Part shown: positions 1-64,000 of the stretch, piece by piece
How the letters are laid out: each line of letters opens with the position of its first letter
Position numbering within the stretch: the first letter of the stretch is position 1
Assembly: GCF_000015045.1 (NCBI RefSeq)
Contig: NC_008607.1
Coordinates: 62,001 to 126,000, forward strand
Length of the DNA: 64,000 nucleotides
Direction: 5' to 3'
Origin: Pelobacter propionicus DSM 2379
GTDB lineage: Bacteria > Desulfobacterota > Desulfuromonadia > Geobacterales > Pseudopelobacteraceae
Position numbers and translations under genes: made by a program
The notes under the pieces: generated by a model
Told to the model about the DNA's origin: nothing
What the model saw: only the letters and a program-made list of their open reading frames with translations
Databases searched by the model: none

Positions 1-926
1 AGCACAATCATGAGTATCGGAATACCGGTCAGAGGTTCCATAGTCCAGTCGCTGAGACGCTGGGCAAAGGAAGGCTCCCTGTCTGCTGGAGGATTAAAAG
101 CCTCATTGCAGATGTCTTCAGCAGTACTGTGTTGCATCATCGGGACGGTATAGCCGACCGGCTCGACCAGATTCTTCTCCAACTCGGCAATAGTGCTATC
201 CAGGAACTCCGGTGAATGTCCTTCAATTGAACGGACCAGCTCAGAGATGTGTGGATCATTCTGAATCAGCAGCAGGGCCAGTGCTCTTTGGGACAATCCG
301 GTTTCTGCGGGCATGACCGGAGCCAAGGCATTGATGGCCCCTTCGAGGGTGTCGCCATAGAATACCTCGGCAGTGCTCTCCTGGCGGCAGTAGGAATGTA
401 TCCGGCTCTTCAGGACATCCACGCCTTTACCGGAAAGGGCGGAAATACCCACTACAGGAATTCCTAGCTTCTTTTCCAACCCGCCTTCATCAATCCGGAT
501 GTCCAAACGGTTGGCCTCATCCATCATGTTGAGAACAAGAATAACCGGGAGGGACGCCTCCACCAGCTGCAAAGCCAGCGAAAGCATCCGTTTCAGATTC
601 TTGGCGTCAACCACACACAGGACAACGTCACTCTTGCCGGTCAACAGGATATCCCGGCTCACCCGTTCTTCCTCGGTGATCGGCAGGAGTGAGTACATAC
701 CGGGTGTGTCTTCAACGGAATACTCTTCTCCATCGATTTTGCATTTCCCCTGGGAAACTTCGACTGTGGTTCCAGGATAGTTTGACACCGTCACGTAGGA
801 ACCGGTCAACCGGTTGAACAGAGCACTTTTCCCCACATTGGGGTTGCCTACCATGACGATCTTTTTGAGACCGGTTTCCTCACACGTTTTTCCACCATGG
901 CAGCTACAGCTGCTTTGCTTACTCAT
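1..926 (-). CDS. feoB: Ferrous iron transporter FeoB, N-terminal part (cut by window edge)
   Basis: The first ~308 residues of the inner-membrane Fe(II) transporter are visible; the rest lies outside the window. The ATG at 926 follows GGAGGAAGAA. A short Cys-rich head (SCSCHGGKTC) precedes the cytosolic G domain, with G1 GNPNVGKS, G3 DTPG, G4 NMMD and G5 SALSG. The membrane part begins at the window edge (residues near SDWTMEPLTGIPILMIVL). FeoB imports ferrous iron under control of its GTPase. A Fur-type box lies just upstream, inside the 3' end of the DUF3793 gene, so iron repression is likely. The family call is firm; the channel part cannot be judged here. Confidence 0.95.
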   Translation of the reverse strand, partial: MSKQSSCSCHGGKTCEETGLKKIVMVGNPNVGKSALFNRLTGSYVTVSNYPGTTVEVSQGKCKIDGEEYSVEDTPGMYSLLPITEEERVSRDILLTGKSDVVLCVVDAKNLKRMLSLALQLVEASLPVILVLNMMDEANRLDIRIDEGGLEKKLGIPVVGISALSGKGVDVLKSRIHSYCRQESTAEVFYGDTLEGAINALAPVMPAETGLSQRALALLLIQNDPHISELVRSIEGHSPEFLDSTIAELEKNLVEPVGYTVPMMQHSTAEDICNEAFNPPADREPSFAQRLSDWTMEPLTGIPILMIV

Positions 927-962
927 TTCTTCCTCCGAAAATCTGTTATTTCTGGTGATTAG

Positions 963-1685
963 TTAACACGGTAGATATTGATAATCATTTTCATCAGTTT
1001 GACAAAAAAAAGGATGGTCTGAACGATCAATTTCGAGAGTTTTACTGGTGCCTCTCGCCAGTATGGCACCCATTTTATTACGACAGCAGCGGTATTGCTC
1101 CGCCAAGGCAAGACTCCGTGCCGGGTTGCCATAAATCTTCCAGAGTCGTTGACAGGTGAACGGCAGTCTGACTAATCCCATGAAGGCGGCCACATCTTTT
1201 GCCGGATAACCGATAAACAGGCCAATCTCATGGGGAAATGAGTTATTACCGCCAATCCGGCTGCGCAATTCCAGCAGCATGCCTTCGCAGTCGGCATCAT
1301 CTTTGTATCCTGCCTTATGTAACAAGGTCCGAATACCTGGATGGGACAGATGATGTTCAAGCCGGACATGGTCGTAACATAACAGCAGTAATGATTGCTG
1401 CCTGCTCTGTAGTACCATGAAGTTGAGATTGTTAAGGCGCTGAGCAAGATCGGTATGGTGCTGCTGCCAGAGCAGATAGAGATTCCTGCCGCACGGGCGG
1501 GTACGATTAACGATGGAAATCAGATTGGCCGGTTTCACTCCCGCCAAGACCTCGGAGCATTCCAGCATAAGGTGTGCGGTCAGACAATCGAGAGCATCAG
1601 TGAAGTTTTCGAGCACTTGATCAGTGATGTTTCGATGAGAATAAAAATTTCCCGATGTTGTTTGATTTATTTGAGACATACCCAT
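963..1685 (-). CDS. DUF3793 family protein
   Basis: About 240 residues; soluble, His/Cys/Arg-rich, no signal peptide. It resembles DUF3793 proteins (conserved CSEVLAGVKPANLISI block, a central C-Y-hydrophobic block, and a GLFIGYPAKDVAAFMG block). Family members often sit near Fe transport genes but their biochemical role is unknown to me. The open frame extends to 1742, but that first codon TTG is itself part of a TTGACA -35-like box (1737-1742) with TATTGA 17 bp on, so translation probably starts at ATG 1685 or 1679. A weak Fur-like match (1697-1715, 14 of 19) overlaps the promoter. Its position directly upstream of feoB suggests co-regulation by iron. Confidence 0.7.
   Translation of the reverse strand: MGMSQINQTTSGNFYSHRNITDQVLENFTDALDCLTAHLMLECSEVLAGVKPANLISIVNRTRPCGRNLYLLWQQHHTDLAQRLNNLNFMVLQSRQQSLLLLCYDHVRLEHHLSHPGIRTLLHKAGYKDDADCEGMLLELRSRIGGNNSFPHEIGLFIGYPAKDVAAFMGLVRLPFTCQRLWKIYGNPARSLALAEQYRCCRNKMGAILARGTSKTLEIDRSDHPFFCQTDENDYQYLPC
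974..992. promoter_or_regulatory. Fur-type box upstream of feoB
   Basis: The 19-mer GATATTGATAATCATTTTC matches the classical Fur consensus GATAATGATAATCATTATC at 17 of 19 positions. It lies 48 bp upstream of the feoB start and overlaps the last codons of the DUF3793 gene. Iron-dependent repression of feoB is inferred from this match. Confidence 0.7.
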
Positions 1686-1777
1686 CCAGTTGTGATGAAA
1701 TTGATTTTTAATATCAATAGCCCAAAATAAACTATCTGTCAAGGGATACTTACTACGACATTCCCGTATGGATAGAT

Positions 1778-4165
1778 TTACTTACGCAACAGACGCAACC
1801 CATTAAATACAACCATCAAGCTCGCCCCCATGTCGGCAAAAACCGCCATCCACATGGTGGCATGCCCCAAAAGCGTGAGCACTAGGAAGATTGATTTTAT
1901 TCCCAACGCCAGGGCGATGTTCTGTTTGAGCATTGTTGCAGTCGTGCGTGAGAGCTGCACAAAAACCGCCACCTTACGCAAATCGTCATCCATCAGGGCA
2001 ACATCGGCGGTTTCGATGGCGGTGTCCGTACCGGCTGCGCCCATGGCAAAACCAATGTCGGCGCGTGCCAGTGCTGGGGCATCGTTAATGCCGTCCCCCA
2101 CCATGCCGACGGTGCCGCCATTTCCTTGCAATGACTCAATAGCCTTGAGTTTATCCTCCGGCAGCAGTTCTCCCTTGAACTCGTCAATCCCAACCTCACG
2201 GGCGATTGCTTCGGCGGTGTGCTGATTGTCCCCGGTGAGCATCATGGTGCGCACCCCGAGCCGATGCAGATCAGCTATTGCTTCACGGCTTGAGCCCTTA
2301 ATGGTGTCGGCAACGCCGAACAAGGCTAAAGGCTGGTTGTCGTCAGTCAACAGGACAACACTTTTGCCCTGGCGCTCCAACGCATCGATAGAGCTGATCA
2401 GATCAGGCTTGCCGAAGCCGTTTTCTTTAGCAAGCCGGAAATTGCCTAAGCGATACAATTTGCCGCCAATAAGTCCTGAGACTCCCCGACCCGCAATAGC
2501 AGAAAAATTAGCAACTTCCCGCAGCATGACGCCGTCTGCTTCCGCCGCCACGGCAATTGAGTGCGAAATAGGATGATCGGAGCGGTTGGCCAGACTGGCG
2601 GCAAGACATCGGACTTCCTTAGGATCGAAGTTTCCAAACACCTTGAAATCGGTCTGTAACGGTTTGCCGTGGGTGATAGTGCCGGTCTTGTCCAACGCCA
2701 GCCAGGCAAGCTTATGTCCTCCCTCCAGATAAACCCCACCCTTGATCAGGATACCCCGCCGGGCAGCAGCGGCAAGACCACTGACGATAGTGACCGGCGT
2801 CGATATTACCAAAGCGCAGGGACAAGCAATGACAAGCATTACCAGCGCTTTATATACCCATTCCAGCCATACACCGCCGAAGGCCAGGGGTGGAATAACA
2901 GCTACCGCCAAGGCCACGGCGAAGACCGCCGGGGTGTAGATGCGGGCGAACTGGTCAACGAAGCGCTGGGTCGGTGCGCGGCTCCCCTGCGCGGCCTCGA
3001 CCGCATGGATGATCCGGCTGAGCGTTGAATTGGTGGCAAGGGCGGTAACCCGAAATTGAAACGATCCAGCCTGATTGATCGTGCCGGCAAAGACCGGTTC
3101 TCCGGGGCTCTTGTCCACCGGCAGGCTCTCCCCGGTAATCGGAGCTTGGTCAACCGTCGAATTTCCTTCGATCACCACACCGTCCAGGGCGATCCTCTCA
3201 CCGGGCCGAACCCGAACGATGCTGTCCAGCGCGACGCTTTTGGCGGACACCTCACCCCATGTACCATCCGGAAGCTGCACGGTGGCATTCTCCGGAGACA
3301 TGGCCAACAGGCCGCGTATGGCGTTGCGGGCTCGGTCGAGAGACTTTGCTTCGATCACTTCAGCCAGCGCAAACAGGATCATGACCATGGCCGCTTCCGG
3401 CCACTGGCCGATGAGCAGTGCGCCGGTCACCGCAAAAGACATGAGAGCGTTCATGTTCAGGTTGCGGTTACGCAGCGCAATCCATCCCTTTTTGTAGGTC
3501 TTCAACCCCCCGGTGAGAATGGCGACCAGCGCCAGGAGCAACGTCAGCCAGTGGTGGCCTGTGCTCATCACTTCGATGATTTCCGCAGCCAGGGCAGCGC
3601 CCCCCGAGATGATCAACGGCCGCCAGTTGGTCTTTTCCACTTCAGGTATTTCGTCATGGGCTTCGACCGTTCCGGCCTCCATGCCAATGGCTTTCAGGGC
3701 GGCCTCTACCGGCTCCAGCGACGGCAAGGTATGGTATATGGTCAGGATGCGCTGCAGCAGGTTGAATTCGAGGCCCGTAATTCCGGGAAAGCCTTTGAGC
3801 TTGTTGCGAATCAGCGCCTCTTCGGTCGGGCAATCCATGTTTTCAATGCGCAGTTGGACCCGGTGGCCCTCGGGATTACTCAATCGTGGCGGTTGAGCGT
3901 CACATCCAGGTACGATCTGGTCCTCATCCCCCTCGGCAATGATGGCGTAGCCTGCTGTTTCAATGCCCCGGCGGATTTCATCTGGTGTTGTTTTGGCAGA
4001 ATCGTACAGCACCACCAACTTGTGGTCGGCTAATACTGTTGTTGCCTTGGTAACCCCGGCAAGAGCCGCTGCAATGACTTCTATTTTCCTGGCGCAGCCG
4101 GAACAATCCATGCCGCGAATATTCAGTTCAAGTGTTGTGTGTTGTGGGGTCACGATTATTCTCAC
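1778..4165 (-). CDS. zntA: Heavy-metal P1B-type ATPase (Zn/Cd/Pb exporter)
   Basis: 795 residues, the usual size for ZntA/CadA. Two N-terminal HMA domains: the first keeps the metal-binding GMDCSGC (residues 18-24), the second has only MDCP (110-113) and lacks the CxxC. The membrane site is CPC (448-450), the phosphorylated Asp is in DKTGT (D492), followed by the SDHP motif and GDGINDAPA hinge. CPC plus this HMA type indicates export of Zn(II), Cd(II) or Pb(II) rather than Cu. The start is GTG 4165; GTG 4153 is possible. It follows a small membrane protein gene with which it shares a promoter, and lies at the end of the metal-resistance cluster. Symbol zntA is by family, metal not proven. Confidence 0.93.
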   Translation of the reverse strand: MRIIVTPQHTTLELNIRGMDCSGCARKIEVIAAALAGVTKATTVLADHKLVVLYDSAKTTPDEIRRGIETAGYAIIAEGDEDQIVPGCDAQPPRLSNPEGHRVQLRIENMDCPTEEALIRNKLKGFPGITGLEFNLLQRILTIYHTLPSLEPVEAALKAIGMEAGTVEAHDEIPEVEKTNWRPLIISGGAALAAEIIEVMSTGHHWLTLLLALVAILTGGLKTYKKGWIALRNRNLNMNALMSFAVTGALLIGQWPEAAMVMILFALAEVIEAKSLDRARNAIRGLLAMSPENATVQLPDGTWGEVSAKSVALDSIVRVRPGERIALDGVVIEGNSTVDQAPITGESLPVDKSPGEPVFAGTINQAGSFQFRVTALATNSTLSRIIHAVEAAQGSRAPTQRFVDQFARIYTPAVFAVALAVAVIPPLAFGGVWLEWVYKALVMLVIACPCALVISTPVTIVSGLAAAARRGILIKGGVYLEGGHKLAWLALDKTGTITHGKPLQTDFKVFGNFDPKEVRCLAASLANRSDHPISHSIAVAAEADGVMLREVANFSAIAGRGVSGLIGGKLYRLGNFRLAKENGFGKPDLISSIDALERQGKSVVLLTDDNQPLALFGVADTIKGSSREAIADLHRLGVRTMMLTGDNQHTAEAIAREVGIDEFKGELLPEDKLKAIESLQGNGGTVGMVGDGINDAPALARADIGFAMGAAGTDTAIETADVALMDDDLRKVAVFVQLSRTTATMLKQNIALALGIKSIFLVLTLLGHATMWMAVFADMGASLMVVFNGLRLLRK

Positions 4166-4233
4166 TTTTCAAAAAATCTCGAGGCGTTATTTACCATTGA
4201 TTCCTGCAAGGGGGTGCGTGATGACTTGTGATG

Positions 4234-4548
4234 TCAACATGACTTGGTTTCGCAACCGCATTTATCCGTTCGCATGAGCCACCACCAGCCGAGACTGGCT
4301 GAAACAATCGTTACAAATGCTATGACCCATTTTGGGACCTCGAACCCTTGTATACCCAGGATGCTGGCATACACAATGAGCATAGGTGAGCCACAGCAGC
4401 CGGTAAGGAAGCAACCGGCTGCAGCAACACCGGCAATAGTGGCTGTTCCGCCGATGGCTCCGGCAGCCACGGCATGTGATCGTGTGTACAGAAAGCGGCG
4501 CACACAGGACAATGTAAACAACGCGCCAACCGCGAGTGATATTCCCAT
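4234..4548 (-). CDS. Small membrane protein with Cys-rich tail, metal cluster
   Basis: About 104 residues with three to four hydrophobic segments, an internal GCFLTGCCGSP motif and a Cys-rich C-terminus (CGCETKSC) that could bind soft metals. ATG 4548 has GGTGAT upstream; the longer frame from 4581 has no ribosome binding site. It is transcribed just ahead of the metal ATPase, so a metal-linked role is likely, but I do not recognise the family. Confidence 0.65.
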   Translation of the reverse strand: MGISLAVGALFTLSCVRRFLYTRSHAVAAGAIGGTATIAGVAAAGCFLTGCCGSPMLIVYASILGIQGFEVPKWVIAFVTIVSASLGWWWLMRTDKCGCETKSC

Positions 4549-4622
4549 ATAAATATCACCATTGGTAATGTACGAATGCACGGTGGGTTGCGGGCCACAA
4601 CCGTAATTTTTCAGGCTGACGG

Positions 4623-4658
4623 AGTAAATAAGATGGAGCGCGATTGTTCAAATGAACA
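4623..4658 (-). promoter_or_regulatory. Promoter with ArsR/SmtB-like operator for the ATPase unit
   Basis: On the minus strand TTGAAC (4651-4646) and TTTACT (4628-4623) are separated by 17 bp. The -35 box is embedded in an inverted repeat TGTTCA-AA-TGAACA (4645-4658), the half-site type bound by ArsR/SmtB repressors. The two genes downstream are the small membrane protein and the metal ATPase. Confidence 0.5.
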
Positions 4659-4843
4659 CAGCGATCTGAAAAGCTCTTTCCATAGCTTTCAATCCTTTAT
4701 GGAGCTCATGATACACAACATTTTTTGCTACAGTCCGGAAGGAGTTGTATATGCCCTTCTCATTCTTAAGCAGCACCAGATTAATGAGGAGCATTTGCTA
4801 GTATTGTTTTCGTAATTAAATCCTGAGCAAATAGTTATTTCTG

Positions 4844-5242
4844 TCACAAGGCTGCCAACACCCGCTCCATCTTTTCTGCGATCTTTTTCGCAAACTCTAC
4901 CATCTCCTGATTACCGATCATGGAAAGCGCGGCAACCGGGTCCATGACCATGACCGCCGTCTTGCCGTCATCCCTGACATAGACCACAACATTGCAGGGG
5001 AGCAGCGTGCCGAGATCTACTTCCCTGTTCAAAGCTTCGTAGGCAAGAGGCGGGTTACAAGCTCCGAGAATGATGTAATCTCTGAATTCCTTCTGAAGCT
5101 TCTCCGCAAATTTCTTTTTGACGTCGATCTCGGTCAGCACCCCGAACCCTTCTTTCGCCAGTTCCTCACGCACTTTTCGCTCAGCTTCGGCATACGTCAT
5201 ATTCACTGTTCTTCCAAAGGCATATGGTGTTTTCAGATCCAT
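4844..5242 (-). CDS. DUF302 domain protein
   Basis: 132 residues that fit the DUF302 fold: alternating alpha/beta, conserved ILGACNPPLAYEAL and a central LLPCNVVVYV strand around a Cys, then a C-terminal helix. No signal peptide. The start at 5242 is preceded by a perfect AAGGAGG. DUF302 proteins are common beside thiosulfate, sulfur and metal genes, and the conserved Cys suggests a thiol or metal role, but the function is unknown. It lies in the minus-strand metal cluster, 24 bp downstream of lspA-side sequence. Confidence 0.85.
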   Translation of the reverse strand: MDLKTPYAFGRTVNMTYAEAERKVREELAKEGFGVLTEIDVKKKFAEKLQKEFRDYIILGACNPPLAYEALNREVDLGTLLPCNVVVYVRDDGKTAVMVMDPVAALSMIGNQEMVEFAKKIAEKMERVLAAL

Positions 5243-5266
5243 GCATAACCTCCTTTCTATTCTGAT

Positions 5267-5761
5267 TTAATGTTTTAGCACCTTCAACCGTCTCTCCTCG
5301 ATAAACATGCCGACGACAAGTATGAATACTCCGGCAAAAATGGCCGAATCCGCCAGGTTGAACGCGGGCCAGTGATATCCGGACCAGTGAGCGTCCAGAA
5401 AATCCACTACCTCGCCGAGCCGTACCCTATCCATAAGATTGCCGACAGCGCCAGCCAGTATGAAAGTCAGTCCAACGGCCGTATGTGTCTCATCGGGCCT
5501 GATCTTTCTATAATAATAGATGATCCCGATGACGGCAATCAACGATACCGAGATCAAAAAGTGAAGCCGGAATCCGCTCTGGGCGAAGAGGCTGAAAGCA
5601 GCTCCCTTGTTCCGGAGGTAGGTAAAATTGAAGAAATTTTCTACCACTGGAATTGAATGGTAGAGCTCCATTGTTCGGGCGACATAGGCCTTTGTTGCCT
5701 GGTCAAGTACAAGCAGACATGGAAACATGGTAAACAGAATTTTGTATTTCAAACTAAGCAA
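5267..5761 (-). CDS. lspA: Lipoprotein signal peptidase
   Basis: 164 residues with four membrane segments. The LspA signature is present: LDQATKAYV near the N-terminus, RNKGAAFS, the catalytic Asp region GAVGNLMDRV...VVDFLD and the second Asp in AFNLADSAI. It cleaves prolipoprotein signal peptides at the inner membrane. The frame begins with TTG at 5761 behind GGAG; no better start fits the first membrane segment. An extra lspA inside a metal-resistance cluster is a known arrangement in zinc and lead islands, so this is probably an accessory copy. Confidence 0.92.
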   Translation of the reverse strand: MLSLKYKILFTMFPCLLVLDQATKAYVARTMELYHSIPVVENFFNFTYLRNKGAAFSLFAQSGFRLHFLISVSLIAVIGIIYYYRKIRPDETHTAVGLTFILAGAVGNLMDRVRLGEVVDFLDAHWSGYHWPAFNLADSAIFAGVFILVVGMFIEERRLKVLKH

Positions 5762-5853
5762 TATCCACTCTCCATTTTTCTATGGCTCGACACATATTAA
5801 GCAAAACATCAAAAAACATCCTCCTGCTCGGACTTTTTTCAAGCACGATATAT

Positions 5854-6201
5854 TTACCTTATCGACCTGATGCGGCCGCTTCGTTTATGAATAATCACCC
5901 GGTCCACCAGTTTGTTGCCTTTATCAAGAATCTCCGCCTCAAAATATCCTGCCTTCTCTACAATCCTGCCTACCTTCACATCAGTTCCAGCATAATACTC
6001 CACAAAGTCGCGACGGGCTTCCTCAACCGAAGTAACGTTCTTGCGAGCCCCGTACCAGCCCCAGTTCTGATTGTTACAATACCCGTTATAGGTGCTGTTC
6101 CAGCCTTGATCCATGCATGATTGGCATGCCAGAGCATCGGCACTCTGCATAGCAGCTACCAAGAGCGATATTCCGACTATGAATGAAAATTTGAACTGCA
6201 T
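5854..6201 (-). CDS. Secreted small protein with PepSY-like end
   Basis: About 115 residues. Signal peptide (MQFKFSFIVGISLLVAAMQS, cleavage near ADA-LA) followed by a Cys/Trp/Asn-rich segment (CQSCMDQGW...NQNWGWYG) and a beta-rich tail (YFEAEILDKGNKLVDRVIIHK) that recalls PepSY-type folds. ATG 6201 has GGTGATCC upstream. It is between the ZraP-like gene and lspA, so periplasmic metal handling is plausible. No specific function can be assigned. Confidence 0.65.
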   Translation of the reverse strand: MQFKFSFIVGISLLVAAMQSADALACQSCMDQGWNSTYNGYCNNQNWGWYGARKNVTSVEEARRDFVEYYAGTDVKVGRIVEKAGYFEAEILDKGNKLVDRVIIHKRSGRIRSIR

Positions 6202-6247
6202 ACGGATCACCATTTCAGGATAAGCTTATGTCCCGAGATTCTGCCAA

Positions 6248-6637
6248 CTACCAGCCACACATGCCGCACCCGCAACCGGTATTCATCATGTTACGGTGTC
6301 CGGGGCCATTACCCATACCCATACCGGGCATGCCGTACTTGTCGCCTGCTGTCTGCAACTGGCCCTGGAGGTTTATAATTTCCTTCCGAAGGGCCGCGAT
6401 CTTTTTCCCGTCGGGAACATCCATGCTGAGCTCATCCTGAAGGTCAAGTTGTTTTTCCATCAGGTTTTCTCTGAGCTTCAACGTATCCTTCTGGAAGCTT
6501 CTCATCTTCTGCGTGCTCACATTCTGGCCGGTGCCGGTCATACACCAGCCGTCTCCCCAACCCCACCCCGCGTAGACGACCGAACTTGCCAACAATGCCC
6601 CAACAACCGCGATAACTGCTACCATTCCCGTTCTCAT
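6248..6637 (-). CDS. ZraP/Spy-like periplasmic metal-stress protein
   Basis: 129 residues: signal peptide ending near VVYAG, Gly/Trp-rich mature start, then long amphipathic helices (KDTLKLRENLMEKQLDLQDE and RKEIINLQGQLQ) typical of the Spy/CpxP/ZraP family, and a Gly/Met/Cys tail (TGCGCGMCGW) that may bind Zn or Cu. ATG 6637 is preceded by AGGAGAGAAC; the frame further upstream runs into the kinase gene and is not real. The neighbouring two-component system resembles BaeSR, which is known to control spy in E. coli, so it probably senses envelope or metal stress together with this chaperone. Confidence 0.8.
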   Translation of the reverse strand: MRTGMVAVIAVVGALLASSVVYAGWGWGDGWCMTGTGQNVSTQKMRSFQKDTLKLRENLMEKQLDLQDELSMDVPDGKKIAALRKEIINLQGQLQTAGDKYGMPGMGMGNGPGHRNMMNTGCGCGMCGW

Positions 6638-6663
6638 GATGTTCTCTCCTTTTGTCTGTGAAG

Positions 6664-6683
6664 TGTCACTGCTAATGGTGACA
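6664..6683. promoter_or_regulatory. Inverted repeat upstream of the ZraP-like gene
   Basis: TGTCAC-8 nt-GTGACA lies 27 bp before the ZraP-like start and after the kinase stop. It may be a response-regulator site or a weak hairpin; nothing else supports either reading. Confidence 0.3.
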
Positions 6684-6707
6684 GGATAGCAAGGGAGTAT
6701 GGGGGAA

Positions 6708-8078
6708 TTATGTGGCAGTTGTGGAGAATTGTGGAGTTTTCGGCGGATCGGGAAACCTGAGCGTGAAGGTTGTCCCTGCTCCCTGGTTGTTTGCAACTTC
6801 AATGGTCCCACCGTGCGCATCCACCAACTCCCTGACAATCGCCAGTCCGAGCCCAAGCCCACCGTCTTTGCCTCGATAGAATCGCTCGAATATCAGTGGC
6901 AGCTCTTCAGTCGCAATGCCGCAGCCGGTGTCGATGACGCTGATGGTGCAGCCGCCAGGATATCTCTTGCCCTCAAGGGTAATGGTTCCACCAGGTGCGG
7001 TTGCTTTAAGAGCATTGCTGATCAGATTGATGAGAATCTGGGAGAGGCGTTCAGGATCGGCATAGACGATAGACTTCGGACCGGCTTCGATTTTGATGTC
7101 AACACCCTTATCTCGTGCGACCACCTCGAAATTTATGGCCAGATTGTCGAACATCTGTCGGACCGGCAGTTCGAGAGGAGATAGGCTAAGGGCACTTGCC
7201 TGGGCCTGGAAGAAATCCTCCATTGAGGCAACCACATTGGTGAGCCGATGGTTTTCCTCCAGGAGCAGCTTCATGCGCGACTCGTCATTGGCAATGACAC
7301 CGTCCAGAATCCCTTCAAGCTGTCCGCGCATGATCGTCAACGGGGTGCGCAGTTCGTGGGCAAGGTTGGCGCAGATCTGTTTGCGTAATTTGTTCTGCAC
7401 CTGGAGAGTATGGGCCATCTGGTTGAACGACTGGCCAAGGGTGGTCAGTTCATCGTTGCCTGGTATCTCGACCCGTTCTGTCAGGTTGCCTTGACTGATA
7501 TTCTGCGCTGCCTGGGATAACCGCACAATGGGACGGCTCAACCTGCGGGCAAGAATAACACTCAATATGCAGGCTATCGAGCCGAGAATTACGGCAGCGT
7601 ATGCGAGCAGGCGGTTGGTCCGGCTGATGAAGAAGCTGTTGCGCCTGTCGGGAAGAAACCGGACTTCCAGTTGACCGATCTCTTCCCCATGCAGAAACAG
7701 TGGGTACGTATGGTAGTCGCCATTCCCAACTTCTTGACCGATAGCCGAACCGGATTTGAGACGGGATCGTTTCTCAGGGGACAGTGAAGCAAGGGCTTCG
7801 TTCGTCTCCATAACGATCTTGCCGTCCCGGTCCCGCACCCTGGTATCCAAGCCGAGATGAAGCGCCCAAACGGCGTCCTCGATTGCCATCTCACGGTTCC
7901 AGGACTTTTCTTTCGAGAACGACGATTCCAGGTCGGTTACCACCCAGGAGGCCCGGTCTTCCTGCTCAGCTTCGGTCAGGCGGCTGAAGTCACGCACGAC
8001 CAGCTCCCTGAGCAGAAGTGCCGAAGAAGTGCCAAGGGCTGCCATGAACAACAGTATGAAGAGTAACTTCCTAAACAT
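6708..8078 (-). CDS. Sensor histidine kinase, BaeS type
   Basis: 456 residues. N-terminal membrane helix (KLLFILLFMAALG), a periplasmic sensor of ~135 residues, second helix (AYAAVILGSIACILSVIL), HAMP linker, HisKA box LAHELRTPL with the phospho-acceptor H241, and HATPase motifs (N box LINLISNALKA, DTGCGI, GLGLGLAIV). ATG 8078 overlaps the regulator's stop (ATGTTTAG), so the two genes are translationally coupled; the longer frame to 8279 is not needed. With the regulator upstream it forms an envelope or metal stress system, judged from the adjacent ZraP/Spy-like gene. Confidence 0.93.
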   Translation of the reverse strand: MFRKLLFILLFMAALGTSSALLLRELVVRDFSRLTEAEQEDRASWVVTDLESSFSKEKSWNREMAIEDAVWALHLGLDTRVRDRDGKIVMETNEALASLSPEKRSRLKSGSAIGQEVGNGDYHTYPLFLHGEEIGQLEVRFLPDRRNSFFISRTNRLLAYAAVILGSIACILSVILARRLSRPIVRLSQAAQNISQGNLTERVEIPGNDELTTLGQSFNQMAHTLQVQNKLRKQICANLAHELRTPLTIMRGQLEGILDGVIANDESRMKLLLEENHRLTNVVASMEDFFQAQASALSLSPLELPVRQMFDNLAINFEVVARDKGVDIKIEAGPKSIVYADPERLSQILINLISNALKATAPGGTITLEGKRYPGGCTISVIDTGCGIATEELPLIFERFYRGKDGGLGLGLAIVRELVDAHGGTIEVANNQGAGTTFTLRFPDPPKTPQFSTTAT

Positions 8079-8763
8079 CCCGTACACCGCCGAAACGGTA
8101 GCCGAGGCCATATACCGTAATGAGAAACGTCGGAGCCTTAGGGCTGTCTTCCAGCTTATGCCGGATGTTCTTGATGTGGGAGTCGATGTTCCGATCATAC
8201 CCGTCGAAGTGAGACCCCATCGCCTTAACAACCAGTTCCTCGCGGGTAAAGGTTTTGTGCGGCACTGCGGCAAGGGCAAAAAGGATCTTGAACTCCACAG
8301 CCGTCAACCGGATGTCGGTACCTTGGCAAACCACAGAGTAGTTACGATCATCAATAACCAGTTGCCCTCCATTGAAGCTGAGCCGAGCGCCATTTTCCGT
8401 AGCACCGGTACGCTTAAGCACCGCCTGGACCCGTGCCACCAGTTCGCGGGGGCTGAACGGTTTCACGATATAGTCGTCGGCTCCCAGTGCAAAGCCTGCC
8501 AGTCGCTCTTCCTCCGAGGACTTTGCCGTTAAAATGATGACTGGAATATCGCATTCCTTTAATTCTCGACAAATCGACTCACCGCTCAGGTCTGGAAGCA
8601 TGAGGTCAAGAACAACCAACGCGGGTTGCTCGGTCGAGATAAGAGTCATAGCCTCCCGGCCTGTGAGAGTGTGCAGAACCTTGAATCCGGCTCGCTCCAG
8701 ATAAGCTATTACGACTTCTGCAATTCTGGCATCATCTTCAACAAGGAGAATCGTGCTGGTCAT
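8071..8763 (-). CDS. OmpR-family response regulator, BaeR type
   Basis: 230 residues. Receiver domain with acidic pair ED (9-10), phospho-acceptor D53 in VVLDLMLPD, K in LTAKSSE; then a winged-helix DNA-binding domain (TAVEFKILFALA...GYDRNIDSHIKNIRHKLE...YGLGYRF). ATG 8763 has GGAG at good spacing. It overlaps the kinase gene. Likely target: the adjacent ZraP-like gene and perhaps the whole metal cluster. Confidence 0.94.
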   Translation of the reverse strand: MTSTILLVEDDARIAEVVIAYLERAGFKVLHTLTGREAMTLISTEQPALVVLDLMLPDLSGESICRELKECDIPVIILTAKSSEEERLAGFALGADDYIVKPFSPRELVARVQAVLKRTGATENGARLSFNGGQLVIDDRNYSVVCQGTDIRLTAVEFKILFALAAVPHKTFTREELVVKAMGSHFDGYDRNIDSHIKNIRHKLEDSPKAPTFLITVYGLGYRFGGVRDV

Positions 8764-8813
8764 TTTTCTCCATACCTCACGAACTGATACTTACTTCATC
8801 TAATAGTCCCATG

Positions 8814-9209
8814 TCAGGAAGTTCCGTTCTTGAACCATGCTGACGCCACCATCCCGTAGATGCAGTTCAAACCTATGACTACAACCGGAGTGGCAGCCCC
8901 GAAGCCAAGCCCCAGCATCCCTTTGCCCATCCCCGGCAAAACCATGAAAAGCATCATGGACGACGGCAGGAGACTGAAGAGACAACCGCGCAAGAATACC
9001 TTTCTTTTTAGCAGCGGCAGCAGAAGCAACAACATCCAGATACCACCCCAGACCATCCGCTGATAAAGCCAGGGAGCGGTGAACTCTGGCTTCATGGACA
9101 ATCCGATCAGGTCGCTGACGCCAATCTTTCCCATGAACCAGATATTGAAGCTGTCCACAAAAGCACCCAATGCACCGCCCGTAAAGGCGGCGCTGAACTT
9201 CCGGATCAT
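8814..9209 (-). CDS. Membrane protein between ArsR and the two-component system
   Basis: 131 residues, about four hydrophobic segments, Gly/Met-rich, with FTGGALGAFVDSFNIWFMGK at the N-terminus. Its ATG overlaps the repressor's stop (ATGA), after AGGAGTG, so it is co-translated with the ArsR gene. I do not recognise a named family. Its tight coupling to a metal-type repressor suggests it is part of the metal response. Confidence 0.7.
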   Translation of the reverse strand: MIRKFSAAFTGGALGAFVDSFNIWFMGKIGVSDLIGLSMKPEFTAPWLYQRMVWGGIWMLLLLLPLLKRKVFLRGCLFSLLPSSMMLFMVLPGMGKGMLGLGFGAATPVVVIGLNCIYGMVASAWFKNGTS

Positions 9210-9574
9210 GGTGACACTCCTTGTGACATGATGTGACTGAGGCCTTCACAGAGCAGGTTGCCCACATGACTATCATCCAAAGAATAGTAGACGATCCGGC
9301 CATCCTTGCGGAATTTGACTACCCGCAGGGAGCGGAGCAGCCGTAACTGGTGGGATATGGCCGACTTGGTTGTGCTGAGAAGGCTGGCAATATCGCACAC
9401 GCAGAGTTCTTCCTGGGAAAGCGCGTGGAGTATGCGGACACGGGTGGGGTCGCCGAGCACCTTGAATGTTTCGGCCAGGCGGAGCAGAATCTCTTCCGGA
9501 GGGGTAGTATTCCTTACTGCTTTAACCTTTGCCTCGTTGATCAGATTAATAGAGCAGACTGTTCGTTCAGACAT
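9206..9574 (-). CDS. ArsR/SmtB-family metal-responsive repressor
   Basis: About 122 residues with a winged helix: LGDPTRVRILHAL, then the metal-sensor motif ELCVCDIA (the ELCVCD type used by ArsR/CadC-like sensors), recognition helix STTKSAISHQLRLLR, and a beta wing KDGRIVYYSL. The last helix holds DSHVGNLLCEGLSHI, whose Asp/His spacing recalls the alpha5 Zn site of SmtB. ATG 9574 is chosen because GAGG precedes it; a longer frame would run through the operator repeats at 9585-9640. It heads the minus-strand metal cluster and probably represses its own promoter. Confidence 0.92.
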   Translation of the reverse strand: MSERTVCSINLINEAKVKAVRNTTPPEEILLRLAETFKVLGDPTRVRILHALSQEELCVCDIASLLSTTKSAISHQLRLLRSLRVVKFRKDGRIVYYSLDDSHVGNLLCEGLSHIMSQGVSP

Positions 9575-9584
9575 CATCACCTCG

Positions 9585-9640
9585 ATAGTTGAGCAACAAT
9601 TCAACTGTCACAGTATAGTTACTCAACATTTCTCCTGTCA
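9585..9640. promoter_or_regulatory. Tandem operator-like repeats before the ArsR gene
   Basis: Two 26-bp direct repeats, 9585-9610 and 9615-9640, agree at 20 of 26 positions (both ATAGTT...CAACA.TTC..CTGTCA). The first also contains AGTTGA-8-TCAACT. Their place right before an ArsR-family gene suggests repressor binding sites. Confidence 0.55.
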
Positions 9641-9783
9641 ATGTCTAATTCACCTCCCAGCTTCAGGGTCTGTTAGTACTTTGCCGGGCAACAGCAGCAT
9701 GCCAACTAAGCCTAAACCTAACATTCATGCAAAAAGTGCAAACTGAAAACATTTTATTCACTCAACCTGCTGCTAATATTGGT

Positions 9784-10404
9784 TTATTTGCGTTTGCCAG
9801 CCAACAGTTTATTCCCGTCACCACGTAGACTTCCATCGGGCGCAACATGTCGGTATAGCGTTTGACGTGTTATTCCCAACTCATTACAGAGGTCTCCCAC
9901 TTTGGTCTCTGACTGACCCATCGCCGCCATAGCAAGTCGAAGTTTTGCCGCAGTCATTTTATAAGGTGCCCCACCAGTCCTGCCACGAGCACGAGCTGAT
10001 GCCAGTCCTGCTCTGGTGCGTTCGGAGATAAGTTCTCTCTCAAACTCTGCGAGTGCGGCAAATATTCCGAAAACCAACTTACCGGCAGGTGTAGTGGTAT
10101 CTATAGAAGCTCCATGTCCGGAGAGGACTTTAAACCCTACTCCACGCTTAGCCAGGTCATGGACCGTATTGACCAAGTGTCTGAGATCCCGGCCAAGCCG
10201 GTCTAACTTCCAGACAACCAGTGTATCACCTTCCCGTAAAGCTTTCAGGGCTGCATCCAACCCAGGTCGGGCATCAAGCTTGCCCGACGCTTTGTCTTCA
10301 TAAATATGGTTTGCAGTAACACTTGCAGCGATAAGCGCATCGTGCTGAAGGTCTGTTGTCTGGGAACCATCTGCTTTTGAAACCCGCATATACCCAATGA
10401 GCAT
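9784..10404 (-). CDS. tnpR: Tn3-type resolvase (serine recombinase)
   Basis: 206 residues. Catalytic Ser in YMRVSKADGSQ, the resolvase core KLDRLGRDLRHL, the EFERELISERTRAGL long helix, and a C-terminal helix-turn-helix (KVGDLCNELGITRQTLYRHV). It resolves transposition cointegrates at the res site. It is divergent from tnpA with the 118-bp gap between them as the likely res/promoter region. The C-terminus is slightly longer than the Tn3 prototype. Confidence 0.93.
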   Translation of the reverse strand: MLIGYMRVSKADGSQTTDLQHDALIAASVTANHIYEDKASGKLDARPGLDAALKALREGDTLVVWKLDRLGRDLRHLVNTVHDLAKRGVGFKVLSGHGASIDTTTPAGKLVFGIFAALAEFERELISERTRAGLASARARGRTGGAPYKMTAAKLRLAMAAMGQSETKVGDLCNELGITRQTLYRHVAPDGSLRGDGNKLLAGKRK

Positions 10405-10560
10405 GTGTCACCTAAACGTTCGATTGTATGACAAATCAGATGTTGCTAGTTTTGCGTGTTTATGTTGTCACTTTATCAGTACTTTAAACTATGTCTTGCA
10501 AAATGTCACGATGTTGATTAAGTGACAATTGGTTTATTCGCGATGACGTCAGGAGACGGG
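10405..10560. other. Presumed res site and divergent promoters of the Tn3 unit
   Basis: The AT-rich gap between tnpR and tnpA contains scattered TGTCAC / GTGACA half-sites (for example near 10407, 10467 and 10519), as expected for resolvase-bound subsites. Assignment is by position; subsites I-III were not delineated. Confidence 0.45.
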
Positions 10561-13470
10561 ATGAAACTCAACTGGAAAAGGAAAGAGCTGAAGCAGCGGT
10601 GGACCTTGTCAGCCGAGGAGTGGAAGCTGCTCAAGAATAAGACTGGCCCAACTCGGCTGGGCTTTGCAGTGCTGATGAAATATTTTCACATAACGGGGCG
10701 ATTCCCCGATGGCCCTCGTGAAGTACCACGAGATGGCATCCGTTTTGTTGCAGACCAGCTTGAGTTGTCAATCAAAGAATGGCGAGAGTATCCGTGGAGT
10801 GGACGCGTTACCACATATCACCGCAATGAAATTCGCGAGTTCTTCAGTTTCCGAAAGGCGTCCCTCCACGATGCAAAGGCGATACAGCGTTGGCTGACAG
10901 CCGACCTCCTCAACAATGAACACCGGCCGGACCGTCTTCAGGAAGCAGTGTTAGAACGATATCGGCACCTCCACATTGAACCTCCTACCATGGACCAGAT
11001 CAACAGAATGATCCAGTCCGCGATTGCCGATCATGAAATGCGGTTCTGTAATTCTATAGGGGGAAATTTCAATGCAAGAATGACCGATCGCATGAACAAA
11101 CTCTTGCAGCTTCAGCCCTCGGCCGATGGGGAATGGACCGCCTGGCAGAACATCAAGAGCGACCCAGGCAAGGCCGGCTTGGAAAGCATCAAAGAGGCGG
11201 TTGCCCGCTTGAATTCCGTGAGAGACATCGGGTTGCCAGCCGAACTTTTCAAGGCGGTCCATCCAAAACTCCTGGAGCGGTACGCCAAACGGGCTACCGT
11301 AGAAGAACCGTTCGAACTGAGGCGCCATATGGCCCCTCTCCGCTTGACGCTGATGGCGACCTTCCTCCACCGCCGGGAAGAGGAGCTTACCGATCACCTG
11401 GTAGACCTGCTGGTTGAAACCGTCCACAAGATGGGCAAGAAAGCTGAAAAGCGCATCGACGATAGCCTGGGCGACGCCCTTCAGAAGGCTCCCAGCAAGA
11501 TGGCAAAACTCTATCGGATTGCCAAGGCTTCGGTAGAAGCTCCCCAGGGTGTCGTTGAAGAGGTGATCTTTCCCGAAGCCCCTGAAAAATGGCTTCTCAC
11601 CCTGATCCAGGAGGTAGAGGCCGGGTCGGGATATACTGGTAAGGTCAAGACAGCTTTGCAGCGCTCTTACAATCATCACTACCGGAGAATGCTGCCGGAT
11701 CTGCTGGACAATCTGGAATTTTGCAGCACAAACGCCCAGCACCAACCGGTGTTGCAGGCTCTTGTATTGATAAAATCACAGATGGAACTCAGGAAGCCCT
11801 TCTTTCCGGAAGGTGTTGAGATCCCACTGAAAGGTATCGTACCGGCAAACTGGATGCCGCTGGTCGTAGAGGACGGAAAGGTTCACCGGATCGCCTACGA
11901 GATTTGCGTCCTGAAGACGCTACGCGAGCAACTTCGCTGCCGGGAAATCTGGGTGGTGGGCAGCCGGCGGTACCGCAATCCGGAAGAGGACCTGCCTCAG
12001 GATTTTGAGGATCGCAAGGAATACTATTTCGCGGAACTGGATATCCCGATGGACGCAAAGACGTTCACCGCCTCTCTGCGGGAGGAGTTGACCAACCACC
12101 TGAAAACCCTTGACGAAGGCATATCTTCTAACCCCAAGGTGAAGATCGTCTCCAAGAAGGATGGCCACAAAATATCGATTACCCCCTTCGAACCACAAGC
12201 CGAACCGGAGAACCTGGCAACGCTCAAGCGGGAGATTACCCATCGCTGGTCCGGAACCAGCCTGCTCGATATGTTGAAAGAAACTGACCTGAGGACTGAC
12301 TTTACCCGGTTCATACAAAGCGGCACCGAACGCAGCCACATGGACAAGGCCACCCTTCAACGCAGACTCTTACTTTCCCTGTTCGGAATGGGTACCAATA
12401 CCGGCATCAAGAGTATGGAGTCGCTGCCGGACGATGACTATAAGGACCTGCTCTACGTTCGCCGCCGGTTCATTTCAAGCGAAGGATTGCGCCAGTCCAT
12501 CGCCCAGGTGGTGAACGCCACCCTGGCGGTACGGCAACCGGGGATATGGGGGGATGCCACGACAGCCTGCGCCGCAGATTCAAAACAGTTCGGGGCCTGG
12601 GATCAGAACCTCCTGACTGAATGGCATCTGCGCTATGGCGGTCGGGGGGTCATGGTTTACTGGCACGTCGAGAAGAATGCAACCTGTATCTACTCGCAGT
12701 TCAAAAGGGTTTCATCATCGGAAGCCGCGGCAATGATCCAGGGGGTACTCCGGCATTGCACCGAAATGGAGGTTGACCGCCAGTTTGTGGACAGCCACGG
12801 ACAGAATGCGGTGGCCTTCGCGTTCTGCCGACTGCTGGGGTTCGACCTGATGCCTCGGCTCAAAGGGATCAACCGGCAGAAACTGTACAAGGCAGAGAGT
12901 GGTCAGAGTTTTCCGAACATCAACGCGGTGATAGCAAACAAGGCGATCAACTGGGAACTGATCGAAGAGCAACTGGATACCATGGTAAAGCACGCCGTTG
13001 CCCTGAAAATGGGAATGGCCGATGCGGAGAGCCTTTTACGGCGGTTTTGTCGAAACAACAGTCAGCACCCTGCCTATAAGGCGTTGGGTGAGTTGGGGAA
13101 AGCCATCAAGACCATCTTCCTTTGCCGGTACCTGAATTCAGAAGAACTGCGGCGAGAGATCCACGAGGGCCTTAACGTGGTTGAGAGTTGGAACAGCACC
13201 AATGGCTTCATTTACTACGGCAAACGGGGTGAGATTTCGACGAACCGAAAGGATCACCAGGAGATGGGCCTGCTTTGTCTGCACTTGCTGCAAGCGAGCA
13301 TGGTCTACATAAATACCTTGATGATTCAGCAGGTGCTGAAAGAACCGGGATGGGTGGAACGGATGACACCGCGTGACCTGGCAGCGCTGAGTCCTCTAAT
13401 TACCCTGCATATAAACCCCTATGGGCGATTTGAGCTGGATATGGAGGCTCGGCTGCCGCTTGCGGCTTGA
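10561..13470 (+). CDS. tnpA: Tn3-family transposase
   Basis: 969 residues from ATG 10561, which has AGGAG upstream; the frame to 10522 is probably untranslated. The N-terminal DNA-binding part ([12 protein letters not shown]...[11 protein letters not shown]) and the C-terminal Tn3 catalytic core ([62 protein letters not shown]) are intact. It carries out replicative transposition. Length is normal for the family (about 960-1000). Confidence 0.95.
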
Positions 13471-13583
13471 ACGAGTAACCTTCAGCAAAAAATGTATGCA
13501 CTGGCGAGGAATAAGTAAGTAATACCGTTATGTTGTAAAGAATATTTAGTGCTACTTTGCGCTTGGTTGCACGAATGTTGGGT

Positions 13584-13808
13584 TTAGGCCTTATTGTGAG
13601 CCGGGCTCTCATGCATGGCCATGAAGCTTTCCTGGCTTTCATGCTCCACAATAGCTGCATAATTGCCGCTTTTAGTGGGCTTTAAAAGGCGTCGTCCTAT
13701 AAATCCAGTGAAGTTTCCAAATACCTTGTTTGTCTCTGCAAACCACTCTCTGAATTCGGCATCTTTTCCTTCTTTAATTGGTGGGAAATTGATAATGACT
13801 ACAAACAT
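13584..13808 (-). pseudogene. Monooxygenase-fold (ABM-like) gene, 3' end cut off by Tn3
   Basis: The frame from ATG 13808 (behind AGGAG) gives MFVVIINFPPIKEGK...EFREWF...GFIGRRLLKP...NYAAIVEHESQESF, which fits the small ferredoxin-like ABM fold of about 95-100 residues. After 74 residues it reads into the transposon end, where the TIR provides the stop (TAA in GCCTAAACC). About 20 C-terminal residues are therefore lost. A frame left of the transposon (minus strand, near 9709-9650) can be read as VGMLLLPGKVLTDPEAGR, a conceivable remnant, but this is weak because no target duplication joins the flanks. Confidence 0.6.
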
Positions 13809-13839
13809 GGCAATATCTCCTCTGACTACAATTTCAACA

Positions 13840-14034
13840 TCACTCTTGCCAATGGATACACGATACAGGACATGTTTCGATGGCTTCGGATTGGATTTTA
13901 TCCTCAGTAGCCGCAAAGGAATCAAAACATTCCGCCTTGCCGCTATCGTCAAAGCGGAAGACATCGGGAAGGTTGCCAACACATAGTCCGCAACTAATGC
14001 ATTCAGGCTTATCAACCCATGCTATTTTTGCCAT
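13840..14034 (-). CDS. Small [4Fe-4S] ferredoxin
   Basis: 64 residues with a single-cluster motif CISCGLC...ETCPVSCI (three Cys near the N-terminus, a fourth in TCP). Acidic, soluble. ATG 14034 has GGAGATAAAA upstream. It is co-directional with the truncated monooxygenase-fold gene and the NO-detoxification genes, so it may supply electrons to one of them; that is inference. Confidence 0.85.
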   Translation of the reverse strand: MAKIAWVDKPECISCGLCVGNLPDVFRFDDSGKAECFDSFAATEDKIQSEAIETCPVSCIHWQE

Positions 14035-14111
14035 TTTTATCTCCATTTGAATGTGGATATGATTTTTTAGCTTTCAAATTAATGTTCACCATATGATTGC
14101 TTAGAGCAAGA

Positions 14112-14747
14112 TCAATGTCCATGCTCATGTTTCGGGGGCGCATGCTTTTTGGGAGCGGCCTCTGCGTTATGCGCCGCATGCCGCTCTGCATCCATCTGCA
14201 GGCGCTCCACGTAATGTGTATATTCTATGTAAGCCGCCACATATTCACGCCCCTTCTGTACGCTTTCGTCTTTGTGCTTGAGGGCTTCAGCGACCTTCTC
14301 GTATCTCTGGCGAACGCCTTGATTGACCATATCGCTAACTATCTTTATCAGTCCGTCGGGAGAACCCACAGTCAACGATTTATCCGCCTCTACTATAACC
14401 GGCTCAACTTCGCCTGCAGGCTTCAGTCCTGTAAAGGGGGCACCTTCACCTGCACGATGAACTTTTACAAGGGATTCGAAAAACTTCTTCTCTGCAACTT
14501 GCTGCTGCTTCTTACCTTGCTCGGTGAGTGCTTTTTTAAAGGCAGCTTTCACACCTTTCTCGTCCTTGAGCTGTACCCACTTGAGGACTGGTGTGACATC
14601 TTTGGACACAAGAGCCTTTCGGGCATCCTGAACAACCGGGCCATCCATTGTGTCGCAATGGGCGGCTACAAACCGCGGGGAGAACAGCAAACCAAAGCAA
14701 GCAACAGAAACCACCATGAGCCCAGCAAATATGTTGATACGTTTCAT
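14112..14747 (-). CDS. DUF6448 family secreted protein
   Basis: 211 residues: signal peptide (FAGLMVVSVACFGLLFSP) cleaved before AAHCDTMDGPVV, the hallmark HCDTMDGPV motif of DUF6448, then a helical domain with conserved HRAGEGAPFTGLKP and a His-rich tail (HAAHNAEAAPKKHAPPKHEH). The His/Cys content suggests metal binding in the periplasm. Members are common beside NO and nitrite genes in anaerobes. The function is not established. Confidence 0.8.
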   Translation of the reverse strand: MKRINIFAGLMVVSVACFGLLFSPRFVAAHCDTMDGPVVQDARKALVSKDVTPVLKWVQLKDEKGVKAAFKKALTEQGKKQQQVAEKKFFESLVKVHRAGEGAPFTGLKPAGEVEPVIVEADKSLTVGSPDGLIKIVSDMVNQGVRQRYEKVAEALKHKDESVQKGREYVAAYIEYTHYVERLQMDAERHAAHNAEAAPKKHAPPKHEHGH

Positions 14748-14805
14748 CCTGACTACCTCCTGTTGTGATTATGTTGTTCTAAATTTACCGCAAAATCGGT
14801 TTGCC

Positions 14806-16014
14806 TCAGCTGTTTGGGGGTAACTTAACCACTGTCCGGGCAAATTCGCTACCAAAAGCACGGCAACCTGAAATACCGTCTTCATCAGGATTCCAGAGCA
14901 GCTTCAGTCCATCATTGGTGACTGTAAAACCACCATCTTTGAGTCTTTCTGTTATCATCTTAACTGACTCGCCACTCCAGCCATAGGCACCGAATGCTGC
15001 TGCGGTTTTATTCTTGAACCCCAATCCCCTGATTTCCTCAAGGATTCCGGCAATTGCGGAAAGAATACCCTTGTTGATTGTCGGCGAACCGACCAGTATT
15101 GCCTTTGATCTGAACACTTCCGTGATGATGTCATTTTTGTCGGCACGCGAGGCATTGTAGATCTTGACCAGCACATCGGGATCTTCCTCTGTAATGCCAT
15201 GCGCGATGGCCTCTGCCATTTTCCTGGTTGCATCCCACATGGAGTCATAAATAATGGTGATCTGGTTTTCCTGATAGCTGGCAGACCACTCCAGGTATTT
15301 GGTAACGATCTGCAAAGGATTGTCACGCCAGATAACGCCATGACTTGTGCAGATCATGTCCAGCGGCAGATTCAGACTGACGAATTCCTTGATTTTCCTG
15401 TCAACAAACGAGCTGAAAGGCGTAAGGATGTTGGAGTAATACTTGATGCACTCCTGTAATAATTCCGGCTGGTCAACAAGGTCGTTAAAGAGCTTTTCGG
15501 TTGCGTAATGCTGTCCAAAGGCATCCGTGCTGAAGAGAACATTATCTCCAGTCAGATAACAGAACATGCTGTCCGGCCAGTGCAGCATCGGTGCTTCGAT
15601 AAAGATCAGCTCTTTGCTTCCCAGGCTTAGCCGGTCACCGGTCTTTACCACCTTGAAGTTCCAATCCTGATGGTATTGTCCCTTCAGGGACTTAACCGCA
15701 TTGGCAGTGCAGTAGATGGGAGTATCCGGAATAAGACGCATAAGTTCCGGTAAGGCACCGCTATGGTCTATCTCTCCATGATTTACGATAACGTAATCAA
15801 TTATATTCAAATCGATTTCTTTTTGCAGATTCTGGACAAACTCCTTGGCAAAGGGAGCCCAGACCGTTTCGATAAGTGCAGTCTTTTCTTCGCGGACCAG
15901 ATAGGAATTGTAGGAGGAGCCTCTATGCGTAGAATACTCTTCACCATGGAACTTGCGTAATTCCCAATCCACCTTGCCAACCCACGATATATTGTTTTTG
16001 ATCGGAACACTCAT
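14806..16014 (-). CDS. fprA: Flavodiiron protein (NO/O2 reductase)
   Basis: 402 residues, the usual two-domain form. The N-terminal beta-lactamase-like domain carries the di-iron ligands H79-x-E81-x-D83-H84 (NHGEIDHSG) and later His residues (LHWPD, TSHGVIW). The C-terminal flavodoxin domain has the FMN loop [15 protein letters not shown]. There is no rubredoxin domain as in NorV. It reduces NO to N2O or O2 to water in the cytoplasm. AGGAGGGACTTGTC precedes ATG 16014. It lies next to RIC and Hcp, which supports NO detoxification. Confidence 0.93.
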
Positions 16015-16070
16015 GACAAGTCCCTCCTAATAAAATTTTGTTACGGATTTAATAACCAGAAACTGGCATT

Positions 16071-16778
16071 TCAGAGCTGTGCCGCCTTCAAAAAGAGGAT
16101 ATTGTTTTCAAGATGGACATGTTTATGGAGATCATCCTCGAACTCCTCCAGCTTCTGATAGGTAATTCTGAAGGTATTGCAAACATCATCCGGTATTGCA
16201 TAACCTTTTGCCAGGTGACGTATGGCATGGACTGCGTCACCAATCGCTTCGTGTTCCTTTTGCAGTTTTTCAAGCGACAGCCTGATCAATTCCAAATCTT
16301 TTGTTTCCTTTGTAAGCCCTGCTATTTTGCCGGCCTCAATCCGTTTTATAGCCGGAAAAAGAATTTCTTCCTCCTCCTTAAGATGCGGTACCATGTCAGT
16401 TACTATTTTTCCAAATATGGAAGCTATTTCATATAACTCGGGATGATGGCCGCCATGTACTCCTGCTATTTTATTGGCATAAGCTGCGATCTGCTCCATG
16501 TTTTCGTTAAGATAGGCATGGTGGGTGTTGACAATATAGTCGGCCAGAAAAGGCAGTGCCCAGGCCGTATAGTTCTGACTGCGTTCCACCGGCTGGTTTT
16601 TGATTGACTCCAGTTCTTCCTCAATTATTTTCTGATCTATTCCTTTTTCAGTGCATGATGCTGCAAGAGAGACCTGGCCACCGCAGCAAAAATCAATACC
16701 GTGTTTTTCGAAAACCTTGGCGGTCCTGAAATCAGCTGCGACTATTTCTCCAACACTGCTATTCGAGGTTACTTTCAT
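16071..16778 (-). CDS. ric: Iron-sulfur cluster repair di-iron protein RIC (YtfE/ScdA)
   Basis: 235 residues. N-terminal DUF542 domain with the DFCCGG motif (29-34), then a hemerythrin-like four-helix domain with the HxxxE/His ligands (NTHHAYLNENM, GGHHPELYEI, PHLKEEEEILFP, KLQKEHEAIG, HKHVHLENNILF). RIC repairs Fe-S clusters damaged by NO or oxidants. It is 56 bp from the flavodiiron gene and downstream of the PAS gene, probably one transcript. Confidence 0.94.
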   Translation of the reverse strand: MKVTSNSSVGEIVAADFRTAKVFEKHGIDFCCGGQVSLAASCTEKGIDQKIIEEELESIKNQPVERSQNYTAWALPFLADYIVNTHHAYLNENMEQIAAYANKIAGVHGGHHPELYEIASIFGKIVTDMVPHLKEEEEILFPAIKRIEAGKIAGLTKETKDLELIRLSLEKLQKEHEAIGDAVHAIRHLAKGYAIPDDVCNTFRITYQKLEEFEDDLHKHVHLENNILFLKAAQL

Positions 16779-16838
16779 GATTATCTCCCGTAAGGTTTTG
16801 CAATGCCATGCATCGTCTGTAATTTGAAAAGGTATCGC

Positions 16839-17276
16839 TTACTTTGAGTCATGGTCAGCACATTTTGCCAGGCAAATGGATAACTTTTCCTTCAGCTCTT
16901 TTTCTTTATTCCATCTTTCTGTCACATCACGCATAATTGCAGCACATCCTTGAATATTATTCTTTTCGTCACGCAGCAAAATCATGCTGAATTCCAGAGA
17001 GACACGACTGCCGTCCTTTTTGACTCCAGGTGAGGATAACAGCCCTGTTTTGTATTTTGTCTCCCCTGTTGCCATTACCCGCCAGTAACCATCCCAGTGC
17101 CTTCCCCTCAGGTTTTCCGGAATGATTAGGTCCAGCGATTGTCCGAGTGCCTCGGTTACAGTGTGACCGAAGAGACGCTCTGCCCCGCTGTTCCAGAAAG
17201 TGATAACGCCTTCTTTATCTGATATGAGAATCGCTTCCGGAGCATCGTTGATCAACTTCTCCAGGTAAATGTCCAT
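16839..17276 (-). CDS. Stand-alone PAS domain protein
   Basis: 145 residues with one PAS domain (APEAILISDKEGVITFWNSG...LFGHTVTEALGQSLDLIIPE...GCAAIMRDVTERW) and a short Cys/His C-terminal helix (SICLAKCADHD). There is no kinase, cyclase or DNA-binding output, so it may act by protein contact. GGAGGTGAT precedes ATG 17276. An FNR-like box is 69 bp upstream. Its place before ric and the flavodiiron gene suggests a sensor role in the NO response. Confidence 0.82.
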   Translation of the reverse strand: MDIYLEKLINDAPEAILISDKEGVITFWNSGAERLFGHTVTEALGQSLDLIIPENLRGRHWDGYWRVMATGETKYKTGLLSSPGVKKDGSRVSLEFSMILLRDEKNNIQGCAAIMRDVTERWNKEKELKEKLSICLAKCADHDSK

Positions 17277-17344
17277 ATCACCTCCAGAAAACCTGTTTTA
17301 AATATTTCTTGTTTAAAATATACAGCAAAGCCACAGGATTCATA

Positions 17345-17358
17345 TTGACCCATATCAA
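17345..17358. promoter_or_regulatory. FNR/Crp-type box before PAS-ric-fprA
   Basis: TTGACCCATATCAA matches the FNR consensus TTGAT-N4-ATCAA at nine of ten positions. It lies 69-82 bp upstream of the PAS gene, a normal activator distance. Confidence 0.5.
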
Positions 17359-17405
17359 TTTAACTCAAAATAGTCGGATTTACTTAAAGTTTGGACACCA
17401 TAAAT

Positions 17406-17441
17406 AACAAACGCTCCGCGGTAAGCCACGGAGCGTTTGTT
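17406..17441 (-). terminator. Intrinsic terminator after hcp
   Basis: Perfect 13-bp stem (AACAAACGCTCCG at 17406-17418 with CGGAGCGTTTGTT at 17429-17441), 10-nt loop, followed on the minus strand by TTATTTAT. It lies 28 bp beyond the hcp stop. Confidence 0.8.
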
Positions 17442-17468
17442 GCTGAATATTGATTTGTTGTTTTTCTG

Positions 17469-19070
17469 CTAACCCAACATTGCTTTCATGTCTGCCTCTA
17501 CAGTTGTAATAGGCCCTATGTTGAAGTTCTCAACCAGGAAGTTAAGGACATTAGGTGTTATGAATGCAGGTAGTGACGGGCCAATCTTGATATTTTTGAT
17601 GCCAAGATGCAGCAGGGTCAGGAGAATGACAACCGCTTTCTGCTCGTACCAAGACAGTACCATGGAGAGTGGAAGGTCATTGACTCCACACTTAAAGGCG
17701 TCAGCCAGAGCAACGGCGATCTGGATGGCAGAATAGGCGTCGTTGCATTGACCGACGTCTAATAGTCGAGGAATGCCGCCGATGTCACCGAATTCGAGCT
17801 TATTAAAACGATACTTTCCACAAGCCAACGTCAGAATGACAGTATCCTTTGGAGCTTTTTCGGCAAACTCGGTGTAATAGTTGCGCCCGGATTTTGCCCC
17901 ATCGCAGCCACCTACCAAGAAAAAGTGCCTGATTTGCCCGGCTTTCACAGCAGCTATGACTTTATCAGCTACTCCCAGTACGGCATTATGACCAAAACCA
18001 GTCAGGATTTCCTGGCCAGGATTTTCCGGTAATGCCGGGCACTCAAGAGCTTTGTTGATAACTGCAGAGAAGTCCCATCCATCAATATGCTTGATACCAG
18101 GCCATGCTACCAATCCCCAGGTAAATAGTCGATCAGTATAAGAATCGGACGGCCTTTGGATGCAGTTTGTGTTGAAGATTATTGCTCCGGGGAAATTTAC
18201 GAATTCTTTAGCCTGGTCTTGCCAAGCTCCGCCGAAATTGCCAACAAGATGGCTGTATTTTTTTAGCCCTGGATAGCCGTGGGCAGGAAGCATTTCACCA
18301 TGGGTATAGACATTGATGCCTTTACCATCGGTTTGCTTCAGTAATTCTTCTAGCATCTTAAGGTCATGACCTGAGACAAGTATGGCTTTGCCGGCTTTAG
18401 TGCCAAGTTGCACAGGAGTTGGAACAGGATGCCCGTAAGTATCTGTATGGGCAGCATTGAGAAGTCCCATAACGGCTAGGTTCTGTTTACCACATTCCAT
18501 TGCCAGGCCAACGAAGTCCATCAGTCCCAGGCTGGAATCGGTTGTTGCTGCTAACGCCTTTTGAAAAAATGCCATGACTTCGTCATCACTTCTGCCAAGG
18601 ATCATGGCGTGATCCATATAAGCGGCCATTCCCTTAAGACCATAGATGAGGATTTCAATCACGGAACGAATGTCTTCGTTGATATGCTGGGTATTTATTC
18701 CATGCTGCTCACCCTGGGCTATCATGCCAGGCAGATCTTCAGCCGGTTTCCAGCTTGCTACAGTTCCATCGATAGTAACACCAGAGAGTGTTTTGGCTTT
18801 TTCTTTCAGTTCATAGCAACGCTTAATCAAGCCACCTATCCGGGTTGGTTCAAAATCCACATTGGTTACTGTTGTAAATAGGCCCTCAATAGTAAATCGA
18901 TCTATTTCAGCATTGCGGCCAGCCTTATTAGCATACAAAGCCAGACTCTTCAGACCATAGATCAAATGATCCTGTAATGCTGCAACATCAGGTTTCTTGC
19001 CACAAACACCGGAAATATTACAACCGGTTCCGTTTGCTGTTTGCTCGCATTGATTACAAAGCATGCTCAT
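17469..19070 (-). CDS. hcp: Hybrid cluster protein (hydroxylamine/NO reductase)
   Basis: 533 residues. N-terminal cluster motif MLCNQCEQTANGTGCN...GVCGK and hybrid-cluster ligands including HGEMLPAHGYPGL, FNTNCIQ, GGCDGAKSGR, TLACGKYRFN and DVGQCNDAYSA. Hcp removes NO (and can reduce hydroxylamine) in the cytoplasm. AAAAGGGGGA precedes ATG 19070. It is separated by a terminator from the PAS-ric-fprA unit. A palindrome in its promoter region may be an NO- or oxygen-responsive site. Confidence 0.96.
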   Translation of the reverse strand: MSMLCNQCEQTANGTGCNISGVCGKKPDVAALQDHLIYGLKSLALYANKAGRNAEIDRFTIEGLFTTVTNVDFEPTRIGGLIKRCYELKEKAKTLSGVTIDGTVASWKPAEDLPGMIAQGEQHGINTQHINEDIRSVIEILIYGLKGMAAYMDHAMILGRSDDEVMAFFQKALAATTDSSLGLMDFVGLAMECGKQNLAVMGLLNAAHTDTYGHPVPTPVQLGTKAGKAILVSGHDLKMLEELLKQTDGKGINVYTHGEMLPAHGYPGLKKYSHLVGNFGGAWQDQAKEFVNFPGAIIFNTNCIQRPSDSYTDRLFTWGLVAWPGIKHIDGWDFSAVINKALECPALPENPGQEILTGFGHNAVLGVADKVIAAVKAGQIRHFFLVGGCDGAKSGRNYYTEFAEKAPKDTVILTLACGKYRFNKLEFGDIGGIPRLLDVGQCNDAYSAIQIAVALADAFKCGVNDLPLSMVLSWYEQKAVVILLTLLHLGIKNIKIGPSLPAFITPNVLNFLVENFNIGPITTVEADMKAMLG

Positions 19071-19109
19071 TTGTAATTTCCCCCTTTTGTGTGGTGTTTT
19101 GTATAACCG

Positions 19110-19124
19110 AATTGTCGCACAATT
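19110..19124. promoter_or_regulatory. Palindrome in the hcp promoter region
   Basis: AATTGT-CGC-ACAATT is a perfect 6-bp inverted repeat with a 3-bp centre, 40-54 bp before the hcp start. A Crp/FNR- or HcpR-type regulator site is plausible; which one is not decided by the sequence. Confidence 0.45.
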
Positions 19125-19164
19125 TACTTTACCACAATCTGCTTAAATTGATATTGAATACTAT

Positions 19165-19731
19165 TTATAGCCAATGCTCGGGATAGGAACGGTGATAAAC
19201 CAGGTTATTAGTAATGATTGCCGTAGCCAGAAGGATCAGGGCTCCTGCCAATACCGGCAAAAGGATATACTCGGGGCCAACGGCACTCTGCACACCGATA
19301 AGAGCGGTGGCTCCACCTGGCGGATGCGTAGTGTGTGTCAGATTCATTACAAAAATGGCCAGACCGACACTAATTGCCATACTCAATGGCGTAGACCCGA
19401 AAATGGCAACGATAATCACAGCCACCACAGCGGAGACAAGATGACCTCCAACCAGATTACGCGGCTGCGACAGCGGCGATTCAGTGGCACCAAAGAGAAG
19501 AACCGCTGAAGCTCCGAAAGAGCCGATCAGCAAGGGATGGCCGACCATTATCGTTACTTCGCAAATTGCCAAGATACCGACTGTAGCACTAATAAAACTC
19601 CAAATGGCATAACGCAGAGACATTTGTGGCCTAGCCCCAAGAATTGGTGCCCGACAATTCTGAGGCAATCTGGCCAGCCTTTTATTAATAGCAAGGTCAT
19701 TCTTTATAAATGTCGCAATACGCCTTTTCAT
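19165..19731 (-). CDS. HPP family membrane protein
   Basis: 188 residues with four membrane helices and the family signature THPPGGATALIG. N-terminal ~40 residues are basic and cytosolic. HPP proteins include nitrite channels of chloroplasts and cyanobacteria; here the gene follows nrfHA and a NapH-like gene, so nitrite uptake or efflux is a reasonable inference. No CBS domains are present. Confidence 0.85.
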   Translation of the reverse strand: MKRRIATFIKNDLAINKRLARLPQNCRAPILGARPQMSLRYAIWSFISATVGILAICEVTIMVGHPLLIGSFGASAVLLFGATESPLSQPRNLVGGHLVSAVVAVIIVAIFGSTPLSMAISVGLAIFVMNLTHTTHPPGGATALIGVQSAVGPEYILLPVLAGALILLATAIITNNLVYHRSYPEHWL

Positions 19732-19749
19732 GTAATTATCGATCCCGAT

Positions 19750-20739
19750 TCAATGCCTTAGATACGGCACAAGCGGAATAAGCTGCTGATAATCGGTAAA
19801 ACGCAACGATGTATACCAGTTGCCACCAAGCATTCCTGCCACGATTACAGTCATAAAAATAAACACCAATACTAAAGGAAAAATCCACTTACTTAAGGGC
19901 TTGTTCCAAAAAAACGGCTGCATGGCGAGCACATTTTGCTCCGGGCAGTTCGCCACACAGGAGAGACACCCTGTACACTCCGGAGATGAGACTGTTTTAC
20001 AGGAATGAACCGGCAGATCTGATGGACACACAGCAGAGCATCGCTTACAACCTGTACAACCAGAAATATTACGTCTTATTTTGAAAGGACTTATGTAACT
20101 TGCCAAGCCCAACAATGCTCCATAAGGGCATAGATACCGGCACCAGAACATCTTGTAAAGCAGCGACAATATAGCCAGGCTAGCCAGAACCAGCATTGTA
20201 GTTATAGACATGCGTGTGAAGAAATGTAGCATCTTTACATCACTGACCGCCCAGTAGGGAGCATCAAGGAATTCTGCCAGCGCGTCGATCGACATGTCCA
20301 GCAGGATGAACTTGATGAATAACAGCAGTAACAGGTACTTGATGCCTCGTAACAACAAGTCAAGCCAGCGCCAGATTCTGAAATTACGGCCAAACAAGCT
20401 TCTCCCCAGCTTTTGTGCGCCTTCTGATATCGTGCCGACAGGACAAAGCCAGGAGCAGAACGATTTCTTGGCAAGCAGGCTCATCAGCAGAATCGCCAGG
20501 AAGATAACCAGTGCCGCAGGATGGACCGGATGAACTGTTCCGGAGAGCAGCCAATACTTAAGACTGGTCAAGGCTCCGATTGGCAAGAATCCTTCTACGC
20601 CCGGCGGACGGGAAACCAATGGAGCGGCTGCGCCGCTTTCAACCGAGTTGACAAACAAACCAAAACGGATGCCGATGCCGATCACCCAAAACATAAAACA
20701 ACACTGTACAATTGTACGTATGTTACTTACGGATTGCAT
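19750..20739 (-). CDS. NapH/CcoG-like membrane 4Fe-4S protein
   Basis: About 329 residues from ATG 20739 (the frame to 20787 would begin inside a hairpin). Several membrane helices carry paired CxxxCP motifs (SWLCPVGT, CRYLCPYGALLG), followed by two ferredoxin-type [4Fe-4S] motifs (CTGCKRCSAVCPSDLP and CTGCLSCVANCPEQN) and a C-terminal helix. It resembles NapH and the C-terminal part of NosR. Placed after nrfA, it may pass quinol electrons to nitrite reduction or take part in maturation. Confidence 0.85.
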   Translation of the reverse strand: MQSVSNIRTIVQCCFMFWVIGIGIRFGLFVNSVESGAAAPLVSRPPGVEGFLPIGALTSLKYWLLSGTVHPVHPAALVIFLAILLMSLLAKKSFCSWLCPVGTISEGAQKLGRSLFGRNFRIWRWLDLLLRGIKYLLLLLFIKFILLDMSIDALAEFLDAPYWAVSDVKMLHFFTRMSITTMLVLASLAILSLLYKMFWCRYLCPYGALLGLASYISPFKIRRNISGCTGCKRCSAVCPSDLPVHSCKTVSSPECTGCLSCVANCPEQNVLAMQPFFWNKPLSKWIFPLVLVFIFMTVIVAGMLGGNWYTSLRFTDYQQLIPLVPYLRH

Positions 20740-20765
20740 TGAAAACAAACTTTTCTCTCTTAGGC

Positions 20766-20796
20766 AGTTCCTGAGTGGCTGATTCACTCAGGAACT
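20766..20796. terminator. Hairpin between nrfA and the NapH-like gene
   Basis: Perfect 12-bp stem AGTTCCTGAGTG / CACTCAGGAACT with a 7-nt loop, 14 bp beyond the nrfA stop. No long T run follows, so it may stabilise mRNA or attenuate rather than stop transcription. Confidence 0.5.
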
Positions 20797-22209
20797 CAGG
20801 ATTTTTATACCTACTTTTCTGCATAAGGATCCTTGATTTCATGTTTTGGCTTGAACATAAGCTTTTTTGTGCCCCGATTGTTTGTGTACTTGGTTAATTC
20901 CAGATCGATCTTGATTGGGACAGTAACTCCAACTTTTGTTAGTGCCTGCCGAAGCAAAGCCTCGGCTTTGCCAGCGTGGTTGCCGGCGTCACTAAGGATG
21001 CGCATCGCCTCGCTGGGGTTATGGAAACCGGTTGAATTTTCGGCACCAATGAATGCAACCCGGTAAAAGGCTTCTTCATAATGGTTTTTAGCCTGGGCAT
21101 AGAGCTCTTTGTCGATCTGTTTACCAGCGGCCTGGGCCTTGTTGGCCATCTCGAACAGTTTTGCCACGGTTGCTGTTGAGTAGCCAGAGCGGATAAATTG
21201 GGACATAGACCGATCCTGGATGGCGAATATTTGGCTTCTCAACCATTCGGGCGATTCTGTATGACACTGCTGGCAAGCTTTCAGATCGTTCTTTAATGGG
21301 CTCATGATCCGGTGGTCAGACACTTTCCTGCTTCCCACCTTGGTGTAAGGCATGTGGCAGTCAGAACAGGCGACACCGGCTTGCCAGTGGACACTGTTGT
21401 TGGAGAATAGTTCAAACTCAGGATGACGAACAAAGCCGAGCTTAAATCCTGTGACACTCTGGGTCCACTCGCCATTTTCGGGATTGCTACGAACTTTTTT
21501 GATGATGTTCTCAATAGTTATATTACCCCATTTGCTTCCATCCCACGGAAAGACGACATCGGTGGACTTCATTTCTGCATCCTTGGGAATATTGTAGGTA
21601 ACGTGACACTGAGCGCAAACCAGAGTCCTCTTGTCCTGGTGGGTCAACTTGGACTGATCGACGCCGAGCTTATCCAGTGCCTTACCGAGGGTAAACCCGC
21701 GAGAGATTCGCAGTGACATATCCTTGTTGTTGTGGCAGTCGATACAGGCTACTCCGAGTGTCTGGTGTTCTTTGGGAATCTTACTAAGTACTTCCTTGTA
21801 TTCCATGGAGAAGTAATTCTTACCCATTTCTTTTTGCAAAAGTGGAGCATATGGAGTTTTACAGGTCAAGCAGGACCCACCAGCCTTGTACCGTCCCGGG
21901 TCAACATCCAGTTGATCCTGTATCATGTGGAGATGTCCCCGCGGCTCCTTGTATTCCGATCCAAAGGCCCAACCATTGTAGAGTAGCGCGAGAAAAGGGT
22001 ATTCATCGAGTTTATCGGGCCGTTCTTCTCCTACATCGTATCCACGCTTATATCTGCTTTTGCCTGCAGGGGTTGGTTCACCGGTTTTTTTCCAGAGGTC
22101 GTATTCCACCGGATAGACCTTTCCCCATTGGGCTGGATCAATCGTCCCATCGGCTATCTCAGCAGTTTTCACAGATTCTGCTTTCTTTGGGGCACAACCG
22201 TAACAGACC

Positions 22210-23519
22210 TTTGAAAAACTCCCCGATTTTCTCCCTGCCTTCTTCCTTGGCGTTTTTCTCGAGTTGTCTGGGAAGGATTGATGGCTTTTCAGGTCGCTTT
22301 TTCTGCTCTTTGGCTCGTTATCTGGTTCGTTTTTGCCCTTTTTGCATGCCATTTTGGCAGTTCGGGCGCATCGCTCCTACGCTTGGGCAATGAGATTTCT
22401 GAGCTTGACCAGATTGAAACATCCAGCGGCCAGACTGAAGTAGAATTTGATCTTCTCAAGCCCGACATGCCTGAGCTTACGGAATCCAGCAATGACCTTG
22501 GCCCAGCCGAAGAATTCTTCGATCTTCTTCCGATCCTTCAGGCTTTGCCGGTAGCTGGCATGCCGGGTGGTGCGGCCATCTATCGCCGATCCCTTCTTCT
22601 TGCTGGCAACATGCGGGGTGACGTTGATTTCTCGCATGTCCTGAACAAAGTCGGAAGTGTCATATGCCTTATCGGCAGCCACGGTGATACGCTTGTTCCG
22701 GTTGCCCTTCTGACGCTTCGTCATCTTCTTGGCAGCACGACGCTCAGCCTTGCCATCGGCGTGGGTTGCCTCAATCTGGGTGACAAAGCCATTATCGTTT
22801 TCGGTCATGGCATGCCCCATGACACAGAGCTTGGCGGATGCTCCCTTGCTCTTCTTGTAGAGCCGGGCGTCCGGGTCGGTTTTTGACTGGTGCGTCTTGT
22901 TGGAAAATTTCTCTCCCTTGAAATCGCCGGCAGGCTTGTCGTCATCGCTGCCATCCTTGCGGCGGAAGCTCTTGATGGAAGCCAGCGACTCAAGCAGGGT
23001 GCCGTCAACGGAGAAGTGGTCGTTGGAGAGCAGCCCCCTCTTCTCGGCCTGGCTCTTGACCTCTTCCAGAAACCGAGAACCGATATCTGCCCGGATCAGG
23101 CGGTCCTGATTGCAGGAGAATACGCTCTGGTCCCAGACCTTGTCGTCGATTGAAAGACCAATGAACCAGCGGAAGGCCATGTCGGAATTGATACGGTCCA
23201 TAAGGGCGACATGACTGCGGACCGAGTACACGAACTGAAGCACCAGTCCTCTCAGCAGGTATTCAGGCGGTATGGACGGTCTACCGGTAGATGAGTACAG
23301 GGAATCGAATTCACGGTCGAGCTTTGAAAGAGCCGTATCCACCAGGGGCTTCAGCGAGCGAAGCGGGTGGTTCTTGGAAACGAACTGCTCTGTGGTGACA
23401 TAGACGAACAGAGGACCATTTGATTCAGCAGAGCCGCGCATAACTTTCTCCAGTAATAACGGTGAGTTATGCGCAAAACACTACCACAAATCGGGGCTTT
23501 TCTCTATTTGTTTTTCAAA
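22210..23519. mobile_element. IS5-type insertion sequence inside nrfA
   Basis: 1310 bp. Inverted ends TTTGAAAAAC (22210-22219) and GTTTTTCAAA (23510-23519), each followed further in by a CCCCGATTT-type block. It is flanked by a perfect 4-bp duplication GACC at 22206-22209 and 23520-23523. The clean duplication and uninterrupted transposase indicate a recent insertion. Confidence 0.9.
22377..23441 (-). CDS. IS5/IS1182-superfamily transposase
   Basis: 354 residues. N-terminal DUF772-type domain (TGRPSIPPEYLLRGLVLQF...HVALMDRINSDMAFRWFIGL) and a DDE domain (HFSVDGTLLESLAS, VAADKAYDTSDFVQDMRE, RKKIEEFFGWAKVIAGFRKLRH with the catalytic Glu). Intact with its own start; oriented like nrfA. Length fits IS5-type rather than the longer IS1182 enzymes. 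Confidence 0.92.
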   Translation of the reverse strand: MRGSAESNGPLFVYVTTEQFVSKNHPLRSLKPLVDTALSKLDREFDSLYSSTGRPSIPPEYLLRGLVLQFVYSVRSHVALMDRINSDMAFRWFIGLSIDDKVWDQSVFSCNQDRLIRADIGSRFLEEVKSQAEKRGLLSNDHFSVDGTLLESLASIKSFRRKDGSDDDKPAGDFKGEKFSNKTHQSKTDPDARLYKKSKGASAKLCVMGHAMTENDNGFVTQIEATHADGKAERRAAKKMTKRQKGNRNKRITVAADKAYDTSDFVQDMREINVTPHVASKKKGSAIDGRTTRHASYRQSLKDRKKIEEFFGWAKVIAGFRKLRHVGLEKIKFYFSLAAGCFNLVKLRNLIAQA

Positions 23520-23617
23520 GACCTGGTAACTGATCGTTAACGCCGCCAGGAGTACTACAATGGTAAAGCTTTTAAACAAATTCATAATATTCTCCTCTAC
23601 TTGAGATTAATTGTTGA

Positions 23618-24076
23618 TTATCGAGTAGCAACCGTCCCAGTAAGGCGATGACGTAACTGTCGATGACAGCCCCAACACTGCCGTGTTGTATCCATTTGCG
23701 AAACCGTTTCAGCGTGACATCTGATGCAATTGCTCTGAACAACCTTTGCACCATGACCTGACAGGGTTATCCGCTCAGGTACCATCCCTGAATGAAATGA
23801 GAGTACATCTTTCATGCCGTCTATCGATTTCCAGACATAGTGTAACAGTGTATTACTATTCGGCAGATGACAGTCAACACAACGAATACGCCTATGAGCG
23901 CCGGCATGACTCCAGGCTGAGTGTTGTTCCTCCATGACATGACAGCTGGCACAGAAAGTTGGGGATTCTGATTTTGCTAATAGTTGTGGCGGTCCTAAAA
24001 GCAGGAAGGCAAAAACCGCTAGCCCGGAAAAAATGATTATTGTGATGATAGTGTATTTGGATTTCAGTAATCGCAT
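23618..24076 (-). CDS. nrfH: Cytochrome c nitrite reductase small subunit NrfH
   Basis: 152 residues from ATG 24076 (AGGTGAAAAGA upstream). One N-terminal membrane helix (TIITIIIFSGLAVFAFLLLG) anchors a NapC/NirT-type domain with four heme motifs: CASCH, CVDCH, CIRCH and CWGCH. NrfH takes electrons from the menaquinol pool and hands them to NrfA. It ends 32 bp before the original nrfA start, so nrfHA was an operon before the IS5 insertion. NrfH itself is intact. Confidence 0.93.
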   Translation of the reverse strand: MRLLKSKYTIITIIIFSGLAVFAFLLLGPPQLLAKSESPTFCASCHVMEEQHSAWSHAGAHRRIRCVDCHLPNSNTLLHYVWKSIDGMKDVLSFHSGMVPERITLSGHGAKVVQSNCIRCHAETVSQMDTTRQCWGCHRQLRHRLTGTVATR

Positions 24077-24348
24077 TCTTTTCACCTGATGTTTTGACAT
24101 TTTATTACCGGTAATCCTCAATATTTTCAGATGAGGAGAGATCATGGTCACACGAACAAATATTAACCTCTGAAAATCATTCAAACTTATTATGTCGAAG
24201 ATTCGAGAAAAGAAGGTTATGGATCAGTGACAATGCACTTTATGTATTATACAGCAGAAGCTTATGATTATTTTGATCTAGATCAATTGCAGATAAATAA
24301 TCTAAAAATTATCTTATGTAAAATTTAGTTAGAGCGGATACTACTTTT
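24077..24348. promoter_or_regulatory. nrfH upstream region with perfect FNR box
   Basis: A 272-bp gene-free stretch. It holds TTGATCTAGATCAA at 24273-24286, a perfect FNR consensus (TTGAT-N4-ATCAA, fully palindromic), about 197 bp before the nrfH start. Anaerobic activation of nrfHA is the natural reading, although the distance is long and an unseen promoter must lie between. Confidence 0.55.
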
Positions 24349-24356
24349 AAAATAAT

Positions 24357-25437
24357 CGGAACTATCACCAATAAAAAGGCCATGATGACTTAATCTGTCT
24401 TATGCCTGTTGTAACATGCTCTCATAAGGAGGGCATGCCATGAATATTCAAGAGTTTCGCAAACAGTTTCCCGATGAGGAAACCTGCCATCGCTACCTGG
24501 AGCAGATGATTTGGCCAACTGGCCGTATCTGCCCTCACTGCGGAGGTATAAAGTCCTGGAGCATATTGGCAGAGAGCAAGCGGTTTGAACTATATGAATG
24601 TGCTTCCTGTAGCAAGCAATTCACAGTCACCACCAAGACTCCGCTGCATAGCACCAAGTTACCGCTGAGGACATGGTTTATGGCCATGTATTTCATGATC
24701 AACTCCAGCAAGGGTATTTCATCCATTTTCCTTGCTAAGTGGATCGGCACTTCCCAGAAAACAGCCTGGAAGGTGGGCCATGCCGTTCGGGCACTCATGG
24801 CCTCACAGGCAGATGCAATGCCTGGCCTTGCCGGGATCGTTGAACTTGACGAGAAATATCTTGGCGGCAAACCCCGCTACCAAAAAGACGTCAAACACAA
24901 GCGCGGCAAAGGCACTGCAAAATCATGTGTATTCGTTGCCGCAAGCCGTGATGGTCATGTACGGGCAAGCGTTGTAGCAAACGATAGTTACTCAGAACTG
25001 GCTCCCAAGGTTAACCGGTTTGTTGATACATCAGCCGATCTTATGACAGACCAGCTTTCCGTCTATCAGATGATTGCCGAAGACTATGCCAGCCACTCAT
25101 CCGTGAATCATGGCAACAAGGAATACGCAAACGGAGACGTCCACAACAACACGGCTGAATCATTCAATGCCATTCTTGAACGGGCTAAGCAGGGTGTATT
25201 TCACTTCCTGAGCAAAATGCACACTCAGCGGTACATCAGCGAGGTGGTATTCCGCTGGAACCATCGTTACCCGGCAAGAGAAGTATCAAAAAACGGCACG
25301 AAAAAGATTATCTACAAAGCAAAGCCGATACTTGAGCAACTTCGATCACTGCTCCAGTATGCAGTTGGAACTCAACTCCGAAGAACACATGCTGGTGGGA
25401 TCTTTACACCAAGACCTGCTTTTCGGTGATAGTTCCG
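24357..25437. mobile_element. IS1595-type insertion sequence
   Basis: 1081 bp with perfect 13-bp inverted ends CGGAACTATCACC (24357-24369) and CGGTGATAGTTCCG-side copy (25425-25437), flanked by an exact 8-bp target duplication AAAATAAT (24349-24356 and 25438-25445). Eight-base duplications are typical of the IS1595 family. It separates the nrf promoter region from the TetR/efflux unit. Confidence 0.93.
24440..25429 (+). CDS. IS1595-family transposase
   Basis: 329 residues. N-terminal zinc ribbon (CPHCGGIKSW...YECASCSKQF), then the ISXO2-like DDE/N domain (IVELDEKYLGGKPRYQKDVKHKRG, STTS-like SADLMTDQLSVY, SVNHGNKEYANGDVHNNTAESF). ATG 24440 follows GGAGG. The TGA stop lies in the right inverted end. 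Complete. Confidence 0.95.
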   Translation: MNIQEFRKQFPDEETCHRYLEQMIWPTGRICPHCGGIKSWSILAESKRFELYECASCSKQFTVTTKTPLHSTKLPLRTWFMAMYFMINSSKGISSIFLAKWIGTSQKTAWKVGHAVRALMASQADAMPGLAGIVELDEKYLGGKPRYQKDVKHKRGKGTAKSCVFVAASRDGHVRASVVANDSYSELAPKVNRFVDTSADLMTDQLSVYQMIAEDYASHSSVNHGNKEYANGDVHNNTAESFNAILERAKQGVFHFLSKMHTQRYISEVVFRWNHRYPAREVSKNGTKKIIYKAKPILEQLRSLLQYAVGTQLRRTHAGGIFTPRPAFR

Positions 25438-25470
25438 AAAATAATTGGATCTTTTTCCGAAATATTTATC

Positions 25471-25517
25471 TTGACTAGATTTTTAAATATGGTCATCATG
25501 TGAATAACAGTTCACAT
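25471..25517 (+). promoter_or_regulatory. tetR promoter with TetR-type operator
   Basis: TTGACT (25471-25476), 17 bp, CATCAT (25494-25499). It overlaps the inverted repeat ATGTGAA-6-TTCACAT at 25498-25517, just before the regulator gene. The same palindrome occurs before the efflux genes at 26132. Confidence 0.7.
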
Positions 25518-25526
25518 GAGGTGGTC

Positions 25527-26117
25527 ATGCTCGAAAAGAAAAGTACACGTGTACGAAAAGAAGAAATTATCCAGGCGGCATTTGATATTGTAGGCAAAAA
25601 GGGTGTGAGATCGCTTACAATTTCAGCCCTAGCAAAAATGGCCGGAATGAGTGAGGCCAATATTTACAGGCACTTCAGTGGCAAGGATGATGTTTTTACC
25701 GCACTCGCGGAATACATAAGGAGGGCGGTTATGGGGAAAGCTGCTGTAATCGCTGCTGGAAGCCGGAACCCGTTGAATAAACTGGAGCTTATCTTTTTCT
25801 CACATATGTCGATTATAGCTGAACAGCCCGGTATTCCTCGTTTTGTGTTCTCTGAGGATACACATCTTGGCCACCGTTTGGTGGCAGAGACTCTTGCTTT
25901 GAGCATTGGAAGCTATGTGGAGACGATTTCCGGGCTCATCGCAGCGGGAATTGCGGAAGGTGAACTGAAACAGGACCTTTCTCCAAGGGAAACTGCTCTG
26001 ACGTTTCTGGGGATGATCCAATTCACTGCGCTGCGCTGGACTATCGGAGGCTCATCATTTGATATCAGGGATGAAGCCAAAAAACTCTGGGAAAATTTCT
26101 TGCACCTCGTAAGCTGA
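25527..26117 (+). CDS. TetR-family repressor of the efflux operon
   Basis: 196 residues from ATG 25527 (GAGGTGGTC upstream). N-terminal helix-turn-helix KEEIIQAAFDIVGKKGVRSL...KMAGMSEANIYRHFSGKDD, then a helical ligand domain. It is followed by TolC/MFP/ABC exporter genes. Operators identical in both arms precede it and the exporter, so it very probably represses both until its ligand arrives. Confidence 0.92.
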   Translation: MLEKKSTRVRKEEIIQAAFDIVGKKGVRSLTISALAKMAGMSEANIYRHFSGKDDVFTALAEYIRRAVMGKAAVIAAGSRNPLNKLELIFFSHMSIIAEQPGIPRFVFSEDTHLGHRLVAETLALSIGSYVETISGLIAAGIAEGELKQDLSPRETALTFLGMIQFTALRWTIGGSSFDIRDEAKKLWENFLHLVS

Positions 26118-26122
26118 TTTTT

Positions 26123-26151
26123 TTGACTTTTATGTGAATTTATATTCACAT
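26123..26151 (+). promoter_or_regulatory. Efflux operon promoter with second TetR operator
   Basis: TTGACT (26123-26128) is followed by ATGTGAA-TTTATA-TTCACAT (26132-26151), the same 7-bp arms and 6-bp spacing as the operator before tetR. Binding would block the promoter of the TolC gene 31 bp downstream. Confidence 0.7.
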
Positions 26152-26181
26152 AAAATGCTTCTGGAATAAAGGTGGGTAACC

Positions 26182-27441
26182 ATGAAAGTATATTTGCTGC
26201 TCCTGTTGACGATTCTGTTTTTACCTCATGCTCTTTACGCCGCGAACATTCTGACGCTTGATGACGCTCTGGAAACTGCCCTGAAAAATCACCCTCAATT
26301 GATGGAAGCCAGAGAATATCTTCATGGTGCTGAGGCCCGAACCCTTCAGGCAAAAGCCTCTTACTATCCACAGGTCAGTATTGCAGCTGACTGGAACAAA
26401 GGGCGGACGTTCCTGACGCCAACGGAAAGTATAAAATCTACAAAAGTGCATTCTGAGGCGGTTTACCTCAAGCAAACCATCTATGACTTCGGCCGGACAG
26501 CAAATGCGGTTGAAGCGGCACACGAGGCTGACATTGCAGCTTCGGAAACAGTTGCTGTAACGCGTCAGGATCTGGCATTCCGGGTAAGATCCGCATACTA
26601 TCTTTTACTTGCTGCAGAAAAGCAGGTCGTTGCAGTAAAGGAAACCGTTGAAGCCAGGGAAGCGGTTTTCAGGCAGGCCCAGGAGTTTTTTAGCCAAGGT
26701 ATCAGGGCTAAGGTAGAAGTCACAAGGGCCGAGGCAAATCTGTACGCGGCCAGGACTGCTTTAATACGGGCAGAGAATAACAGGGATATCGCCTGGGTCG
26801 AACTTTCCAACTCCATCGGGATCCCCTCTTTAAATAAATGCATTCTTGCTGAACCTTCAACTGCAATCGGGGCTGTGCCGGATCGTGCCTTTGCCCAGAA
26901 CGAAGCTTTAAACAACAGGGCTGAGCTGAAACGCCAAACAGCCTTGAAAAACTCGGCAGCAGCCTCATTGAAAGCAGCAAAAAGTGGATATCTCCCTCTG
27001 TTAACCGGTACAGCCAGTGCTGGCTATGCAGACAGGGACTTCCCTCCCGGTGGAAATGTCTGGGCGATAGGATTGAATCTGACCATTCCGATATTCTCCG
27101 GTTTTTCAACTGTTGCGCAGACAAAAGAGGCCGTGGCCGCACTGCGCGGAGTCGAAGCGCAACACAACAACCTGAAGTTGCAGATCGCAAAAGACGTTGA
27201 AACCGCCTGGTTCAGTATCAGAGAGGCTACGGCACGAATTTCATCAACTGAAAAGGAAGTGATTGCCGCTCGAGAGAATCGGTCTCTGGCCATGGGACGT
27301 TATCAGGAAGGGATTGGCAACATAATTGAGGTAACCGATGCACAATCACAATCACTTGATGCCGATACATCAAAAATCCAGGCGATTTATGATTATCACA
27401 TTGCGGTAGCCAGGCTTCACAGGGCAATCGGCAAAGAATAG
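26182..27441 (+). CDS. TolC-family outer-membrane efflux protein
   Basis: 419 residues with a signal peptide (VYLLLLLTILFLPHALYA) and two repeats of the OEP helical-hairpin domain (ALKNHPQLMEAREYLHGAEA...QTIYDFGR and LKRQTALKNSAAASLKAAKSGYLP...LTIPIFSGF). It forms the outer-membrane channel of a tripartite exporter. It is the first gene of the TetR-controlled operon, 24 bp before the membrane-fusion gene. Confidence 0.93.
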   Translation: MKVYLLLLLTILFLPHALYAANILTLDDALETALKNHPQLMEAREYLHGAEARTLQAKASYYPQVSIAADWNKGRTFLTPTESIKSTKVHSEAVYLKQTIYDFGRTANAVEAAHEADIAASETVAVTRQDLAFRVRSAYYLLLAAEKQVVAVKETVEAREAVFRQAQEFFSQGIRAKVEVTRAEANLYAARTALIRAENNRDIAWVELSNSIGIPSLNKCILAEPSTAIGAVPDRAFAQNEALNNRAELKRQTALKNSAAASLKAAKSGYLPLLTGTASAGYADRDFPPGGNVWAIGLNLTIPIFSGFSTVAQTKEAVAALRGVEAQHNNLKLQIAKDVETAWFSIREATARISSTEKEVIAARENRSLAMGRYQEGIGNIIEVTDAQSQSLDADTSKIQAIYDYHIAVARLHRAIGKE

Positions 27442-27467
27442 CTAGCAGCAACTCAAGGAGTTCAGTG

Positions 27468-28637
27468 ATGGAACTGATCAAGAAAATAATACAGAAGAAA
27501 AAAATGTGGATCTGGGCATTAATTGTTTTGTCCGTGGTCATCCTTCTTAAGCTGACACTGCTGGCTCCGCCAAAGGTGCTGGCCGTAAAGCTGGTAAAGC
27601 GCGATCTGACAGCACAGGTCTATGGAAATGGCACAGTGGAGGCCAAAGTGCTGGTAGGGGTTTCCAGTAAGATCACCGGCCGGATTGTTGAACTGTATGC
27701 TGATCAGGGCGATCATGTCAAAAGTGGTCAACTGCTCGCCACCCTTGAAAGCGATGATCTTATCCAGCAACAACACCAGGCAGAGGCTGGAGTCAATAAG
27801 TCAGCGGCAAACCTGAATGTAGAAAAGGCCAACCTCCAGAAGGCTCTGGCAAATCTGACCCTGGCTGAAAAAAATGCCGGGCGTTTTAAAAAACTTGCGG
27901 ATCAAAACATGGTCTCCAGGCTTGAGGCCGAACAGTATGACAACATCTGGCAGATTGCCAAAGAAGAGGTGGCTCGCTGCTCTGCGTCGCTGGAATCGGT
28001 CCGAATGGAACAAACAGGTAACAGGGCCAGCTTGGGTTTTGCGCGGAGCAAAGCAGCTGATACCCGGATCTATGCTCCTTACGACGGGGTAATTATCACG
28101 CGAGATCTGGAAAAGGGTGCAACTGTGGTACCCGGCCAAGTTGTTTTCAGTCTTGCTGACCCTAAAACCGTCTGGGTCAAGGCGAATGTGGACGAATCGC
28201 AGTTAAAAGGCGTAGCTGTCGGCAAGAGAGCCGTCATATCTCTACGCTCATCTCCGGGGCGGCAATATCCCGGACAAGTGGCTCGTATTGGACGACAGAG
28301 CGATCGTGTTACTGAGGAGCTGGAGGTGGATGTGGCTTTTACACCTCCGTTAAACAATTTCAGGCTGGGGGAGCAAGCAGATGTCTACATTATTACTGAA
28401 ACAAAAACATCGGCACCTTCTCTACAATCAGTCGCGCTGATAACCAGGGAAAATACACGCGGTGTTTGGATAATAGAGAACGGCAGGCTGAGGTTTAAGC
28501 CAGTTGTTATCGGAATCGAAGATACTAATAATTTTACGGAGATTATAAGTGGCCTTGATGTTAACGATAATATTGTAGTAGCCCCTCAACCAGTGATGTC
28601 CAAATTTCGTAACGGACAGAAGGTACGATTGCAATGA
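27468..28637 (+). CDS. Membrane-fusion (HlyD/MacA-like) periplasmic adaptor
   Basis: 389 residues. N-terminal membrane helix (MWIWALIVLSVVILLKLTLL), split lipoyl domain (GVSSKITGRIVELYADQGD and DTRIYAPYDGVIITRDLEKG), alpha-hairpin of about 90 residues, then beta-barrel. It links the inner-membrane ABC unit to TolC. ATG 27468 follows AAGGAG; its stop overlaps the permease start (ATGA). Confidence 0.93.
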   Translation: MELIKKIIQKKKMWIWALIVLSVVILLKLTLLAPPKVLAVKLVKRDLTAQVYGNGTVEAKVLVGVSSKITGRIVELYADQGDHVKSGQLLATLESDDLIQQQHQAEAGVNKSAANLNVEKANLQKALANLTLAEKNAGRFKKLADQNMVSRLEAEQYDNIWQIAKEEVARCSASLESVRMEQTGNRASLGFARSKAADTRIYAPYDGVIITRDLEKGATVVPGQVVFSLADPKTVWVKANVDESQLKGVAVGKRAVISLRSSPGRQYPGQVARIGRQSDRVTEELEVDVAFTPPLNNFRLGEQADVYIITETKTSAPSLQSVALITRENTRGVWIIENGRLRFKPVVIGIEDTNNFTEIISGLDVNDNIVVAPQPVMSKFRNGQKVRLQ

Positions 28638-29836
28638 ATCTCGCCATCCGGGACATAAGATATAACCTCGGTAGATTTATTCTGACCTCTATTGGCTTGG
28701 GCCTTCTCCTGGGAGTGGTCATAAGTATGGGGGGGATCTATCGTGGTTTGATAGCAGACTCGCTGTCAATCCTCAATGTTAACAAGGCGGATATCTGGGT
28801 TGTTCAGCAGGGCACTAATGGTCCCTTTGCCGAGAGTTCGCGCATTCCTGAGGAGATCAAATACCGTATCGCCGCTATTCCGGGAGTGTTGCAGGTAGCC
28901 CCGCTCGCATTTCAGACTATTCAGATAGAACGTAATGCCAAACCGTTTCGCTTTTTTTTGATGGGATACGACTTGAACAGCTTTGGCGGGCCGCCGGAAA
29001 TCATTGCAGGACGTGATATCCGCCAGAAACATTACGAAATGGTTGTTGCCGAAGCGATGAAGATGGCGCTCGGTGAAAAAATACACCTGGGGATTCATGA
29101 CTACACAGTGGTCGGCATTACCGGGAAGATCGTTTCCTCAGGAGGCGATCCGGTTGCATATGTGAGTCTTGCAGATGCGCAGGAAATTCAGTTCAAGCAA
29201 GACAATAATGCCACACGTAACAACCGCGAAAAAATAGGCTCACAAGTGAACGGAAACAAGACACTTTCACCGATTCAAAATCGGCTGATGAAACAGAGCA
29301 TCGTTGACGTGACCGAATCTACCCACACGATAAATACGGTTATAGCAAAACTCTCTCCCGGCAAGGATTTGAAAGAGGTGCAGGAGCGGGTATCGCGATG
29401 GAATCATTATCGAGCCATCTCCGACGAAGAACAAACCAAAATACTGTCCAAAGGCATGATAGAAAAAGCCAGGATGCAATTAGGGCTTTTCAGCATCATA
29501 CTTCTTATCATTTCGTCTGTTATCATCTCCCTGATCATCTATACCTCGACCCTCGACAAGATCAGGGTCATTGCCACGCTGAAACTTATCGGCTCTCAGA
29601 ACCGGGTAATAGTTGGCATGATTCTTCAGCAGTCATTGTTGATGGGGATTCTTGCCTACGGTATCGGTTATGTGCTTATCCTGATAACCAGTGAAAAATT
29701 TCCTCGCCGGGTCGTTCTTGAAACATTGGACCTGCAATCGCTTTTTATCATTGTCATAGCAATATGCACGATTTCGAGCTTTGTAGGCATACGGAAGGCG
29801 CTTAGTGTCGAACCGGCAGAAGCGTTGGGTGGTTAA
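28634..29836 (+). CDS. ABC exporter permease (FtsX/DevC-like)
   Basis: 400 residues. One N-terminal helix (FILTSIGLGLLLGVVISMGG), a ~240-residue periplasmic MacB-type core domain and three C-terminal helices (LGLFSIILLIISSVIISLII, VGMILQQSLLMGILAYGIGY, SLFIIVIAICTISSFVG), the FtsX-type layout. Together with the separate ATPase it resembles DevBCA/MacAB exporters. Substrate unknown. Confidence 0.92.
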   Translation: MNLAIRDIRYNLGRFILTSIGLGLLLGVVISMGGIYRGLIADSLSILNVNKADIWVVQQGTNGPFAESSRIPEEIKYRIAAIPGVLQVAPLAFQTIQIERNAKPFRFFLMGYDLNSFGGPPEIIAGRDIRQKHYEMVVAEAMKMALGEKIHLGIHDYTVVGITGKIVSSGGDPVAYVSLADAQEIQFKQDNNATRNNREKIGSQVNGNKTLSPIQNRLMKQSIVDVTESTHTINTVIAKLSPGKDLKEVQERVSRWNHYRAISDEEQTKILSKGMIEKARMQLGLFSIILLIISSVIISLIIYTSTLDKIRVIATLKLIGSQNRVIVGMILQQSLLMGILAYGIGYVLILITSEKFPRRVVLETLDLQSLFIIVIAICTISSFVGIRKALSVEPAEALGG

Positions 29837-29839
29837 ATT

Positions 29840-30541
29840 ATGTATGCGATAGAAGTGGAAAAACTCACAAAAATATATGGTAAAGGCGAAACAGCGGTAA
29901 CCGCCATATCAGATGCAAACTTTCAGGTCAAACCTGGGGAGTTGGTCGCCTTCCTCGGTCCTTCAGGTTCTGGCAAGACTACTATTCTAACCTGTATTGG
30001 CCTGATTAACGAGCCGACACGCGGCAAGGTGGTCATAGACGGCACAACCGTAGCCGATTCCGGATGGCAAAACGGCATTGACCTGAAACGGATGCGCCGT
30101 GAAAAACTCGGATTTATCTTCCAGGCCCACAACCTGATCCCGTTTCTGACTGCTGTGGAAAACGTGATGGTAGCACTGCAGATCAATGGGGTGGGACGCA
30201 AAGAGGCCCAAAAACGTTCCGCTGAGCTCCTGGATGCGCTCAATCTCGGGCACCGACTCAACAATTACCCGTCAGCCCTTTCCGGTGGGGAATCTCAGCG
30301 AGTTGCCATTGCGCGGGCATTGGCCAACAAGCCAAAAGTAATCCTTGCCGATGAACCAACTGCTGCCCTAGACACTGAAAATGGGAAAAATGTCATGGCC
30401 CTTCTTAAGCTCCTGGCTGTTGAAAACCATTCGGCAATTCTGGTCGTTACCCATGACCACAGAATGGTGGAGGGGTTTGACAGGATTTTCCAGGTAAGTG
30501 ATGGTCGCATTATAGGCGAACACAAAAATGGAGATATTTGA
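29840..30541 (+). CDS. ABC exporter ATPase (LolD/MacB/DevA-like)
   Basis: 233 residues. Walker A GPSGSGKTT, Q loop FIFQAHNLIP, signature LSGGESQRVAIARAL, Walker B VILADEPTAALD and switch His in VTHDHR. Starts 3 bp after the permease stop, so it is co-translated. It energises the TolC/MFP/permease complex. It is the last gene of the operon; nothing obvious follows in 30542-30649. Confidence 0.95.
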   Translation: MYAIEVEKLTKIYGKGETAVTAISDANFQVKPGELVAFLGPSGSGKTTILTCIGLINEPTRGKVVIDGTTVADSGWQNGIDLKRMRREKLGFIFQAHNLIPFLTAVENVMVALQINGVGRKEAQKRSAELLDALNLGHRLNNYPSALSGGESQRVAIARALANKPKVILADEPTAALDTENGKNVMALLKLLAVENHSAILVVTHDHRMVEGFDRIFQVSDGRIIGEHKNGDI

Positions 30542-30649
30542 ATACGCGCATAGCGATTGATAATGCACGTATTATTGAGTACCCCCTACAAAAATGTATT
30601 CTTCTGTAAGACAATCAAGACCTTGAAATCGATGCTACGGGGACATATA

Positions 30650-31216
30650 TCAAGATAGTTGGTGGTTTGATGATGCTGGTATCCAACGATAGAGCGTAGG
30701 AATTGATATACCAAGATTATCTGCGACCTCTTTTGGGGTAACGCCAGAGGATAAGAGCTTCTTTGCAGATTCAATCTTGCTGTCTGTCATCTTACGCTTA
30801 CGTCCTCCAATTCTCCCATTTTTGCGTGCGGCAACTAATCCAGCTCTGGTTCGTTCAACGATCAGCTCTCGCTCCATTTGCGCCAGACTCGCCATCACAT
30901 GGAAGAAAAAACGTCCAGACGGAGTGCCGGTATCAATGCTGTCTGTGAGACTCTTGAAATTAACTCCCCGTTTCTCCAGTTCGGTGATGAGATCGATCAA
31001 CCCCTTGACGCTTCGCCCTAAGCGATCGAGCTTCCACACGACAAGCGTGTCACCATCCCGCAACACCTCCAACGTCAGTGTTAAGCCTGGGCGCTCGGCA
31101 CGAGTTCCACTTATTTGGTCTTCATATATTTTACCGCATCCTGCTTGGGTGAGCGCACTAAGCTGCAAATCCAAGTTTTGATCCAGGGTTGAAACACGAG
31201 CATAACCAACTAACAT
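30650..31216 (-). CDS. tnpR: Tn3-type resolvase (serine recombinase)
   Basis: 188 residues from ATG 31216. Catalytic Ser in YARVSTLDQNLDLQ, KLDRLGRSVKGLIDL, the E helix MERELIVERTRAGL and a C-terminal HTH (SGVTPKEVADNLGISIPTLYRWI). The frame extends to 31315 without a better start. It resolves cointegrates of this second Tn3-type element and is clearly distinct from the resolvase at 9784. Confidence 0.93.
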   Translation of the reverse strand: MLVGYARVSTLDQNLDLQLSALTQAGCGKIYEDQISGTRAERPGLTLTLEVLRDGDTLVVWKLDRLGRSVKGLIDLITELEKRGVNFKSLTDSIDTGTPSGRFFFHVMASLAQMERELIVERTRAGLVAARKNGRIGGRKRKMTDSKIESAKKLLSSGVTPKEVADNLGISIPTLYRWIPASSNHQLS

Positions 31217-33541
31217 TGATCTGCCTCCAATAGTGCCAAGATTCTCAAAATTCGTTGCAACGATAACAAAACGAGAATAGTATTTCAAGAATGGTTTTTG
31301 ATAATTGTAACACATTGAATTTATGTATTCAGACTAACTAAAAAAAGTGATTATCATAAACGAACGTTTTCGATAAGGAGTCTCTATGCCTCGCCGCTCG
31401 ATTCTCACCGACTCAGAACGAGAAAACCTACTGGTGCCTCCAGACAGTAAAGAGGATTTGATTCAGCATTATTTCTTCAGCGAATCCGACCTCACCATTA
31501 TCCGGCAGCACCGAGGAGCTGCAAATAGGATTGGTTTTGCCGTCCAGCTTTGTTACATGAGATACCCAGGAATAATTCTCGGTACAGATGAAATCCCCCA
31601 TACCGCACTTTTGAAATTCGTTGCAAGACAACTTAACGAGTCAACCGACAAATGGAAAGAATATGGCCAGCGTTTCCAGACAAGACGAGAACATCTTGTA
31701 GAATTGCAGACTGTTTTTAAATTTAAAACTTTTGGCACTGAAGACTATCCAGTAGCTGTAGAAAGCCTTGAATCTATCGCCTGGCAAACTGACAAGGGAA
31801 TTGTGCTTGTTGAGGCGCTTATGCGGTATTTGCGTGGCCAGTCCATCCTTTTGCCTACAATTAATGTCATAGAACGTATCTGTGCCGAGGCCATTACTAA
31901 ATCAACACGGCGAATTTATGCTGCTCTCACAGAGCAACTTTCCAAGGCACAACTCCAAAATCTCGACACACTACTGAGCCTCAAGCCCGAATCGAAAGTA
32001 ACCATGCTGTCATGGCTGCGACAGCCGACGGGATCAGCCAAGGCTCGGCATATCCTTGAACATATTGAGCGTTTGCAAGCAACACGTGAACTTGGTTTGC
32101 CAGATGGGTTGGAAAAAGTAATCCACCAGAACCGGTTATTGAAAATTGCCAGGGAAGGCCGGCAAATGACCCCAGCAGATCTGGGGAAGTTTGAACAGAA
32201 CCGCCGCTACGCAACACTCACAGCCCTTGTTCTGGAACTGCAAGCAACCATTACCGATGAAATCATCGAATTGAACGATCGTATTATCGGCAGTTTATTC
32301 AGCCGAGCCAAACGCAGTCATGAACAGCAATTCCAGCAATCCGGCAAAGAAATCAATGACAAAGTCAGATTGCTCTGGAGGATTGGGCAAGCATTGATTC
32401 AGGCTAAACAGAACGGCTCAGATCCTTTCGCCGCCATTGAAAATATTATTCCTTGGGACACGTTTGCTAAAAGCATTACTGAAGCCCAATCACTTTCCCA
32501 GCCAGAGGATTTCGATTACCTGCACCTGGTCGGCGACCACTACTCTCAGATTCGTCGCTATGCACCGGTTTTTCTGGAAACGCTCCAACTGAGTTCAACT
32601 CCTGCAGCCAGAGAAATACTCGAAGCCATTGAAACACTAAAGCGGTTAAATGCTGCCAACATGCGTAAAATACCGGATGACGCTCCCACAGGCTTTGTTC
32701 GTAAGCGTTGGAAGCCGTTGGTGTTTACGGATGAAGGTGTGAATAGGCGATATTATGAACTCTGCTTACTATCTGAACTGAAGAACTCCCTTCGTTCTGG
32801 GGATGTCTGGGTACATGGTTCCAGTCAGTTCAAAGATTTCAATGAATACCTGCTGCCTGCGGACAGATATTCGGAGCTTAAAAAAGCTGAAAGCCTGGGT
32901 TTGGCTATTGACTGTGATTGTGAACGTTACCTTAATAGCCGGATGCAACTACTGACACAAAAACTGGAAACGGTAAACCAATTGGCCGCAAATGACGAAC
33001 TTCCGGAGGCAACCATCGGCAATTCTGGCTTGCGGATTTCACCTCTGACAAATGCAGTTCCGGAAGAGGCAAACAGCTTGATGAGACAGGCATATGAACT
33101 ATTGCCGCACGTCAAGATTACCGAACTATTACAGGAGGTGGATGATTGGACCGGCTTTACCCGCCATTTCTCTCACGTAAAAAGTGGTAGCGAGGCCAAA
33201 GACAAAACCTTGCTACTGACGACGATTCTGGCTGATGCAATCAACCTCGGGCTCAGCAAAATGGTTGAGTCTTGCCCCGGCACCACCTACCAGAAGCTTT
33301 CATGGCTTCAAGCCTGGTATATCCGTGATGAAACGTATTCAGCTGCCTTGGCAGATTTGGTAAACAAACAGAACCGGCATCCTTTTTCTGCGAATTGGGG
33401 AGATGGCACGACATCATCTTCAGACGGACAGCGATTCAAGGCCGGTGGGCATGCTGAACGCACCGGCTGTCAATGGGGACGTAAAAGTGTACCAGTTTCG
33501 GGAATTGAAAAGTGTACCACCCTGCTGGTTGGAGAAGCGCC

Positions 33542-35565
<2,024 letters not shown>

Positions 35566-36545
35566 GGGCACCCCTCCTTTCATAAGAAGGGATACCACTG
35601 CTTCCAGGGTGGTACACTTTTCGTTACCGCTTTTGGGACATTATTGCACTACCATTGACACCGGCCAAGTCAACCCTAAATATGGCAATGAACCTGGGGT
35701 ATTATTCTATACGCATATTTCCGACCAATATGCTCCTTTCCACACGAAGGTCATCAATGTCGGAGTTCGCGATGCCACGCATGTCTTGGATGGACTATTG
35801 TATCATGAGTCCGATTTACAGATTGAGGAGCATTATACTGATACTGCGGGTTTCACCGATCATGTATTTGCATTGATGCATTTGCTTGGTTTCCGATTCG
35901 CTCCTCGTATTCGTGATCTTGCTGAAAAGAAATTGTACATCCCTGATGGCAAGATCAAATATGCAGCAATTGATTCGCTGATAGGTGGTGCTTTGAATAT
36001 TCGGCAAATACAGAGTCATTGGGATGATATCTTGAGATCTGCCGCATCGATCAAAAATGGAGTGGTTACAGCTTCATTGCTTCTGAGAAAGATCGGAAGT
36101 TATCCAAGGCAGAATGGCTTAGCCGTTGCTCTCCGTGAGCTGGGGAAAATAGAAAGAACTTTGTTCACTTTGGATTGGTTACAGGATGTTGAATTGAGGC
36201 GTCGGGTCAATGCTGGATTAAATAAAGGGGAGGCCAAAAACGCATTGGCGCGTGCTGTGTTTTTCAATCGATTGGGAGAAATGCGTGATCGTAGTTTCGA
36301 GCATCAGCGTTATCGGGCAAGTGGTCTTAATCTGGTGGTCGCTGCAATCATTCTTTGGAATACGGTTTATCTTGAAAAAGCCATCCAGACTTTTAAGGAA
36401 AATGGCAAAGTAATCGACGACATCCTGCTCGGTAATTTGTCTCCTCTGGGATGGGAACACATCAACCTGACAGGTGACTACATATGGAAATCATCCAAAA
36501 AGACAGATAAAAGTAAATTTAGACCGTTGCGGCCATTTCAAAATC

Positions 36546-36583
36546 CTTAACGTGCTTTATAATCCGTTTTCTGTGGTGACCCC
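36546..36583. repeat. Right terminal inverted repeat of the Tn21-like unit
   Basis: CTTAACGTGC...GTGACCCC, 38 bp, immediately after (and overlapping) the tnpA stop. It differs from the Tn21 repeat, as I recall it, at about six positions. Confidence 0.75.
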
Positions 36584-37156
36584 TTATGATGCAGACGTGT
36601 TTGACGACCCCTATTGGGACCGAAAACGCCAAATTTTCCATTCAAAGTTCTAGCTAAATGCAACAGCTTCAAGCCCTGGTCTTACTGACTCATGTCATAT
36701 GATTGAGTAGGCTGGCTTGTCCATTGCTCTTCAATAAAAACCCTGCCGCACTGCCTCTTGCTAGGCAAAAAAACTTGACACTCATAATTTTGATGGTTAA
36801 TATTGACTCACTTTTCTATCTCCTTTTTTCAAGGAACTCCATGTCGCTTTCTGCGCCACGGACAAACTGTTCAGGAAAGCCCTGAACAGAAGCACCCTCG
36901 GCAGAGGACGTTTTTCACTGTGACCCCGGGCCATTCTGCCCCCTCACAGGTCGATTCAGAACAGTCTCTTAGGGTATAAGCGACTTTAAACAGCAACACT
37001 ATAGGTGCGCCTTTTCTCAAGAATGAATTGGTGCCCCCTTTTTATTGACCCGACCAGGCATTTGCCAGTTCGGGTTTTTGCGTTTCACTTCCGTGACAAG
37101 CCTTACAAGCGACGGACAAACCAAATCAAGATCCAAAATTATCATCTGCAACACCT
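36584..37156 (+). promoter_or_regulatory. Gene-free leader region of the 22-kb block, with promoter
   Basis: A stretch of about 570 bp without a convincing gene. It holds TTGACA (36775-36780), exactly 17 bp, then TAATAT (36798-36803), a near-consensus sigma-70 promoter pointing into the block. Downstream on the predicted transcript are a 9-bp hairpin (CTGTTCAGG / CCTGAACAG, 36867-36889) and a terminator-like hairpin at 37049-37079. The first gene begins 420 bp after the -10 box, so a long untranslated RNA is predicted. Confidence 0.7.
37049..37079 (+). terminator. Terminator/attenuator-like hairpin before the first gene
   Basis: CCCGA...GGC-ATTT-GCC...TCGGG (37049-37074) followed by TTTTT. 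It lies between the strong promoter and the first gene, so it could attenuate the whole block. Confidence 0.55.
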
Positions 37157-37200
37157 CGCGGGAGATCAAAACACTCCCACAAGGGTGATTTGTCTCCCGT
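37157..37200 (+). ncRNA. Structured leader copy 1
   Basis: Stem CGGGAGA (37159-37165) with TGTCTCCCG (37191-37199); apical CCC-ACAA-GGG (37176-37185). Ends 27 nt before the 37227 start codon; AAAGGAGG follows it. Confidence 0.75.
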
Positions 37201-37226
37201 AGAGCACACACTCGAAAGGAGGCATG

Positions 37227-37697
37227 ATGCAAAATCTTCAAAGAAAAGTACCTTCCAATGTGCTATCCTTCGTATCCAGCCACATCAAGGGATCGGAGGA
37301 AGTAATGGAACGGTACAAAGCAGTCTGTAGCATCATCAAGTCGGATGAAGTCGCAGTTAGACTTCTCGAAGGACTTATAGATGCCGCAACAAGGTACTTT
37401 GGCAAGGTCGTGGAGATGGAAAACAGGCTTCAGACCGCAAGATTTCGTTTGGAATCCGAAGAACTAAAGGCCCTGACCGAAGATCTCGATAGATCAAGGC
37501 GATTTGCACATGACGCCATGATCAGCGATCTGCATATCTTCAACCGATACCTTGTCAAAGAGTATGGTGAGGATTTGTCAGAAGCGGGATTCCAGGGCGG
37601 CATATTCCCAAATCCTGATGCAATTCGTGATCGTATCGCAATCGCTGACTGGGCTGGGGAATTGTTAAGCGGTATCTATGCTGCAAGAAAAAAATAG
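37227..37697 (+). CDS. Unknown helical protein, first gene of the block
   Basis: 156 residues, soluble, mostly helical, Arg/Glu-rich with a coiled-coil-like centre ([20 protein letters not shown]...[18 protein letters not shown]). No known motif recognised. ATG 37227 is preferred to 37224 for spacing to AAAGGAGG. It is the first cistron after the strong promoter and leader copy 1, so it is likely well expressed; its neighbours suggest DNA metabolism or regulation but nothing in the sequence proves it. Confidence 0.75.
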
Positions 37698-37756
37698 TCA
37701 ATAAAACAGACTCAACCATCAGGGTGACACTTTCGAGTGATCGCCTATTTCATTAA

Positions 37757-37811
37757 CCCCACACCGGGAGACAAATAACTCCCATCTGGGGTTTTTGCGT
37801 CTCCTGAGTGT
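37757..37811 (+). ncRNA. Structured leader copy 2 (before ssb)
   Basis: Stem ACACcgGGAGAC with GTCTCCtgaGTGT; apical CTCCC-ATCT-GGGG followed by TTTTT. An alternative CCCC...GGGG-TTTTT fold would make a terminator, so this copy could switch between two states. Ends 25 nt before ssb. Confidence 0.75.
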
Positions 37812-37836
37812 ACAAAACACGAAAAGGAGATGGATT

Positions 37837-38268
37837 ATGGCCAGCTTGAACAAAGTTATGTTGATTGCAGCACTCGGAAAAGACCCGGAAGTACGTTACA
37901 CCAGTTCAGGCACAGCAGTTGCTAGCCTGAGCGTTGCCACCACCGAAAAAACCAAGAATAGCAGCGGTGAGTGGGAAGATCGTACCGAGTGGCATCGAGT
38001 GGTTTTTTGGGCTCGCCAAGCTGAAATTGCCGGCGAGTATCTTTCCAAGGGAAAGTCGGTCTATATTGAGGGTCGTTTACAGACCAGGGAATACGAAAAG
38101 GACGGCATCAAGCGCTATACCACCGAAATTGTGGGCGAGAAACTGCAAATGCTCTCCCCCAAGGGCGATCGCAACAACAGCAACACTGATGGATCGACAA
38201 GCAATAATAGTGGTGGCAACAAAAGCGGTGCGTCAGACAAATTCGAGGATCAGGATATTCCATTCTGA
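37837..38268 (+). CDS. ssb: Single-stranded DNA-binding protein
   Basis: 143 residues. OB-fold signature [20 protein letters not shown]...[10 protein letters not shown]...[35 protein letters not shown], a short Asn/Ser/Gly linker and the acidic tip EDQDIPF used to recruit partner proteins. ATG 37837 behind AAAAGGAGATGG is the family start; the longer frame would run through the leader. A mobile-element SSB for replication or transfer. Confidence 0.96.
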
Positions 38269-38346
38269 GATACACCTTTGTATTACAAAGGAATGTACGG
38301 ATATCTAAATAAAAGCGACAGTAACTGATTCCAAAATAAGTAACAA

Positions 38347-38400
38347 ACCCTTCAGGGGAGACAAAATCCCCCTGTGGGATATCTGTCTCCTTTGAAGGGT
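38347..38400 (+). ncRNA. Structured leader copy 3
   Basis: Longest stem of the set: CCCTTCA..GGAGACA pairs with TGTCTCC..TGAAGGG. Apical TCCC...GGGA. Ends 27 nt before the 38428 start. Confidence 0.8.
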
Positions 38401-38427
38401 AATTTACCCCCAAGGAGATAGATAGAC

Positions 38428-39432
38428 ATGACAAAATCACTCGCAAACGTAATCCCCTATCCCGCAGCCGCCCCCTCAACCCTGACTTCGTTGGCAGCTG
38501 ATCTGACTGAAGTCAAGCAACAGGTCAACCTGATCCAGAAGATCATGAAAGAAGTCATGCAAGCAGGGGAACACTACGGCACAATCCCAGGTTGTGGAGA
38601 CAAAAAAGTTCTCCTTAAACCGGGGGCAGAAAAGCTAATGCTCACGTTCAGGCTTTCCAATGACCTGGAGGTTTCGATCGATGAGATGCCAAACTTTCAC
38701 CGCGAATATCGGGTGAAGGTAACCATCTACTCCCCCACAGGCCAGCGACTCGGTACTGGTGTGGGCTCCTGCAGCACAATGGAGGCCAAGTATCGTTATC
38801 GTTCTGAAGGGAAAAACACCGGACGAATGGTGCCGAGGGAATATTGGAATCTTCGTAGTTCCAATCCCCAGAAGGCACAGGAACTGTTGGGTGGAAAAGG
38901 CTTTACGGCAAAAAAAGTAATCGACAGTTATTATATTTTTCAGAACGGTGAACGTGTTGAAAACGAAAATATCGCCGATTGTTACAATACTTGCCTGAAG
39001 ATGGCCAAGAAACGCGGTCTGGTCGATGCTATTCTGACATCTACCGCGGCATCAGACATTTTCACGCAGGATTTGGATGAGGATTATGAAAATGATTTGA
39101 ATCCTAATCCAGCCCCGAACCCTGTTGAAGAACAAGGAGAAAACCAGCAACCTGCTTCTTCCAGACCTACCACCAGAACCCCGAACAACAGCACAGCAGA
39201 GGCTACACCAGCACCTGGTTCAAACGACTCAAGAGCAAATAATGCCTCGAGTGGTTCCCCCAGCTCTCGCGACGATATTCTCGGATACCTTTCCGGGAAG
39301 AAGATCAAGCACGAAGTCAAAGATGATGGGAAGATTTATGCTTTCCCCGAATTCTCTGACGCTAGCGCCCGAGCCTGGTTGAAAGACCAGAAGTTTAAGT
39401 GGGACTCGAAGCTGAAGGCCTGGATTGTCTAA
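38428..39432 (+). CDS. Unknown DNA-metabolism-type protein after ssb
   Basis: 334 residues. N-terminal domain with VMQAGEHYGTIPGCGDKKVL and LKPGAEKLMLTFRL, a pattern I have seen in phage and plasmid proteins linked to recombination functions, then TYSP/GTGVGSCSTMEAKYRYR and CYNTCLKMAKKRGLVDAIL. A Pro/Ser/Thr/Asn-rich linker (about residues 230-285) leads to a small C-terminal domain ending in ARAWLKDQKFKWDSKLKAWI. Position next to ssb supports a single-strand DNA role, perhaps annealing, but no catalytic motif was recognised. Confidence 0.75.
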   Translation: MTKSLANVIPYPAAAPSTLTSLAADLTEVKQQVNLIQKIMKEVMQAGEHYGTIPGCGDKKVLLKPGAEKLMLTFRLSNDLEVSIDEMPNFHREYRVKVTIYSPTGQRLGTGVGSCSTMEAKYRYRSEGKNTGRMVPREYWNLRSSNPQKAQELLGGKGFTAKKVIDSYYIFQNGERVENENIADCYNTCLKMAKKRGLVDAILTSTAASDIFTQDLDEDYENDLNPNPAPNPVEEQGENQQPASSRPTTRTPNNSTAEATPAPGSNDSRANNASSGSPSSRDDILGYLSGKKIKHEVKDDGKIYAFPEFSDASARAWLKDQKFKWDSKLKAWIV

Positions 39433-39462
39433 CTAAAACCGTCATCATCCCATCACCCTAAA

Positions 39463-39510
39463 CCCCGGGGAGACAATCATTCTCCCATCATGGGGTTGAT
39501 CTGTCTCCCC
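39463..39510 (+). ncRNA. Structured leader copy 4
   Basis: Perfect 9-bp stem GGGGAGACA (39467-39475) with TGTCTCCCC (39502-39510); apical CCC-ATCAT-GGG. Ends 29 nt before the 39540 start. Confidence 0.8.
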
Positions 39511-39539
39511 GACGCTTTTTCGCGAAAGGAGACAGCATC

Positions 39540-40088
39540 ATGCCAACACCCATTTCAATCACAGGCAAACGAACTAGCGCCACAGTCTTTTGTACTAACC
39601 TGATTCTGCACGGAAATAGCGTTGTGTTTTTCACCGCTTTTGGGCCGACTCAGGAGATCCGGGCTTTTTCTCATCTTCTCACAGATGGTGGGTCGAGCTT
39701 GGATACTGGAGATCATGTGGTTGACAAAGTTGTTTGTTCCCCGAACTTGACACTGATTCCAAAATTAGATCATGGCTACACAGGACTGTATCTCGTTACT
39801 TCCCAAGTTGACAGATACATAATCGCCAACAGCATTGCTGAATGCTACAACATCTACGCCAGAACACTTGACCAGCAGCAGTTTGTTCATTGCGATTGGT
39901 ACAAGAAGATATTTTCGTTAGCTACGGAAATAGAACCCACGATTGGTGCGAAGAAATGCTATCTCACCGTCGAAAACGTTTCTGAAGTAGTTCAGCAACA
40001 TGTTGAATCAGGTGATTTCGTACTTCCCGCTTCTACTGCTGATCTTGAAGTAGAAATAACAGAAACAAAAAGCGGCGGTACACAGTGA
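39540..40088 (+). CDS. Unknown protein
   Basis: 182 residues, soluble, beta-rich in the N-terminal half, with no recognised motif and no signal peptide. ATG 39540 behind GAAAGGAGACAGC. It stands alone in its translation unit between leader copies 4 and 5. Its direct partner upstream has no translational overlap with it. Confidence 0.7.
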   Translation: MPTPISITGKRTSATVFCTNLILHGNSVVFFTAFGPTQEIRAFSHLLTDGGSSLDTGDHVVDKVVCSPNLTLIPKLDHGYTGLYLVTSQVDRYIIANSIAECYNIYARTLDQQQFVHCDWYKKIFSLATEIEPTIGAKKCYLTVENVSEVVQQHVESGDFVLPASTADLEVEITETKSGGTQ

Positions 40089-40139
40089 GCCCTCTCGTAA
40101 ATAAAAACAGATCACAACAAACTCGTTAAGTAACCCCCC

Positions 40140-40192
40140 GGGGCAGGCAAGACACTTTCCCCGGCAAAGGGAATACCGTGTCTGCCTACCCC
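40140..40192 (+). ncRNA. Structured leader copy 5
   Basis: Stem GGGGCAGGCA.GACAC with GTGTC.TGCCTACCCC: a different stem sequence from copy 4 but the same architecture, with apical CCC-loop-GGG. Ends 21 nt before the 40214 start. Confidence 0.75.
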
Positions 40193-40213
40193 TCCACAAG
40201 GAGTGCATCAGAC

Positions 40214-43200
40214 ATGGACTTAACAGCAGGAGTCAATTCACATTCACGCATCAAAGGAAACGAACTGGCAAAGGGATATTATCCGACTTTTCCCAGAGAC
40301 GTAGAAATGATCAAATCCGTGGTCAAGATAGACTTCGGGTATGATCAACGAAGCGTTGAGGAAAGGCCAATTACCCTCTTTGACCCTTGCGCTGGAGAAG
40401 GATTGTTTCTTCACAGCATGGTTCGTTACGCAAAGAGGATAGCGGAAGGTTCCCAGATTAAAAACCCTCGTGTCTTATCGTATGCGGTCGAGCTTGATTT
40501 GGATCGCTGTACAAAGATTCGCGGAGTTGACCAGAAAATCAATGCTTCATTCTTTGAAACAACCACAAGTGGTTCGTTCGATCTCATCCTACTCAACCCC
40601 CCGTACAATAAAAATACGGGAGAGCTTGTATCCTGGATAGATAAGGCCGCACCCATGCTTTCGTACCGTGGTGCAATGGTACTGATCATTCCTGAATACG
40701 AGTTGAAAGGGAAACTGATCGACGTTCTGCGAGGCAATTTCTCCTGGAGGTACGCGTATCGTTCAGAAGAGCATGATGCCTTCAAGCAAGTCGTTGTATT
40801 TCTTAAAAAGAATGATCACAACGAAGCGATAAGCAATTATCGTTCAAAAACGACAATCTACGATAACTTGGACAACACACAGGAAGATCCAATACTGCGA
40901 CATTGGCAAAAACCCACGGCTGTGACCATTAATATTCGGTCAAATAGTGGCGCTCACCCTCTGTTGCAGTGCAAGGATCTGTCTGAGTTCTACATGGATT
41001 GTGAGGAACGGCTAGAAAAAGCTACAAGCAGCGTTCTGGACAAGCGTTACCCGACCAGTTACGACAGCAGCATTCAGCCCGCCTCAACTCTCCGCACAGC
41101 CCACGCAGTCCAACTAGCTGCCATGAACAGCCAGATCGAGTCTGTAACCATCAACGGTACACACTATCTGGCCAAGTACATGATTGTCCAGAAACCAGAA
41201 TCATATGATTCTTATGATGATGACTCTGGAATCAAAACCCAGACCACAGTTTACAAACCTACTGTGGAAACTTTCCTGATGGATATTACGGGTGGAATCA
41301 AAGCTGCCCGAGAATTTGGGTTTGACTATGTAGACCTAAACTCTCAATTATCCACGATATTATTGAAGAAGTTCAACAAGATGTATAAGCCTCTTCACGA
41401 GATCGGCCAAGATGAGGAATTTCTGGCAGAACAACTGAATGAGATCGGCCTGAAAGCTCCTCAACGAGAAGCAGTAAGGTCGGTCATGAAGGCATACGCT
41501 TCTGGTCGAAAGGGGATTGCAATTCGTGCCAACACGGGTACAGGCAAAACCTGGATGGCCAAGGCAGTCAAGTACATCTCCGGCGCCAAGAGAACTATCA
41601 TGACGACGGAACCGCACCTAGTCCCACAGATGGTCAAAGAGTACGAAAACGAGGAGTTTGACGTCCACGTGATTGACTCATGGGAAAAGATGCGTGAGTT
41701 GACTCAAAACCGGCCCAAAGGCCTCTATCTCATCGCCTACACCCGTTTACGCATGCACCCTGAGTTCGTGACCATCACGAAAACAGCAAAGGTACGCACA
41801 AGCGAAGGCATCAAATATACGCAGGCCTGCATAGAATGTGGTTGGCCGGCAGAGAAACTCCGCAAAAGCGACAAAGAGCACTGCAGCATGTGTGGCTCGG
41901 CGCTTTTTACTTATATTCCCGAGAATAAGCGTCCATTCCTACGCTACAAAAAATGGATACGGGATATAGAGGAACGTGGATCATCTGTTGAAGTCAAGTC
42001 ACATAACAAACAGTTGCCGTACATCAAGTTCCTCAAAAAGATTCCTTTTGACCTTGCAATCTTCGACGAAGCCCACAATGCGGCCAACCTTATGAGCAAT
42101 CAGGGTACCGCGTTCATCCGGCTTGCAGCTTCTGCAAAACGGGTGCTCTGCTTGACCGCCACCGTTACCAATGGAATGGCCAAGTCACTCTACAATCTGT
42201 GCTGGGGCATCAATCCTGTACAGATGAGAACAGCAGGATGGGATATGAAGTCATCAACGGAGTTCCAAGCGAAGTTTGGGGCATTCAAGGAAGTCAGGAA
42301 AACGGACGAGAGAAACCGTCACCGTGATTCGGAACGAGTTGCCACGTATGACACCGCAGGCATCTCGCCAGCCACCCTGATTTACACTCTACCCAATTTT
42401 ATCAACGTCGACTCTGAGGATTTCGACGATTTACCGCCAGTCGAAAGGGAGGTCATAAAATGTGCTCCTCATGATGAAGTCGAGGATTGCACGATAACTA
42501 TCAATAAAATCATTGATAATGCTGAACTGCCCCCTGAAGACAGGATGGCGGTTGCGAGTGTCAGAACCCAGGCATTTTTGAGGGTTTCAGACACCTTTAG
42601 ACACGCTAACGATGAACTTCGCTTGCGAGGTGAGCTGCTCGGTACGTTATATCGAAAGGATGTTTCCGAACTCCTTGAGAAAGAAGAGCGGCTAGTTGAA
42701 ATCGTCCAAGGAGTAATGGATCGTGGTGAGCGTATGCTTGTTTATACAGGTAATACGCAAAAAATCGACATGCGTGCACCACTGAAGAGGATTCTTGTCT
42801 CGAAGTTCCCAGGCCTATCGCTTGAGGTTCTTCCAGATTCCATATCTCCCACCAACCTCGTGCAATGGTTTACCAAGGCCAAAGCACAGATCGTAATTGT
42901 TTCCTTTCACCGGGTCGCAACAGGACTCAATCTTTCCCAATTCAACAATCTGCTCTGGTACGACTATACCGATAACACCAGGTTAGCAGAGCAGGGGGAA
43001 GGAAGGATCCGGCGAGTAAATACAGCCGATATCCATAGAGCCCAGTTTGGTGAAGTTCGCCCTTGTCGCTATTGGTATCTCACTTCTTCGCCCATCCAGG
43101 AGGCTCAACTCGCATACACCCTGGAGAAGAGAATGATCGCCAAACTTGCGGAAGGAGAAACCCCTGACATCGATCCAGCAGAATGCACTAGCGGGAATCA

Positions 43201-43555
43201 AAGTTTCTCAGCCATGATCACCAAGGCACTCAAGGAAGGTTGCTTCGATTACCAGGACCCGAGCGCCCTGCTAAAGAAGATGACCAAAACCGAAAATGCC
43301 AAGGTCCGGCCAGGCAACTTCGTTTTACCCACGCTTCCCACCATCACGCCATTGACCAGTATTCCTGCTCCACCCACCACTCCGCAGGCAGCAAAAGAGG
43401 AAACCTTCCGAGTCATTTTTACGGAAGAGGGCCGGGAGAAGGAACAGGAGGTGCCAAAGCATATTTTTGAGGAGATGCAGGAAAAAGGTCTACTCGAAAT
43501 AACTCTATTTGGCATTTTTTACCGAGAACCAACCAAGCGACGAAAAGCCGCATAA
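40214..43555 (+). CDS. DUF6094-type DNA methyltransferase fused to a superfamily 2 helicase
   Basis: 1113 residues. N-terminal class I methyltransferase: SAM motif DPCAGEG (57-63), catalytic NPPY (128-131), as in N6-adenine enzymes and DUF6094. The C-terminal half is a helicase: Walker A GTGKT (442-446), a four-Cys zinc knuckle (C539/C542, C557/C560), DEAH box (618-621), a motif VI-like GEGRIRR. ATG 40214 follows AAGGAG; the 40178 frame runs through the leader. No nuclease domain or restriction partner is adjacent, so plasmid maintenance, anti-restriction or replication are open alternatives to defence. Confidence 0.85.
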   Translation: MDLTAGVNSHSRIKGNELAKGYYPTFPRDVEMIKSVVKIDFGYDQRSVEERPITLFDPCAGEGLFLHSMVRYAKRIAEGSQIKNPRVLSYAVELDLDRCTKIRGVDQKINASFFETTTSGSFDLILLNPPYNKNTGELVSWIDKAAPMLSYRGAMVLIIPEYELKGKLIDVLRGNFSWRYAYRSEEHDAFKQVVVFLKKNDHNEAISNYRSKTTIYDNLDNTQEDPILRHWQKPTAVTINIRSNSGAHPLLQCKDLSEFYMDCEERLEKATSSVLDKRYPTSYDSSIQPASTLRTAHAVQLAAMNSQIESVTINGTHYLAKYMIVQKPESYDSYDDDSGIKTQTTVYKPTVETFLMDITGGIKAAREFGFDYVDLNSQLSTILLKKFNKMYKPLHEIGQDEEFLAEQLNEIGLKAPQREAVRSVMKAYASGRKGIAIRANTGTGKTWMAKAVKYISGAKRTIMTTEPHLVPQMVKEYENEEFDVHVIDSWEKMRELTQNRPKGLYLIAYTRLRMHPEFVTITKTAKVRTSEGIKYTQACIECGWPAEKLRKSDKEHCSMCGSALFTYIPENKRPFLRYKKWIRDIEERGSSVEVKSHNKQLPYIKFLKKIPFDLAIFDEAHNAANLMSNQGTAFIRLAASAKRVLCLTATVTNGMAKSLYNLCWGINPVQMRTAGWDMKSSTEFQAKFGAFKEVRKTDERNRHRDSERVATYDTAGISPATLIYTLPNFINVDSEDFDDLPPVEREVIKCAPHDEVEDCTITINKIIDNAELPPEDRMAVASVRTQAFLRVSDTFRHANDELRLRGELLGTLYRKDVSELLEKEERLVEIVQGVMDRGERMLVYTGNTQKIDMRAPLKRILVSKFPGLSLEVLPDSISPTNLVQWFTKAKAQIVIVSFHRVATGLNLSQFNNLLWYDYTDNTRLAEQGEGRIRRVNTADIHRAQFGEVRPCRYWYLTSSPIQEAQLAYTLEKRMIAKLAEGETPDIDPAECTSGNQSFSAMITKALKEGCFDYQDPSALLKKMTKTENAKVRPGNFVLPTLPTITPLTSIPAPPTTPQAAKEETFRVIFTEEGREKEQEVPKHIFEEMQEKGLLEITLFGIFYREPTKRRKAA

Positions 43556-43567
43556 GAAAGGATAAAT

Positions 43568-43813
43568 ATGGTCACAGTTTACCAAAAAAAGCTCATTTTT
43601 TATGCGACAGCCAAACGAATAACTGTCGGAACAATCACCCAGATCGAAGATGGAAATTTCGTAACCTCATTCGTTGGCAAACTTCGAGGCAAGATAGTTT
43701 CGCGTCCCGAAGATGGTGCTTACAAATTCTCAACACAGACTGAAGCAAGGGAATGCGCCCATAGTTTCAGACAAAAGGCGCAAGTTGAGGCAAGAAATCT
43801 TGGTCTAATCTAA
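43568..43813 (+). CDS. Small unknown protein
   Basis: 81 residues, basic, beta-rich N-terminus (TVYQKKLIFYATAKRITVGTITQIEDGNFVTSF, shown in part: KRITVGTITQIEDGNF) and a helical end. It starts 12 bp after the helicase stop behind AAAGGA, without a leader of its own, so it is co-translated with the helicase. No family recognised. Confidence 0.65.
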   Translation: MVTVYQKKLIFYATAKRITVGTITQIEDGNFVTSFVGKLRGKIVSRPEDGAYKFSTQTEARECAHSFRQKAQVEARNLGLI

Positions 43814-43836
43814 TCACAAAAAACGAATTGTAACCT

Positions 43837-43886
43837 CCAGCAGGGAGCATCTTATCCCTGTATGGGGTGATTTGTCTTCTTGCTGG
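43837..43886 (+). ncRNA. Structured leader copy 6
   Basis: Outer stem CCAGCA (43837-43842) with TGCTGG (43881-43886); GGGAG/TGTCTTC part with G-U pairs; apical CCC-TGTAT-GGGG. Ends 29 nt before the 43916 start. Confidence 0.7.
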
Positions 43887-43915
43887 GCACTACTCAGACA
43901 AGGAGACAAACAACA

Positions 43916-44911
43916 ATGAGTTCAAAATTCAATGATTTCCTCACGAAATCCCTGCAAACGCTTAACACCACAAGCTCTGCCCACCTTGGAGACCGTTCGC
44001 AGTATGTCGGCGGATCAGATGTGAGCCAGTGCCTTCGTAAAGCGGTTGATGCGAAAATGAACAACGTGACTCATGACAACAAGAGTCTACTGAGATTTCT
44101 TCGTGGGCATGCCGTTCAGGACATGTTTGCCGAAATATTTACGGCCGGCAACGCAACGTTCAAAGAAGAAGTCGAAATCACGCACCCAACCAAGCCCCAC
44201 ATAAAGGCGCACATAGACTTCGTGTTTTATTCCGCCAAGAGAATCTATGTTGTTGAAATGAAGTCAGTCAACGGCATTCCCGAGGAAACACGTTCATCCC
44301 ATCTCGACCAACTTGGATTACAGATGGGGTTATTACGTCAAGTCACACCAGCTGAGGTCGTTATTGAAGGATGCGTTCTTTATGTGGATATAAACGCCGC
44401 AGAATGGGACGTACGTAATGGCCACAACGCTGATTCACCCGAAATGAAGGCCATTTATACGGAAAGCGAGCGACGAGCAGATAAAATCTGGCAAAGCGTT
44501 CAGAACAATGAACTGCCGGATCCTGAGCCAAGTTTTCTGTGTCCATGGTGCCATTGTTATGATGCATGTCCCGCACATCAGCTACCGGAAGTAGTTATTC
44601 CACCTGATGTTCTTGATACCGCAAAAAAGTATCTCGCACTTGTTGCCCAATCGAAGAGAATAAAGGGCAAGACAGATGCTCTTAAACTCGAAATTCTGGG
44701 CTACACCGGCAAGCGCTTCAAAGGTATGTCCGATGGTATTGGCATAACTGTAACGACTTCAAACGATTCAGAAATGATCGATACCGAGAAATTACAGTGC
44801 CTGTATCCTGATGTTTACTTGGCCTGCCTCAAACCGCGTGCTGGTTCAACCAAGCTGCAAGTTAGAACAATCACAAAGAAAGCAGCAAAAGCCACCAAAC
44901 AAGATTCGTGA
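43916..44911 (+). CDS. Cas4/RecB-like PD-(D/E)xK nuclease with Fe-S cysteines
   Basis: 331 residues from ATG 43916. Nuclease core: H65 (RGHAVQDMF), D101 (HIDFVF), E114-x-K116 (VVEMKS), Q in LDQLGLQMGLL. One Cys before the core (C39, SQCLRK) and a cluster after it (C209, C212, C214, C218 in CPWCHCYDAC) match the four-Cys iron-sulfur clasp of Cas4 and AddB. Such enzymes resect single-stranded DNA ends. No CRISPR array or cas genes are nearby; neighbours are ssb and primase, so recombination or replication is more likely. Confidence 0.82.
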   Translation: MSSKFNDFLTKSLQTLNTTSSAHLGDRSQYVGGSDVSQCLRKAVDAKMNNVTHDNKSLLRFLRGHAVQDMFAEIFTAGNATFKEEVEITHPTKPHIKAHIDFVFYSAKRIYVVEMKSVNGIPEETRSSHLDQLGLQMGLLRQVTPAEVVIEGCVLYVDINAAEWDVRNGHNADSPEMKAIYTESERRADKIWQSVQNNELPDPEPSFLCPWCHCYDACPAHQLPEVVIPPDVLDTAKKYLALVAQSKRIKGKTDALKLEILGYTGKRFKGMSDGIGITVTTSNDSEMIDTEKLQCLYPDVYLACLKPRAGSTKLQVRTITKKAAKATKQDS

Positions 44912-44924
44912 TCCTTACGAACCT

Positions 44925-44990
44925 CCACTCACCAGGGGATGAACAACGCACTCCCTGATGGGGTTCTCTGTCTACAGAGGACGGGGTGCG
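44925..44990 (+). ncRNA. Structured leader copy 7 (degenerate stem)
   Basis: Keeps the core ACTCCC-TGAT-GGGGTT and the TGTCT arm, with AGGGGATGA opposite, but pairing of the long stem is poor; CGCAC/GTGCG may pair instead. Ends about 10 nt before the 45001 start. Confidence 0.5.
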
Positions 44991-45000
44991 TAAAGGAGAA

Positions 45001-45246
45001 ATGAATATGAATCGTTCAATAGAAGCAAGCATGAACAGAGTAATTGCTCAGGATCTGCAGCATTTCCTCAGGATTGTCGAAGCCAAGAAGGAAAACAGAA
45101 GACAGCTGTTCCGTACGGTCATCTACTCGATCGTAATGGCTTTCATCTTCGCTGTTGTTTGCGTTTCAGCATTCACCAGCGAGCAGCCCGAAATGGAGGT
45201 AGAAATTCCCCCCATTCAATTGGCTGTCGAGGAGGTGCCGATATGA
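45001..45246 (+). CDS. Small single-pass membrane protein
   Basis: 81 residues: a ~35-residue basic helical N-terminus, one membrane helix (IYSIVMAFIFAVVCVSAF) and an acidic tail (EMEVEIPPIQLAVEEV). AAGGAG precedes ATG 45001. Its stop overlaps the next start (ATGA). Function unknown; it shares a translation unit with the primase. Confidence 0.7.
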   Translation: MNMNRSIEASMNRVIAQDLQHFLRIVEAKKENRRQLFRTVIYSIVMAFIFAVVCVSAFTSEQPEMEVEIPPIQLAVEEVPI

Positions 45247-45455
45247 AGAGGAGCACTCTGTCCCTGAGCTTGCATGCAGCAAATAGGATGCTCCAACGAG
45301 AAGTTCCTGTTGAAGCACTCAGTCTGTTGCCGATGGTCACCGGTCTGCTGAATACAACTCCCTTACGGATCGTATTCAAACAGGCTCAAGTGACGCTGGT
45401 TGCAAAGATGGCAGATGATGGGCGTCCACGCATCATCTCTGCCTGGCGGAACTAA
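45243..45455 (+). CDS. Small DUF4258-like protein
   Basis: 70 residues. LSLHAANRMLQREVPVEALSL is reminiscent of the HA..RM..R start of DUF4258/toxin-like folds, followed by beta strands (LRIVFKQAQVTLVAKMADDG). Start overlaps the previous stop. The resemblance is weak; no antitoxin partner is evident. Confidence 0.6.
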   Translation: MKRSTLSLSLHAANRMLQREVPVEALSLLPMVTGLLNTTPLRIVFKQAQVTLVAKMADDGRPRIISAWRN

Positions 45456-45474
45456 ACCAATCTCGGAGATAAGT

Positions 45475-46890
45475 ATGAGAATCCCTGATGATATCAAAAA
45501 GGAAATCCTCGACAGAGCCGGCCAGAATATTGTCCAGCTCATAGGCGAAGTCATTCCTTTAACCAAAGCAGGTACCACGTATAAGGCCTGCTGCCCTTTT
45601 CACAACGAAAAAACTCCTTCCTTCACAGTCAACCCCTCCCGTGGCACATGGCATTGTTTCGGCCAGTGCAATGATGGAGGCGATGTTGCAAAGTTCTTCA
45701 TGCTTCGGGACGGAATCAAGTTCCCTGATGCTTTGGCGCTTTTGGCTCGCCGTGTGGGTATAACCATCCCTCAGGGCGAAACCAAGGAAGAAAAGGAGCG
45801 CAAAGCCATGCTTCATGCCCTGGCAAAAGCGCAATACTTTTTCCAACAAGGACTATCAGAAAATCGAAATGGTGGCCGGGCATATGCAGATTCCCGTCTC
45901 ACACCGTATGAAGTTGAAAGACATGGAATCGGATATGCTCCAAAAGGAGGAAGAGCCCTGGTCGATTATCTCGATAAATCAGGAGTTCCTTTTTGGGCTG
46001 CCGAAAAAGCCGGCCTGATACGAAGAGAGGAAAACGGACCCTACAAAGATTGTTTCTGGGGGCGAGTCATGTTCCCTATCCGTGATGATCGAGGGCGAGT
46101 GATTGCTTTCGCAGGTCGGAGAACAGATAAAATCAAAACCCTGAAGTATGTCAATTCTCCAGAGTCTCCCCTTTACAAGAAGGAAGCTACGCTCTACGGA
46201 ATTGACACAGCAATTCAGGCCATCCAGGAAACTGGTGAGGTCTACGTAGTTGAAGGTTATTTTGATGCAATAGCAATGATATCGGCTGGAATCCTGAACA
46301 CAGTAGCCACTTGCGGTACTGCGTTCACAAAGGAACATGCCGCGGTTCTTCGGCGCTACTGCACACGAGTTAATTTCATGTTTGACGGAGATGCAGCTGG
46401 CAAAAAAGCCTTGCAAAAAGCAACGCTGCTGGCACTCAAGGAGGAGTTTACTGTAACTGCCTACCTTCTTACCGAGGATCAAGATCCGGACAGTTTTTTC
46501 AAATCTGGTGAATCTTTCAACGAAATCAGGTCGATGACTGGGCTTGATTATCTGAAAGAGTCAGGTGCCGAAATGTCACCCATTCACAAGAAGCTCCATC
46601 GACTCGAACGATTGGAGCGAGGTCTCTTTTACATGGCGGAAAAGATCCCGGAAGTTAGAGGGATGATCGCCAAAAGTGGAAACCTTGAAGAACTGTTCAG
46701 CCCTGATCTGTTGCCGGCAATTCATGATGTAATTAACACACCGCCCCCCCCATTTTCGCCCAGGGTACAACGAATGATTGAAACGCTTGTGCGCGTCAAG
46801 GCATCATTGGAACTGGGAAACACCGCAGAGCCAACTGTTCGGTCTGCAATGTTGCTGGATGTTGGGGAGGCTCTTTCACTAATTGGATAA
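45475..46890 (+). CDS. dnaG: DnaG-type DNA primase, short form
   Basis: 471 residues from ATG 45475. CHC2 zinc finger (C40, H43, C61, C65), RNA-polymerase-like domain (VERHGIGYAPKGG...CFWGRVMFPIRDDRGRVIAFAGR) and TOPRIM (VYVVEGYFDAIAM, FDGDAAGKKA, DQDPDSFF). The C-terminal helicase-binding domain of chromosomal DnaG is missing or strongly reduced, as in phage and plasmid primases. It makes RNA primers; supports autonomous replication of this element. Nineteen bases separate it from the previous gene. Confidence 0.93.
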   Translation: MRIPDDIKKEILDRAGQNIVQLIGEVIPLTKAGTTYKACCPFHNEKTPSFTVNPSRGTWHCFGQCNDGGDVAKFFMLRDGIKFPDALALLARRVGITIPQGETKEEKERKAMLHALAKAQYFFQQGLSENRNGGRAYADSRLTPYEVERHGIGYAPKGGRALVDYLDKSGVPFWAAEKAGLIRREENGPYKDCFWGRVMFPIRDDRGRVIAFAGRRTDKIKTLKYVNSPESPLYKKEATLYGIDTAIQAIQETGEVYVVEGYFDAIAMISAGILNTVATCGTAFTKEHAAVLRRYCTRVNFMFDGDAAGKKALQKATLLALKEEFTVTAYLLTEDQDPDSFFKSGESFNEIRSMTGLDYLKESGAEMSPIHKKLHRLERLERGLFYMAEKIPEVRGMIAKSGNLEELFSPDLLPAIHDVINTPPPPFSPRVQRMIETLVRVKASLELGNTAEPTVRSAMLLDVGEALSLIG

Positions 46891-46905
46891 CACAGGAGGT
46901 TATCA

Positions 46906-46992
46906 ATGAACTACATTGGCGCTTTTGCGATCATTTTGATCGGCACAGTGCTCACAGCTCTGAAGGATGATGGAAATGCCTACTGGAAGTGA
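46906..46992 (+). CDS. Tiny membrane peptide 1
   Basis: 28 residues: MNYIGAFAIILIGTVLTALK then DDGNAYWK, a single hydrophobic helix with a charged end. CAGGAGGT at ideal spacing before ATG 46906. Follows the primase stop by 15 bp. Confidence 0.55.
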   Translation: MNYIGAFAIILIGTVLTALKDDGNAYWK

Positions 46993-47050
46993 CGCTAACG
47001 TAGCATTGGCTCTTTTCATCGCTTGGCTTTTCTGCGAAAAATGGAATTAA
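46970..47050 (+). CDS. Tiny membrane peptide 2
   Basis: 26 residues (MEMPTGSDANVALALFIAWL then FCEKWN) in another frame, overlapping the end of peptide 1. GAAGGATG lies immediately before. A hydrophobic centre suggests a membrane helix. Translation is unproven. Confidence 0.4.
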   Translation: MEMPTGSDANVALALFIAWLFCEKWN

Positions 47051-47104
47051 CATCAACTTCAACATTAAAAGAACAGATTACTAAAACCACAAAGGAAAGC
47101 ATAT

Positions 47105-47188
47105 ATGCTTTTATACGCATCTATGTTTATGGTTTTTCTAGTAGTAGTTGTTGTGAGCATTGTTGTACATGAACTCATCGAGGACTAA
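47105..47188 (+). CDS. Tiny membrane peptide 3
   Basis: 27 residues: MLLYASMFMVFLVVVVVSIV then VHELIED, a strong membrane helix with acidic tail. AAAGGAAAG precedes ATG 47105. It is the last frame before leader copy 8. Confidence 0.5.
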   Translation: MLLYASMFMVFLVVVVVSIVVHELIED

Positions 47189-47230
47189 GCAGCATTGCTA
47201 CAAACAACTAACTAAATAAGTTAAAACACT

Positions 47231-47282
47231 AAACCCGTAGGGGAGACATGAAACTCCCTAACGGGATTCCTGTCTCCCCCTC
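47231..47282 (+). ncRNA. Structured leader copy 8
   Basis: Perfect stem GGGGAGACA (47240-47248) with TGTCTCCCC (47271-47279); apical TCCC-TAAC-GGGA. Ends 21 nt before the GTG at 47301. Confidence 0.8.
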
Positions 47283-47300
47283 ACCAAAAGGAGACAGATC

Positions 47301-48254
47301 GTGAAAAAAACCACCACAGCTGCTAATGCCGCAGCAACAATCACCAAACTCACAGTTGAAGAAGTATTCGGTATTCCGTCAAAAATGCCTGTCACTGGAT
47401 TTGTGGCAGGACACCCGCTTGCACCCAACAAGGCCAAATACGTGTGGGACAAGTCTTTGGTTAAGGATCTTATGGAGTGGATGTCAGAGTCAAGCCCTGA
47501 CCCCCTCTGGATTACTGGACCAACTGGTTGCGGAAAAACCGAAATGGCAATCCAACTTGGCGCCGGCCTGAATGCTCCGACGATAATCGTCACTGGCCGG
47601 AAAGACGCTGAACCTGGAGAAGTTCTCGGGAGAATATGGCTCGAAAACGGCTCGACCGTATTCAAGCCTGGTTTGCTGATCGAGGCTTACGAAAAGGGAT
47701 GGATGATCATTTTCGATGAAATTGATGGATTCAATCCCGAGGTCGGCGTTTGTTTGCACCGCCTCCTGGAGAAAAAGCCTATTACACTCGATAACGGGTA
47801 TATAGCACATCCCCACGAACATACCCTCATGATCGCAACGGCGAACACACGAGGAGACGGGGAGGGGGGTGACATTTATGCTTCTACCCAGATTTTCAAC
47901 CTTGCCACGCTCAATCGCTTTGAGAAGTGGGAGATGAGTTATCCTGCACCCGAAGTAGAGGAGGAAATCCTGAAGTCGCACATTGCCATGGATGATATGG
48001 CAATTTCGGCAATGGTCAAAGTTGCCGGCGATATACGCATGGCATACGAACAAGGCCATTGCCCAGGCCCAATTTCCATCAGGGACCTTATTCGCTGGGG
48101 CAAGAAACTGATGCTCAGCGGGGCACGTTCGGATATTTCTCCCATTTACCATTCCTTTGACAAGGCTTTTGGCAATGGAGTGAACCGGCACGTTCGGAGC
48201 GCACTCCATATATTCGTGCAGACACATTTCAATGTACCAGCCCCCACAAAATAG
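47301..48254 (+). CDS. MoxR/CobS-like AAA+ ATPase
   Basis: 317 residues from GTG 47301 (AAAAGGAGACAGATC). Walker A GPTGCGKT (73-80), Walker B MIIFDEID (135-142), sensor ATANTRGDGEGG and arginine LATLNRFEKWEM. MoxR-type ATPases act as chaperones with VWA proteins; here a VWA protein is two genes downstream with DUF3150 and WGR proteins between, giving a coherent set. Confidence 0.9.
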   Translation: MKKTTTAANAAATITKLTVEEVFGIPSKMPVTGFVAGHPLAPNKAKYVWDKSLVKDLMEWMSESSPDPLWITGPTGCGKTEMAIQLGAGLNAPTIIVTGRKDAEPGEVLGRIWLENGSTVFKPGLLIEAYEKGWMIIFDEIDGFNPEVGVCLHRLLEKKPITLDNGYIAHPHEHTLMIATANTRGDGEGGDIYASTQIFNLATLNRFEKWEMSYPAPEVEEEILKSHIAMDDMAISAMVKVAGDIRMAYEQGHCPGPISIRDLIRWGKKLMLSGARSDISPIYHSFDKAFGNGVNRHVRSALHIFVQTHFNVPAPTK

Positions 48255-48263
48255 GGAGAGAAC

Positions 48264-48605
48264 ATGGCAAACCCTGACTACTTTGTCCTACTGGAAAAAC
48301 AGACCAGTGGACCAACCGGTGGGAAGTTCTGGATTGTTGAAGTCTATGGCTCGAAAGTCATTCTCTCCTGGGGCCCAATTGGCAAAATGGGTCAGAAAAG
48401 AGAAAAAAACTTTTCCAATCCGACGGCTGCAACCATTTACGCTACGGCAAGGGAAAACGAAAAGCTTTCCAACGGATATTCCGTGCAAAGCCGTAATCGT
48501 CCTCAACCGAGCACAACAAAGGTTGCGGCCAAACCTTCCACGAAACCCAAACCAGTACCAGTAAAAATCAAAGTCTCCAAAACAGCACTTACCTGGGACT
48601 TCTAA
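48264..48605 (+). CDS. WGR-domain protein
   Basis: 113 residues. The first ~75 residues fit the WGR fold (KFWIVEVYGSKVILSWGPIG, KMGQKREKNFSNPTAATIY, ENEKLSNGYS), here with WGP in place of WGR. A Pro/Lys-rich linker leads to a C-terminal LTWDF. WGR domains often bind nucleic acid ends. It starts 9 bp after the MoxR gene behind GGGAGAG, so the two are co-translated. Confidence 0.8.
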   Translation: MANPDYFVLLEKQTSGPTGGKFWIVEVYGSKVILSWGPIGKMGQKREKNFSNPTAATIYATARENEKLSNGYSVQSRNRPQPSTTKVAAKPSTKPKPVPVKIKVSKTALTWDF

Positions 48606-48624
48606 ACACCCACCAACAACCCGC

Positions 48625-48674
48625 ACCCTCATGGGGAGACTTTTCCCCGATGGGGAATAGTCTCCTTTTTTGGG
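48625..48674 (+). ncRNA. Structured leader copy 9
   Basis: Stem GGGGAGAC (48633-48640) with GTCTCC (48660-48665), extended by CCC/GGG outside; apical CCCC-GAT-GGGG. Ends 22 nt before the GTG at 48697. Confidence 0.8.
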
Positions 48675-48696
48675 TAGCCAACACAAGGAGAACAAC

Positions 48697-49626
48697 GTGC
48701 AAACACTCAACAACATCATCGTAGTCGTACTCAACACTTCGCTCTGGTCTGGACGCAAGAAACTGCGCGCCGAGGACCTGGCAGCCAATGGGATTGAGGT
48801 GGACAAGCTCCCCCCGGGAACACTGGCTTCGTTGGGCACGAAGCGGATCATTGCTCCGGAAGCATTGAATCCGTTCATAGCCCTCAAGAAGGAGGCTGAA
48901 CGAATCTGCTTGGCCAAAGGTATCCGTTTTTTGGGAGGTTATGCTATCCCCAAAGAAGGTATTGACAGCCTGGCTGAAGACCTCAAGGACATAAAGAGGA
49001 GGTTTATAGAAGCGAAAGACACTCTACTGTCCAACTATGACAAAGAAATCAATAAATGGATTTCAGAAAATCCCCCTGAATGGGCGGCTGTCATCAGAGC
49101 AGCTGTTGAACCGGCAAGCACCATCGACGCGGCCATGCACTTCAATTTCGCTCCCATCGCTGTAGGTTCACCCGAAGGCATGGAAGACAAAAACGAAGGC
49201 CTGGACGAAGAAGCGAACGGTATGCTCGCACAGCTGTACCACGAAATACGGTTGCACGCTAAAACAGCATATGAGGCATCTCTTGTTGGCAAAAAAGAGG
49301 TTACTCGCAAGGCGCTTCGGCCTGCCGCAGCCATCAGGGACAAACTTCAGGGCCTAGCTTTCCTGGATCCTGAGATTGCCGTTACAATACAGGCAATCAA
49401 CGAGGTTCTGGAAATACTGGTCAAGGTGAGCCCCATTACCGGGTCTAACCTGGACATGTTGGCTGGACTGCTTGGCAGACGACTTGCCAACATTGGACGG
49501 CCCTACACAGAAGACGAAACCGAAGAAGCTGTTGAGGAGATACAAGACGGCAATATTGAAGAATTCATTGCCGAAATCATCCCGCAGCAGCAGACGGCAC
49601 CCGCTCCACTAACATACGACTTCTAA
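48697..49626 (+). CDS. DUF3150 family protein
   Basis: 309 residues from GTG 48697 (AAGGAGAACAAC). Helical protein with LWSGRKKLRAEDL, GIEVDKLPPGTLASLGTKRI, ALNPFIALKKEAERICLAKG and FLGGYAIP, matching DUF3150. Acidic C-terminus ending APLTYDF. Members sit with MoxR and CobT-like VWA genes on plasmids and phages; function unknown. It is followed 10 bp later by the VWA gene. Confidence 0.85.
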   Translation: MQTLNNIIVVVLNTSLWSGRKKLRAEDLAANGIEVDKLPPGTLASLGTKRIIAPEALNPFIALKKEAERICLAKGIRFLGGYAIPKEGIDSLAEDLKDIKRRFIEAKDTLLSNYDKEINKWISENPPEWAAVIRAAVEPASTIDAAMHFNFAPIAVGSPEGMEDKNEGLDEEANGMLAQLYHEIRLHAKTAYEASLVGKKEVTRKALRPAAAIRDKLQGLAFLDPEIAVTIQAINEVLEILVKVSPITGSNLDMLAGLLGRRLANIGRPYTEDETEEAVEEIQDGNIEEFIAEIIPQQQTAPAPLTYDF

Positions 49627-49636
49627 GGAGGAAGGC

Positions 49637-51625
49637 ATGATCAGAGACAAGGAACTTGTCGGACTCTGCCAGGTAATCGCTCGCGATTCCGGCATGGAAG
49701 TCACCATTGGAGGAAACTCCTCTTACATTTCAAATGACGGCAATCGGCTGAACATCGCAGCCATGCCAATAACCCCAGAAGGTCGAATGGTCGCTGTTGG
49801 GCTTGGCTTCCACGAAGTGGGACACAAGCTCTACACTGACATTTGCGGCGGGCCTGGTTCAGGTTTGCTGGGCGACCTCACCAACATCATCGAAGACGTT
49901 CGGGAAGAGCGGGATTTTGTTAAAGACCGCCCGGGCGCTTCGTATGACCTCAGAGCTGTCACTGACTGGTATCAGGCACGAGGAAACTACACACCGACGG
50001 ATATGCAGACAGCATTCCGATGCCTTGTTCTATGCACCGGATATTCGGCTGTGCTTGGATTCTCCTCGGTGCTTCCTGACCTTGCCAAAGCCGAGGAAAT
50101 CATCTCCAAAGAAATGGGAGGTGGCTTCCTGTCGTTGGCTAAGTTGATCCTGCAGCATTTTCCTTCACTTCCCTACGGAAAAGAAGGGACTGCCGAATCC
50201 AAGGAGATGGCGATAGCCCTTTGTAAGCTCCTTGAAGATGAGGCAAAGAAGAAGGAGCAGGAACAACAAGATCCGACCAGCCAAGACAACCAGCAGGATG
50301 ATTCGCAAGGATCACCAGAGGACAAACAAAACAAGGAGGATGACAATCCCGAGAAACAAAACCAGGACGAGGAGCAAAGCGGTTCAAACGATAAATCCTC
50401 CGAGTCCAACAACAACAATGGAGACCAGGATGAGAACAACCCATCTGGTGATCAATCCTCAGACAACAGAGATAACCCGTCACAGGATAACCACACAGAT
50501 CAGGGCGGCCAGGACGAAGACAGCGAGCAAAACGGTTCTGGCAAAAACCCCTCTAAGTCCGACACAGACGATGAGGAAGGTGATGGAAACGATGCCGGCA
50601 ACGACAATGGTTCCAGCTCCTCCCCTTCCGATGACTCCACAACACCCAACAATAACAGTATCGCCTCTGGCAACTCTATTGGCGGTCAAAAGGAGGATTC
50701 AAAAACACAACTCTCCGCGAGAGAAATCATGCAGATCCTGGAAGGCGAAAGTGACTTTGGGGATGTCCAGAAAATAGCCCTGAAGGAACTTGAGCGTATG
50801 TCACAAGAAGTGTCTGATGACGTACGGTCAAGCATTCCGCAACTTCCGAGGTCGAAACGCTTCGATTCTGATACCAACTTGATAGATGAAAACGTGGCTA
50901 TCTCAGCAACGTCGAGAATGCGAGCCAAACTCATGGGGATGTTGCAATCTGTCAAACAGCAACCGGAACGCTTTGGCACTTCTGGGCGCAAACTGGCTGT
51001 CAACCGTCTTGTCAACATGGCAACCGGTGATCCCCGCATCTTCAAGAAACGAACAGAAACCGTAAGCATCAACACCGCTGTAGTTATCATGGTGGATAAT
51101 TCAGGATCCATGACTACAAATCGACGCATTGAAATTGCTCGGGACTCGTCTTTTGCGCTTCACCATACCTTGAAAGGGATTGGTGGGGTTAGTGTCCTGT
51201 CTGCTGCTTTTGATGCATCATCATTGGACCCACGCAACCCGGATTCATTTCCGATCAAGATTCTATGTGGGTGGAACGAGAAACCCTTTCCAATGCAGTT
51301 TTCAATTCGCCCTGGTGACATCACACCAACGCCTTGGGCATTATGGTTCGCCCGGGCACATCTTCTACAACGTCCTGAGCCACGGAAGATATGTCTCATT
51401 ATCACCGATGGCGAACCTTTTGGCTGGGACAATATTGAATCCGACACAGTGGCAGCCACAAAGCGACTAGAAAAGGACCGCATTGAGATTGCTGCCATCG
51501 GAATTCAACTTGATGATGTGGCGAAATACTGGAAAAACAATCGAGTGGTGAACAATGTCGACGATTTACCCCAGGCAATGTTCGGGGTAATGAACGACCT
51601 GCTCACGCGCAAACCCAACACCTAA
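49637..51625 (+). CDS. CobT-like VWA protein with HExxH metallopeptidase motif
   Basis: 662 residues. N-terminal domain carries HEVGH (59-63) and NIIEDVREER (83-92), an arrangement like gluzincin zinc sites. Residues ~205-350 are a highly acidic Ser/Asn/Asp/Gln repeat-like linker. The C-terminal VWA domain has the MIDAS DNSGS (487-491) and LIITDGEPFGW. AAGGAGGAAGGC precedes ATG 49637. It resembles the CobT subunit partner of CobS-type ATPases, but no cobalamin genes are here. With MoxR it probably forms an ATP-driven remodelling or proteolytic complex. Confidence 0.87.
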   Translation: MIRDKELVGLCQVIARDSGMEVTIGGNSSYISNDGNRLNIAAMPITPEGRMVAVGLGFHEVGHKLYTDICGGPGSGLLGDLTNIIEDVREERDFVKDRPGASYDLRAVTDWYQARGNYTPTDMQTAFRCLVLCTGYSAVLGFSSVLPDLAKAEEIISKEMGGGFLSLAKLILQHFPSLPYGKEGTAESKEMAIALCKLLEDEAKKKEQEQQDPTSQDNQQDDSQGSPEDKQNKEDDNPEKQNQDEEQSGSNDKSSESNNNNGDQDENNPSGDQSSDNRDNPSQDNHTDQGGQDEDSEQNGSGKNPSKSDTDDEEGDGNDAGNDNGSSSSPSDDSTTPNNNSIASGNSIGGQKEDSKTQLSAREIMQILEGESDFGDVQKIALKELERMSQEVSDDVRSSIPQLPRSKRFDSDTNLIDENVAISATSRMRAKLMGMLQSVKQQPERFGTSGRKLAVNRLVNMATGDPRIFKKRTETVSINTAVVIMVDNSGSMTTNRRIEIARDSSFALHHTLKGIGGVSVLSAAFDASSLDPRNPDSFPIKILCGWNEKPFPMQFSIRPGDITPTPWALWFARAHLLQRPEPRKICLIITDGEPFGWDNIESDTVAATKRLEKDRIEIAAIGIQLDDVAKYWKNNRVVNNVDDLPQAMFGVMNDLLTRKPNT

Positions 51626-51634
51626 ATCCCTAAA

Positions 51635-51667
51635 GGGGGCAGACAACCCCCATGGGGAGCTGCCCCC
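51635..51667 (+). ncRNA. Structured leader copy 10
   Basis: Perfect 8-bp stem GGGGGCAG (51635-51642) with CTGCCCCC (51660-51667); apical CCCC..GGGG with a very short loop. Ends 21 nt before 51689. Confidence 0.8.
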
Positions 51668-51688
51668 TTTATACAAAGGAGAGGCAGC

Positions 51689-52078
51689 ATGAAAATATCA
51701 CCTGATAAAAGCTGCATTATTTGCGGTTTTTTTGTTGAAAACCCAACCATGTCTGGGAACGCTGGTTATTGTTTGTACTATGATGACAAGCATAAATCCG
51801 GTGAATCCCTGAAAATCCCTGAAGGCACAGAAAAGGATCTTGCCAAAGACTGCGAACACTACTTCCGGCGAGTCCCCACACTGACCCAAGGTGATTTCAT
51901 CCAGTGGCGCCTCAATACCGAGATGGTTGCTGGACAGAGACACATCAAAAAACTGCTGAACATGATCGCAATCTTGGGCTTTTTGTTGAGTCTCGTGGGT
52001 TTCGGTCTACAGCTGTATCAGCAAAAAACACCAATTCAAGCTCAAAACAGCCATGCAACAGAGAGGGGAAAGATATGA
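51689..52078 (+). CDS. Membrane-anchored protein with Cys motif
   Basis: 129 residues. N-terminal Cys residues (CIICGFF, GYCLYYDD, DCEHYF) may bind zinc; a C-terminal membrane helix (IAILGFLLSLVGFGLQLY) ends in a short polar tail. AAAGGAGAGGCAGC precedes ATG 51689, and the stop overlaps the next start (ATGA). Not recognised as a named family. Confidence 0.7.
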   Translation: MKISPDKSCIICGFFVENPTMSGNAGYCLYYDDKHKSGESLKIPEGTEKDLAKDCEHYFRRVPTLTQGDFIQWRLNTEMVAGQRHIKKLLNMIAILGFLLSLVGFGLQLYQQKTPIQAQNSHATERGKI

Positions 52079-52275
52079 TTGTGCCGGCGGCTCAACATTA
52101 TTTTGAAACTCTCCAAGTATTTAAAGATGCGCAACTTGGCGACGTTTTCGACATTGACAACGGATTGGGAGGAAGTCACACGGTAGTTTTCCGCGGCAAA
52201 ACGGATGATGGGAGATTTATCTTCCAAGGGAAGATTGGCCTGAATATAATTTCAGGTTTGACCAGTCTGAGGTGA
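52075..52275 (+). CDS. Small unknown protein
   Basis: 66 residues, beta-rich (GGSHTVVFRGKTDDGRFIFQ), soluble. GAGGGGAAAG precedes ATG 52075, which overlaps the preceding stop; its own stop overlaps the next start (TGATG). Co-translated middle gene of a three-gene unit. Confidence 0.6.
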   Translation: MIVPAAQHYFETLQVFKDAQLGDVFDIDNGLGGSHTVVFRGKTDDGRFIFQGKIGLNIISGLTSLR

Positions 52276-52505
52276 TGAACTCCGTGTTTGTTCTGCTTCC
52301 GCAGGATTTGTTTTTTCGAGATTTGAACATGAAAATGATCAATATTCGGGAAAAACAGTATGCCGTCGACGCGGTTTACGGGATCGTCTGGGTCGAAGAC
52401 AGCGAGGGCTATTTCAAAATCAAGCGGAAACTCTGGTCTATCGCTTCGAAAGCAGAATCCGAAGAGGCGAGAAAAATGACAGGGATTTCCAGAAAAAGAA
52501 AATAA
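52275..52505 (+). CDS. Small unknown protein
   Basis: 76 residues, basic at both ends of a beta-rich centre (EKQYAVDAVYGIVWVEDSEG). ATG 52275 overlaps the preceding stop. Last gene of the unit behind leader copy 10. No family recognised. Confidence 0.6.
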   Translation: MNSVFVLLPQDLFFRDLNMKMINIREKQYAVDAVYGIVWVEDSEGYFKIKRKLWSIASKAESEEARKMTGISRKRK

Positions 52506-52514
52506 CTTAACCCT

Positions 52515-52553
52515 CCGGGGGCATTCGCTCCCTACAGGGATGACTGCCCCCGG
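52515..52553 (+). ncRNA. Structured leader copy 11
   Basis: Perfect 9-bp stem CCGGGGGCA (52515-52523) with TGCCCCCGG (52545-52553); apical TCCC-TACA-GGGA. Ends 16 nt before 52570. Confidence 0.8.
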
Positions 52554-52569
52554 AAACAAGGAGACAGTC

Positions 52570-53154
52570 ATGCCAACCTATATTCTCAATATTCACGATG
52601 ACAAAGAATGCCAAGCACCAGGTGCCGATAAAGCGATCGTCAGATTGACTTACGCTTTGCGGAATACCATTTCTCAAATGGCGGGGATGGTAAGAGCTCT
52701 CTGCATTTTCAGCGCAGCTGATCTCAACGAAACCCCGCAATTCATGATCGAGGACATGGACGCCTTTCCTCTGGCAGATGGAACGCAACCACTGTTGCCA
52801 TACTCCGGAAAGATGAAGGACACGAGACTGGTTGTTACGGCTCTTGACTTTTTCTGGGAAGGTAGTTATGCAAATGGCTATCGATGGAAAACAGATTGCT
52901 TTGCTTTGTCCAACCTGAACATCGTAGAGAAACACCCCTACTACAAATACACAGTTTACAACGCTCTTGAACTCGCAAGAATCTTTAAATACGGAGATTA
53001 TGCGAAAATCAATGATCCTCTCCCCGACGTTCCAGAAGCAATCGCGCTGATTGGTAACGCACTCAAGAATGACAATATCGGCCAGACGACCGGACGTGTC
53101 GCGCTTGAATTGCTACGCAATGCAAATGGCGAGGATGTTGTTTTCTGTCCATAA
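52570..53154 (+). CDS. Unknown protein, two-part paralog (N part like 54021, C part like 53735)
   Basis: 194 residues, soluble. The stretch RLVVTALDFFWEGSYANGYR followed by WKTD resembles VTLNVTADGFFWSGIGCNATR-type sequence in the 54021 protein. The C-terminal third (KHPYYKYTVYNALELA, TGRVALELLRNANGEDVVF) matches the 53735 protein. AAGGAGACAGTC precedes ATG 52570. Function unknown; it is the full-length member of a small local family. Confidence 0.72.
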   Translation: MPTYILNIHDDKECQAPGADKAIVRLTYALRNTISQMAGMVRALCIFSAADLNETPQFMIEDMDAFPLADGTQPLLPYSGKMKDTRLVVTALDFFWEGSYANGYRWKTDCFALSNLNIVEKHPYYKYTVYNALELARIFKYGDYAKINDPLPDVPEAIALIGNALKNDNIGQTTGRVALELLRNANGEDVVFCP

Positions 53155-53167
53155 TTTGAATCTCACT

Positions 53168-53217
53168 CATCAGGGAGGCGAACACTTCCCTGTGGGAGGT
53201 GTTTCTGCCTTCTGATG
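53168..53217 (+). ncRNA. Structured leader copy 12
   Basis: Outer stem CATCAG (53168-53173) with CTGATG (53212-53217), then GGC/GCC and AACAC/GTGTT; apical TCCC-TGT-GGGA. Ends 16 nt before 53234. Confidence 0.78.
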
Positions 53218-53233
53218 AAGAACGGAGAACACC

Positions 53234-53722
53234 ATGAGCCAACAAAGCCTTTTCATTACCACACCCCTCCCTGTTTCCACAATACAACCACCTTCACTCA
53301 TAAGCCTGTCGTATCGAGTTGCGGCTGAAAAGGTAGCGATGTGGGAAATCCAACACCGTTTCAAGACAGAAGTGTTTGTATCATCAAGGCCCAAAGAAGA
53401 TAAATGGCACTTGACCTCAAACGAGTTTTGGTACTGGGATCGCATTATCGAGTCAGGGAAGTCATACATGGTAGGAGATATTCCTACCCAGGAATACCTT
53501 CGCAAATTTTCATCTCCTCTCTCGAAGTGGCAAAAACTTGCTTATGTCTGGGCAATCGAAAACCCAGATTCAATCCTCGACGTAGAAACCAGCAGACATG
53601 AATGGCAGGTATATACCAGGGGAGAATATGTAGAGTTCTCATTGCCTCATCAAGACAAAGGCGGAGAGAGAAACTATGTTACCAGGAACGGCAAGACCAA
53701 AGTACTGGTAAACGAAGACTAG
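53234..53722 (+). CDS. Unknown protein
   Basis: 162 residues, soluble, aromatic-rich (NEFWYWDRIIESGKSYMVGD, WQKLAYVWAIEN), ending in a basic/polar tail. ATG 53234 behind CGGAGAACACC. No known motif. It opens a four-gene translation unit that contains two members of the local paralog family. Confidence 0.7.
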   Translation: MSQQSLFITTPLPVSTIQPPSLISLSYRVAAEKVAMWEIQHRFKTEVFVSSRPKEDKWHLTSNEFWYWDRIIESGKSYMVGDIPTQEYLRKFSSPLSKWQKLAYVWAIENPDSILDVETSRHEWQVYTRGEYVEFSLPHQDKGGERNYVTRNGKTKVLVNED

Positions 53723-53734
53723 GAGAAAGAAATC

Positions 53735-53992
53735 ATGAAACATCCATACCATGACTACACACTTGCAGATGCGCTTGCTTTGGCAACAACTTTAAAGAAA
53801 GACAGGCTCATCAAAGATATGAAACCAACTGAGGCCAGAACAATGACCCCATTCACCGTTGAAAACATCGAAGAGGCAATCGCGATTATGAAATTAGAAT
53901 TGCGATTATCTTCATTCAATTGGATCACCGGTCGCGTCGCCCTAGAACTCCTATTAGCGACTAACGGTGAAAGCGTAACGTTTATTCCATAA
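53735..53992 (+). CDS. Small paralog of the 52570 C-terminal region
   Basis: 85 residues. KHPYHDYTLADALALA and TGRVALELLLATNGESVTFI parallel the last ~80 residues of the 52570 product. AGGAGAAAGAAATC precedes ATG 53735, 12 bp after the previous stop. It appears to be a stand-alone copy of that domain. Function unknown. Confidence 0.7.
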   Translation: MKHPYHDYTLADALALATTLKKDRLIKDMKPTEARTMTPFTVENIEEAIAIMKLELRLSSFNWITGRVALELLLATNGESVTFIP

Positions 53993-54020
53993 TCAAACAA
54001 CAAAGCAAAGGAGCCTGATC

Positions 54021-54716
54021 GTGATAAAGAACAAGCGCCTCATTATTCCAATTTATTACATCAATGACAATGCTTTTGAGAAAGCAGATTACGCTGTCAT
54101 AGAACTTGATGAGTGCCTCAGAAGCAGAATCAAGTCATTGGCAACATCACGTGACCATTTGGTCCATGAGATCACAGGGCACAACTATGCTTGCACCTTC
54201 ATGAATGCCGACTGGCATGCCAAGCCGATCAACGGCAAGGTGGCTTTGAAGCAGTTCGGTGGACAAATGCATGGCGTCACCCTGAATGTCACTGCAGATG
54301 GCTTTTTCTGGTCAGGTATCGGTTGCAACGCTACCCGCTGGGAAACCTTCCAGATACGGGTAGATGTGCTTGATAAGCCCGATGCTTTCGACAAACGAGA
54401 GTCACATCCCCTACATGAGATGCCTGCCGGAACACTAATCAGGCGCTTCAACGACAAAGACCTGGCTACAATCATCAAGAGAGCCGTTACCGAAAACAAT
54501 CATCTTGATGACGCCCAGGCATACACTCATTTCCTTGAGGACCTTGCTGAAGTGATAACCAATTACTTCGGAGGAACGGTCATGCAGGTCAGATACGACC
54601 AATGGTTCAAGCAGTGGACGGTCGTCACCCAGGATGATGAAAACCTGGAATTTGACGGTATTTACGAGAATCTGGGCCTCAGTATCTCGGCACACAGAGA
54701 AGGAGTAGTGCAATGA
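54021..54716 (+). CDS. Unknown protein, paralog of the 52570 N-terminal region
   Basis: 231 residues from GTG 54021 (AAAGGAGCCTGATC). Its centre (GVTLNVTADGFFWSGIG, RWETFQIRVDVL) aligns by eye with the 52570 protein; the C-terminal part (TVMQVRYDQWFKQWTVVTQD) is unique. Its stop overlaps the next start. Function unknown. Confidence 0.7.
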   Translation: MIKNKRLIIPIYYINDNAFEKADYAVIELDECLRSRIKSLATSRDHLVHEITGHNYACTFMNADWHAKPINGKVALKQFGGQMHGVTLNVTADGFFWSGIGCNATRWETFQIRVDVLDKPDAFDKRESHPLHEMPAGTLIRRFNDKDLATIIKRAVTENNHLDDAQAYTHFLEDLAEVITNYFGGTVMQVRYDQWFKQWTVVTQDDENLEFDGIYENLGLSISAHREGVVQ

Positions 54717-54924
54717 GGGGAAAAGACCTCAGTAACCTTGACTGGAAACCCGCAACCGGCCTAATGATCTCGCTGCCTACAATGCCACGGACCACAAAGG
54801 CCGCGGCTACAGCCTGGTAAGGAACAATCACCGGCCCGAAATGATGTTCGTTGTCTCGGACGGACTCTCTGTTCCCCCTGGCTGGTATACCGACAAGGAC
54901 GGCACCATCAAAAGAGTCTCGTAA
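54713..54924 (+). pseudogene. Frameshifted small gene
   Basis: Frame 1 gives MRGKDLSNLDWKPATGL and then stops early at 54818-54820. From 54763 a second frame gives NDLAAYNATDHKGRGYSL, VRNNHRPEMMFVVSDGL and ends TIKRVS at 54924. Adding one base near 54760-54763 would join them into about 70 residues. The second frame has no start of its own. Either a recent 1-bp deletion, a sequencing error or programmed frameshifting. Confidence 0.7.
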
Positions 54925-54951
54925 CCACATCCACCATCAAAATCCACCTTT

Positions 54952-54991
54952 GGGGGCACACATCATTCCCCCAGGGGAGGTGTCTGCCCCC
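54952..54991 (+). ncRNA. Structured leader copy 13 (before radC)
   Basis: Stem GGGGGCA.CAC with GTG..TGCCCCC (54952-54958 / 54985-54991); apical CCCC..GGGG. Ends 23 nt before radC. Confidence 0.78.
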
Positions 54992-55014
54992 TCTTCCACA
55001 AGGAGCAGACACAC

Positions 55015-55521
55015 ATGCCAAATCTTTCACTGTTCGATTGCAACGAACAATCCACAAACACACCGGCCACAAAACGCATTGTGCTCAAGTCAATTGAAGC
55101 TCGGTATCGCAAGGAAGCCGTCCGTGAAGACGCTCCCGAATGGGTAACAACTCGGTTTACGTCCCCCAAGCAAGTTTTTGAACTGTTCAAGGATCTCATC
55201 TACGAGACGAAAGAGCATTTCATTACCTTGCACCTGGATGGCAAAAACCGAATTATGTGCATGGATCGAGTGAGCATTGGCTCTCTCAACCAAAGCATTG
55301 TTCACCCAAGGGAAGTATTCAAGACTGCCTTGCTTTCAAACGCCGCCGCCATCATCTGCGTACATCAACATCCTTCCGGCGACCCCAACCCCAGCTCCGA
55401 AGACCTCTCGATCACCAAACGCTTGAAAGAAGCAGGTGAAATTATGGGGATTCGAGTTCTGGATCACATCGTCGTCGGCCACGAAGATTACATCAGCTTC
55501 GTCGAAAAAGGCTTGATGTAA
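55015..55521 (+). CDS. radC: RadC-like JAB/MPN+ domain protein
   Basis: 168 residues. RadC domain with the JAMM zinc motif: E67 (YETKEHF), H117-x-H119 (VHQHPSGDP) and D123. The N-terminal helix-hairpin-helix part of chromosomal RadC is absent, as in many plasmid and phage copies. Predicted zinc metalloenzyme; despite the name, a DNA-repair function is not established. AAGGAGCAGACACAC precedes ATG 55015. Confidence 0.93.
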   Translation: MPNLSLFDCNEQSTNTPATKRIVLKSIEARYRKEAVREDAPEWVTTRFTSPKQVFELFKDLIYETKEHFITLHLDGKNRIMCMDRVSIGSLNQSIVHPREVFKTALLSNAAAIICVHQHPSGDPNPSSEDLSITKRLKEAGEIMGIRVLDHIVVGHEDYISFVEKGLM

Positions 55522-55531
55522 CAACCCATTC

Positions 55532-55573
55532 GGGGCAGGTCAAAACCACTCCCCGAAAGGGACAGTCCTGCCC
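55532..55573 (+). ncRNA. Structured leader copy 14
   Basis: Perfect stem GGGCAGG (55533-55539) with CCTGCCC (55567-55573); apical CCC-CGAAA-GGG. Ends 24 nt before 55598. Confidence 0.8.
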
Positions 55574-55597
55574 TTTTCTCTCGAAAGGAGTAACACA

Positions 55598-57037
55598 ATG
55601 GCGATCAATCACGCACAAGGCACATTCGAGCCCCAAATCCCCTTCAACCTCTTCACCAAGAACGACCTGGATCTGTTGAAAGCACTTAGCGTATCCATGG
55701 ACAATTACGGTGACGATGGTCTTGCGTATCTCTACAACGAGGACTACTGCACCACCGGTTATATTGACATCGATGGCGTACAAAAAGAGGTAACAGAGGA
55801 CAATCTTTACAAAATGCTGCAGGAAGTTATCAAGCGCAGCAACGGAGATTTGAAATACATTACTCACGAGCAGGCGTACACATGCGACAGCATGAGAAGA
55901 GGTGAATTCGGAGGATCTGCGGTAATCATTACCTCGGACGACATTCAGTATGACGGAACCAGCTCCTGGCTGGAACGCCGGGTTACCGAGGTTGAGACCG
56001 GAGATTTCGGACCGGATACCGACGATATGCCTTCTGCACCTCCCGCAACACAGGAAGAAGTCAACGAAGCCCTTCGTGACCTTATCACTGCTTCTAACCT
56101 GGTAATCCAGCGCTGGGAGTCCGGTAATCTCGCTGAGGCAGTAAACAACCTGATGTTTGCAGCAGGGATGGCAGAAACCACTCTGGAAAGCATGAAAATC
56201 CTCGAACCCAAACCTATCAACCTTGCTGTTGTCCTTGATGGCGGCATTGTTCAGTCAATCGTTACCGACGTTCCGGAAGCGTTCAAGAATGTCAGTGCGG
56301 TGGTAGTTGACTATGACGTTGACTGCCCTGATCCGGATGATTGCCTACTCGGTATTGTCCTTGATCAGGACTCAGAACTTGCTGCAGCCCATATGCAGAA
56401 CATCATCATCGAGCCGGCAGCAATCGACCTGGGACAGGTTGCCGACTTTGTTTCAGGAAAAGCTTACGGCCACAAACAGCAGAGCATCGCGGTATGTGGG
56501 GGCTATCCTTGCACGGATTGCATGGATTTGCTTCTCGATGAAGAATCAAGTTGCGCCAACGAGGATAAATGCCTCGCTTGGCTGAAATACCAAGATGACA
56601 CAAAATCCGCCTGCGTGAACGATGCAGGCCCCAACTGCTGCTCGCCTGAATACAAGTCCACCTGGGACCATGACCAGCATGGTGAACACATCAACTTCCC
56701 CCAGGAAGACTGGATTTTTGCGGTGGACCACAAAAAAACCACCCTTACATATCAGGAGTGGGTTACGCGCAACATCGAATCCCAGTTACACGAAACAAAT
56801 CTTGATGGTGTCGATGCCATTGAGATAGCTGGGTGTACTGAAAATGACGGCATCGTTGAGGTCATAGATGAAAAAGATGCCACATTCTTTTCCGCCTACA
56901 CCCATCGCCCCAACGAGGGAGTCGAGTGCACCGGCGACTTCAACACAAAGGCCCAGGCGGTTCAATTTGCCAAGGCCCTGGCCGCCCGCACCGGTATTCC
57001 TGTCTACGGGAACCTGTGCAGCATAGAGGAGGCGTAA
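55598..57037 (+). CDS. Large Cys-rich acidic protein of unknown function
   Basis: 479 residues, very acidic, no signal peptide. The N-terminal third contains LTKNDLDLL-like helices, and the C-terminal third is Cys-rich (CGGYPCTDCMDLLL, SSCANEDKCLAWL, NDAGPNCCSPEY), which could form a zinc-binding module. ATG 55598 follows AAAGGAGTAACAC. It is followed 2 bp later by a small Cys-rich gene. No family recognised. Confidence 0.72.
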   Translation: MAINHAQGTFEPQIPFNLFTKNDLDLLKALSVSMDNYGDDGLAYLYNEDYCTTGYIDIDGVQKEVTEDNLYKMLQEVIKRSNGDLKYITHEQAYTCDSMRRGEFGGSAVIITSDDIQYDGTSSWLERRVTEVETGDFGPDTDDMPSAPPATQEEVNEALRDLITASNLVIQRWESGNLAEAVNNLMFAAGMAETTLESMKILEPKPINLAVVLDGGIVQSIVTDVPEAFKNVSAVVVDYDVDCPDPDDCLLGIVLDQDSELAAAHMQNIIIEPAAIDLGQVADFVSGKAYGHKQQSIAVCGGYPCTDCMDLLLDEESSCANEDKCLAWLKYQDDTKSACVNDAGPNCCSPEYKSTWDHDQHGEHINFPQEDWIFAVDHKKTTLTYQEWVTRNIESQLHETNLDGVDAIEIAGCTENDGIVEVIDEKDATFFSAYTHRPNEGVECTGDFNTKAQAVQFAKALAARTGIPVYGNLCSIEEA

Positions 57038-57039
57038 CG

Positions 57040-57174
57040 ATGTACTGTCCAGCCGCATTTGTGAAATATCCTTGTCCTGTTCCAGTTGACAATCCAAGAG
57101 GATGCAAATACCTGGTTTTAGGGAAGTGCATCGCAAAACCTAATCAAAAAGACTACACACTTAAACGACGATAA
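57040..57174 (+). CDS. Small Cys-rich protein
   Basis: 44 residues with four Cys (positions 3, 12, 22, 29): MYCPAAFVKYPCPV...RGCKYLVLGKC. AGAGGAGGCGTAACG precedes ATG 57040. Likely a small zinc-binding protein, co-translated with the Cys-rich protein before it and the nucleotidase after it. Confidence 0.6.
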   Translation: MYCPAAFVKYPCPVPVDNPRGCKYLVLGKCIAKPNQKDYTLKRR

Positions 57175-57185
57175 GGAGAAACATC

Positions 57186-57773
57186 GTGAAAACAATTTTT
57201 TTCCCCGCGGTACTTGGGAGAATGAAGCACCTCCCACGTTGGGCATTGATGCCTAATATCCGCACAGAAAACGTCCATGAACATTCGATGGACGTTGCTT
57301 TGATTGCTGACCTTCTCTGCGCGATCAGAAACGAATTGTTTGAAGGAAGTGTTAACGCCGGCGAGGTGGTACGTGCAGCTCTGTACCACGACGCAAGCGA
57401 GATTTTCACTGGAGATGTTGCAACACCAGTGAAATACGCCAACCCCGAGATCAAAAAGTGCCTGAAAGCCGCGGAAACGGAAGCATGTACCAAGTTGATA
57501 GACATGCTCCCTGATTCAATTCAGGCCGCCTACCGCGACAGTTTTTTCCCCTCCCAGGACATCAAGGAATTGGTCAAAGCTGCTGATAAGTTGTCCGGCC
57601 TGACCAAGTGTATTCTTGAACGAAAACTCGGTAACAGTGAGTTTGGTGATGCGGAAGAATCTCACCATTCCTGGCTACGAGAGAACTGTGGCCACATGCA
57701 TGAAGTCGGATATTTTGTCGATCATTGCATACCAGCTTACGAAAGTTCGCTGGACAAGGTTTTGCGGCGCTAA
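57186..57773 (+). CDS. yfbR: YfbR-like HD-domain 5'-deoxynucleotidase
   Basis: 195 residues from GTG 57186 (AAGGAGAAACATC). It matches E. coli YfbR throughout: RWALMPNIRTENVHEHSMDV, catalytic H33, H68-D69 (LYHDASEIFTGD) and D134 (KAADKLSGL). The enzyme dephosphorylates deoxynucleoside monophosphates. A nucleotide-pool enzyme beside primase and ssb genes fits a replicating mobile element. Confidence 0.92.
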   Translation: MKTIFFPAVLGRMKHLPRWALMPNIRTENVHEHSMDVALIADLLCAIRNELFEGSVNAGEVVRAALYHDASEIFTGDVATPVKYANPEIKKCLKAAETEACTKLIDMLPDSIQAAYRDSFFPSQDIKELVKAADKLSGLTKCILERKLGNSEFGDAEESHHSWLRENCGHMHEVGYFVDHCIPAYESSLDKVLRR

Positions 57774-57787
57774 GATTTCCGACCACC

Positions 57788-57826
57788 TTATCAAATCTAC
57801 TTGCCACACCCCACTGTGAGGGTGTG
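57788..57826 (+). promoter_or_regulatory. Simple hairpin before the lipoprotein gene
   Basis: CACACCC (57803-57809) pairs with GGGTGTG (57820-57826). It sits where a structured leader would be expected but lacks the long stem and the CCC-loop-GGG core. May be a decayed leader or a plain hairpin. Confidence 0.4.
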
Positions 57827-57844
57827 CATCACATGGAGATGCTT

Positions 57845-58051
57845 ATGAAAAGACTATCGTTGATGGTTATCGCTCTGGGTCTTCTTTCCGGATGCTCCCA
57901 CTCACAATGGGTGGCTGCAAAGACCAATACCCAGGTGGCAGGTTTTGTGAATCCTCTGGGATTTGCAATTAATATGGTTGCTTCGGCCGGCGAGATCGTA
58001 TCAAGGCCCTCAACACCATCTGCCATACAGGAGGACAACCCCCAAGAATAA
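57845..58051 (+). CDS. Small lipoprotein
   Basis: 68 residues. Signal peptide MKRLSLMVIALGLLSGCS with lipobox LLSGC, then a short polar body with a hydrophobic patch (GFVNPLGFAINMVASAG). GGAG precedes ATG 57845; two earlier in-frame ATGs are possible. Short lipoproteins of this kind can act in entry exclusion, but nothing here proves that. Confidence 0.7.
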   Translation: MKRLSLMVIALGLLSGCSHSQWVAAKTNTQVAGFVNPLGFAINMVASAGEIVSRPSTPSAIQEDNPQE

Positions 58052-58071
58052 CGTCCGCCACGGACAGCCTG

Positions 58072-58120
58072 CCGCATCGGGAGACCAATTTGACACTCCC
58101 ATGCGGGGGAGTGTCTGCGG
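58072..58120 (+). ncRNA. Structured leader copy 15
   Basis: Outer stem CCGCA (58072-58076) with TGCGG (58116-58120), AGAC/GTCT inside, and a long apical ACTCCC...GGGAGT hairpin. Ends 7 nt before 58128, overlapping the GGAGGAG ribosome site more closely than the others. Confidence 0.72.
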
Positions 58121-58127
58121 AGGAGCT

Positions 58128-58451
58128 ATGAATCAGTTATCCCTTGATTTTTCTTCTGACCGCCTCACTACCAACACACCTTCCAACAACCCCATAATCA
58201 ATGCCTGGCGAGGCTTTCTTGCCCTGCCGGTTATCACTCTTGCTTCTGCATGGGTGGCTTTTACTGGAGACGGAAAAAGCCCGTGCAAGACCATCTGCAG
58301 GTTGCGTGGTCGTTGTCTCATTCGGAAAAAATGCATCGCTTATGAAGCCTATGATGTAGGTCTCTCGTGGCGATTCGGTGACATTGAGTACGGTGAAGCA
58401 TCACCGGTTGGGATAGCGAGAGAAGGTGGAACCTACGGGGGGGCAGACTAA
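58128..58451 (+). CDS. Unknown protein with Cys cluster
   Basis: 107 residues. A hydrophobic stretch (FLALPVITLASAWVAF) is followed by Cys residues (PCKTICRLRGRCLIRKKCIA) that could bind metal. GGAGGAGCT precedes ATG 58128. Its stop abuts the next start. Family not recognised. Confidence 0.65.
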   Translation: MNQLSLDFSSDRLTTNTPSNNPIINAWRGFLALPVITLASAWVAFTGDGKSPCKTICRLRGRCLIRKKCIAYEAYDVGLSWRFGDIEYGEASPVGIAREGGTYGGAD

Positions 58452-58694
58452 ATGAGCCTCGTGGGGGATCTTTATGAAGTCTTTAAGGCCCGGGACAGCA
58501 GTTGGCGAATAAAGTTCAATGCTGAACTGGGATCCCTTGTTTGCCGCGGCGGTGCCTTTCTGTCCTTCGCAGATAAAGATGAAGCGGAAAGAATCGCTGC
58601 TATCGTTGCGAGAGATGTAAAGAAGAATAAGTCGCATTATTCTCCTCCAGCACCAGCAACGACAAAAGAAGAAGTATTACCGCTTTTTGGGTAA
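58452..58694 (+). CDS. Small unknown protein, last gene of the block
   Basis: 80 residues, soluble, with FLSFADKDEAERIAAIVARD and a Pro/Ala-rich tail ending LPLFG. It starts directly after the previous stop, so it is co-translated. No family recognised. It is followed by the hairpin/terminator region. Confidence 0.62.
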   Translation: MSLVGDLYEVFKARDSSWRIKFNAELGSLVCRGGAFLSFADKDEAERIAAIVARDVKKNKSHYSPPAPATTKEEVLPLFG

Positions 58695-58704
58695 CAACCG
58701 AAAC

Positions 58705-58745
58705 TCACAAGGAGGGGGAAAGAAAACTGGTCTCCCTCCTTGTGA
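58705..58745 (+). repeat. Hairpin after the last gene
   Basis: Perfect 12-bp arms TCACAAGGAGGG (58705-58716) and CCCTCCTTGTGA (58734-58745). It sits just after the last stop, lacks the CCC-loop-GGG apex, and precedes no gene. Possibly an mRNA 3' stabiliser. Confidence 0.6.
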
Positions 58746-58759
58746 CTACCCACTGAACA

Positions 58760-58818
58760 CCAAGAGGACTACTTGGAGCTGTTATCACAGTGATAACGGT
58801 TGCAAGTAGTCCTCTTGG
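58760..58818. repeat. Long nested inverted repeat
   Basis: Perfect 16-bp arms CCAAGAGGACTACTTG (58760-58775) and CAAGTAGTCCTCTTGG (58803-58818). Inside lies a second perfect palindrome GTTATCAC-A-GTGATAAC (58781-58797), with 5-nt mismatched segments between the two. It has no T run. Position between convergent operons. Confidence 0.75.
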
Positions 58819-58864
58819 GACTATTTGAGCTCTTCTGGCAGGGTAACCCGCTCAGCCAGGATAG

Positions 58865-58892
58865 GGCGGCCCTTTGTGGCCGCCTTTTTTTT
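58865..58892 (+). terminator. Strong intrinsic terminator of the 22-kb block
   Basis: GGCGGCC (58865-58871), 6-nt loop, GGCCGCC (58878-58884), then eight T. It lies between the convergent block and the repressor gene. Confidence 0.9.
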
Positions 58893-58919
58893 GTGAGTAT
58901 GCTTTACGCTGGCTATTCT

Positions 58920-59312
58920 TCACTGCTTCCTTTTAGCAGGAGCAGCCTGCTTTGAAAGTTCCTCTTTGAATTCTAAGAGGAGTGCAGCAGCACGCCATTG
59001 ATTTGGCTCACTCATACTCTCCAAAATATCAATCACCTTTAATTTTATATCTTCTCGAAAAGGAGTGGTGTTAGATGAATCAAGCATCATCTTCCCATTC
59101 CCAGTCAATACCCAGTTTACATCTATTCCCATCTTAGACAACGCCTCAAGAACTTTGCCACCTGGGATATTTTTACCAGCCTCGTATCCTTGCCAAGAGG
59201 GAAGACTTGAGTCTGCGGCCTTTGCAATCGCAGTCTGAGACATTCCAAGGATATTGCGCACTTCTTTTAAACGTGTCCCTATATGTTCTATAATTTTGTC
59301 TATGTTTTCCAT
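58920..59312 (-). CDS. XRE-family (phage repressor-like) regulator
   Basis: 130 residues. HTH_3 domain GTRLKEVRNILGMSQTAIAK, AADSSLPSWQGYEAGKNIPG, followed by a conserved LSKMGIDVNWVLTGNG and a helical C-terminus with a basic tail. Typical of lambda-cI-like or plasmid regulators without the LexA-type peptidase. It is the last gene of a minus-strand operon and could act on the palindromic promoters at 61717 or 63755. Confidence 0.88.
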   Translation of the reverse strand: MENIDKIIEHIGTRLKEVRNILGMSQTAIAKAADSSLPSWQGYEAGKNIPGGKVLEALSKMGIDVNWVLTGNGKMMLDSSNTTPFREDIKLKVIDILESMSEPNQWRAAALLLEFKEELSKQAAPAKRKQ

Positions 59313-59314
59313 AC

Positions 59315-60181
59315 TTATATCAGTTGGGTCATAAGTTGGTCGTGGGTAGTAGACCTTTCACGTAAACAGGCAATGGATCTTTGGCATTCATCAAGATACC
59401 CTCGCTCCAGTTCAATATAGTTTGCGTGAGCAATGCCAAATGCAAAAGGAGAGTGTGTGGCGACAACTACTTGCAGGTTTTTGAAGTAGTCTGCATCATA
59501 GAACAGGCTCCATAAACGAGCCTGCAATGGGATACTTAGGCAACTTTCAGGCTCATCCAACAAAATAGTCTGAGGACCACCAAGAGGGATGTTCGCTGCC
59601 AAGTATTCCTCAGCCTTTTCCAGGCGCACGTTCCAAGCATCATTGATGAAAGCACTTTTTTCCATCCGCCATTCGATTCGAGACGGCATTTGCATCTCGC
59701 CCTTGACTGCTTTAATGCAATCACTGATTCGCCGAAGAGATAATTCCCCTGTTGAGCCCCTTGATAAAGCCGACAGGACCCCCGCTTTAAAGAAATCATT
59801 GTCGAACGCCCCTCCAGTGATCCCGATCGTCTCGCGTGGGTCACAAAAAAGAATCGGCTGCCCATCATGAACTACGCTCCAGGGAAACATGATCGCTTCC
59901 CCGGGAAAGCTGAACAACTCCCTCAACCAGTTTTCCGTGACAGCAGAGACCCCGCCCTGCATTGCCGCCAGTGACAATGCACAGGCCCGCAGTACAGTTG
60001 ATTTCCCGGTTCCGTTAGGACCAACCAGGATGTTCAACCCCGGCTTGAACCTGAACGTTTTACCGCGAACAGATTTGATATCCACGATGAAGGAATACGG
60101 CCCGGGTGACTCCTTACCTCGGCGCCCGAAGGGCCCGAGGTAATCCGATTTCTTTTGGGGAAACGCGACTGATTCGATCAT
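59315..60181 (-). CDS. AAA family ATPase (ABC/SMC-like)
   Basis: 288 residues. Walker A GPNGTGKST (54-62), signature-like SRGSTGELSLRRI, Walker B TILLDEPESCLS and a H-loop VVATHSPFAFG. It is the compact AAA_21/OLD-like ATPase type found in mobile elements, without an attached nuclease. Starts 2 bp upstream of the repressor end. Role in defence or DNA metabolism is possible but unproven. Confidence 0.85.
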   Translation of the reverse strand: MIESVAFPQKKSDYLGPFGRRGKESPGPYSFIVDIKSVRGKTFRFKPGLNILVGPNGTGKSTVLRACALSLAAMQGGVSAVTENWLRELFSFPGEAIMFPWSVVHDGQPILFCDPRETIGITGGAFDNDFFKAGVLSALSRGSTGELSLRRISDCIKAVKGEMQMPSRIEWRMEKSAFINDAWNVRLEKAEEYLAANIPLGGPQTILLDEPESCLSIPLQARLWSLFYDADYFKNLQVVVATHSPFAFGIAHANYIELERGYLDECQRSIACLRERSTTHDQLMTQLI

Positions 60182-60184
60182 TGC

Positions 60185-60736
60185 TCACCACCAGCTATTT
60201 TTCGGTCTTTTCAAACTTTTCCTGAACTCCCAGGGAGGCTGAGGCTTGCCTTGCCTCCACAAGCCAAGCCGGGCTTTTCTGGCCCGCTCCTCTGCATCGA
60301 TGAACTCAGATGCATGCGGCCGATCAAGATATTGCCGATATGCCCAGGCGTTTCCTGTGGCCACCATTTCGCGGTTGATATTTCGCCGCCCCAACCAGAC
60401 GATCGAGACCGTTCGACCGTACTGATCAACATCCATCAGATCCAGCCGCACGTGCTGTCCATTCACCAGAGAGTACAAGGCACGAAAGGACTCCTCGCCA
60501 TATGGCTGGCCAGGCTTGCTCACCGTGCCCGTCCTTTTGTTTCCCTTCTGCGTCTCTGGGGCATCGATGCCGTACATCCTGACTTTTATCTTTGTTCCCA
60601 TACGATCCGCAACCTGAAGCGTATCACCATCAGATACCTTGGTAACAACGCCTTCAACAGTCCGAAGCGGACCGCCGGCCCAGGCAGAAGTTGAAACAGC
60701 GAGAAACAACATGCTCAAAAGACCCAAAAACCTCAT
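60185..60736 (-). CDS. Secreted thermonuclease-like (SNase) protein
   Basis: 183 residues with a signal peptide (FLGLLSMLFLAVSTSAWAGG). The SNase domain has DGDTLQV, the catalytic RMYGIDAPETQ, GEESFRALYSLV and DQYGRTVSIVWL, ANDNA-like GNAWAYRQYLDR. It degrades DNA/RNA outside the cytoplasm. Plasmids with transfer functions often carry such a secreted nuclease. It ends 4 bp before the ATPase start. Confidence 0.93.
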   Translation of the reverse strand: MRFLGLLSMLFLAVSTSAWAGGPLRTVEGVVTKVSDGDTLQVADRMGTKIKVRMYGIDAPETQKGNKRTGTVSKPGQPYGEESFRALYSLVNGQHVRLDLMDVDQYGRTVSIVWLGRRNINREMVATGNAWAYRQYLDRPHASEFIDAEERARKARLGLWRQGKPQPPWEFRKSLKRPKNSWW

Positions 60737-60762
60737 CTAATTCCCTCCACGTTTCATCGCTA

Positions 60763-61095
60763 TCAAGATCCATATCGCTCTATCAGAACAACTTGAACCA
60801 GCTTGCTGAAGTTCCCAGGTGAAACAACTTCCATGGCCGCATCAACAATCTTTGCGTAATCTTCGTTCAAGCGAATACTGAATCTCGGATCAGCGGTAGT
60901 TATGCTGATTTTCTGTGACGCAATATTAACCAGCGAATCAAGACTAATATTGCCACCTAAACGCTCAACCAGTACCATTCGGGCCATAACAGCCGGCTTC
61001 GATGTTCCTCTCCTTTGGGCCTCATCGCACAACTTTTCGTAAATACTTAATGGAAGGCGAATATTTCTCGGCTTAACCGTGACGGCCTGCGTCAT
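60763..61095 (-). CDS. Ribbon-helix-helix-like protein
   Basis: 110 residues from ATG 61095 (AAAGGACAAG). Basic N-terminus TVKPRNIRLPLSIYEKLCDE with AQRRGTSKPAVMARMVLVER resembles an RHH DNA-binding fold; a similar pattern recurs at the C-terminus (SIRLNEDYAKIVDAAM, FSKLVQVVLIERYG), so it may hold two RHH units in one chain. It could be a partition or copy-number regulator. No ParA is adjacent. Confidence 0.65.
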   Translation of the reverse strand: MTQAVTVKPRNIRLPLSIYEKLCDEAQRRGTSKPAVMARMVLVERLGGNISLDSLVNIASQKISITTADPRFSIRLNEDYAKIVDAAMEVVSPGNFSKLVQVVLIERYGS

Positions 61096-61320
61096 CTTGT
61101 CCTTTGTCACTAGAGACTCCTGGCTGTTTTGTTGTCTACTTCGGACAGACAGTAACACAGACAGCCGTGATCCTCTACAGATTTGGGTAACTCCCTTCGC
61201 CATAGGCCTGGCGCCCAACATCTGTAATCCGCCACGACCTTGTTCCACCGCAATCAACCTCTTCGATACCTTGCGCGGTGAAGTCGGCATTTACAACGAC
61301 TGATCTGCTAAGTTTGCCGA

Positions 61321-61644
61321 TTAACTCGTTTGATCCGTCATGTTCGTAGGAAATTGTGATTTGATGACCTCACGCAGCTTACGTCTCACAGCCCAGCTAT
61401 CGAGCCACGACTGCACCTTTACCGGGTCCGGGTGCGGAGGAAGGATCGAGCTTTTGACCCTTCGCAACCCGCCGGCATCATCTCTCCAGCCAACAAACCA
61501 CATCGTGTCCGCAGAATGCTTGCAAACCCCGATCACCTTCACCCCGTCAGGGACAGTATGGTACTGGAACGCTCGCCCAAAAAAACCACCAGCTTGCACC
61601 ACTACAACCTCATCTTTCTTCGGTGTGCCACTACTCTTACTCAT
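61321..61644 (-). CDS. Unknown basic protein
   Basis: 107 residues from ATG 61644 (GGAGGGTTGTG). Beta-rich centre (GVKVIGVCKHSADTMWFVGW) and a helical basic C-terminus (WLDSWAVRRKLREVIKSQ). First gene after the palindromic promoter at 61696-61737. No family recognised. Confidence 0.65.
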   Translation of the reverse strand: MSKSSGTPKKDEVVVVQAGGFFGRAFQYHTVPDGVKVIGVCKHSADTMWFVGWRDDAGGLRRVKSSILPPHPDPVKVQSWLDSWAVRRKLREVIKSQFPTNMTDQTS

Positions 61645-61695
61645 CACAACCCTCCTCTGAGAAACAGATACACTCCAAAATGTCAACCCTACTCA

Positions 61696-61737
61696 ATATT
61701 AGCTTTTTACTATTCTGTGTCAACTAATAGTTGACAC
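61696..61737 (-). promoter_or_regulatory. Promoter with 21-bp palindromic operator
   Basis: On the minus strand TTGACA (61723-61718), 16 bp, TAATAT (61701-61696). The -35 box is inside the perfect palindrome GTGTCAACTA-A-TAGTTGACAC (61717-61737). It should control the minus operon 61644 to 58920, which ends with a repressor gene. Confidence 0.75.
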
Positions 61738-61762
61738 TTGAGACAAAAAAAAGAGAGCACTC

Positions 61763-61785
61763 TTATCCACATCGAATGTGGAAAA
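61763..61785. other. Pair of inverted DnaA boxes
   Basis: TTATCCACA (61763-61771) matches the DnaA consensus perfectly; TTTTCCACA lies on the opposite strand at 61777-61785, six bases away. The surrounding 170 bp are gene-free and A/T-rich. A candidate initiation or regulatory site; no iterons were seen. Confidence 0.45.
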
Positions 61786-61860
61786 CCCCCATATTTTCAC
61801 AAACGGACACGGTAAAAATCCATAGAGAATAGGTCCTTCATCAAATTGCCCACTTTTTGA

Positions 61861-62379
61861 TCACGCCACAACTTGCTGACGTAGTTTCAATAACTTAGGC
61901 ACAACGCCATATCCTATATAAAGAGGATGAGACGGCTGGCCACTGCTTGTCTGCTTGAGACAATACAGAAGGATTCCCGCCCTTGTCAGCATTTCGACAA
62001 CCTGATCACCCCTCCCCATGTGCTCACCATGAATGCCCCAACCACATATCACCTTGAGCGCCTTCGATGCAGCCTCCAGGATATGTCGATCGTTGTCAGG
62101 GCCAACCGGATCTACCTGCTTCTTCATGAGCTCTGGTGAGGTTTCCCTGAACGCGAAGATATTGATGATTTCGACTCCGCCACACCCCGGAGTCCTGCGC
62201 GCTCTTCTCTCGCAGCGCTCAACCGTCGGGTCATTCTTTTCCTGGTCAGCCGTAGAGGGATTGAGCATCAACCAACAAAGAAGCGGTAGATCCGGATTCC
62301 AAATTTGACGAAGCCGATACCGATACCGCAAGCATGGAGAGAAAACCGTTTCCCTTTGCTCAAAGAGGGGACTATGCAT
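61861..62379 (-). CDS. DUF1643 family protein
   Basis: 172 residues. The family motif LLCWLMLNPSTADQEKNDPT followed by VERCERRA is clear, along with GGVEIINIFAFRETSP and VICGWGIHG. DUF1643 proteins are common on phages and plasmids; activity unknown. It is upstream of the DnaA-box region and oriented with the other minus genes. Confidence 0.9.
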   Translation of the reverse strand: MHSPLFEQRETVFSPCLRYRYRLRQIWNPDLPLLCWLMLNPSTADQEKNDPTVERCERRARRTPGCGGVEIINIFAFRETSPELMKKQVDPVGPDNDRHILEAASKALKVICGWGIHGEHMGRGDQVVEMLTRAGILLYCLKQTSSGQPSHPLYIGYGVVPKLLKLRQQVVA

Positions 62380-62401
62380 GTTCGGGATTTCACCTATAAT
62401 T

Positions 62402-62881
62402 TCATCGCGCTAACTTTTCTAGACAGAACCGAGCTACCCTCACAGCGTTTCGCTTCGTGATGTATCCAAGCAGTTTGTTTCCATCTGCCCAGGACATGTA
62501 CTCTTCCAGCATCTGTACTGACGACAAAAACCAGTAAAACCGGCTTGTTTCAGACACAAAGGGTGGTGGACTATCCTTCTGGCAAAATGATTCGAATGCC
62601 GATTCCAGGTCTTTGACCATCAGGAACCGCTGCTGGTACCAGTCCTCGGTGCGGTACTTGCCGGCAAAGGCGGCGATGCTACCAAAAGAACTGTAATCTT
62701 CTGCCAGGAATCGTTTGACAATATCATGGGTTAGGGTGACACCCTCATATTTTCTGACGAATCTCGGGTTTGTCAGGCATCGCTGAGCCATGTCGGCGCA
62801 ATCGGCCTCGCTCAAGCCTATTTCGTTCTCCCCTGACAATTCGCGCACTGCGTCGAGAATGGTTTCTTCAGTTTGGCTCAT
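62402..62881 (-). CDS. Unknown helical protein
   Basis: 159 residues from ATG 62881 (GGGGAAGGAA). Acidic, helical, aromatic-rich (EDWYQQRFLMVKDLESAFES, SRFYWFLSSVQMLEEYMSW). No motif recognised. It ends 22 bp before the DUF1643 start. Confidence 0.65.
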   Translation of the reverse strand: MSQTEETILDAVRELSGENEIGLSEADCADMAQRCLTNPRFVRKYEGVTLTHDIVKRFLAEDYSSFGSIAAFAGKYRTEDWYQQRFLMVKDLESAFESFCQKDSPPPFVSETSRFYWFLSSVQMLEEYMSWADGNKLLGYITKRNAVRVARFCLEKLAR

Positions 62882-63032
62882 TTCCTTCCCCTCTCGCCTT
62901 TCCAAACATATTGTATGCCGCTTGCTGGCAGACTAATACCCAAAGTCTCAGCCATCTCTTTCTGGCTCTTGCCGAAATACTTGCAAAGCTATTTCAGTCG
63001 TTGTGCAATACTTGCAAGATCAGAAATATACA
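62882..63032. other. Short gap with helix-turn-helix-like remnant
   Basis: On the minus strand a frame without a start reads CKYFGKSQKEMAETLGIS and ends in WKGERGRK just before the 62881 gene. It looks like a decayed HTH gene fragment. A 12-nt string TTGCAAGTATT occurs twice nearby. Confidence 0.35.
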
Positions 63033-63329
63033 TCAAGACAACGCATCTTTTAGACGAGAGACAGCATCATCGATTAAACGCTGTCTCCACCCCCTACCCT
63101 GATATTTATCCGAAGAGTCACAACAGAACGAAAATGCACCGAATCCAAGCGCAAAAGCCCTTTTTCGAAGATTTACCGTGACTGCCCCACAACCAAAACT
63201 ATGTGGAGGCAACAAAACCACACAATCCTCATTACCAGGTTCATTTTCGACACTCCAACCATCAGGGAGCACAATATTGTCGTTATTGCATTTCTCCACA
63301 GTATGTCTCCCACCAACAGAGCTATTCAA
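63033..63329 (-). CDS. Unknown small protein
   Basis: 98 residues, beta-rich, several Cys (EDCVVLLPPHSFGCGAVTVN, FSFCCDSSDKYQGRGWRQRL). It overlaps the end of the preceding 63322 gene by 8 bp, so the two are coupled. No family recognised. Confidence 0.6.
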   Translation of the reverse strand: MNSSVGGRHTVEKCNNDNIVLPDGWSVENEPGNEDCVVLLPPHSFGCGAVTVNLRKRAFALGFGAFSFCCDSSDKYQGRGWRQRLIDDAVSRLKDALS

Positions 63330-63576
63330 TCAGTTTTTGCAGACGACGCGCAATTTCACCTGACTGAAGCAAACATGCGAATGATTTTTCCAGAAAATAC
63401 GAAACAATCTCAGTGTCCTTGGCATCATCGGGCAATTCGTCGTTAAACAGCGACTTAATGCCCATCATTTTGGAAAGAGTCACTTTATTCACTGAAACTC
63501 TCTTTGTAACGAATTCATCAACACGATCTGTCAAAGCGCCACCATTAATGCTTTTATCACTGGCTTCTGTGTCCAT
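63322..63576 (-). CDS. Unknown small protein
   Basis: 84 residues, helical and acidic, with VSVNKVTLSKMMGIKSLFND, no recognised motif. Its promoter region (63623-63652) has TTGACG-18-TATGAT on the minus strand, with an inverted repeat TGACA-6-TGTCA (63606-63621) just downstream. First gene of the minus cluster at the right end. Confidence 0.6.
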   Translation of the reverse strand: MDTEASDKSINGGALTDRVDEFVTKRVSVNKVTLSKMMGIKSLFNDELPDDAKDTEIVSYFLEKSFACLLQSGEIARRLQKLIE

Positions 63577-63605
63577 ATACCTAATTTCCCCGCTTTCATC
63601 GGACT

Positions 63606-63652
63606 TGACAGCCTTTTGTCATATCATACACAATCAGACCATACATCGTCAA
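63606..63652 (-). promoter_or_regulatory. Promoter of the right-end minus genes
   Basis: TTGACG (63652-63647), 18 bp, TATGAT (63628-63623), followed by the inverted repeat TGACA-GCCTTT-TGTCA (63606-63621), a possible operator at the transcription start. Confidence 0.5.
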
Positions 63653-63731
63653 TAACGTTAATGTTTGCTGTTGCTATATTTTGAAATACAACACAATTTA
63701 TAACCCATATACAGCCCAACCGCCTTATCTC

Positions 63732-63783
63732 TTGACGTCCGCACCGGCTTTGATATATAACACAACAGCTTGTTGTGTTATAT
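63732..63783 (+). promoter_or_regulatory. Recombinase promoter with 29-bp palindromic operator
   Basis: TTGACG (63732-63737) and a TATATA-type -10 about 16 bp on. The -10 is covered by the perfect palindrome ATATAACACAACA-GCT-TGTTGTGTTATAT (63755-63783). Binding there would shut off the recombinase gene 11 bp downstream. Confidence 0.75.
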
Positions 63784-63793
63784 GGAGGACGCC

Positions 63794-64000
63794 ATGAAAC
63801 TCGATTCAGGGAACATTACGGACGATTTACAGCGGTGGGTCGTTGCATACATGCAGGAAATAACAAACAAAAACCTCTCAGGGCGAACCAGAGACATTTA
63901 TGCAGGGATCCTGGATGATTTCGTGGAACATTCGCGTCAATTTCAGGGAGAACTTGGAATTGAGGACATAAATCGCATCTTTCTCAATGGTTATTTAGCG
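63794..64000 (+). CDS. Tyrosine recombinase/integrase, N-terminal part (cut by window edge)
   Basis: The visible 69 residues (MKLDSGNITDDLQRWVVAYM, TNKNLSGRTRDIYAGILDDF, GIEDINRIFLNGYLA) form the SAM-like core-binding domain of XerC/phage integrase enzymes. GGAGGACGCC precedes ATG 63794. The catalytic domain lies beyond the window, so activity cannot be judged. Likely the integrase, dimer resolvase or inversion enzyme of the element. Confidence 0.75.
   Translation, partial: MKLDSGNITDDLQRWVVAYMQEITNKNLSGRTRDIYAGILDDFVEHSRQFQGELGIEDINRIFLNGYLA

Follow-up and report, generated by a model that had tools for sequence, protein, structure and literature searches.

A plasmid-borne nrfA with an IS5-family element in its signal-peptide codons

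Geobacter-type NrfA proteins are Ca2+-independent pentaheme nitrite reductases, two of which are available as structures (PDB 6v0a, which PMC12285233 names as the NrfA of G. lovleyi, and 8bcx), and an XXRH motif of NrfA is named in PMC11972089. The same source describes two pentaheme genes, nrfA-1 and nrfA-2, together with the octaheme gene onr in Trichlorobacter lovleyi SZ. For Pelobacter propionicus, passages of PMC3403914 describe a 4.0-Mbp chromosome, the plasmid pPRO1 of 202 kbp that encodes NrfA and NrfH, and the plasmid pPRO2 of 31 kbp, and the NrfA of pPRO1 is counted there among the encoded nitrite reductases. Neither "insertion element" nor "insertion sequence", "disrupted" or "interrupted" is used in the main text of that paper, and among the matches listed no passage ties a transposase to NrfA. 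Among the papers listed in literature searches, too, none was seen to report an IS break in the plasmid nrfA.

The window analysed here is a stretch of 64,000 nucleotides (G000:C1:62001-126000) on a 202,397-bp contig of an assembly that consists of three contigs with altogether 4,241,119 bp, the largest being 4,008,000 bp and the third 30,722 bp long. Gene content is among the reasons why the window almost certainly belongs to pPRO1 of Pelobacter propionicus DSM 2379. In its nrfA, an IS5-family insertion at TTAC has very likely generated a loss-of-function allele that is not old, with a chromosomal backup for nitrite ammonification; both the loss of the plasmid NrfA activity and the functional backup are what we infer from sequences. 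The features of the locus are compiled in Table 1.

Table 1. Features of the plasmid nrf locus (positions in the window)
Feature	Position	Strand	Evidence
nrfA 5' stub, from the start codon to codon 20 of the lipoprotein signal peptide, with the left TTAC copy as its last bases	23526..23585	-	alignment with the signal peptides of related NrfA
4-bp target duplication, left copy (minus strand: TTAC)	23526..23529	.	comparison of IS ends
IS5-family element of 1322 bp; its 16-bp terminal inverted repeats are imperfect (14/16)	22204..23525	-	transposase model and IS ends; sole full copy in the genome
IS5-family transposase, 354 aa, ORF intact	22377..23441	-	NF033581 256.5 bits (cut-off 140); DUF772, DDE_Tnp_1
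4-bp target duplication, right copy (TTAC)	22200..22203	.	comparison of IS ends
Rest of nrfA, coding for the lipobox cysteine and the mature pentaheme enzyme (4 CXXCH, 1 CXXCK), no premature stop	20811..22203	-	PF02335 543 bits; motifs
Hybrid 513-aa ORF: 49 whole IS residues (50th shared) and mature NrfA, lacking an export signal	20811..22352	-	ORF list, hydropathy
Intact nrfH for a tetraheme quinol dehydrogenase; start codon picked by inspection	23618..24100	-	TIGR03153 150.7 bits (cut-off 134.2) for 23618-24079; four CXXCH
NapH-like ferredoxin-type membrane protein, next operon gene	19750..20787	-	TIGR02163 85.5 bits, under the cut-off of 213; position shared by 3/8 regions of other genomes
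HPP-family membrane protein	19165..19731	-	PF04982 173.5 bits; clustered with nrfA in 6/8 regions of other genomes
Hybrid cluster protein (hcp)	17469..19070	-	NF003658 827 bits
PAS-domain protein, named by inspection	16839..17276	-	paralogue in the chromosomal cluster, 73% identical
RIC/YtfE-type di-iron protein	16071..16778	-	TIGR03652 241.8 bits
Flavodiiron NO reductase-like protein	14806..16014	-	NF008887 753.6 bits
IS1595-family element as second insertion, located upstream of nrfH between copies of the 8-bp AAAATAAT duplication	24357..25437	+	family model; single copy

The element and its target site

The first-pass annotation had placed an IS5-type element inside the signal-peptide codons of nrfA, and this is borne out, as the transposase ORF scores above the cut-off of its family model; its product is 51.5% identical to an annotated ISAzs10-family transposase of Azospirillum. 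The dimensions that had been assigned to the element, 1310 bp with a GACC duplication, had to be corrected: GGTC/GACC lies within the terminal repeats, and it is TTAC that is duplicated. The terminal repeats CAGGTCTTTGAAAAAC and CAGACCTTTGAAAAAC form an inverted-repeat pair that runs on beyond GGTC.

The corrected ends emerge from a comparison with related elements. In a scan that used the anchor TTGAAAA near the predicted ends and left the outer bases unconstrained, all 21 placed ends, which stem from 15 loci, have CAGNNN outside TTTGAAAA or its variant, with the CAG starting six bases outside TTTGAAAA, and at 19 of these ends NTAN lies directly outside the CAG (exceptions L047 and L079). The scan covers loci with at least one placed end, identical loci being collapsed; a separate scan with a CAG-containing pattern is biased and was left out of these counts, and a short BLAST search for IS ends gave two matches, both with CAG. 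Both ends could be placed in six relatives. In five of these the two 4-bp flanks agree, as ATAT in four elements and as CTAG in one, and in the sixth, L037, the flanks differ at one base. A 4-bp target duplication with a central TA is typical of IS5, and the TTAC/TTAC of the window fits such a target.

It is highly improbable that the initially proposed combination applies, that is, a 1310-bp element with a GACC duplication in a cell that has NO detoxification and lacks nitrite ammonification. A GGTC direct repeat does adjoin TTTGAAAAAC, and a cut at this position also restores the reading frame, but CAGNNN lies outside TTTGAAAA or its variant at every placed end of related elements, and GACC was rejected as target duplication.

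Only one full copy of the element is present in the genome, plus a 33-bp end relic on the chromosome. Counting the own genome, DNA matches were found in 22 of 141 genomes of the order that were searched. The three best relatives outside the own genome share 74-86% of their bases with the element over 602-1149 bp and come from deltaproteobacterial genomes, including Trichlorobacter and the one other genome of the genus that was covered. The locus carries a further insertion, as the IS1595-family element with its perfect AAAATAAT duplication lies about 250 bp upstream of nrfH, where it may cut the nrfH/nrfA operon off from upstream control DNA. Elsewhere in the window (31386-36550), an IS21-type pair on the minus strand (33542-34318 and 34306-35598) appears to interrupt a Tn3-family transposase gene (model positions 2-679 of 954), the C-terminal part of which would continue in the ORF 35480-36550; the pair and this C-terminal part were assigned by inspection.

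The severed export signal and its product

The sequence agrees with the nrfA start codon that had been assigned at 23585 on the minus strand, and also the claim that removal of the IS restores an open frame is true, with the former ends as well as with the corrected ones. With the corrected ends, the joined gene has 482 codons for amino acids, its product starts with MNLFKSFTIVVLLAALTISYGCAPKK, and the empty site encodes a normal lipoprotein signal (...TISYGCAPKK) with the lipobox-type match ISYGC, in register with the signal peptides of most relatives compared and without extra residues; the signal peptide of L013 has two additional residues at one place and one residue less at another. The insertion point lies between codons 20 and 21, one glycine ahead of the presumed lipid-bearing cysteine. 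The lipobox pattern used, the old PROSITE lipoprotein rule, is matched by 24 of the 26 other aligned NrfA sequences, and the remaining two (L029, L068) are off by one position yet have the GC. As the empty site and these 24 sequences fit the pattern, NrfA of this group is likely a lipoprotein. The 1310-bp cut, in contrast, results in ...TISYQVCYGCAPKK, with four extra residues and no lipobox match, which further disfavours that reading.

The IS5-family element transposed into TTAC in the signal-peptide codons and duplicated it, so that the lipoprotein signal for export and the mature cytochrome with its five heme motifs came to lie on either side of the insert. Translation from the native nrfA start yields a 34-residue peptide that ends at a stop inside the IS. 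The mature part is preserved and, besides its PF02335 match, reaches 791 bits to the solved NrfA 6v0a and has the CXXCK motif, four CXXCH motifs and the XXRH motif, although it stays under the NCBIfam cut-offs (NF008339 210.7 of 595, TIGR03152 157 of 692.5).

The long ORF that begins inside the IS at 22352 is real in the ORF list, and its leader had rightly been ascribed to IS DNA; only the number of about 40 residues was too low, as 49 residues and two bases of codon 50 derive from the element. That this ORF lacks an export signal is supported by the hydropathy of the leader: within the first 60 residues, the maximal 11-residue Kyte-Doolittle mean is 0.56 for the hybrid, while the empty site reaches 2.82 and the chromosomal NrfA 3.23, and the IS-derived leader has a net charge of +10 in 50 residues and no hydrophobic core. 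Since the periplasm is where c-type hemes become attached, the hybrid is not expected to work as an enzyme; at most, a cytoplasmic hybrid would be formed that is unlikely to receive its hemes. The plasmid gene, as judged from its sequence, is a NrfA remnant with a severed export signal and not a working NrfA. The case is a genuine, if ordinary, IS knock-out of the plasmid nrfA, with its target site now corrected.

One could imagine that the 513-aa hybrid is made nevertheless and serves in the cytoplasm or without heme, for which the open frame and the shared orientation of transposase and nrfA may be quoted, but this is very improbable: the leader is IS-derived and strongly basic, inspection reveals no Shine-Dalgarno-like sequence directly before the ATG at 22352, the upstream GGAG precedes an ATG in another frame at 22371 (again by inspection), and a simple sigma-70 scan of 22150-24700, in itself weak evidence, gave no minus-strand site.

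Age of the insertion and origin of the locus

The gene had been described as freshly broken, and the data are compatible with this. The break is not old, but "fresh" is not demonstrable, as the genome has no second full copy of the IS and the searches gave no sibling free of it. The 462 remaining codons contain zero stops, with about three expected at 4.7% unconstrained change, and the plasmid copy differs at only 2 of the 168 sites that are invariant in 26 other sequences, both changes being mild (I to V, A to V) and their number being within the range of 0 to 6 departures in the other copies. With a mature frame without stop and so few changes at invariant sites, the insertion is, by the measure of conservation, not old, and this conservation bounds the age without dating it. 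Apart from the query, the search for pentaheme NrfA gave 32 matches; the alignment comprises 26 of them (25 from other genomes and the own chromosomal copy), with six second NrfA copies left out. The dS values of the plasmid gene are saturated versus most relatives. With L013 as outgroup, the unique replacements of the plasmid copy exceed those of each of five relatives (e.g. 29 versus 14 in L008), but with L041 and L027 as outgroups there is no consistent excess.

The nearly undecayed mature frame and the intact transposase ORF would also suit a reversible switch, with precise excision of the IS in part of the population and a plasmid nrfA that is still usable. The IS would then be a slow off-switch on a spare plasmid nitrite reductase, and excision would restore the lipoprotein NrfA under nitrite selection. 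A simple recent insertion predicts the same two features, precise excision by such IS elements is usually rare, and there is no IS-free copy in the own assembly, which would be blind to excision in a subpopulation, or in the other genome of the genus, so such a switch is very unlikely. The one other genome of the genus that was searched for an IS-free sibling has no pentaheme NrfA, and a DNA search of a plasmid collection, from which the own genome is possibly excluded, gave no near match to the locus; 17 plasmid records have a NrfA match, with at most 32.0% identity.

As to the origin of the plasmid locus, its NrfA shares up to 86% identity with NrfA proteins of other genera and 66% with the chromosomal copy, and a tree obtained with a quick method gives it no definite position. 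The order nrfH-nrfA-NapH-HPP was seen in three of eight NrfA regions of other genomes (L066, L067, L072); in L068, L069 and L070, HPP adjoins nrfA and a NapH match is lacking, L073 has nrfHA alone, and nrfHA also lies on L071, a short contig. By its gene content, the plasmid locus represents a recurring gene order that is carried beside a second NO-stress set. One of the other regions, L068 5229-15327 of genome G024, combines the two NrfA types in a single locus, where they have an nrfH each and lie about 7 kb from one another.

Chromosomal nitrite reductases and comparison with known systems

A PF02335 search of the genome points to three places. In one of them (C3:1246000-1260000), intact nrfH and nrfA genes are followed by genes for hcp, PAS, flavodiiron, RIC and HPP proteins. 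The chromosomal NrfA has 487 residues, the lipobox LAAGC and five heme motifs, and reaches 770 bits to 8bcx and 688 bits to 6v0a, both of which are deposited as ammonia-forming nitrite reductases. The third place, also on the chromosome, encodes an octaheme nitrite reductase that has eight heme motifs including one CXXCK and, by inspection, an N-terminus of the exported type, with 817 bits to PDB 8rv0 and 557 bits to the eight-heme enzyme 2zo5. The idea that NO detoxification would be left without ammonification is therefore unsupported, and at gene level a loss of ammonification by the cell is contradicted by the intact chromosomal nrfHA and octaheme genes, which also count against the corresponding part of the 1310-bp reading. 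Because of these genes, the cell probably keeps the ability to turn nitrite into ammonium, and it would be the chromosomal enzymes that maintain this ammonia-forming nitrite reduction. As neither NapA nor NarG reaches its curated cut-off in the genome, the predicted capacity is an ammonification of nitrite, not of nitrate.

Some further observations concern the chromosome. The chromosomal RIC/YtfE (L041 11690-12679, 329 aa) has a C-terminal extension that appears ferredoxin-like by inspection and that is lacking in the plasmid RIC (235 aa); such an extension is noted for P. propionicus in a passage of PMC9052748. At G000:C3:3053583-3064750, there are two molybdopterin-oxidoreductase-like matches with one in-frame TGA each, which, by inspection, are possibly selenocysteine formate dehydrogenases.

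The finding matters mainly for annotation, as gene calling yields a long NrfA of 513 aa although the frame of the exported protein is interrupted there, and the inventory in PMC3403914 lists the broken gene as a plasmid nitrite reductase. It also demonstrates that IS ends compared across relatives can correct a duplication call made by eye. Since intact chromosomal nitrite reductase genes persist, the nitrogen metabolism expected for the organism is unchanged.

Judged by size and content, the plasmid and the gene are the same as the pPRO1 and its NrfA in the passages of PMC3403914. With the known elements of the IS5 family (NCBIfam transpos_IS5_4; ISAzs10), the plasmid element has the transposase, the short terminal inverted repeats and the 4-bp duplication in common, and nothing about it is unusual. 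The mature part of the plasmid NrfA shares the CXXCK/CXXCH and XXRH motifs with the Geobacter-type enzymes (6v0a, 8bcx), but its export signal has been severed by the IS. The overall inventory, two pentaheme NrfA and one octaheme enzyme, is like that of T. lovleyi SZ as given in PMC11972089, with the difference that here one pentaheme copy is plasmid-borne and broken, and that NapA and NarG are below the cut-off.
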